A DNA stretch of 34,314 nt, taken from contig CAMYID010000022.1 in assembly GCA_947258435.1 (NCBI GenBank), positions 332,279 through 366,592 of the forward strand, read 5' to 3'. Position 1 is the first letter of the stretch; each line of letters starts with the position of its first letter. The position numbers were made by a program, and so were the translations under genes. Below the pieces are notes generated by a model. That model ran no database searches. It worked only from the letters and a program-made list of their open reading frames with translations, and was not told the DNA's origin. The DNA comes from an uncultured Alphaproteobacteria bacterium. Lineage in GTDB: Bacteria; Pseudomonadota; Alphaproteobacteria; UBA11222. This document shows, one piece after another, positions 1 through 34,314 of this stretch.

Positions 1-206
1 TGGCCCAGATGTCGCAGGCAGGCCATAACGATGCTGCGCGCAAAGGCGCGGTCGCGATCGGCCAGACCGGCAAGCGGCCCCTCCTTGGCCTGGCCCGCCT
101 CCAATGCGCGGTCGAGCGGCAGATTATCATCGAGGATGCGGCCTAGCAGCCACAGGGCGGCGCGGCGGGGGGCAAGCCCCGGGCCCGGCTTTTTTCGGTT
201 CGTCAT
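1..206 (-). CDS. rsmB: RsmB-type 16S rRNA (cytosine-C5) methyltransferase, N-terminal part (cut by window edge)
   Basis: This is the first 68 codons of a minus-strand gene that continues off the left end of the window. The reading frame starts MTNRKKPGPGLAPRRAALWL and contains ALEAG, then LADRDRAFARSIVMACLRHL. That arrangement resembles the NusB-like RNA-binding domain that precedes the methyltransferase domain in RsmB/Sun proteins, which methylate 16S rRNA at C967 in the cytoplasm. The catalytic domain lies outside the window, so the call rests on the N-terminal domain and context. It lies 87 bp downstream of htpX on the same strand, a neighbourhood common in alphaproteobacteria. A lone NusB-like protein is the main alternative. 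Confidence 0.75.
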   Translation of the reverse strand, partial: MTNRKKPGPGLAPRRAALWLLGRILDDNLPLDRALEAGQAKEGPLAGLADRDRAFARSIVMACLRHLG

Positions 207-293
207 GGACGGGCTTTAGCCCGGAACCTCTATGCCGCGCAATAGCCCCGCTTCCGCGCCCGCAACTGGCGGCATGGACCCGGTGCGATTATT

Positions 294-1157
294 TCAGGAC
301 CAGGGGCTGTCTGCGACTGCCGGGCCACCCGCCAGGGCGCGCAGCCGGGCGATGCGGTTTTCCGTATTGGGGTGGGTGGAAAACAGATTGTCGATCTGGC
401 GCGCATGCAACGGATTGACGATATACATATGAGCTGTCGCGGGGTTCTGTTCGGCGATGTCATTATCGATCTGTTCGGCGGCGCGCGACATTTTGCTTAA
501 TGCCGAAGCAAGCCAAAGCGGCCGGCCGCAAATCTCCGCCCCGCCCTTATCGGCTTCATATTCGCGCGCGCGGCTGATCGCCATCTGAACGAGCGCGGCG
601 GCGAGCGGTGCGAGAATCATCAGCGCAAGCGTGCCGACCAGACCCATCGGATTATTGCGGTTACCGCCGAAAAACAGCGCGAAACTGGCCAGCATCGAAA
701 TTGCGCCGGCAATCGTTGCGGTAATCGTCATGATCAGCGTATCGCGATTCTTGATATGGGCAAGCTCATGCGCCATCACACCGGCCACTTCCTCCGGACT
801 GAGCATGCGCAGCAGGCCGGTAGTGGCTGCGACCGCCGCGTTTTCGGGATTTCGCCCCGTGGCGAAGGCATTGGGTTGCGGCGTATCGATGATATAGGTG
901 CGCGGCATGGGCAGATCCGCATTTTGCGCCATCAGCCGCACCATGCGCACATAGTCGGGGGCACTGCGCTCATCAACCTCGCGCGCGCCATGCATGCGCA
1001 GCACCATCTTGTCTGAATTCCAATAGGCGAAGATGTTCATCGCCCCGGCGATGGCGAATGCGATCAGCATGCCCGCCTCACCCCCCAGCATAAAGCCGAT
1101 GCCAAGGAACAGGGCGGTCATCGCCGCAAGCAGGACTGCCGTCCGGAAATAGTTCAT
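294..1157 (-). CDS. htpX: Membrane zinc metalloprotease HtpX
   Basis: This encodes a 287-residue inner-membrane protease of peptidase family M48, which takes part in quality control of membrane proteins. Two hydrophobic segments lie at about residues 5–40. The zinc site HELAH is at 130–134, with Glu131 as catalytic base, and the third zinc ligand is the Glu of REYEAD near 199. Two more hydrophobic segments (about 143–163 and 172–192) sit between these motifs, as is usual for HtpX. Length matches the family (280–300). The gene is upstream of rsmB on the same strand and divergent from the DUF1674 gene. No operator is obvious. Confidence 0.95.
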
Positions 1158-1282
1158 GTTAGTCTGCCATCACTTGATCTGCCGTCGCGTGGCGGGGCGT
1201 GTTTGCCCGTGCGCGGCATCACAGAATGTAGTATCTCGCGGTGACGCATCAAGCCTTGCCGCAAATTTCAGGATCGACACCG

Positions 1283-1537
1283 ATGAGCGACGATAAACCT
1301 GTTCCCGAAGCTTCTGAAAAACCGGTTTTCCGCACGGCTGTATCGGTTTCGCCGGGGCGGAAGGAGCTGACCCCCGCCGCCCGGCGCGCCCTGGCCGAAG
1401 CTGCCCAAAGGCGCGCGGCGGCTGAAAAGGCCGCGAAGCAGCGCGCGCCCCTGCCGAAAGAAATCAACGGTCGTGACGGCCCCGAGCCGGTCAGATATGG
1501 TGATTGGGAATCGAAGGGGATTATTAGCGATTTTTAA
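1283..1537 (+). CDS. DUF1674 / SDHAF4-like small protein
   Basis: This is an 84-residue protein from the ATG at 1283; an in-frame GTG at 1241 would add 14 residues but has no better ribosome site. The C-terminus carries the family signature GRDGPEPVRYGDWE followed by KGIISDF. Bacterial DUF1674 proteins are homologous to the mitochondrial succinate dehydrogenase assembly factor SDHAF4; an equivalent role here is inference. The middle is Ala/Lys/Arg-rich and probably helical (about 30–65). It is divergent from htpX. The htpX/rsmB/DUF1674 association is a known alphaproteobacterial neighbourhood. Confidence 0.85.
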   Translation: MSDDKPVPEASEKPVFRTAVSVSPGRKELTPAARRALAEAAQRRAAAEKAAKQRAPLPKEINGRDGPEPVRYGDWESKGIISDF

Positions 1538-1616
1538 GTTACAAAACCCATATTAGGACAAAACACCTAAAATAATTGCGTTTCAGTCACATTTCCTGCA
1601 TGCTGCGTGGAAAAGG

Positions 1617-1668
1617 TGTGTAATATACTAATGCGTGTATAATATATTGATACATGTATAAGGTGTTT
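1617..1668 (+). promoter_or_regulatory. AT-rich promoter-like region of the nuclease gene
   Basis: This short AT-rich stretch contains a consensus-like -10 hexamer TATAAT at 1638–1643. It also has two imperfect tandem copies of a GTGTAATATA/GTGTATAATATA sequence. No good -35 element sits 16–18 bp upstream. AAGG at 1660–1663 lies 5 bp before the ATG at 1669 and may be the ribosome site. Promoter function is inferred only. Confidence 0.35.
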
Positions 1669-2217
1669 ATGGCTGATGCGCAATTGGAGACGATGGTTGC
1701 GGGCTGTGGGTTGCGGGTTGCGGGCGCGGTTTTTGCGGCGGCATGCCTGTGTCTGCCCGTTTCACCTGCGATGGCGGGGGAACAATTGCCCGGCCCTGTC
1801 CCCGGTATCGTCGAGCGGGTGATCGACGGTGATACGCTGGCGGTACGGGTGCGGATCTGGCTTGGTCAGCAGGTTCGGGTGCATGTGCGGCTTGCCGGGA
1901 TCGATGCGCCGGAAATGACGGGCCGCTGTGCGCAGGAGCGGGCCATGGCAAATATCGCGCAGCGTTTTGCCGAAGATTTCATCGCCACTTCAGCCGGTGC
2001 TGCCGCACCGTCCGCATCGCTTGCGGCACCGCAGATCTGGCTCAGCGATATCAGCGAAGGGAAATATGCGGGGCGCATCCTTGCGCGTGTCGCCAATGCG
2101 GCGGGCGAGGATCTGGGCAATGCGATGCTCGGCGCGGGCATTGCCCGGCCCTATGCCGGTGGTGTGCGGCAGAACTGGTGCGCGGTTCGAACCGACCGGT
2201 CATCTGGCGGTGGATAA
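1669..2217 (+). CDS. Secreted thermonuclease-like (SNase-fold) protein
   Basis: This encodes about 182 residues from the ATG at 1669, favoured because AAGG lies 5 bp upstream; an ATG at 1654 adds five residues. A hydrophobic leader ending near PAMAGEQ suggests a signal peptide and export. The mature part has the staphylococcal nuclease fold motifs: ERVIDGDTLAVRV, then VRLAGIDAPEM (Arg, Asp and Glu of the calcium and catalytic site), and GKYAGRILARV with the second catalytic-type Arg. The end GVRQNWCAV is typical of alphaproteobacterial thermonuclease-family proteins. An Ala/Ser-rich insert sits at about 104–120. It is convergent with pyrF. Substrate (DNA or RNA) is not known. Confidence 0.8.
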   Translation: MADAQLETMVAGCGLRVAGAVFAAACLCLPVSPAMAGEQLPGPVPGIVERVIDGDTLAVRVRIWLGQQVRVHVRLAGIDAPEMTGRCAQERAMANIAQRFAEDFIATSAGAAAPSASLAAPQIWLSDISEGKYAGRILARVANAAGEDLGNAMLGAGIARPYAGGVRQNWCAVRTDRSSGGG

Positions 2218-2252
2218 AGCGGGCGCGGACATTTTTCCCAGAAGCCCGACCG

Positions 2253-2990
2253 TCATTTCCTTAATCCTTTAACCCCCTCCAGGGCCGCGCGCATGTCATC
2301 GAGGATCATTTCGGCGGCCGCGCATTTGTCGCGTGCCTGGGTGATGGGGCGACCGACCACCAGATAATCCGCCCCCGCTTGCAGCGCTGCGGCGGGGGTT
2401 GTGACCCGTTTCTGGTCGTTCTGCGCACTGCCCGCGGGGCGGATGCCCGGCGTTACGATCAGCATGTCATCGCCAAACTCGGCGCGCAGGCGGGCCGCCT
2501 CCGCCGGCGAGGCGATGAGCCCGTCGCAGCCTTCGTCGCGCGCGATCCGCGCACGTTTGAGCACCAGATCCTCGACACTGCCGGGATAGCCCATTTCATT
2601 CAGCGCGGCCTGGTCCTGGCTTGTCAGCACAGTGACGCAGAATATCTTCAGATCCGATGTGCCGCGCCCGGCCACAGCGGCGCGCAATACGTCCCGGTCC
2701 GCATGCACGGTCAGGAAGTCGGCGCCGATCGTGGCCGTGCTCACAACCGCGTTCTGCACCGTATTGCCGATATCGTAGAATTTGAAATCGAGGAATATCC
2801 GCTCGCCCCGGGCAATCAGTTCGCGCGCCAGGTCGATCCCGCCCAGGGGAAAGAGCTGCAGCCCGATCTTGAAGAAGCGCACCGTGCCGCTGAGTTCATG
2901 GGCAACGGCACGGGCTTCCCCGACGCTCGCGAAATCGAGCGCCACGATCAGCCGCTCCTCAGGCGCGATATGGTGGCGCGGTTCGCTCAC
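2253..2990 (-). CDS. pyrF: Orotidine 5'-phosphate decarboxylase
   Basis: This enzyme converts OMP to UMP, the last step of de novo pyrimidine synthesis, in the cytoplasm. The 245-residue product begins at a GTG (2990) and has the TIM-barrel motifs LIVALDF, the catalytic DxKxxD motif within [18 protein letters not shown], and VTPGIRP near the phosphate site. The start overlaps the bioB stop by 4 bp (GTGA), with a GGCGG-type ribosome site inside the bioB end, so translational coupling is likely. A longer frame reaching upstream inside bioB was rejected because the extra residues are not family-like. It is the last gene of an acs–bioB–pyrF run. Confidence 0.93.
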
Positions 2991-4018
2991 TCCGCCGCCT
3001 GTTGCGCGGCGTCTGTTACATCTGGCCCGGCGGTGGGGCGGATGCCAAGTTTGCCGAACAGGGTTTCGTCGCGATCCTTTTCCGGGTTCCTGGTGGTCAG
3101 CAGCTTTGGCCCGATGAAGATCGATCCCGCACCGGCAAGGAAGCACAGCGCCTGTGTTTCCTCGCTCATCAGTTCGCGCCCCGCCGACAGCCGCACGACA
3201 GACGCAGGCATCAGAATTTTCGCCACCGCAATCGTGCGCACAAACTCGAAACTGTCCAGCGGATCGGTGCCGAAAACCGGCGTACCTTCGGTCTGGATCA
3301 GCAGGTTGATCGGTACGCTTTCGGGATGCTCGGCAAGATTGGACAGCGTATGCAGCATGCCGATCCGGTCCGCGCGCGCTTCCCCCATCCCCACAATGCC
3401 GCCGCAGCAGATATTGATTCCCGCATCGCGTACCGAGCCCAACGTATCGAGCCGGTCCTGATAGGTGCGGGTGGTGATCACCTCGCCATAATATTCAGGC
3501 GATGTATCGATATTATGGTTGTAGTAATCGAGCCCGGCTTCCTTGAGCCGCGCCGCCTGGTTATCTGTCAGCATGCCGAGCGTCACGCAGGTTTCCATGC
3601 CGAGCGCGGCTACCCCTTCGATCATCTCACAGACCTTTTCAAGGTCCTTGTCCTTGGGGTTGCGCCAGGCCGCGCCCATGCAATAGCGGCTGGCACCGGC
3701 CTGCTTCGCGCGGCGCGCCTCCGCCAGAACCGCATCGACCGACATCAGCTTTTCCGCCTTGACCGGAGTGTCGAATTTCGCCGATTGCGAGCAATAGCCG
3801 CAATCTTCCGGGCAGCCGCCGGTCTTGATGCTGAGCAGGGTACTCATCTGCACTTCGTTGGGATCGAAGTGGCGCCGGTGTGCTGTCTGCGCACGGAAAA
3901 TCAGATCGTTGAAAGGCAGATCGAACAGGGCGGCGATTTCCTCGCGCGTCCAGTCATGGCGCAGCGCGCTGTCATTTGCCGCAGCTGCGGGAGTGGGGGC
4001 GGTCGTGATATCGGGCAT
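2987..4018 (-). CDS. bioB: Biotin synthase
   Basis: This radical-SAM enzyme inserts sulfur into dethiobiotin to form biotin. It is 343 residues long, with the 4Fe-4S ligating CxxxCxxC at Cys69, Cys73 and Cys76 ([13 protein letters not shown]). Further BioB motifs are [32 protein letters not shown] and VRLSAGRE, the last giving the Arg near the 2Fe-2S cluster. It follows acs by 52 bp on the same strand and overlaps pyrF. No other biotin genes (bioF, bioD, bioA) are in the window, and no BioR-like palindrome was seen upstream. Confidence 0.97.
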
Positions 4019-4070
4019 GTCTGTTGTCCTGTCTGTCCTGCGTGTACCAATTGTACGGGAGGGGGAAGCG

Positions 4071-6014
<1,944 letters not shown>

Positions 6015-6040
6015 ATCTGTCTCTCCCTTCGATAAGACCC

Positions 6041-6066
6041 TGTGACAGGTATATTCTTGTGACAGG
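6041..6066. repeat. Two direct copies of TGTGACAGG upstream of acs
   Basis: The 9-mer TGTGACAGG occurs at 6041–6049 and again at 6058–6066, start-to-start spacing 17 bp, beginning 27 bp upstream of the acs start codon. Its position would suit an activator or repressor site of acs, but no known regulator consensus was recognised. Confidence 0.4.
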
Positions 6067-6228
6067 CTGTTTCAAGCGCGCTCACCCGGTGCGGCGGCAT
6101 CCGGATCGCGGCATTATGCAAAGCTGCCGCAGGCGGGGCAAGCCTGCCCGGCCCTGCCTGTCCCGGCCGGGTTCGCCTGACGCTTGTTTGACAGACCGGG
6201 CGGCGCCCCGCAAGCCGCTTCGCGGCAA

Positions 6229-7362
6229 TTATTTGAGCTCCGTATTATGTTCGCCGAGTTTCGGGGCCCGCCTGCGGTAGCGCGGCCGCGCGCCGTCAAG
6301 TTTGAGTGGCAGGGCGATCTGGATGCCCGCGCCATCCTCACCGGGCTGCAACATGCCGCTGACCTGCGCCTGCGGATGGTTGAACGCCTCGACCGGGGTG
6401 TGCAGCGGCGCATTGGGAATATTCGCCGCGTTCAGCACGTCTGCCCAATGGGCGCGCGACCGGGTGGCGATCACCGCGCCGATATTGGCGCTCATCTCAA
6501 CCTCATTGAGGGAACGCGCACGCGGCGTTGCAAATTTTTCATCCTCGGCCCATTCGGGATGGCCGAGCACTTCTGACAATTTGCGGAAATGATAATTGGT
6601 GCCCGCCGTGATCATCATCGCGCCGTCGGAAGCTTCGAAGGTGCGGTTGGGTGCCAGTCCGCCCGGCCCGCGCGTGCCATAGCGGCCCGGTGCCTTGCCC
6701 GTCGCCCGGACAGAAGCCATGGGCATGGTCATCCAGGCCATCGCGGTTTCGTAAAGCGCGACATCGACCACGCCCCCCTTGCCGGTATCCTTGCGCCGCA
6801 GCAGGCTTGTGATGATCCCCATCGCCGACCACATGCCCGTGCCCATATCGATCACCGGCATGCCGACCCGGCACGGCTCCCCATTTTCGGGCCCGGTAAC
6901 GTGGCAGATGCCGGTAAAGGCCTGCATCAGCGGGTCATAGCCGGGCAGGCGCGACATCTCCCCCTGACTGCCGAAGGCGCCGATATTGCAGTAAATCAGG
7001 CGCGGATTCTCTGCCAGCAGTTCATCGGGCCCCAGCCCCAGATCAGCGACGACGCCGGGCCGCAGATTCTGCAAGAAGACATCGGCCTTCTCCACGATCA
7101 GCCGGCGCAGAATGTCGCGCTCTTCCGGATCGGACAGATTGATGGTGATCGATTTCTTGTCGCGGTTGAATGCCTCGAATGCGATCGAGATATGGTCCTC
7201 GGTCGGTGGCCCCCAGGATCGCGCCGCATCGCCACCCTCGGGATGTTCGACCTTGATCACCTCGGCCCCCATCTCACCCAGGATCATTGTTCCGTAGGGG
7301 GCGGCAACACTCGTCCCCAGTTCGATTACCGTAATGCCTTTCAGTGGCGCTGCTGCGTCCAT
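6229..7362 (-). CDS. Class III (CaiB/BaiF family) CoA-transferase
   Basis: This is a 377-residue cytoplasmic enzyme that moves CoA between carboxylic acids through an aspartyl-CoA thioester. The N-terminal Rossmann-like part has VIELGTSVAAPYGTMILGEMGAE and VIKVEHPEGGD. The catalytic Asp is Asp172 in GMPVIDMGTG, and the linker NRDKKSITINL is typical. Start chosen at 7362 because GGGAGCGG lies just upstream; an ATG 14 codons earlier reads through that site. It diverges from a crotonase-fold gene, suggesting joint action on an acyl-CoA. Donor and acceptor acids cannot be told from sequence; formyl-CoA, carnitine or dicarboxylate-type specificities are all possible. Confidence 0.88.
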   Translation of the reverse strand: MDAAAPLKGITVIELGTSVAAPYGTMILGEMGAEVIKVEHPEGGDAARSWGPPTEDHISIAFEAFNRDKKSITINLSDPEERDILRRLIVEKADVFLQNLRPGVVADLGLGPDELLAENPRLIYCNIGAFGSQGEMSRLPGYDPLMQAFTGICHVTGPENGEPCRVGMPVIDMGTGMWSAMGIITSLLRRKDTGKGGVVDVALYETAMAWMTMPMASVRATGKAPGRYGTRGPGGLAPNRTFEASDGAMMITAGTNYHFRKLSEVLGHPEWAEDEKFATPRARSLNEVEMSANIGAVIATRSRAHWADVLNAANIPNAPLHTPVEAFNHPQAQVSGMLQPGEDGAGIQIALPLKLDGARPRYRRRAPKLGEHNTELK

Positions 7363-7375
7363 GTTCCGCTCCCGT

Positions 7376-7432
7376 TTTTTCCGGCAGGCTAGAACAAGTC
7401 GCAACGCGAGGGAATAGACGGTTTTTCCGGCA
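7376..7432. repeat. TTTTTCCGGCA repeated in the CoA-transferase/crotonase divergent region
   Basis: The 11-mer TTTTTCCGGCA occurs at 7376–7386 and 7422–7432, 46 bp apart, between the two divergent start codons. A shared regulatory role is possible, but no regulator gene is adjacent. Confidence 0.3.
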
Positions 7433-7502
7433 AGCGGGTAATTGACTTGAGACCGATGCCAGGGACGGCGTAGAAAGGCACAAACCGATAAGGAGGATGC
7501 CC

Positions 7503-8282
7503 ATGCCCGATATGTTGTTCGAGATCGAAGACAAGATCGCCACCCTGACGCTTAACCGTCCCGAAGCGCGCAACGCGTTCAGCGACGAAATGCTGACCGT
7601 CTGGGCCGATGCGCTGCGCGAATGCCAGATGCGCGACGATGTCTCGGTCGTGATTCTGACCGGCAATGGCAAGGCGTTCTGCGCCGGCGGCGATCTGTCG
7701 ACCATGGGCAAGGAAGAGCCGGCCAATAATCTCAAACATTATCTCCAGACCAGGGTGCATCCGGTGGCGCGCGCTGTCGATCAGCTGCAAAAGCCCTATA
7801 TCTGCGCGGTGAACGGCGCGGCCACGGGGGCGGGCATGGATATGACGCTTTATGCGGATATGCGGTTTGCCGCGCAAAGCGCGCGTTTTGCAGAAACCTA
7901 TGTGAATGTGGGGCTTGCCCCCGGTGACGGGGGCGCGTTCCTGCTGCCCCGGCTTGTCGGGCTGACCAAGGCGCTTGAGATGCTGTGGACCGGCGATTTC
8001 GTCAGCGCTGAAGAGGCGGAACGGCTTGGCATCGTGTCCAAGGTCCTGCCCGATGATGAATTGCAGGTCTACACCCGTGAATTTGCCGAACGGCTGGCGC
8101 GCGGTCCGCAACTGGCCATGCGCATGACCAAGAAGGCGGTCTATGACGGGCTGCGCAGCGATATGTTCCAGGCGCTTGAGACGATCTCGTCGCATATGGG
8201 GGTGCTGTCGGATACCTTTGACCACAAGGAAGCCGTGAAAGCGTTTCAGGAAAAGCGTAAACCGGAATTTGAAGGGCGCTGA
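7503..8282 (+). CDS. Enoyl-CoA hydratase/isomerase-family protein with atypical active site
   Basis: This is a 259-residue crotonase-fold protein. Start at 7503 was chosen because a perfect AGGAGG (7491–7496) lies 6 bp before it; an ATG at 7497 abuts that site. The oxyanion-hole region GKAFCAGGDLS (56–66) and NGAATGAG (104–111) are clear. The two catalytic glutamates of classical hydratases are replaced: Asp113 stands where Glu144 of rat crotonase is expected and Tyr133 where Glu164 is. Asp142 in PGDGG lies one position from the Asp used by PaaG/ECI-type isomerases. An isomerase or another crotonase reaction is therefore more likely than simple hydration. It is divergent from a CoA-transferase. 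Confidence 0.88.
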   Translation: MPDMLFEIEDKIATLTLNRPEARNAFSDEMLTVWADALRECQMRDDVSVVILTGNGKAFCAGGDLSTMGKEEPANNLKHYLQTRVHPVARAVDQLQKPYICAVNGAATGAGMDMTLYADMRFAAQSARFAETYVNVGLAPGDGGAFLLPRLVGLTKALEMLWTGDFVSAEEAERLGIVSKVLPDDELQVYTREFAERLARGPQLAMRMTKKAVYDGLRSDMFQALETISSHMGVLSDTFDHKEAVKAFQEKRKPEFEGR

Positions 8283-8314
8283 GCTGTTGAATGCGAACCT
8301 GCTGAATTAACTCA

Positions 8315-8338
8315 GCCGCCGGGCCGCTACCCGGCGGC
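8315..8338 (+). terminator. GC hairpin after the crotonase-like gene
   Basis: A perfect 9-bp stem GCCGCCGGG/CCCGGCGGC with a 6-base loop lies 33 bp after the stop codon at 8282. There is no T-run after it, so it may be a weak or Rho-assisted terminator. Confidence 0.4.
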
Positions 8339-8453
8339 CAGCGCCGCCTAAACCATCCTCACACACAGATAGTTCGTGGCAGCAGATGATTTGTTGTGCA
8401 TCCCTTGCATGCTCCCTGCCGCAATGCGGGCAATTTGCCGCAGTCTTGGAAAT

Positions 8454-8467
8454 TTGATCCAGATCAA
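8454..8467. promoter_or_regulatory. FNR/Anr-type binding site upstream of ompW-like gene
   Basis: TTGATCCAGATCAA is an exact match to the FNR-family consensus TTGAT-N4-ATCAA, a perfect palindrome. Its centre is about 77 bp upstream of the chosen ompW-like start. OmpW in enterobacteria is known to respond to FNR, which fits. The transcription start cannot be placed from sequence, so activation versus repression is not settled. Confidence 0.75.
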
Positions 8468-8537
8468 GGCCATGCGCCGCGATCCATCCGACAAGAGCGA
8501 CAAAGAACAGTCGTATGTTTTCGGATGGAAGGGCGTG

Positions 8538-9218
8538 ATGGGCATAGGCGGAAAACCAGGTAATCTGCGGGCGATGGCGGCGCTTGCGGGAATGTTCGCC
8601 GTGGCATTTGCGGCCTTGCCATTGGCAACGCCGGCGGCGGCGCAGGACAGTGATGAACGCAGCCCCTGGCAGGTGCGGGTCAGGGCAACTGCCATCCTGC
8701 CTGACGAGGATGCCTCAATCGGGCCGGTGACCGGATCTGTTGATATCGAGGATGTGATCATCCCCGAACTCGACATCACTTATTTCTTCACCGATCACAT
8801 AGCGGCGGAACTGGTGTTGCTGATCAGCAATCATAACGTCGATTCAGCGCTGACCGGTGTCGGTAATGTGGATCTGGGGGAAGTCAACCTGCTGCCGCCG
8901 ACTCTGCTGCTGCAATATCATTTCCGGCCCGACCGGATCTTCCGCCCCTATGTCGGCGCAGGGGTCAATTACACCGTTTTCTGGGACGAAAATGCACCAG
9001 GCGGCGCGGTGACGAGCATCGATTACGACAATGCGGTGGGTTATGCGGTGCAGGCAGGGTTTGATTACGGGCTGAATGATAACTGGATGTTGAATCTGGA
9101 TGCGAAACGTTACTGGCTTGATACCGATGTGCGCATTATATCGGCTCTTGGTCCGCTGGGTGCCGATGTCGATCTCGACCCCTGGACGTTCAGCATCGGG
9201 CTTGGTTACCGCTTCTAG
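8538..9218 (+). CDS. OmpW-family outer-membrane beta-barrel protein
   Basis: This is a 226-residue protein from the ATG at 8538, preceded by GGAAGGG. An upstream extension to 8376 was rejected because it would include the FNR box and delay the signal peptide. Residues about 13–36 form a signal peptide ending PAAAQ. The mature chain has the OmpW-type features WQVRVRATAILPDED, DITYFFTDHIAAELV, FRPYVGAGVNYTVFW, alternating strands, and a terminal aromatic (GLGYRF), as needed for outer-membrane insertion. OmpW forms a small 8-stranded channel for hydrophobic solutes. It is followed 83 bp later by a haemoglobin gene on the same strand. Confidence 0.88.
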   Translation: MGIGGKPGNLRAMAALAGMFAVAFAALPLATPAAAQDSDERSPWQVRVRATAILPDEDASIGPVTGSVDIEDVIIPELDITYFFTDHIAAELVLLISNHNVDSALTGVGNVDLGEVNLLPPTLLLQYHFRPDRIFRPYVGAGVNYTVFWDENAPGGAVTSIDYDNAVGYAVQAGFDYGLNDNWMLNLDAKRYWLDTDVRIISALGPLGADVDLDPWTFSIGLGYRF

Positions 9219-9301
9219 GACTCGCGCATTAGGAGTGTTTGTGTAAGGAAGCTGCCGCAATATGTCGGTCAGTTCCCGAATTTCTGAAGGAAATAGTGAC
9301 G

Positions 9302-9793
9302 ATGGCGTTATCTGAAGAAACCAAGGCAATTATCAAGGCCACCGCCCCGGCGGTAAAAGAGCATGGCAAGGCGATTACCAGCCGGATGTATGAGATCGCG
9401 TTTACCGCGCGACCTGAATTCAAGCGGTTCTTCGTCAATACCTGGATGAAGCATCCGGTCGATGGCGGACCGCAGCCGGCACGTCTGGCGGAAGCGGTCT
9501 GTGCCTATGCGCTGAATATCGACAAGCTGGACGCGCTGGAAGGGCCGCTTGCCCATATCGCTCACAAACATACCGATACCCGCGTAATCGCCGAACAATA
9601 TCCGGTGATCGGGGCCTGTCTGTTGCAGGCGATCAGGGATGTGCTGGGCGAGGCGGCAACCGATGAGGTGATGGCCGCCTGGAGCGAGGCCTATGAATTT
9701 CTCGCCGATGTGCTGATCGAAAAGGAAAAGGCGATTTATCAGCAGGAAGATGCTGAAATGATGGCCAAGGCCCGGCAGGGGGGTGACAGCTGA
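9302..9793 (+). CDS. Single-domain bacterial haemoglobin (Vitreoscilla/flavohaemoglobin type)
   Basis: This is a 163-residue globin whose sequence aligns by eye with Vitreoscilla haemoglobin and with the globin half of flavohaemoglobin. Conserved residues are Tyr30 (B10), Gln58 in PQPARL (E7), proximal His90 in IAHKH (F8), Tyr100 in EQYPVIG (G5) and Glu142 in LIEKE. The stretch DVLGEAATDEVMAAWSEAY is characteristic. The FAD/NAD reductase domain is absent; the gene stops about 17 residues beyond the usual VHb end, leaving a charged tail. Start at 9302 is supported by alignment; AGGA lies about 10 bp upstream. Likely roles are oxygen handling or nitric oxide detoxification with a separate reductase. 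An FNR box lies upstream of the preceding gene. Confidence 0.93.
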   Translation: MALSEETKAIIKATAPAVKEHGKAITSRMYEIAFTARPEFKRFFVNTWMKHPVDGGPQPARLAEAVCAYALNIDKLDALEGPLAHIAHKHTDTRVIAEQYPVIGACLLQAIRDVLGEAATDEVMAAWSEAYEFLADVLIEKEKAIYQQEDAEMMAKARQGGDS

Positions 9794-9855
9794 CTGTTTC
9801 CTCGGCAAGCCGGTTTGGTTCTTGCCGGCCTTGAAGTTAAATCGGGAAAAAACAA

Positions 9856-9892
9856 AAAAACCCCGCGCGCATATATCTGGCGCGGGGTTTTT
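9856..9892. terminator. Strong bidirectional Rho-independent terminator
   Basis: A perfect stem AAAAACCCCGCGC / GCGCGGGGTTTTT surrounds an 11-base loop. It has a T-run on the plus side and, read on the minus strand, a T-run from the A-rich left side. It lies between the globin gene (plus) and the convergent SDR gene (minus) and should end both transcripts. Confidence 0.9.
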
Positions 9893-9916
9893 CCTCGAGG
9901 GTCGGTTATCGCCCGA

Positions 9917-10702
9917 TCAGTAGGCGGACATGCCACCTTCCGCGGGCACGCTCGCGCCGTTGATCATGCGCGATTCGTCGGATGCCAGGAACAGCGCAAC
10001 ATTGGCGATATCTTCGGGCTTGCCCACACCGAACGGGTAGCGCGCCATGCCTGCGGCGCTTGCCGCATTTGACTGCTCGTTATCGGTGCCTTCCAGATTG
10101 ACGCCGAACCGTTCCATCACCCGTTCGGTCAGGATGACGCCGGGGCAGACCGCGTTCGTCCGGATATTATCCCGGGCATATTGACCGGCGAGTGAGCGGG
10201 TGAGGGAGATGATGCCCCCTTTCGCGCTGGAATAGACCATCGCGGGAAAGCTGCCTTTGAGCGCGGCGGCCGAGGAAACGTTGACAATCGTTCCGCCACC
10301 CGCTTTCAGCAGATGCGGAATACCGTAGCGGCAGCACAGGAAAGGCCCCTTAAGGTCGAAATTCATCGTGAAGTCCCAGACATCCATGTCGACCTCATGG
10401 ACTTTCTTGTCCGCCGCGATCGAACCGCCCGCGCAATTGAACAGGACATTAAGCTTGCCGAAATGCTCGGCCGTGCCGTCAATGCCGTTCTTCACGCTGT
10501 CCGCATCGGTGACGTCGGTCTGAATGAAGATCGCCTCGCCGCCCGCGGCGCGCACCTCTTCCTCGCAGCGTTTGCCCAGATCCTCCTTCAGCTCCAGAAT
10601 GCCGACCTTTGCGCCCTCGCGTGCAAATATATGTGCCGCCGCGCGTGCAATACCGGAACCTGCCCCGGTGATCGTTGCAACCTTGCCGTCCAGTCTGCCC
10701 AT
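9917..10702 (-). CDS. SDR-family NAD(P)-dependent oxidoreductase
   Basis: This is a 261-residue classical short-chain dehydrogenase/reductase. The nucleotide site is TGAGSGIARAA (residues 13–23; Ala replaces the last Gly of the usual GxG), followed by DVTDADS and NCAGG at about 89–93. The catalytic set is Asn115, Ser144, Tyr157 and Lys161 (YSSAK). CPGVILTERV and FLASDESRMINGASVPAEGG close the fold. Substrate is unknown; acidic Glu37 after the second strand favours NAD over NADP. It is convergent with the globin gene across a terminator and divergent from cheZ. Confidence 0.9.
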   Translation of the reverse strand: MGRLDGKVATITGAGSGIARAAAHIFAREGAKVGILELKEDLGKRCEEEVRAAGGEAIFIQTDVTDADSVKNGIDGTAEHFGKLNVLFNCAGGSIAADKKVHEVDMDVWDFTMNFDLKGPFLCCRYGIPHLLKAGGGTIVNVSSAAALKGSFPAMVYSSAKGGIISLTRSLAGQYARDNIRTNAVCPGVILTERVMERFGVNLEGTDNEQSNAASAAGMARYPFGVGKPEDIANVALFLASDESRMINGASVPAEGGMSAY

Positions 10703-10931
10703 CGAAAAACCCTCCCCGAAAAATTGTCTGAATTCATTGACAATACCATTGCGATAACGCCATTGCGGTCGTCGCCGCGCCGGGCAGTATAGGTGGCAAT
10801 GGCACGGCAGGCGACAGCCAAACGCGGCATGTATCGCAGATCACCCGTTTTTGCCGCCTTATCAACCAGATTTTAGGAAAGATTGTCGAGGATGCCTCGA
10901 TAGCGGCGGAAAAACAGATTGAACAATTATT

Positions 10932-11747
10932 ATGACTCAGACGAAAAAGCGGCTTTTCAGCGCGGAAATCCGGCATTTTCAGAGTGCCGATCCTGCCATG
11001 GGGAAAGAGGGGGCGGCAAACTTCGCCTACCCGGACTCCGATGCCCATGATGAGATCATGACGGAAATCCGTAAATTGCGTGAGGAAATCACCAAAGGCA
11101 GTGCGGCGGTGTCGCACGCGTCGGATCTTTTGCCCGGCGCCGCCGATTCCCAGGGCGGTGATCTGAGTGCCGAACGGCAGGCCGCGCAGGCTGAAATCGA
11201 AAATTATCGCGAAGAGCTCAATCAGGCGGCGACACTGAAAGCCGAACTTATCGCTTTGTCGCAAGCGATCGAGACGACAAAGCAGGAGATCGCCGCACTG
11301 CGCTATAACGGCAAGGATGTGGACCGGATTTCCGATGTGACCCATGAACTTGATGCGGTTGTCGGCGATACGGAAAAGGCGACAGAAACGATTCTGGAAA
11401 ACTGCGAATCGATCGAAAAGCTTGTGGAGACATTGGAACTGCAGGCATCTTCGGCCGAAGAGCGGGCAACGACCGAGGATATTGCCGCACAGGTGATCCG
11501 GATCTATGAGGCCTGCAACTTTCAGGATATTACCGGCCAGCGTATCTCAAAAGTCGTCAGCGCGCTGAAATTCATCGAGGAACGTGTGACGCGGATGATG
11601 GATATCTGGGGCGGGGACGATATTTTCGCGGCGATTTCGCTGCCCCAGCCCGAAGCAAGATCCGAGGAGGATTTGCTGCTTAACGGGCCCGCGCGGGAAG
11701 AAGACGAATCCGCGACCCAGGCGGAGATCGACGCCCTGTTCGATTAG
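10932..11747 (+). CDS. cheZ: CheZ-family protein phosphatase (chemotaxis)
   Basis: This is a 271-residue, mostly helical protein. The motif ACNFQDITGQRISKVV (194–209) matches the CheZ active site, where Asp143 and Gln147 of the E. coli enzyme speed hydrolysis of CheY-phosphate; the equivalents here are Asp199 and Gln203. The C-terminal peptide QAEIDALFD resembles the CheY-binding tail of CheZ and the CheY-binding N-terminus of FliM. A long coiled region runs about 80–175, as expected for the four-helix dimer. The gene stands alone; no che or flagellar genes are in the window. No strong ribosome site precedes the ATG at 10932, and Met23 is an alternative start. Confidence 0.88.
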   Translation: MTQTKKRLFSAEIRHFQSADPAMGKEGAANFAYPDSDAHDEIMTEIRKLREEITKGSAAVSHASDLLPGAADSQGGDLSAERQAAQAEIENYREELNQAATLKAELIALSQAIETTKQEIAALRYNGKDVDRISDVTHELDAVVGDTEKATETILENCESIEKLVETLELQASSAEERATTEDIAAQVIRIYEACNFQDITGQRISKVVSALKFIEERVTRMMDIWGGDDIFAAISLPQPEARSEEDLLLNGPAREEDESATQAEIDALFD

Positions 11748-12136
11748 GCATCAGTCCCGACTTGTAGGCGTGGTGTCGCATCGGTGCCGCATCGGTGCCG
11801 CGCTCTGTCAGCATCTTGCGTTTACCGGGTTGTCTGTTGAATTTCACATCCAGTAACAGTTGTTATCACGCCGGGCACCGCGCCGCTTCCACGGTGTGGC
11901 GCAGGCTTGTTTGCGCTCGTCTTTACGCGACAATTGCGTTAGCCTGCAAACCGGACCGGGTGCCCCCCGATGGTGCTGTGATTGCCAGCGGGGTCACACC
12001 GGGTTTTTAATCCGGCGCGATCACCGGGCATTTTGATAATGTGATCGCTGTTCTTGGCGGTCTGTCCGGGGCTGTGATTTTGGTGCCGGGTTGCGTTCAA
12101 ACCGCCCGCGACTGTTTCTGGTTTGATTATCTGTTT
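11748..12136. other. 389-bp stretch without a supported gene
   Basis: Between cheZ and the EamA gene there is an 11-bp tandem repeat, GCATCGGTGCC at 11778–11799. There is also a promoter-like TTGAAT-N18-TGTTAT (11837–11866) overlapping a short palindrome TAACA-GT-TGTTA (11854–11865). Short open frames here (for example 11795–12010) show no recognisable protein. A CCCGCGACTGT sequence near 12107–12117 resembles part of a cobalamin riboswitch, but the rest of the riboswitch is missing. Confidence 0.4.
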
Positions 12137-13090
12137 ATGTCATCTTCGGCGACTTCCCCTGCCCCTGCCCCTGCCCCGTCATCGGACGCGGCACCCTTGC
12201 AGGAAAAGGTGCTCAAAGGCATCTTGTTCATGTGTCTGGCAGTCAGTCTGTTCCCGGTCATGAATGCGGCGGTCAAGTATCTCTCCACCGATTACAGCAT
12301 CACGCAGATCGTCTGGGCGCGCTATGCGGGCCATTTTGTCTATATGGTGATTGCATTTCTGCCGCGATATGGGCGGCGACTGTTCTATTCGGTCAAGCCA
12401 GGCATTCAGGCGATGCGGTCGCTGCTCGCATTCGGGTCGACGACAATCTATTTCACCGCGCTTGGGTTTATTTCCCTGCCGATGGCTGCGGCGATCAGTT
12501 TCGTATCGCCCTTCTTTGTGACCGCCATGGCCGGACCGGTATTGGGGGAGAATGTGGGCTGGCGGCGCTGGCTTGCGGTTGCTGTGGGTTTTGGCGGGGC
12601 GCTTATCATCATCAGGCCAGGTGCCGAGGCGTTTCACTGGGCCATGCTGCTGCCGGTGATGAGCGCATTCTGCTATGGGCTTTATCAATTGCTGACACGC
12701 AAGATTTCGGCTGCCGATACCCCTGAAACAACGATCCTTTATACCGCCTTTGTGGGGCTTGCGGTGATCAGTCTTTTTGCGCCGTTCGACTGGCGCTGGC
12801 CGACGATGGATGCGACAGGCGCATGGGATATCCTGCTGTTTCTGTCGCTCGGTTTCTTTGGCGGGTTCGGCCATTATTGCGTGGTGAAAGCTTTGCAATT
12901 TGGCCCCGCTGTTGTGATTGCACCCTTCACTTATGGGCAGCTTGTGGGAGCGACGCTTTTTGGCTTTATGCTGTTTGGGGATTTCCCCGATTTATGGGTC
13001 TGGGTGGGGGCCGCACTGATTGTGGGCAGCGGTATTTTCATCACCTGGCGCGAAAACCGTATCCGTCAGCGTGCCGCGCCAGCGGACTGA
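12137..13090 (+). CDS. EamA/DMT-family membrane transporter
   Basis: This is about 317 residues from the ATG at 12137; a GTG at 12041 in the same frame would add 32 residues, with no family support. After a Ser/Pro/Ala-rich cytoplasmic start come about ten hydrophobic segments in two EamA repeats. The first repeat includes WARYAGHFVYMV, TTIYFTALGFISLPMAAAIS and VLGENVGWRRW; the second includes GLYQLLTRK and PFTYGQLVGATLFGF. Such proteins are usually exporters of metabolites or amino acids. Substrate is unknown. It is convergent with the TetR gene. RhaT/YdcZ-like subfamilies are alternatives. Confidence 0.9.
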   Translation: MSSSATSPAPAPAPSSDAAPLQEKVLKGILFMCLAVSLFPVMNAAVKYLSTDYSITQIVWARYAGHFVYMVIAFLPRYGRRLFYSVKPGIQAMRSLLAFGSTTIYFTALGFISLPMAAAISFVSPFFVTAMAGPVLGENVGWRRWLAVAVGFGGALIIIRPGAEAFHWAMLLPVMSAFCYGLYQLLTRKISAADTPETTILYTAFVGLAVISLFAPFDWRWPTMDATGAWDILLFLSLGFFGGFGHYCVVKALQFGPAVVIAPFTYGQLVGATLFGFMLFGDFPDLWVWVGAALIVGSGIFITWRENRIRQRAAPAD

Positions 13091-13133
13091 GCCCGCGAAA
13101 TTCCCCGTAGTGCGAGCAGGCAAGACCAGGGCA

Positions 13134-13166
13134 GGCTGACAGATATGCCATGGCGGGCTGTCAGCC
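13134..13166. terminator. Hairpin between convergent EamA and TetR genes
   Basis: GGCTGACAG at 13134–13142 pairs perfectly with CTGTCAGCC at 13158–13166 across a 15-base loop. The right arm overlaps the TetR stop codon. No T-run follows on either side, so termination is uncertain. Confidence 0.35.
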
Positions 13167-13769
13167 ATCCATAGGAGTGCCTTGCGCGCCGATGCGCAGG
13201 ATCATCCCAGTAAGCAGCGCCTGACATTTCACATCGCCAAACCGGACGGGCGTTGCAATGGCCTGACTGCACAGTCCCAGCAAGCCGGCAATCAGCAGAT
13301 CCGCCTCCCCTGCGGCATAGCATTCGGGCGGCAGCTGGCCGGTCTGCTGCGCCTGTCTGATCGCGGTAACCACGGCACGCCGCAACCGGTCGGGAAAGAT
13401 CTGATGCATGGCCGCAAGGTCGGGGTCGGCAATCTGCATGCCGCCCATCGCCAGCCAGAAATGCCATGCAAGCCGCACCTCCTCATCGCGGGGAAGCAGT
13501 TCCTGCAGCATCGCATGAATCTGCGCCTGGCCGTGGTGACCTGTCACAGTTTCCGCCCGCTGTGCAAGGGTGTCGGAGGCTTGCGCAAGCGCGTAGCTCA
13601 GCAAAGACTGCTTGTTTTTGAAGTAACGTGTGAGAAATCCGGTCGTTACCGACATCTCTGTTGCGATCGGGCGCATGCTGACAGCGGCAATGCCTTGCGT
13701 TGCGACAAGCTGCCAGCAGGCGCGGGCGATGCGGTCGCGCGCATTCAGCGGTATCTGATCAGGTTCCAT
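13161..13769 (-). CDS. TetR-family transcriptional regulator (BetI-like)
   Basis: This is a 202-residue protein. The N-terminal DNA-binding domain (about 8–55) has RIARACWQLVATQGIAAVSM and the helix-turn-helix IATEMSVTTGFLTRYFKNK; the layout resembles BetI. The C-terminal ligand domain contains VRLAWHFWLAMGG and LLIAGLLGLCSQAI. The start at 13769 was chosen because a longer frame would run through both palindromes at 13800–13880. It is divergent from the class III aminotransferase, and the palindromes lie between them, so it probably represses itself and the aminotransferase. Ligand unknown. Confidence 0.88.
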   Translation of the reverse strand: MEPDQIPLNARDRIARACWQLVATQGIAAVSMRPIATEMSVTTGFLTRYFKNKQSLLSYALAQASDTLAQRAETVTGHHGQAQIHAMLQELLPRDEEVRLAWHFWLAMGGMQIADPDLAAMHQIFPDRLRRAVVTAIRQAQQTGQLPPECYAAGEADLLIAGLLGLCSQAIATPVRFGDVKCQALLTGMILRIGAQGTPMDG

Positions 13770-13799
13770 TTCCGCATTCACCGTCTGGTCTTGCCGGAC

Positions 13800-13815
13800 A
13801 ATAACATATGTTTTT
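13800..13815. promoter_or_regulatory. Probable TetR operator, copy 1
   Basis: AATAACATATGTTTTT carries the palindromic core AACATATGTT (13803–13812). It sits 30 bp upstream of the TetR start. Together with preceding bases it forms a 19-bp direct repeat (13794–13812) with copy 2, 65 bp apart. Confidence 0.65.
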
Positions 13816-13864
13816 GCCGCTGTGCCACCCTCATACCCGATGACGCTATTCGCCTTGCCCGGAC

Positions 13865-13880
13865 AATAACATATGTTATT
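13865..13880. promoter_or_regulatory. Probable TetR operator, copy 2 (perfect palindrome)
   Basis: AATAACATATGTTATT is a perfect 16-bp palindrome, about 124 bp upstream of the aminotransferase GTG start and 95 bp upstream of the TetR start. It shares the 19-bp block (13859–13877) with copy 1. Its place between divergent genes fits an operator for the adjacent TetR protein. Confidence 0.7.
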
Positions 13881-14003
13881 TTCCTGACAACAGGCTGGCA
13901 GGTGCATTTTGCCGGGCGGGCGCTTATGCTGCGCGCTGTTTCAGCCACCTGCTCCGCGCGGGCAGGCGGCGCATGCGTGCAGCAATCAATTGGAGATCAG
14001 GCC

Positions 14004-15341
14004 GTGGCAATACCCAATGCACCGCTTTGGCCCTTTGTACCGGTACCCGGCTGGTCGCGCCGTTTTGTTCGCGCCAAAGGCAGCTATCTCTATGACGAGA
14101 CGGGCCGCGCGGTGCTGGATGCCGGGGGCGGCGCAATCGTCATCAATATCGGACATTGCCGGGACGCGGTCATTGCCGCCGCCGAACAGGCGATGCGGCA
14201 GCTCACCTATGTCACTCCGCCATTTGAGACGCCCGAACGTCGCGCGCTTGTGGACAGGCTGCGCAAGAGCTGGTTGCCCGACGGTGTGGCGCGGGTGCAT
14301 CTGAGCAGCGGCGGGTCCGAGGCGATGGATGCGGCGATGCGGCTGGCGCGGCAGTCGCATGTCGCGGCCGGCCGCCCCGGGCGTGCGAAATTCATCGGTC
14401 GGGACATCGCCTATCACGGCACAACATTGACGACCCTGGCGGCAGGCCACCACACTGCCCGCCGGCACGGGCTTGACGTTCTGTTTCCCGATATGCTGCG
14501 CGTGCCGATCTGTTATCCGCTGCGCGCGCCGGGCGGACGTTTCGATCCTGACTGCGGCAGGCAGGCGGCGGCGGCGCTTGAGGCACGGATTCTGGCTGAA
14601 GGCCCCGATACGATTGCCGCCTTTATTGCCGAACCCATTGTCGGATCGAGCGGCGGGGCCATCGTGCCGACAGATGATTACTGGCCTGCGGTGCGCGATA
14701 TCTGCGACCGGCACGGCATATATATTATTGCGGATGAGGTGATGACGGGGTTCGGCCGGACCGGGCGCAATTTCGCCGCCGATCACTGGCAGCTTGTCCC
14801 CGATATCATTGTGTCGGGCAAGGGGCTTGCGGGGGGCTATATGCCGATCGTCGGGGTCTTTGCGACAGAGGCGGTGGTCCTCCCGCTTGAGGATGCCGGC
14901 TGGCCATTGATGTTCTATACCTTTGGTGCCCATCCTGCGGCCTGTGCAACGGCCAATGCGGTGCTCGGTATCCTCGAGGATGAAGAACTGGTGCCGCGGG
15001 TTGCGACGCTCGAACCCAAATTCCGCGCCCTGCTTGAGGAAAAATTGCGCGATCATCCGCATATCGCGGAAATTCGCGGCAAGGGGCTGCTCTGGGCTGT
15101 TGAGATTGTGCGTGACCGGCAGACCCTCGCCCGTTTTGATGAAGCGGACCAGATTACCGGCAAGGTTATCGAGGTGGCCCTTTCCCGTGATGTCCTGCTT
15201 TATCCCGGCGGCACAGGCAGTCAGCGCGACATCGTTTGCATGGGCCCGCCCTTTATCGTGACCGAGGAAGAGCTGGGCCGGATCGCCGAAACCCTGTGTG
15301 AGGCGATAGATGTTGCCACGGGCCGCAAGCCCGCGCCCTGA
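14004..15341 (+). CDS. Class III PLP-dependent aminotransferase
   Basis: This is a 445-residue enzyme that moves an amino group using pyridoxal phosphate. Start at the GTG (14004) was chosen because GGAG lies 8 bp upstream and the family N-terminus WPFVPVPGWS follows. An ATG at 13926 is possible; the frame stays open further upstream but without homology. The PLP-binding Lys is Lys273 in SGKGLAGGYMP, and IADEVMTGFGRTG (242–254) holds the pyridine-contacting Asp244. SSGGSEAMDAA and AYHGTT are also family-typical. Substrates may be omega-amino acids, diamines or other amines. It is divergent from a TetR regulator whose probable operators lie upstream. Confidence 0.9.
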   Translation: MAIPNAPLWPFVPVPGWSRRFVRAKGSYLYDETGRAVLDAGGGAIVINIGHCRDAVIAAAEQAMRQLTYVTPPFETPERRALVDRLRKSWLPDGVARVHLSSGGSEAMDAAMRLARQSHVAAGRPGRAKFIGRDIAYHGTTLTTLAAGHHTARRHGLDVLFPDMLRVPICYPLRAPGGRFDPDCGRQAAAALEARILAEGPDTIAAFIAEPIVGSSGGAIVPTDDYWPAVRDICDRHGIYIIADEVMTGFGRTGRNFAADHWQLVPDIIVSGKGLAGGYMPIVGVFATEAVVLPLEDAGWPLMFYTFGAHPAACATANAVLGILEDEELVPRVATLEPKFRALLEEKLRDHPHIAEIRGKGLLWAVEIVRDRQTLARFDEADQITGKVIEVALSRDVLLYPGGTGSQRDIVCMGPPFIVTEEELGRIAETLCEAIDVATGRKPAP

Positions 15342-15398
15342 TCCCCTTCCGCCGTATTGCGATCACCTCTTTCTGCTGCCCCGATCGATGACGGGAAG

Positions 15399-15418
15399 GG
15401 GGCGGTCCGTCCCGCCCC
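15399..15418. terminator. GC hairpin between convergent aminotransferase and amidohydrolase genes
   Basis: GGGGCGG (15399–15405) pairs with CCGCCCC (15412–15418) across a 6-base loop. No T-run follows. It lies in the 111-bp convergent gap and may end transcription from either side. Confidence 0.4.
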
Positions 15419-15452
15419 AGGCCATTCTGTTTGCGTGGCGATTGCCTTGCGC

Positions 15453-16499
15453 TCAATCCTGGAAGCCTTCCAGCCGATAGAAGCGTGCCGCACTGTCCTT
15501 GAACAGTTCCGCCTTCTCCGACGCGCTGAAACCGCTTGCGATTTTCTTGAACGCGTTCCACAGCACCCCATAGCTGCAGGACATTTTGTCGACCGGGAAG
15601 TTGCTTTCAAACATACAGCGTGCCGGCCCGAAACAATCGATCGTATGCAGATAATAGTCCCGTGTCGCCTCGACAAGCGCGTCTGAACCTGGTGGCAGCT
15701 CCTGCTTGTGCCAGCCAAAACCATTGATTGTCATATTGATTCCACCAAGTTTGACATAGACATTGGGGCATTCAGCCAGTGCCGCCATATCCTTCCGCCA
15801 CTGACTGAAAATTTCTGCCCTTTGGTCGGCATAGGGCCCAATGCCAAGGGGCCCGCCGAAATGATCAAGCACGATGGGCAAGTCCGGCAGGGCCCGCGCC
15901 ATTTCCGTCAGCTCCCCGATCTGGTGGTGGTAAAGCCAGGCGTCAAAGGACAGGCCGAGCTGACCCAGCGCCGCCGCCCCTTCCCGAAATCTGGCATCGC
16001 CCAACAGGCCGCGGGGCGGATTGGTATGGGAGTTCTGGATTTCGTCATGAACATCCCAGCCTGCCGCATGCCGGATACCGCGAAACCGCGCAGGAGCCGC
16101 GGCAATATGCGCTTCAAGCACGGGTTTTACCCCCTCGCCGAGGGAAAGATCCGCAAAGCTCACAATGCCGGCACAGGCCGCTGTCTTGCCATAAATGCCG
16201 CTTGCCGACTGTGCGGCGACGCCATTTACAAATTCGGTTTCACCCACCGGCCGCATGGCGTCGGGCCCGCCTGCGCGGTACATCGCCATGCATTCGACAA
16301 ACACGGTGGCGACGATATTGTGGCCACTGCCGGTATCGGCCAGCAGCTCATCCAGAAAATAGCGGTTGGTGGGAAAATCCCATAAATGGTGATGCGGATC
16401 GATGATCGGCAGATCCGGCTCCAGTGCCGGTTCCGTCAGCTGCCCCAGCCAGCCTGTATCTTCCCTGATAAGCGATAGCGTTTCCTTGGCATCGGACAT
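15453..16499 (-). CDS. Amidohydrolase-2 family metal-dependent hydrolase
   Basis: This is a 348-residue TIM-barrel hydrolase of the amidohydrolase-2 (COG3618-like) group. The metal-binding HxH is in DPHHHLW at 35–41, near the N-terminus. Other conserved pieces are FRGIRHAAGWD, IVLDHFGG, NVYVKLGG and FESNFPVDK, the last giving the late Asp. Members act on lactones or decarboxylate aromatic and dicarboxylic acids; the substrate here is not predictable. It is convergent with the aminotransferase. The 213-bp space upstream, to the ech gene on the same strand, holds no recognised gene. Confidence 0.87.
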   Translation of the reverse strand: MSDAKETLSLIREDTGWLGQLTEPALEPDLPIIDPHHHLWDFPTNRYFLDELLADTGSGHNIVATVFVECMAMYRAGGPDAMRPVGETEFVNGVAAQSASGIYGKTAACAGIVSFADLSLGEGVKPVLEAHIAAAPARFRGIRHAAGWDVHDEIQNSHTNPPRGLLGDARFREGAAALGQLGLSFDAWLYHHQIGELTEMARALPDLPIVLDHFGGPLGIGPYADQRAEIFSQWRKDMAALAECPNVYVKLGGINMTINGFGWHKQELPPGSDALVEATRDYYLHTIDCFGPARCMFESNFPVDKMSCSYGVLWNAFKKIASGFSASEKAELFKDSAARFYRLEGFQD

Positions 16500-16712
16500 A
16501 TTGATTCCTCCCCGGCAGTGTAGTGCGTGCCATCTTGTCGTTCAGCAAGGATAGGCGGATCAGCCTGTCAGGTACAAATTGAAAGCGTAATTAGTCGCCG
16601 CGCCTGCGATCTTTAGCGGCGGGCGGCGGGTTTGAAAGCGCCTCCGCCGCCGCCGCTTTCCCGGATCTCTTCCGGTAAGGCCCCGGTTTTTGCAAAGGAT
16701 GCCGGTAGTGTG

Positions 16713-17489
16713 TCAGCAATCCTTGAAATTCGCGGTTCGCTTGTCGGCGAAGGCGGCCATTCCTTCGCTCTGATCCTCGGTTGCGAACATGGAATGAAAC
16801 AGGCGCCGCTCGAACCGCACTCCTTCGCTCAATGTCGTTTCATAGGCGCGGTTAACCGATTCCTTGGTCATCATAACGATAGGTGCGGAAAGATTGCCGA
16901 TTTTCGTGGCGGCGGCCAGCGCTTCATCGAGCAGATCATCGGCGGGGACCACCCGGCTCACCAGCCCGGCGCGCTCGGCTTCCCCGGCATCCATCATGCG
17001 CGCGGTCAGGCACATCTCCATCGCTTTCGATTTGCCGACAAAACGGGTCAGCCGCTGCGTACCGCCCGCACCGGGCATCACCCCGAGATTGATTTCCGGC
17101 TGGCCGAACTTCGCCGTATCCGCGGCAAGGATAAAGTCGCACATCATGGCTAGTTCGCACCCGCCGCCAAGGGCATAGCCCGCCACAGCCGCGATCACCG
17201 GTTTGCGGCAGCGCGTGACCCGCTCCCAGTTCGCGGTGATGAAATCCTCCTTGAACACATCCATATAGCTTTTGGGCTGCATCTCCTTGATATCCGCGCC
17301 GGCGGCGAATGCCTTTTCACTGCCGGTCAGCACGATGCATTTGACAGCATCGTCAGCTTCGGCGGCGTCCAGTGCCTCGGTCAGCTCATTCATCAGCTCG
17401 TTGCACAGCGCATTGAGCGCGTCGGGCCGGTTGAGCCGTACCAGCAGGGTCGCGCCATGGGCTTCGACGATGATATTTTCGTAAGACAT
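16713..17489 (-). CDS. Enoyl-CoA hydratase (crotonase)
   Basis: This is a 258-residue enzyme that hydrates trans-2-enoyl-CoA in fatty-acid or related beta-oxidation. Both catalytic glutamates are present: Glu112 in [11 protein letters not shown] and Glu132 in FGQPEINLG. The oxyanion-hole region [14 protein letters not shown] is at about 57–70. Start at 17489 was chosen because AAAGGAG lies 8 bp upstream; an ATG seven codons earlier would place that site inside the gene. It lies downstream of mutM and a small secreted protein on the same strand, a neighbourhood often kept in alphaproteobacteria. It contrasts with the atypical crotonase at 7503–8282. Confidence 0.95.
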
Positions 17490-17566
17490 GCTGTCTGCTC
17501 CTTTAGGCAATCGCTTGAGGCGCCCGGGCTGCGGCTGTTCTGCCTTCTTTCAATATGTGGCGAAAT

Positions 17567-17950
17567 TCAGTCCTGCGGGCGCGGTGAAATTCGAAACCGC
17601 ACAAGGATCGTATCGCTTGCCTCGCTTGCCGGATTGATCGGAAAGTCGATTGTCAGCATTTCATCCTCGCGTACGAAGTGCATCCCGGCCATGCCTTGCG
17701 TGGTCCAGCCAAGTTGCGACAAAGTCTGGCGATAGAAACGTTGAATGGCCTCGGCTGTCAACTCGCCACCGGCATAGGTTTCAACAATTCTGCCCGCAGG
17801 CGTATCGAACACCAGCCCATGATCGGGATATTCGGTGAGCCCCGCCATCATCGGCAGATCGCCTGCAAGCGTTGAAAAAGCCTCCGCTCGTAATTCACGG
17901 GGACCAAGCGCCAGCGCGCAGAAAAGCAAAATCAGTGCTAGTCGTGACAT
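17567..17950 (-). CDS. Small exported protein of unknown function
   Basis: This is a 127-residue protein that I do not recognise by name. The first about 23 residues (LALILLFCALALGP, then ELRAEAFS) look like a signal peptide, so the product is probably periplasmic. The rest has patches such as MMAGLTEYPDHGLVFDTPAG, AIQRFYRQTLSQLGW and LTIDFPI. Start at 17950 was chosen because GGAG lies 7 bp upstream; an ATG five codons earlier would absorb it. It sits between mutM (63 bp upstream) and ech (77 bp downstream), same strand, so the three may be co-transcribed. Confidence 0.8.
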   Translation of the reverse strand: MSRLALILLFCALALGPRELRAEAFSTLAGDLPMMAGLTEYPDHGLVFDTPAGRIVETYAGGELTAEAIQRFYRQTLSQLGWTTQGMAGMHFVREDEMLTIDFPINPASEASDTILVRFRISPRPQD

Positions 17951-18013
17951 GAACTGTCTCCGCATCCGGGGGGCGCCTTTGGCTGTTCCCTGAATTTCAT
18001 CTCTGGCATGAAG

Positions 18014-18841
18014 TTATCTCTGGCATGACGGGCAATAAAAACTCGATCGCCCGGCCTGGATAATGCGCCCGATCCGTGCGTTGCACCCGTCATTGACACA
18101 GTCTTCCCCGGCCCGGTCATAGACCTGAAAGCCGTGCTGAAAATAGCCAAGCGCGCCATCTGTCCCCGCAAAATCCTTCAGGCTCGAACCGCCGGCCGCA
18201 ATCGCTTCCTCAAGTACCGCACGAATCGCCGCGGCCAGCCTGTCGGCGCGTTTGCCAGCGATGGTATGGGCGGATCTGCGCGGAGAAAGCCCGGCCCGAA
18301 ACAGCGCCTCGCAGGCGTAGATATTGCCGATGCCGGCAATGATTCGCTGATCGAGCAGGGCGGACTTAACCGGCCTCTTGCGGGGTTTCATCATTTGCGA
18401 AAGATAGCTGCCCGACAGCGCATTGCCCAGCGGTTCGATCCCCAGCCCCGCCAGATAACGGTTGTTATCAAGTGTGGCGGTGTTGTCGACCAGATCCATA
18501 AATCCGAACCGGCGCGGATCCGAATAGACAAGCCGCGCCCCGTCCGACAGCTCGAACTGCACATGGTCATGGGCTCCGGCCGGGACGGTCGGGGTGAAGC
18601 TGTAGCGGCCCGACATACCGAGATGCGACAGCAGCACCGTCCCGTCATCGCAGGTGATCAGCAGATATTTCGCCCGCCGGCCGACATCGATGATCTGCCG
18701 TCCCGTCAGCCGTTCGGCAAAATCGACCGGCAGGGGAAACCGCAAATCGGGTCGGCGCAGTGTCACGCCGCTTATACGCCGGCCGACAAGACGCGGCGCA
18801 AGACCGTTGCGGACAGTTTCGACTTCAGGCAGTTCAGGCAT
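18014..18841 (-). CDS. mutM: Formamidopyrimidine-DNA glycosylase (Fpg)
   Basis: This is a 275-residue base-excision repair enzyme that removes 8-oxoguanine and formamidopyrimidines and nicks the DNA. The N-terminus [14 protein letters not shown] gives the catalytic proline and Glu. LSHLGMSGR and [20 protein letters not shown] are family motifs, the latter in the helix-two-turn-helix. The C-terminal zinc finger reads CVNDGC…FYCPSCQR, with a four-residue first gap that I recall as common in alphaproteobacterial forms. It is divergent from ubiE, 44 bp apart. Confidence 0.96.
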
Positions 18842-18885
18842 ACTGCTTTGTAGCGCGGTTTGCGCCCTTCGGCTATGGTCTGCCG

Positions 18886-19683
18886 ATGCAGGATGATTTT
18901 GACCAGACCGCTGCCCCCCGACCGGACGCCGCCCCGGCGGAAGATGCCGATCATCTGACCCATTTCGGGTTTCAGCCGGTCCGGCGCGGTGAAAAGGCCG
19001 GGCGGGTGCGCGATGTATTCGACGCGGTGGCCCGCCGCTATGACCTCATGAATGATGTGCTGTCGGTCGGCGTGCACCGGCTATGGAAGAACAACCTTGT
19101 CGACTGGCTCAATCCGCAGCCCGGCTGTGCGCTGATCGATGTGGCGGGCGGGACAGGCGATATTGCCGCGCGTATCCTGCGGCGCACCAAAGGGCAGGCG
19201 GCGATCCATGTCTGTGACATCAACGAGCAGATGCTGGCGGCCGGGCGTCGCCGCGACCAGGCGCTTGCAGCGGGTGTGAACTGGATTGCGGGGAATGCGG
19301 AGGCGCTGCCCTTCGCCGATGCAAGCTTTGATGCCTATACGATTGCTTTTGGTATCCGCAATGTGACCGATATACCGCAGGCGCTGCGCGAGGCGCGGCG
19401 TGTGCTCAAGCCCGGCGGACGGTTCTTGTGTCTGGAATTTTCGCAGGTCGATGTGCCGATTCTCGACACGCTTTATGATTTTCATTCTTTCCGGCTGATG
19501 CCGCAACTGGGCGAATGGGTAGGGCAGAACCGTGCCGCCTATCAATATCTCGTGGAAAGCATCCGGCAGTTTCCCGCTCAGGACGATTTTGCCGCCATGA
19601 TCGGCGATGCCGGGCTTGGGCAGGTGAAATACCGCAATCAATCGGGCGGGATTGCCGCCCTCCACTCCGCCTGGCGGATCTGA
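18886..19683 (+). CDS. ubiE: Demethylmenaquinone/ubiquinone C-methyltransferase UbiE
   Basis: This is a 265-residue SAM-dependent enzyme that methylates the ring carbon of the ubiquinone precursor. The family start [25 protein letters not shown] (read as two adjoining pieces, about 44–68) is clear. The SAM site is [35 protein letters not shown] and [14 protein letters not shown] follow. The start at 18886 was chosen by family length; the frame is open upstream into mutM antisense. No good ribosome site is seen. ubiB follows 11 bp later, so an operon is likely. Confidence 0.96.
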
Positions 19684-19694
19684 CAAGCATATCG

Positions 19695-21311
19695 ATGCCA
19701 TTCGCGCCCATGCCATTCAGCCATACGCAATTCGGTCATATTCTGCGGCTTGTTCGTGCGGCGCGGATTCTCGCGCACCATGATGCGCTGTTTGCGCTGG
19801 AGGGGATGCCGACGCCTCCCTTGTCCCTGCGGATCGCATTGGCGCTTGCGCGGTTGCGCGCACCCTGGGAGCGCGAGCCGGAAGTCAGCACGGAAAGTAA
19901 CGCAATACCCCGGCCCGGGGAGCGGCTGGCCGCCGCATTTCAGCGGCTTGGCCCAAGCTATATCAAGCTGGGGCAGATGCTGGCCACGCGCCCCGATATT
20001 GTCAGTGAGGAACTGGCCCGGGACCTGATGAAGCTGCAGGACCGGTTGCCGCCATTCGATATGTCGGTCGCCCGGTCCGAAATCGCGCGCGATCTTGGGG
20101 CGGAAGTGGAGCGTTTTTTCTCCGAATTCGGTCCGCCGATTGCGGCGGCGTCCATCGCGCAGGTGCACAAGGCGCAAACCCTGCCGGGCGAAAATGAACC
20201 GACGCGTACGGTAGCTGTCAAAATTCTGCGCCCGGGGATCGCGGCGGCCTTTGCCCGTGATCTGGAAAGCTTCTTCTGGCTGGCGCGGATCATCGACAGG
20301 ACACAACCCTATTTCCGCCGGTTGCGCCCTGTTGAAATTGTCCAGATCCTTGCAGATAGCGTCGCGCTTGAAATGGATCTGCGCTATGAGGCGGCAGCCG
20401 CGTCCGAGCTTGCCGAAAATATGGCGCAGGATCCTGAATTCCGGGTGCCGCAAGTGGATTGGCGGCGTACCGGCGCGCAGGTGCTGACGATCGAATGGGT
20501 GGCGGGCATCCCGATTGGCGATCAGGATGCGCTGCGGGCTGCGGGGCATGATCTGGCCGCGCTGTCGGCCACGATGATCCGGATTTTTCTCAAGCAGGCG
20601 ATGCGCGACGGGTTTTTCCATGCGGATATGCATCAGGGCAATCTGTTTGTCGATCCTGATGGCTGTATCGTGGCGGTCGATTTCGGGATAATGGGCCGGC
20701 TTGATACGCGCAACCGGCGTTATCTGGCGGAAATCCTGTATGGCTTTATCCGCCGGGATTATCGCCGCGTGGCCGAGGTGCATTTTGAAGCCGGCTTTGT
20801 GTCGCGCGATAAATCGGTGGATGCCTTTGCGCAGGCGCTGCGATCGGTGGGCGAGCCGATCTTCGGATTGCGGGCAGGGGAAATTTCGATCGGGCGGCTG
20901 CTTGCGCAACTGTTCCGGGTCACTGAAACCTTTGCGATGAAGACCCAGCCGCAATTACTGTTGCTGCAGAAAACCATGGTGGTTGTGGAAGGGGTGGCCC
21001 GCAGTCTGGATCCCGAAGTTGATTTCTGGGCAGTGTCCGAGCCTGTGATCCGGAAATGGATGGTCGATAATCTGGGGCCCGAGGCACGGCTTGCCGAAGC
21101 GGCGGAAGGCGCCGCAGCCCTGGCGCGGGCCTTGCCCAATCTGCCGCACTGGATCGAACGTGCCGAGCAGGCGGCGGATGTGAACCGCGCGCCTGTGAGC
21201 GAATCTTTGCGGCGTGACGTGGCGGATCGGCCCCGGCTCCGGCTCGGGGGATGGCTTGGCTGGGCCATTGCCGCCATCGCCGTTTTCTGGCTGCTGATGC
21301 AGTCACACTAG
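19695..21311 (+). CDS. ubiB: Ubiquinone biosynthesis protein UbiB (atypical kinase/ATPase)
   Basis: This is a 538-residue membrane-associated protein of the ABC1/ADCK family needed for ubiquinone synthesis. Visible are the KxGQ motif (Lys91 in SYIKLGQMLATRPDI), the Ala-rich nucleotide loop IAAASIAQVHKA, VAVKILRPGI with the ATP-site Lys, FHADMHQGNLFVD with the catalytic-loop Asp, and VDFGIMGRLD in place of DFG. A hydrophobic anchor closes the C-terminus (WLGWAIAAIAVFWLLM). It starts 11 bp after ubiE. Confidence 0.96.
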   Translation: MPFAPMPFSHTQFGHILRLVRAARILAHHDALFALEGMPTPPLSLRIALALARLRAPWEREPEVSTESNAIPRPGERLAAAFQRLGPSYIKLGQMLATRPDIVSEELARDLMKLQDRLPPFDMSVARSEIARDLGAEVERFFSEFGPPIAAASIAQVHKAQTLPGENEPTRTVAVKILRPGIAAAFARDLESFFWLARIIDRTQPYFRRLRPVEIVQILADSVALEMDLRYEAAAASELAENMAQDPEFRVPQVDWRRTGAQVLTIEWVAGIPIGDQDALRAAGHDLAALSATMIRIFLKQAMRDGFFHADMHQGNLFVDPDGCIVAVDFGIMGRLDTRNRRYLAEILYGFIRRDYRRVAEVHFEAGFVSRDKSVDAFAQALRSVGEPIFGLRAGEISIGRLLAQLFRVTETFAMKTQPQLLLLQKTMVVVEGVARSLDPEVDFWAVSEPVIRKWMVDNLGPEARLAEAAEGAAALARALPNLPHWIERAEQAADVNRAPVSESLRRDVADRPRLRLGGWLGWAIAAIAVFWLLMQSH

Positions 21312-21399
21312 GGTGCCGCCGGCCTGTAAAGGGTGGCTGAAACGGGGCGCATAAATATTTGCCGTAACAAGGCACGACAAATTTGTGATCTACACTCAC

Positions 21400-21428
21400 T
21401 TGCAGTAGTTTGTGCCGCATCTGATATA
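21400..21428 (+). promoter_or_regulatory. Possible sigma-70 promoter for coaBC–dut
   Basis: TTGCAG (21400–21405) and GATATA (21423–21428) are 17 bp apart in the 212-bp gap between ubiB and coaBC. The match is moderate, and the leader to the start codon would be about 90 bases. Confidence 0.3.
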
Positions 21429-21523
21429 TTTCGGGCGAAATAACTCAGGTGAAAACAATCGCGGCTGCGCGGCAGGCGGGGTTGGGTCTTCAGATAACGG
21501 CGCAGACAGGCTGGAAGCGGAAC

Positions 21524-22744
21524 ATGTCGGGCGAAAAACGCATTTTGCTGATCATTGGCGGGGGGATTGCCGCCTATAAAAGCCTCGATCTCATCCGCAA
21601 GCTGCGGGCGGCGGATTTTCATGTCCGCTGTATCCTGACGGCGGCCGGCGCACAGTTCATTACCCCGCTTTCGGTCGCCAGCCTGTCGGGCGAAAAAACC
21701 CATATGGCGCTGTTTGACCTGACCGAAGAGGCGGAGATGGGGCATATCCGCCTGTCGCGGGCAGCGGATCTTGTCGTGGTTGCGCCGGCAACGGCCGATC
21801 TCATGGCTAAAATGGTAACCGGGCAATGTAATGATCTGGCGACAACGGCTTTGCTTGCGACAGACAAGCCGGTTTTGCTGGCACCTGCCATGAATGTGCG
21901 GATGTGGGAACATCCTGCCACCCAGCGTAACCTCGCCCAGCTTCAGGCAGACGGGATCGGCATCGTTGGCCCTGAGTCGGGGGATATGGCGTGCGGTGAA
22001 TATGGCCCGGGCCGGATGAGCGAACCCGAAGAGATTCTGGCGGCGATCGAAGCAAGGCTGTCTCCGGTGGCCGCGGCGCAGCCGCTGCGCGGAGTTCGCG
22101 CGCTCGTCACTTCCGGTCCCACCCATGAGCCGATCGATCCGGTGCGCTATATCGCCAACCGTTCGTCAGGCAAGCAGGGCCATGCCATTGCCGCGGCGCT
22201 GGCGCAACTCGGTGCGGAAACGGTGCTCGTTTCGGGGCCGACCCATGAGCCTGCGCCGCGCGGGGTCGGCATCATCCGGGTTGAAACCGCCTGTGACATG
22301 CTGCGCGCGGTCGAGGAGGCGGGGCATTTCGATGTTGCGATCTGCGCGGCGGCGGTTGCCGACTGGCGGGTGGCACGCCAGACGGGCAGCAAAATCAAGA
22401 AGACCGCCGATGGTGCCTGCCCGGACCTGTCATTGACCGAGAATCCCGACATTCTTAAATCGATCGCCCGGTCCGATGCAAATCGGCCCCGCCTTGTCAT
22501 CGGCTTTGCGGCGGAAACCGACAATGTGATCGTCCATGCGCGCGACAAGCTGGCGCGCAAGGGGTGCGACTGGATCGTGGCCAATGACGTGTCGCCCGAA
22601 ACCGGCATTATGGGGGGCGATTTCAATACCGTGCATCTGGTCAGCCAGAGCGGTGTCGTGGACTGGGCACCGATGAGCAAGATCGACGTGGCGCGTCAGC
22701 TGGCGGCCGATATTGCAACATTTTTCGATTCCGGGCAGGGCTGA
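21524..22744 (+). CDS. coaBC: Bifunctional phosphopantothenoylcysteine decarboxylase / phosphopantothenate–cysteine ligase
   Basis: This is a 406-residue fused enzyme for two steps of coenzyme A synthesis. The N-terminal CoaC flavoprotein half (about 1–180) has [32 protein letters not shown] and [13 protein letters not shown] with the active-site Cys. The C-terminal CoaB half starts near [20 protein letters not shown] and has [12 protein letters not shown] and SKIKK with the catalytic-type Lys. Start at 21524 follows GGAAGCGG. dut begins 2 bp after the stop. The panB/panC genes of the same pathway lie about 6 kb to the right. Confidence 0.96.
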
Positions 22745-22746
22745 CG

Positions 22747-23217
22747 ATGACGGGGGAGCTTGAAATCGCCCTGCATCGCCTGCCCCATCATGGGGAACTG
22801 CCGCTGCCTGAATATGCAAGCGCGGGTGCAGCGGGGCTTGATCTTCACGCGGCACTGCCAGCGGGGCAACCGGTGACCCTGGCGCCTGGTGCGCGCGCCT
22901 TGATCCCGACAGGGTTCGCACTTGCTTTGCCGGAAGGATTTGAGGCACAGGTACGACCGCGTTCGGGGCTTGCGCTGAAGCACGGGATCACCGTTCTCAA
23001 CAGCCCCGGGACCGTCGATGCGGATTATCGCGGCGAGGTGGGGGTTATCCTGTGGAATGGCGGCGACGCACCATTCACGATTTCCCGCGGTGAACGGATC
23101 GCGCAGCTGGTTGTTGCGCCGGTTACTCGTATCCGGCTGCGTGAGGTGGCGCAACTGCCCCAGAGCGACCGCGGCACAGGGGGGTTCGGCTCCACCGGGA
23201 CCGCGCAGTTATCCTGA
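22747..23217 (+). CDS. dut: dUTP diphosphatase (dUTPase)
   Basis: This is a 156-residue trimeric enzyme that cleaves dUTP to dUMP and keeps uracil out of DNA. The five dUTPase motifs are visible: [40 protein letters not shown] (motif 2 and the start of 3), [24 protein letters not shown] and the C-terminal [10 protein letters not shown]. Two bases separate it from coaBC, so the two are almost certainly co-transcribed; the coaBC–dut pair is common in bacteria. Confidence 0.97.
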
Positions 23218-23257
23218 TACAGATGAATATTGCAAGACAGAACGACAAACAGAGCTG

Positions 23258-23710
23258 ATGTTTCGACTGACAAAAAAGATGCGGTTTGCGCTGGAAGCCG
23301 TGGTGGATATTGCCTATAACGCCCGGCCGCATCCGGTTCAGTCGCGTGAGATCACCCGCCGTCAGGGGATACCGCAACGCTATCTTGAGCAGGTGATGCA
23401 GCAGCTTGTCCATGCCAATATACTGAAAGGCGTGCGCGGCCCGCGCGGCGGATATACACTGGCGCGCGAAAGGCGCCGTATTTCTGTGGGCGAAATTATC
23501 CGGGTCGTCGGCGCGCTGGAAAACAACCCCGTCGCGGAAGCGGAAACCTGCTCCCCGCTCGGAGTTCAGATTATCGGGCCCTTATGGGACGAGGTGCAGC
23601 AGGAAATGATGGCGCGGCTGGATGCAATTTCGGTTGAGGATTTATGCATCCGGGCGCGCGAGGTCGGGATTGCGCCGGAATCGCATCGCCCGGCTGACTT
23701 CAATATATAA
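23258..23710 (+). CDS. Rrf2-family transcriptional regulator next to cysK
   Basis: This is a 150-residue regulator with an N-terminal winged helix ([45 protein letters not shown]). IscR-type members hold an Fe–S cluster with three closely spaced cysteines after about residue 90; here only Cys98 is in that region and Cys130 lies later, so a classical cluster is unlikely. The next gene is cysK, which suggests cysteine-related control like Bacillus CymR, a family member that binds CysK. That link is inference. Start at 23258 fits the family start; the frame is open upstream inside dut. Confidence 0.9.
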
Positions 23711-23778
23711 ATCCGCTCGCGCGCGACCTATATGCTGATAAGGGTATTGCGGATCGGTCAGAATATGGAGGAACAGTA

Positions 23779-24741
23779 ATGAGTGAGCAGGCAAAGAAAC
23801 CCGGCCGTGGCCGGATTTACGGCGATATTACCGAAACCATCGGCGATACGCCGCTTGTTCGGCTCAACCGGATCACGCAGGAAGGCGATATTGTCGCTGA
23901 CATTCTGGTCAAGCTTGAGTTTTTCAATCCGCTTGCCAGCGTGAAAGACCGGATCGGTGTGGCGATGATCGAGGATCTGGAAGCCAAAGGCGCGATCAAA
24001 CCCGATACGGTGATTATCGAACCGACCTCGGGGAATACCGGTATCGCGCTTGCCTTTGTCTGCGCGGCGAAGGGGTATCGGCTGATACTCGTCATGCCTG
24101 AAAGCATGTCGATCGAACGGCGCAAGATGTTTGCGCTTCTGGGAGCCGAACTTGAGCTGACCCCGGCTGCGGAAGGTATGCGCGGCGCCCTGGCCCGTGC
24201 CGAGGCATTGCGGCAGGAACATCCCGGCTCTGTCACACCGGGCCAGTTCGATAATCCCGCCAACCCCGAAATCCATCGCCGGACCACGGCGGAGGAGATC
24301 TGGAACGATACCGATGGCGGCGTCGACGTGGTGATTTCGGGCGTCGGGACTGGCGGCACATTCACAGGTGTCGGTTCGGTACTGAAATCCCGCAAGCCGT
24401 CGCTTAAAATGATCGCAATCGAACCTGAAGACAGTCCGATCCTGTCGGGCGGGCAGCCCGGACCGCACAAGATTCAGGGAATCGGCGCGGGGTTCGTGCC
24501 CGAGAACATGGATCAGTCGCTGGTTGATGAAGTGCTGACGATCGGCAACGAAAATGCGTTTGAGGTGGCCCGCAAGGTTGCCCGGCTTGAGGGCCTTCCG
24601 GTGGGAATTTCATCGGGCGCGGCGATTGCCGCCGCTTTAGAAGTCGGCGCGCGCGCCGAGATGAAGGGAAAACAGATTGTTGTGATCATCCCCTCATTCG
24701 CGGAACGTTATCTGTCCACGGCCTTGTTTGAGGGATTGTGA
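23779..24741 (+). CDS. cysK: Cysteine synthase A (O-acetylserine sulfhydrylase)
   Basis: This is a 320-residue PLP enzyme that makes cysteine from O-acetylserine and sulfide. The PLP Lys is Lys56 in [11 protein letters not shown]. The substrate loop [12 protein letters not shown] and the phosphate-binding [12 protein letters not shown] are present; [14 protein letters not shown] closes the active site. GGAGGA just before the ATG is a good ribosome site. It follows the Rrf2 gene by 68 bp and overlaps the next gene by 4 bp (GTGA), so cysteine synthesis is coupled to a sulfur-carrier activation enzyme. A CBS-type activity is unlikely given length and no regulatory domain. Confidence 0.96.
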
Positions 24742-25565
24742 GCGCGCTCACCGACGAACAAATTGAGCGTTATGCGCGCCATATTATCCTGAAGGAAATC
24801 GGCGGCCCCGGTCAGGCACGGTTGCTGCAAAGCAAGGTTTTGCTGATCGGGGCGGGCGGGCTTGGTTCCCCGCTTGCGCTTTATCTGGCGGCTGCTGGGG
24901 TGGGGACGATCGGTATCGTCGATGACGATGCGGTGTCGCTGTCCAATCTGCAGCGCCAGATCGCGCACCGCACAGCCGATATCGGTCGCCCGAAAACCGA
25001 CAGCGCCGCCGATGCGATTGCTGCCCTCAATCCCGATGTAACGGTCAGGCGGCATCGGTTGCGGCTCACGCCCGATAATGCGGCTGACGTGATCGCCGAG
25101 TACGATCTGGTGGCAGACGGCAGCGACAATTTCGCGACCCGGTTTCTCGTGCATGATGTCTGTTACTTTCACAGGATACCGCTTGTTTCGGCGGCGCTTG
25201 GTCAATATGAGGGGCAGCTTTCGACTTATCGCGGGTTTGAAGCGGATCAGCCCTGTTATCGTTGCCTGTTCCCCGCGCCGCCGCCCGCCGATCTTGTAGC
25301 AAGCTGTTCGGAAGTCGGGATTCTGGGGCTGATCGCGGGAACCATGGCCTGTTTGCAGGGGACCGAAATTGTGAAGGAACTGGTTGGTTTCGGTGACAGC
25401 CTTGCCGGGCAGCTTCTGATCTATGATGCGCTTGAGGTAAGCTTTCGCAAGGTCAAATTCAGGCCAGATCCCCAATGCCGGCTTTGCGGGGCCGAACCGG
25501 CGATAACCGGAATCGTACCCGATGAATATCTGCCGCCAGACAACGACAACTGCGCCGTGGAATAG
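24738..25565 (+). CDS. MoeB/ThiF/HesA-family adenylyltransferase
   Basis: This is a 275-residue E1-like enzyme that adenylates the C-terminal glycine of a ubiquitin-like sulfur carrier (MoaD, ThiS or similar). Visible are RYARHIIL, the ATP loop [14 protein letters not shown], and NLQRQ with the arginine finger. SDNFATR follows, Cys190 in SCSEVGILG matches the MoeB/ThiF position, and two zinc CxxC pairs are present (Cys173/176 and Cys247/250). No C-terminal rhodanese domain is present. It begins at a GTG overlapping the cysK stop. Which carrier it serves is unknown; none is in the window. Confidence 0.93.
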
Positions 25566-25639
25566 ACCGGGCAAGCAGTGGGTTTGATTGTTCCTGACAG
25601 CCCTTCATCCCGGTACGGAACAGCCATTCGAAAATAAAA

Positions 25640-25664
25640 ACGGCCCGATCATCGATCGGGCCGT
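25640..25664. terminator. Bidirectional terminator between MoeB-like and RND genes
   Basis: A perfect 11-bp stem ACGGCCCGATC/GATCGGGCCGT has a 3-base loop. The A-rich left flank gives a good T-run for transcripts on the minus strand, so it suits the RND gene best; the plus-strand side has only a weak CTTGT run. Confidence 0.85.
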
Positions 25665-25718
25665 CTTGTATTGTAGCCAGGGTGTTATCCCTGGATCTGA
25701 ACGGATGGCAGCCTCTTC

Positions 25719-28070
25719 CTAATGGGCAATTCCCGTGGCGATTTTCGCGCCAGCCTTACGCGGGAAGATCATATCCAGGATTACCGCCAGTGCGGGAAGA
25801 GCGGTGACCGCACAAATCATATTGACCATGAACATGAAGGTCAGCAACAGCCCCATATCAGCCTGGAACTGAAGTTCCGACAAGCTCCAGGTAGCCACGC
25901 CCACAGCCAGTGTGATGGCGGTGAAGATCACCGCATTGCCGGTTTCAAGCAGTGTCTGACGATAGGAATCGGTCACATTCATACCTTCATTGATATGCAC
26001 CTGCAGGCGCGAGAAGATATAGAAGGCATAATCGACGCCGATACCCACCGCGAGCACCATCACCGGCAGCGTTGCAACCTTGAGACCGATCTCAAGTTCT
26101 TTCATGAACCAATAGCCAAGGAAGGTTGCAAGCGTCAGCGGCAGGCAGCAGCAGACCGTGGCCCGCCAGTCGCGATAGGTGCCAAACACCAGGATAATGA
26201 TCACCGCATAAACGGCCAGCATCATCGGCAACTCGGACTCTGCAATCACCTCATTGGTGGCGGCCCAGATGCCGACATTACCGCTTGCCAGGCGATAGGT
26301 AATCCCCTCAACCGGGTTGTCCTGACGCCATTGCTTCACGGCACCGATCACTTCATTGATGGTGGTGGCCTTATGGTCGGCGGTAAACACCATCACCGGC
26401 ATCAGAGAGCAGGACTCGTTGTACAGGCCCGATGATTTGGGGATCGGATCCGTCGCCTGCACCAATGCCGAGCGGTTGCGCGGCAGGGCAGTGAATTTGA
26501 GGTTCCCCTCGGCCCAGCCCGCGGCCGAAACCTTGGTCAGGGTTGGCAGCGACAGAACCGAGGTGACGCCGGGCACATTCGCCATGTGCCAGGAGAATTT
26601 ATCGAGCTCACGCATATAGCCATAGCTGACGCAGCTTTGCGCCGGCGTCTCGACAATCACGGTCAGCACATCAAGCCCGATCGAGAAACGTTCAACAACC
26701 GCGCGGGAGTCAACATTATAACGGGCATCGGGGCGCATTTCCGGAGCACCGGCATGCAGATCGCCGACATGGCGGTCCTGGCTTTGCACATAGGCAACCG
26801 CGAACAGCCCGACACAGATCGTGAAAGTGATAATGGCATTTCGGGGTTTGGCGACATTGGCCAGTGCCAGCATGATCTTGTCGCGCTGTGCACGGGCGCG
26901 GGTGATCCGCTCCTTATAGCCCGCATCGAACTGGAAGTAAGAGGCAAGCAGCGGCAGCATCAGAAGATTGGTCACGATTTTCAGCGCCACACCGATGGAT
27001 GCTGTGATCGCCAGCTCCTGAATCATGCCGATCTTGATCCAGTACAGCGTGCCGAAACCGACAAGGTCGGTCACAAGCGCCATGGAACCCGGAATAAGCA
27101 GTTGACGGAAGCTGGCCTTGGCCGCCTCCATGCTGTTGGCACCGGCGGTGATTTCCTTGGAAATCAGATTGATCTGCTGCACACCGTGCGACACGCCGAT
27201 TGCGAACACCAGGAAAGGTACCAGGATGGCCAGCGGGTCAAGCCCGAAGCCCAGCACGGTCAGAATCCCGAATTGCCAGACCAGCGAGACAAGCGAGCAA
27301 ACAAGCGGCACGAAGGTCAGGATGAGCGAGCGTGAATAGAAGTAGACAGATGCCGCCGTCAGCACAAAGGCCAGGGCAAAAAACATCATCACACTTTGTG
27401 CACCCTCGGCGATATCGCCGATCATCTTGGCAAAGCCGACAATGTGGATCGTGAAATCCTCATTCTCATGCTTCTCACGGATCTGTGTTTCAAGCTGCGA
27501 GGCAAGCTCGAAATAATCGAGTTTTTCGCGGGTCTTCGGATTGATTTCCTGCAGTTCCGCACGCACCATCGCGGCGGAAAAATCATTGGCGACAAGCCGG
27601 CCGACAAAGCCGCCGCGGATCACATTATTCTGAACAAGGGGGATGTCTTCGTCCGACATATTCCCCGCTGTGATCGTACCCGGTATCACATCGCCGGCGA
27701 TAAACCCGTCTTCTGTCACCTCCAGATAGCGGGTGTTCGGTGTCCACAAGGATGTCACCGTGCTGCGCGCGACCCCGGGCAGGAAGAACACATCCTGGGT
27801 CACCGCATTCAGTTTCGCCATGAATTTGGGGTTCCAGATATTCCCTTCATTGGCACGAAGTACGATGATGATCGAATTGGATCCGCCCTGCTGATCCTGA
27901 TATTCGAAAAATGTCTCGATATACTCGTGCCCCTTAGGCAGCTGCTTTTCAAAACCTGCGTCAAGGCGAAGCTGCAAAGCAAACACGCCCATCAGGACCG
28001 TGAAAGCCATCAGCGCGGCCAAGATCAGAAAACGGAACCGAAATACAAATGCCTCGACCTTAGCTACCAT
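25719..28070 (-). CDS. MMPL/RND-superfamily transporter
   Basis: This is a 783-residue inner-membrane protein with two related halves. Each has one membrane segment (about 13–33 and 408–428), a large exported loop, then five segments (about 228–375 and 630–775). PFLVFAIGVSHGVQQINL in the first half and VMVLAVGIGVDYAFYIFSRL in the second are typical of the MMPL/sterol-sensing-like RND exporters. Known relatives move lipids or other hydrophobic molecules by proton drive; the cargo here is unknown. No membrane-fusion or outer-membrane partner gene is nearby. A terminator follows at 25640–25664. Confidence 0.92.
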   Translation of the reverse strand: MVAKVEAFVFRFRFLILAALMAFTVLMGVFALQLRLDAGFEKQLPKGHEYIETFFEYQDQQGGSNSIIIVLRANEGNIWNPKFMAKLNAVTQDVFFLPGVARSTVTSLWTPNTRYLEVTEDGFIAGDVIPGTITAGNMSDEDIPLVQNNVIRGGFVGRLVANDFSAAMVRAELQEINPKTREKLDYFELASQLETQIREKHENEDFTIHIVGFAKMIGDIAEGAQSVMMFFALAFVLTAASVYFYSRSLILTFVPLVCSLVSLVWQFGILTVLGFGLDPLAILVPFLVFAIGVSHGVQQINLISKEITAGANSMEAAKASFRQLLIPGSMALVTDLVGFGTLYWIKIGMIQELAITASIGVALKIVTNLLMLPLLASYFQFDAGYKERITRARAQRDKIMLALANVAKPRNAIITFTICVGLFAVAYVQSQDRHVGDLHAGAPEMRPDARYNVDSRAVVERFSIGLDVLTVIVETPAQSCVSYGYMRELDKFSWHMANVPGVTSVLSLPTLTKVSAAGWAEGNLKFTALPRNRSALVQATDPIPKSSGLYNESCSLMPVMVFTADHKATTINEVIGAVKQWRQDNPVEGITYRLASGNVGIWAATNEVIAESELPMMLAVYAVIIILVFGTYRDWRATVCCCLPLTLATFLGYWFMKELEIGLKVATLPVMVLAVGIGVDYAFYIFSRLQVHINEGMNVTDSYRQTLLETGNAVIFTAITLAVGVATWSLSELQFQADMGLLLTFMFMVNMICAVTALPALAVILDMIFPRKAGAKIATGIAH

Positions 28071-28728
28071 TACACTTCCTCATCGTCTTTCTGCCGCTTA
28101 GGCGGCTAGAATTCTGGCTACCCCATCGACCGGCATTGACCGGACCCGACTAACTCGGAAAGCGTGGAATTTTCGGGGAGACTGTTCACGCATGCAACTT
28201 TTCCGCCTTGAACTCAATTCGCCGGTACCGGTGCCCCTCTGGCGCGGCTGGCAGTCGGAAACGTCATGCAGATTGATCGGGACATACCGGCTTTACGGGT
28301 ATTTCGGGCAAACCCGTCTGGACAAGGTCGCGATCTTGAATAGCCCCTGCTTGTGTTTTCCACCCTTTACTTTATCAGTGGTTGTTATCCCCACCTTTTC
28401 ACTATGGCAGTAGCCGATAGCATATACCAGCACCGAATCAAATCCCTCACCTGCACCAATCAGCGAAAATATGCGTATTTCTGCGGATATTGACACAGTT
28501 TTCAGTAAGTCGCAGAAGCATTTTTCTGGACGAACCGAAGCGAATTTGGCTGGCGTCGCGTCCCGGGATTGTGTTTTATGACGATTGAGCGAAGTAAATA
28601 TGACGGAAATACGGAATAAGATTAGTGTTCCGTGTCAAAAACGACTATAAGAGCCGCCCCGGCGCGTTCGCCGGGAGCAGGGCCAATACCGGATACAGTC
28701 CGGAAGCATGCATGGGGAGAGTGGCGCG
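28071..28728. other. 658-bp gene-poor stretch between RND transporter and panB
   Basis: This region separates two divergent genes and must hold both promoters. A 73-codon open frame at 28192–28413 shows no recognisable protein or good ribosome site. A TATAAG (28646–28651) is a possible -10 for panB. A TTATCCCCA near 28386–28394 is one base off a DnaA box, but it is single. The last about 75 bases before panB contain two hairpins, listed separately. Confidence 0.5.
28658..28703 (+). promoter_or_regulatory. Two consecutive hairpins in the panB leader
   Basis: CCCGGCG-CGTT-CGCCGGG (28658–28675) and CCGGA-TACAG-TCCGG (28689–28703) lie 13 bp apart, ending 25 bp before the panB start. They could form a structured 5' leader. 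I cannot match them to the known pan RNA motif by eye. Confidence 0.35.
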
Positions 28729-29568
28729 ATGAGCAAAACTGCCACCATTTGCCGGGTTTCAGCCCCCGCGATCCGGTCGCGTAAGGGCGGAACACCCTTG
28801 GTTTGTCTGACGGCATATTCGGCGCCGATGGCCCGAATGCTCGATGAGGTCGTTGATCTCATCCTGGTTGGCGATTCTCTGGGTATGGTGCTGTACGGCA
28901 TGGACAGCACGCTCGGCGTGAGCCTGGATATGATGATCAATCATGGCAAGGCGGTCATGCGCGGGTCAGAACGCGCCTGTGTTATCGTTGACATGCCTTT
29001 TGGCACGACCGAGGAATCGCGCGAGGTTGCGTTTCGCAACGCGGCACGGGTGATGCGAGAGACCGGCTGTTCGGGTGTGAAGATCGAAGGTGGTCGAGAA
29101 ATGGCGGATACCGTCGGCTTCCTGACATCGCGCGGCGTACCGGTGATGGGCCATATCGGATTGAAGCCGCAATCTGTGAATATGCTGGGCGGTTATCGCG
29201 CCCGCGGCCGCAGCGACACCGAGGCGCAGACAATCCTGCAGGATGCGATGGCCATTGCCGAAGCAGGCGCCTTTGCGATCGTCATCGAAGGTGTGATCGA
29301 GGATATAGCCAGTGAAATCACCGCAATGGTCGATATTCCGACCATCGGTATCGGTGCCTCGCAGGCCTGCGACGGTCAGATTCTCGTAACAGAAGATATG
29401 ATCGGCGTGTTTGGCGACAGGGTCCCCAAATTTGTGGAACGCTTCGGCGATGTGGCCGGCGAGACCGATGCCGCCGTCAATGCCTATGCCAATGCGGTGC
29501 GCCAGCGCAGCTTTCCGGGCCATCACAATCTGTTCACCCTGAACCGGGAGCGTAAGATCGCGCAATAG
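28729..29568 (+). CDS. panB: 3-methyl-2-oxobutanoate hydroxymethyltransferase
   Basis: This is a 279-residue enzyme that makes ketopantoate, the first committed step to pantothenate. Motifs are [34 protein letters not shown] (metal and substrate site), [36 protein letters not shown] (catalytic Glu) and [16 protein letters not shown]. Start at 28729 was chosen because GGGGAGAG lies about 8 bp upstream; an ATG seven codons earlier precedes that site. panC follows after 158 bp. Confidence 0.97.
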
Positions 29569-29665
29569 CTGCTGTGCGTGCGGTGGTGTTGAGCGGATTG
29601 CTTGTGCGCCACGCATCCCGCGCCCTGCATCCGCGATGCGCGCGCTTCACCGATGCCGTGCCCAA

Positions 29666-29709
29666 TCCGATGGTTACTGATTATTGTTCCGATGGTTACT
29701 GATTATTGT
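29666..29709 (+). repeat. Exact 22-bp tandem duplication just upstream of panC
   Basis: The 22 bases 29666–29687 (beginning TCCGATGGTTACTG, ending TTATTGT) are repeated without change at 29688–29709. The second copy ends 17 bp before the panC ATG, where a ribosome site would be expected. A recent slippage or duplication in the leader is the simplest reading. Confidence 0.9.
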
Positions 29710-29726
29710 CATGTCGGCGTAAAATC

Positions 29727-30578
29727 ATGATTGACACTGTCCGGACAATTGCGGCTTTGCGTGACCGGGTTGCCGAACGCCGTCAGGCCGGCGCACGCAT
29801 TGGCTTTGTGCCGACCATGGGGGCATTGCATGAGGGGCACCTGTCGCTTGTGGCTGCGGCGCTTGCGCAATGCGACGCGGTGGTCGTATCGATTTTCGTC
29901 AATCCGACGCAATTCGGACCGGGGGAGGATTTCGAGGCCTATCCCCGGGACGAATCCGCTGATCTTGAAAAGCTGGAGCAGGCGGGGGCACAACTTGTCT
30001 ATCTGCCCGCCGTTGATGAGATGTATCCAGAAAATGCGACGACGGTCGTCAATGTCTCCGGCATTACCGAGGGGCTTTGCGGCGGGGCGCGGCCTACCCA
30101 TTTCCAGGGCGTTACGACGGTCGTAACAAAATTACTGATGCAGGTATTGCCCGACGCGGCCTTTTTTGGCGAAAAGGACTATCAGCAATTACAGACCATC
30201 AGGCGTATGGTGCGTGATCTCGATATTCCGGTCGAAATAATCGGGGTGCCCACTGTGCGGGAAGCAGACGGGCTGGCACTATCGTCACGCAATCTTTATC
30301 TGTCTGCGGATGAACGGCGCGAGGCGCTGTCTCTGCCCGCTACATTGCAGGCGGTGGCGGCGAAGCTGCGGCAAGCTCAAGGTGAACCGGCGGCAGCGCA
30401 TCTTGATTGGGGGCGGGCGCAGTTGTTGCAGGGCGGCTTTGACAGCGTCGATTATCTTGAGCTGCGCGACGCGGAAACACTTGCCGTGCTGGAGGGCTGG
30501 GAGGGACAGCCCGCGCGCCTGTTGGCGGCTGCGCGTATCGGCAAGACCAGGCTGATTGACAATATCGCGATCGGCTGA
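29727..30578 (+). CDS. panC: Pantothenate synthetase
   Basis: This is a 283-residue ATP-dependent ligase joining pantoate and beta-alanine. The nucleotidyltransferase motifs are PTMGALHEGHLSLV (HIGH-like, His35 and His38), FVNPTQFGPGEDFEAYPR, GVTTVVTKLL, FGEKDYQQLQ and SSRNLYLS (KMSKS-like). The ATG at 29727 fits the family start; no good ribosome site is present, and a 22-bp tandem repeat ends just upstream. It sits 158 bp after panB on the same strand; no panD is in the window. Confidence 0.96.
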   Translation: MIDTVRTIAALRDRVAERRQAGARIGFVPTMGALHEGHLSLVAAALAQCDAVVVSIFVNPTQFGPGEDFEAYPRDESADLEKLEQAGAQLVYLPAVDEMYPENATTVVNVSGITEGLCGGARPTHFQGVTTVVTKLLMQVLPDAAFFGEKDYQQLQTIRRMVRDLDIPVEIIGVPTVREADGLALSSRNLYLSADERREALSLPATLQAVAAKLRQAQGEPAAAHLDWGRAQLLQGGFDSVDYLELRDAETLAVLEGWEGQPARLLAAARIGKTRLIDNIAIG

Positions 30579-30726
30579 CCGTCCTGACGGCCTCTGTCCC
30601 GTCGGGCCCCTTCAGGCATTTTCTGTTTCTGTCCTGCCCTCTTCAGACGGACGGCGATAAGCTGACGGCTTGTCCTGTGTTATCCAGAGGCAATCCGGGC
30701 GCGACAAGCAGGCATGAAATAAAAAA

Positions 30727-30747
30727 GGCCCGGGTGGAACCCGGGCC
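30727..30747 (-). terminator. Rho-independent terminator after amtB
   Basis: GGCCCGGGT (30727–30735) pairs with ACCCGGGCC (30739–30747) across a 3-base loop. The run AAATAAAAAA to its left becomes a T-run when read on the minus strand, so it ends the glnK–amtB transcript. Confidence 0.9.
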
Positions 30748-30833
30748 AGTTACTGGGCGAAAATTCTTTTTGGGGGAAGGTGAGCCCGCAGTCAGATACG
30801 CATCGCCCGGTAATTGTTGGGAAGGCGTTTGCC

Positions 30834-32174
30834 TCAGCTGACGGTTTGCGACCCGCGGCCAAACTCCGGATAGGCTTCCAGACCCAGTTCGGTTTTGTCG
30901 AGGCCCGCATATTCCTCTTCCTCCGAACAGCGGATGCCGATCGTGGCTTTCAGAATGCCCCAGACGATGAAACTTGCGATGGCGACAAAGGCGCCGATTG
31001 AAATCACACCGATAAACTGGGTGCCAAAGCTTGTATCCGCATTGGTGATCGGAACCGCCATGGTGCCCCAGATGCCCGCGACCAGGTGAACCGAAATGGC
31101 GCCAACTACATCGTCGATTTTCAGCTTGTCGAGCAGCGGCACGAAAACCACAACCAGAACGCCGCCAACCGCGCCGATCGCCGCGGCAGAACCGAGCGAA
31201 GGTGTCAGCGGTTCAGCGGTAATCGACACAAGGCCGGCCAGCGCGCCGTTCAGTGCCATGGTCAGATCCACTTTCTTGTAGATCGCCTGGGTCAGCAGCA
31301 TGGCGGCAACCGTACCCGCGGCCGCGGCGATATTGGTGTTGATGAAGATGTTTGACACCGCAACCGCATTTTCCGCCGAACCGAGCGCAAGCTGCGAACC
31401 GCCGTTAAAGCCGAACCAGCCGAGCCACAGGATGAATGTCCCCAGCGTTGCCAGCGGCAGGTTGGAGCCGGGCATCGGATTGATGCGGCCATCCGCGCCG
31501 AATTTACCCGTGCGTGCGCCAAGCAGAATGGCACCGGTCAGGGCTGCCCAGCCGCCGGCCGAGTGCACGATGGTCGAGCCCGCGAAATCGGAAAAGCCCA
31601 TCGCCGACAGGAAGCCGCCGCCCCACTGCCATGAACCCTCGATCGGGTAGATGATACCCGTCAGGACGGCAGTGAAAATCAGGAACGGCCAGACCTTGAT
31701 GCGTTCGGCCAGAGTGCCCGACACGATCGAGGCTGTCGTCGCGCAGAACACCATCTGGAAGAACCAGTCCGAGCCTGCGGCATATCCGTCGCCTTCACCG
31801 AAGGCAGGGTTTTCCGCAGCCAGTGCGGCGGCGTCATCAGGCGCGAACGGCATGAAGCTGCCAATAAAGCCACCCTCATCGATGCCATACATCAGATTAT
31901 AGCCGACGACGAAAAACATCAGGCCGGCAATCGAATAAAGGGCAATATTCTTCAGGCAGATCGTTGCGACGTTCTTGCTGCGGACAAGGCCGGCTTCAAG
32001 CATGCAGAAGCCTGCTGCCATGAACATCACCAGAAAGCCCCCGATCAGGAACAGCAAGGTATTGAAAACATACGCGCTTTCATTGCTGACGGCGGCGGCG
32101 GCAGGTCCGCTGACGGCCGCCAGAATAAGCGCGGCCGCGCCCGCCGTTGATAATGATTTCGTTATTCTTCCCAT
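30834..32174 (-). CDS. amtB: Ammonium transporter AmtB
   Basis: This is a 446-residue trimeric inner-membrane channel for ammonium. A signal-peptide-like leader ends at about residue 28 (GPAAAAVS), followed by about eleven membrane segments. The twin histidines of the pore appear as TIVHSAGGWAALTGA and AISVHLVAGIWGTMAV; FMAAGFCMLEAGLVRSKN and FFQMVFCATTASIVSGTLAER hold entrance and Phe-gate regions. It begins 9 bp after glnK, the usual pairing, so GlnK likely blocks it when nitrogen is plentiful. A terminator follows. Confidence 0.97.
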   Translation of the reverse strand: MGRITKSLSTAGAAALILAAVSGPAAAAVSNESAYVFNTLLFLIGGFLVMFMAAGFCMLEAGLVRSKNVATICLKNIALYSIAGLMFFVVGYNLMYGIDEGGFIGSFMPFAPDDAAALAAENPAFGEGDGYAAGSDWFFQMVFCATTASIVSGTLAERIKVWPFLIFTAVLTGIIYPIEGSWQWGGGFLSAMGFSDFAGSTIVHSAGGWAALTGAILLGARTGKFGADGRINPMPGSNLPLATLGTFILWLGWFGFNGGSQLALGSAENAVAVSNIFINTNIAAAAGTVAAMLLTQAIYKKVDLTMALNGALAGLVSITAEPLTPSLGSAAAIGAVGGVLVVVFVPLLDKLKIDDVVGAISVHLVAGIWGTMAVPITNADTSFGTQFIGVISIGAFVAIASFIVWGILKATIGIRCSEEEEYAGLDKTELGLEAYPEFGRGSQTVS

Positions 32175-32183
32175 GACAATCTC

Positions 32184-32597
<414 letters not shown>

Positions 32598-32614
32598 TCA
32601 ATAGGGCCTACAGA

Positions 32615-32630
32615 ATCAAGAACCGTGCCG
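32615..32630 (-). promoter_or_regulatory. Possible sigma-54 promoter of glnK–amtB
   Basis: On the minus strand, CGGCACG-N4-TTGAT has the GG-N10-G spacing of -24/-12 promoters. The -24 part is good, but the -12 part has TTGA instead of TTGC. It lies about 93 bp upstream of the glnK start. Nitrogen control of glnK–amtB by NtrC and sigma-54 is common, but no clear NtrC site was found. Confidence 0.35.
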
Positions 32631-32771
32631 GTTTTGGAAAATTGGGTTTATCTTTGTGTTTTATGCGGAATTTTTGTGATGGGGCGTGGATTGCCGTCTT
32701 GTTTTGCCTAAATTTTATGCAAATTACGACGATTGGCTAAAAATAAGGCGATTTTTCATTGCCGCACAGGT

Positions 32772-34013
32772 ATGGAACCGATGGATGCTGATCTGATCAT
32801 TGCGGGAGGCGGTTTGGCCGGGCTCAGCCTGGCACATGCGGTTGCCGGGGCCGGGTTGCGGGTGGCTGTCATCGATCCTGTACCGCTGGCGACGGCGACC
32901 GGTGCCGAATTTGACGGGCGCGTCTCCGCCCTGGGGCGCGCCTCTTACCGGATGTTTGATGCGCTGGGGCTTGCCGATGATATGGCGGCGGAAGCGCAGC
33001 CGATCCTTGATATTCTGGTGAGTGATGGTGCGCCCTCTCAGGGTAAATATCACGGTCCCTCGCCATTGACCCTGCATTTCGGTCATAAGGATGCCGGTGC
33101 GGGGCCGCTTGGCTATATCGTTGAGAACCGGGTGATCCGGGTTGCGCAGAGCCGGGCGCTGGCGCGGCAGGGCGATATCGCATTCATCGCGCCCGATCAT
33201 GTGGCGGCGGCTGTGGCCGATGCGGACGGCGTGAGCGTTCGGCTTGAATCCGGCCGCACGCTGCGGGCCAGCCTGTGCGTGGCGGCAGATGGCCGCAATT
33301 CCGCCCTGCGGCAGAAAGCCGGCATCAGGACGGTGCGCTGGGCCTATGGCCAGACGGGCATTGTGACGACTGTGCATCATGCGCGACCCCATGAGGGAAT
33401 CGCGCATGAATATTTCCTGCCTGCGGGGCCTTTCGCGATCCTGCCGATGACAGGCAATCGTTCATCGCTTGTCTGGACCGAGCCGACGGCCCGCGCCCAT
33501 GCCATCATGCAGCTTGATCAGGGCGCATTCGATGCGGAACTTGCCGAACGCTTTGGCAGCCACTGGGGGGCGGTCCGGTCCGACGGGCCGCGCTGGTCCT
33601 ATCCGCTTGCCTTTCATCTGGCGCGGGACTATATCGCCGCGCGACTGGCGCTGATCGGCGACGCCGCACACGGCATTCACCCGATTGCCGGTCAGGGCCT
33701 TAATCTGGGGCTGCGTGACGCTGCTGCCCTGGCTGAGATAATTGTGGATGCCCATCGGCTGGGGCTTGATATCGGCGCGCCCGCCACACTTGCCGGTTAT
33801 GCGCAATGGCGTCGCTTTGACAATATGAGCCTTGCTGTCACGACCGATCTGCTGAACAGGCTTTTTTCCAATGATCTGCCGCCACTGCGGTTTGCGCGGA
33901 ATCTCGGCATGGCTCTGGTCGATAAGATCGCGCCTGTGCGAAACCTGTTTCTGCGCCATGCAGCTGGCGAGGTCGGCGATCTGCCGCGTTTGCTGAGGGG
34001 GCACATACTGTAG
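32772..34013 (+). CDS. UbiH/COQ6-family FAD-dependent monooxygenase
   Basis: This is a 413-residue flavoprotein hydroxylase of the type that adds hydroxyl groups to the ubiquinone ring. The FAD Rossmann motif is LIIAGGGLAGLSLAHAVAGA, the second is CVAADGRNSALRQKAGI, and the third GD motif is LIGDAAHGIHPIAGQGLNLG. Start at 32772; an ATG three codons later (32781) is equally possible, and a more distant one at 32733 lies before the family start. It is divergent from glnK. Which ring position it serves cannot be told by sequence alone. ubiE and ubiB in this window belong to the same pathway. Confidence 0.92.
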   Translation: MEPMDADLIIAGGGLAGLSLAHAVAGAGLRVAVIDPVPLATATGAEFDGRVSALGRASYRMFDALGLADDMAAEAQPILDILVSDGAPSQGKYHGPSPLTLHFGHKDAGAGPLGYIVENRVIRVAQSRALARQGDIAFIAPDHVAAAVADADGVSVRLESGRTLRASLCVAADGRNSALRQKAGIRTVRWAYGQTGIVTTVHHARPHEGIAHEYFLPAGPFAILPMTGNRSSLVWTEPTARAHAIMQLDQGAFDAELAERFGSHWGAVRSDGPRWSYPLAFHLARDYIAARLALIGDAAHGIHPIAGQGLNLGLRDAAALAEIIVDAHRLGLDIGAPATLAGYAQWRRFDNMSLAVTTDLLNRLFSNDLPPLRFARNLGMALVDKIAPVRNLFLRHAAGEVGDLPRLLRGHIL

Positions 34014-34133
34014 CAAAATAACAACTGGCTTTTGCCATTGGATGCTGTTTTTATCGAAAACGTAACTTTTTACTAACTTTTGTGCGCCCTGCCATTGCGT
34101 TAACTAAAATTGAGGTTCTAAAAGGCGCAGGTC

Positions 34134-34314
34134 ATGGCAGGAAATCAGCGAAATACACGACAATGGCTTGTGCCCGCGCTTGGCGCACGCACGATATTAT
34201 CGGGTTTACCGCTTGGTTTTGCGTTTTTTTCGGGTGCGGCGCATGCATTGCCGCAGGATGGGGTTGTGGCGGCGGGTGCGGCGACGATCACCGAACATGG
34301 CGGTGAGCGTCTGA
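34134..34314 (+). CDS. Start of a probable filamentous-haemagglutinin-type (TPS) exoprotein, cut by window edge
   Basis: This open frame begins at the ATG 34134 (AAAAGG and CAGG just upstream) and runs off the right end after 60 codons without a stop. Residues about 18–37 (RTILSGLPLGFAFFSGAAHA) look like a signal peptide with cleavage before LPQDG. The next residues, GVVAAGAATITEHGGERL, resemble the start of the two-partner-secretion (haemagglutination activity) domain, commonly like LPTGG.VVAGSATI. The protein is probably large and secreted by a TpsB partner outside the window. An autotransporter with a similar start is the alternative. Confidence 0.6.
   Translation, partial: MAGNQRNTRQWLVPALGARTILSGLPLGFAFFSGAAHALPQDGVVAAGAATITEHGGERL

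Follow-up and report, generated by a model that had tools for sequence, protein, structure and literature searches.

How a haemoglobin gene comes to lie behind an outer-membrane channel gene, and whether one oxygen-sensing site could serve both, is the question raised by this locus. The window (the whole stretch of DNA analysed, 34,314 nucleotides from an uncultured alphaproteobacterium of the UBA11222 lineage) carries, in a scan of its sequence, a perfect FNR palindrome TTGATCCAGATCAA at 8454–8467 on the + strand, upstream of ompW; a globin gene follows ompW on the same strand after a gap of 83 bp. The conservation of this arrangement, together with an apparent natural deletion of ompW in a relative, points to one unit, and a shared low-oxygen unit for the two genes is likely on the sequence comparisons set out below.

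The first gene (8538–9218, + strand) is preceded by an RBS-like GGAAGG (8527–8532, + strand) and encodes an OmpW-family outer-membrane barrel protein with a signal peptide. It matches PF03922 at E 1.1e-45 (156.5 bits against a curated cut-off of 24) over profile positions 6–195 of 195, a full-length barrel domain, and is the sole OmpW in the genome by profile search. The second gene (9302–9793, + strand) encodes a single-domain globin of the flavohaemoglobin/VHb type, 163 aa long, and is likewise the sole PF00042 globin found in the genome (E 1.1e-12). Its match to the flavohaemoprotein model NF009805 (E 6.6e-50, globin part only and below the model's cut-off) spans positions 2–146 of 399, with no reductase domain. 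Relatives in the PDB are the Ralstonia-type flavohaemoglobin (5.5e-32), thermoglobin (2.1e-31), and VHb (2e-27); “Vitreoscilla-type” is a fair label for the protein, to which VHb is no nearer than are the globin domains of flavohaemoglobins. Five residues that we take to be the proximal His (H90), Tyr B10 (Y30), Gln E7 (Q58), Tyr G5 (Y100), and Glu H23 (E142) are invariant in an alignment of four family members. Y30, H90, Y100, and E142 align with the Tyr, His, Tyr, and Glu of the Ralstonia flavohaemoglobin and Q58 falls in a gapped stretch of that alignment, such that the haem-pocket set of flavohaemoglobin/VHb-type globins is present with E7 as a tentative assignment.

The gap between the two genes (9219–9301, + strand) contains an RBS-like GAAGGA at 9286–9291. 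A consensus scan of its + strand revealed no sigma-70-like promoter and no terminator-like site (a weak internal promoter could escape such a scan), and the RNA of the gap folds no better than shuffles. A strong hairpin terminator (−24 kcal/mol, z −4.7) is met only at 9856–9892, between the ompW–globin pair and a convergent SDR gene; an A-run and a T-run flank its two sides, and it could also serve the SDR gene. The outline given by the sequence-only reading (an exact FNR/Anr consensus match at 8454–8467, an OmpW-like porin gene from 8538, a Vitreoscilla-type globin 83 bp further on the same strand, the next terminator at 9856) is thus borne out, but flavohaemoglobin domains are at least as close to the globin as VHb is.

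The 2.88 Mb genome holds six perfect TTGATN4ATCAA sites where its base composition would predict ~0.9, and the reversed control pattern gave none in the same genome scan. Within the window, allowing one mismatch, two matches were seen against 1.2 expected, which is not significant; what gives the box weight is therefore its count over the genome and its conservation, not the window count, and it is on these two grounds (the window alone being insufficient) that we reject chance occurrence at 8454–8467. The palindrome is perfect in three relatives (G001, G002, and G004), and has one mismatch in a fourth (G005); in a comparison of two genera of the family, it forms the chief block of conservation within the promoter. 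The locus in this way shows two hallmarks of the alphaproteobacterial FNR regulon, a TTGAT-N4-ATCAA box upstream of a gene and conservation of that site across relatives.

At class II FNR promoters the box is centred at −41.5, and a conserved A 30.5 bases downstream of the centre of the box then occupies position −11. Across 45 box-bearing ompW promoters, an A at +30.5 is the strongest signal downstream of the box (73%), a spacing that fits class II activation. The corresponding A in the window promoter falls at 8491, inside a predicted −10 element GACAAG (8490–8495, + strand), from which a start site near 8502 would be expected; the weakness of this −10 element counts against our preferred explanation.

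A candidate protein for reading such a site is encoded in the genome. Profile search with the Crp-family helix PF00325 returned one protein, an FNR at L007 919–1668, with CAACPVREQALC close to the N terminus, another Cys in VLCGFP aligned with a Cys of a solved FNR, and the recognition helix YLGLTTETVSR; it therefore has both the four cysteines and the E..SR helix of FNR. Its nearest NCBIfam model is FnrL, at a score below the model's cut-off, and it would be a [4Fe-4S]-type FNR. The remaining clear Crp-like protein carries TTRETVAR in its helix but no N-terminal FNR cysteine motif, which leaves the window's organism with one good candidate reader of the box. An FNR-family regulator, whose absence had been named in advance as telling against the low-oxygen proposal, is accordingly in place.

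The family to which the window belongs is known from a handful of alphaproteobacterial MAGs, of which G001–G005 were compared with the window genome. G001, of the same genus, has box, ompW, and globin followed by the same downstream SDR gene. G004, of another genus, has box, ompW, and globin after lipB, whereas an enoyl-CoA hydratase gene lies upstream in the window's genus; the order is thus kept in two genera whose upstream genes differ. In G002, lipB and the box are followed by the ompW start and signal peptide fused to its apparent last codons, and then by the globin (L020/L064). It seems that a deletion took nearly all of ompW, sparing box and globin, and profile search found no OmpW over cut-off elsewhere in this genome; G002 is a single low-coverage MAG (apparent contig L064, cov 4.28) in which an assembly fault is possible. 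The 64% complete G005 presents the reverse case, with lipB, a one-mismatch box, ompW, and the SDR gene, and no globin between the last two. Neither a globin nor an OmpW match was found in G003. The box is retained with the surviving gene, be it the globin (G002) or ompW (G005), and this is the best available argument that it would serve both, resting as it does on MAGs.

Box and close FNR part company in the sister genus. That genus shares the box, yet G002–G005 gave no FNR relative with an E value of 1e-20 or lower, which counts against our preferred explanation, and because the box is kept there without a close FNR, another Crp/Fnr protein may read it. In G002, G004, and G005 there are Crp/Fnr proteins whose helix is of the KETFSR type and whose cysteines cluster at the C terminus (CGECSVAEEC, for example), a clustering reminiscent of Bacillus subtilis Fnr; no match to this type was seen in the window's own genus, bearer of the classical FNR. 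A further protein of G004, distantly FNR-like, combines N-terminal cysteines with HVSR in its helix, and Dnr-like Crp/Fnr proteins are also present in the sister genus. Paralogues in which a C-terminal cluster replaces the N-terminal one beside an FNR-like E..SR helix were noted at L182, L185, L186, L187, L190, L191, and L195. A more elaborate history, which we put forward tentatively and regard as doubtful, is that the globin was captured by a pre-existing FNR–ompW unit and that, in the sister genus, the box outlived classical FNR and came to be read by other Crp/Fnr proteins, some with the C-terminal cysteine cluster, the unit being kept while its sensor was replaced.

In a class-wide survey, 81 of 289 alphaproteobacterial genomes gave OmpW matches. 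The upstream regions of ompW outside the family numbered 69, and 42 of them have a box with at most one mismatch (17 of the 42 being perfect), whereas 19 letter-permuted palindromes gave 0–2 in these regions, shuffles averaged 0.9, and 276 other stretches taken from these ompW loci gave six. The box is more frequent in genomes with a close FNR (31/39, against 10/26 without; Fisher p 0.0014, a guide only, the genomes not being independent), an association that is not significant under looser criteria. A wider alphaproteobacterial pairing of ompW and globin was considered and rejected, no globin ORF being found near ompW outside the family (flanks of ~1.5–3 kb, shorter at contig ends). The survey for box-bearing pairs proposed in the sequence-only reading thus yields them in two genera of one family, within which relatives keep either gene alone. 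FNR-type control of the pair, which that reading had envisaged as a low-oxygen module, remains likely; a special partnership between channel and globin is not supported, as the box belongs to ompW class-wide without the globin (PMC2908626). With the box widespread at ompW and the globin absent there outside the family, FNR–ompW would be the old part and the globin a lineage-specific addition.

Related globins elsewhere occur in other settings. No FNR box was found before those of Synechococcus, and none with fewer than two mismatches in the 400 bp upstream of six sphingomonad plasmid globins. The latter, ~50% identical to the window's protein and likewise single-domain, differ from it in having no ompW beside them; they adjoin Rrf2-family or Crp/Fnr regulator genes (L197, L200, L201, and L202), in one case a Crp/Fnr regulator with a nitric-oxide reductase gene alongside. 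Several Sulfurovum and Sulfurimonas single-domain globins (L071, L074, and L078) are preceded at ~70 bp by an FNR-like palindrome identical or close to TTGAYAATTRTCAA; at L069, L072, L075, L077, and L079, a palindrome with two mismatches lies ~70 bp before the globin match. Some of these globins adjoin a cNMP-binding-type regulator gene.

The explanation that we consider probable is a two-gene unit, induced at low oxygen under the genome's own FNR. FNR, active when oxygen is scarce, would bind 8454–8467 and activate a class II promoter, and a single transcript would run through ompW and globin to the terminator. The FNR–ompW half would be ancestral and class-wide, the globin having been added behind ompW in a small alphaproteobacterial family and so brought under the same switch. 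As to function, O2 handling or NO removal is most likely, in a cell whose sole PF00115 match is a CtaD-type (aa3) haem-copper oxidase; the same profile search gave no match for a cbb3 oxidase or for NorB, with which a role in oxygen supply would fit. A role against NO is suggested by analogy with the plasmid relatives, whose neighbors are either Rrf2-family regulators or a Crp/Fnr regulator together with a nitric-oxide reductase gene, and these NO-linked contexts count against the preferred explanation.

The same contexts favor an alternative in which the unit is mainly NO-responsive, the globin acting as an NO dioxygenase and the box being read by an NO-responsive Crp/Fnr protein, or control being lifted by NO damage to the FNR cluster; the grouping of the globin with flavohaemoglobin globin domains and the Dnr-like proteins of the sister genus would also suit it. 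We hold this to be unlikely, given that the one Crp/Fnr protein found with an FNR-type helix in the window genome is a cysteine-bearing FNR, that PF00115 detects no NorB there, that no reductase partner adjoins the globin, and that ompW has the same box class-wide with no globin behind it. This last observation, and the box before ompW without a globin in G005, would also be expected if the box controlled ompW alone and the globin had its own promoter in the gap, their adjacency having no regulatory meaning. Although 83 bp has space for a promoter, we judge such an arrangement very unlikely: the + strand of the gap has neither a promoter-like nor a terminator-like site, the gene order persists across two genera whose genes upstream are not the same, and in G002 the globin still stands behind the box after loss of the ompW body. 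There remains the sign of regulation, in that the box could be a repressor site through which FNR shuts off both genes in anoxia. In E. coli, FNR acts on ompW as activator and as repressor alike, from two sites at −81.5 and −126.5 (PMC4886647). The window promoter shares with that of E. coli an OmpW under direct (here predicted) FNR control, but has a single, closer box and a globin behind, and the A that ompW promoters conserve at the −11 spacing agrees with class II activation; FnrL, moreover, strongly activates ompW in Dinoroseobacter (PMC5398030). We accordingly give repression very little credence.

The regulated core of the preferred low-oxygen unit is already known, both FNR–ompW and FNR–vgb having been published. 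ompW is predicted in the core alphaproteobacterial FNR regulon, and FnrL binds the ompW promoter in Rhodobacter sphaeroides (RSP2507; PMC2908626), a system like the present one in its box before ompW, class II spacing, and cysteine-bearing FNR, but with no globin behind ompW and with cbb3 oxidase, not found by PF00115 in the window genome, as a main target. Sphingopyxis ompW is anoxia-induced (PMC7713065), and Herbaspirillum ompW1 is one of the Fnr-regulated promoters (PMC5934665). Vitreoscilla vgb is a flavohaemoglobin-type single-domain globin under FNR control (PMC8398370), as is predicted here, yet is served by a promoter of its own, where sites for FNR, ArcA, Crp, and OxyR lie, whereas the window's globin is second behind ompW. 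A literature search to which subscription journals were mostly closed returned no report of an ompW–globin unit; the globin riding on the FNR–ompW unit, seen in the window's family alone, appears new but modest. Interest is thus moderate, the core regulation being published. If our explanation is correct, a haemoglobin gained oxygen control by joining a gene with an existing FNR site, not by evolving a site of its own; the survey adds a count of the FNR–ompW linkage over a wide alphaproteobacterial sample, and the family supplies natural variants, with either gene lost, for probing what the box serves.

Two further observations concern the box and its surroundings. Other perfect boxes of the window genome lie near flavin-containing monooxygenase-like and glutathione-S-transferase-like genes (L005 and L006), and are found again near these genes in G001, the sister species (L041 and L046). 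In ompW promoters, the window's included, the 60 bp before the box are enriched in a TGYCGCA-type motif; CRTTNNGNCGC with at most one mismatch occurs there in 14 of 45 box-bearing promoters, against 3.3 in shuffles. Examples stand upstream of ompW at L057, L058, L107, and L133, and at 8417–8442 in the window, where TGCCGCA lies 11 bp before the box (8436–8442, + strand) with a second copy at 8417–8423. From its enrichment, and as a lead only, TGCCGCA at 8436–8442 may be a site for a further regulator, perhaps a redox-responsive one, the motif resembling RegR/RegA-type sites.
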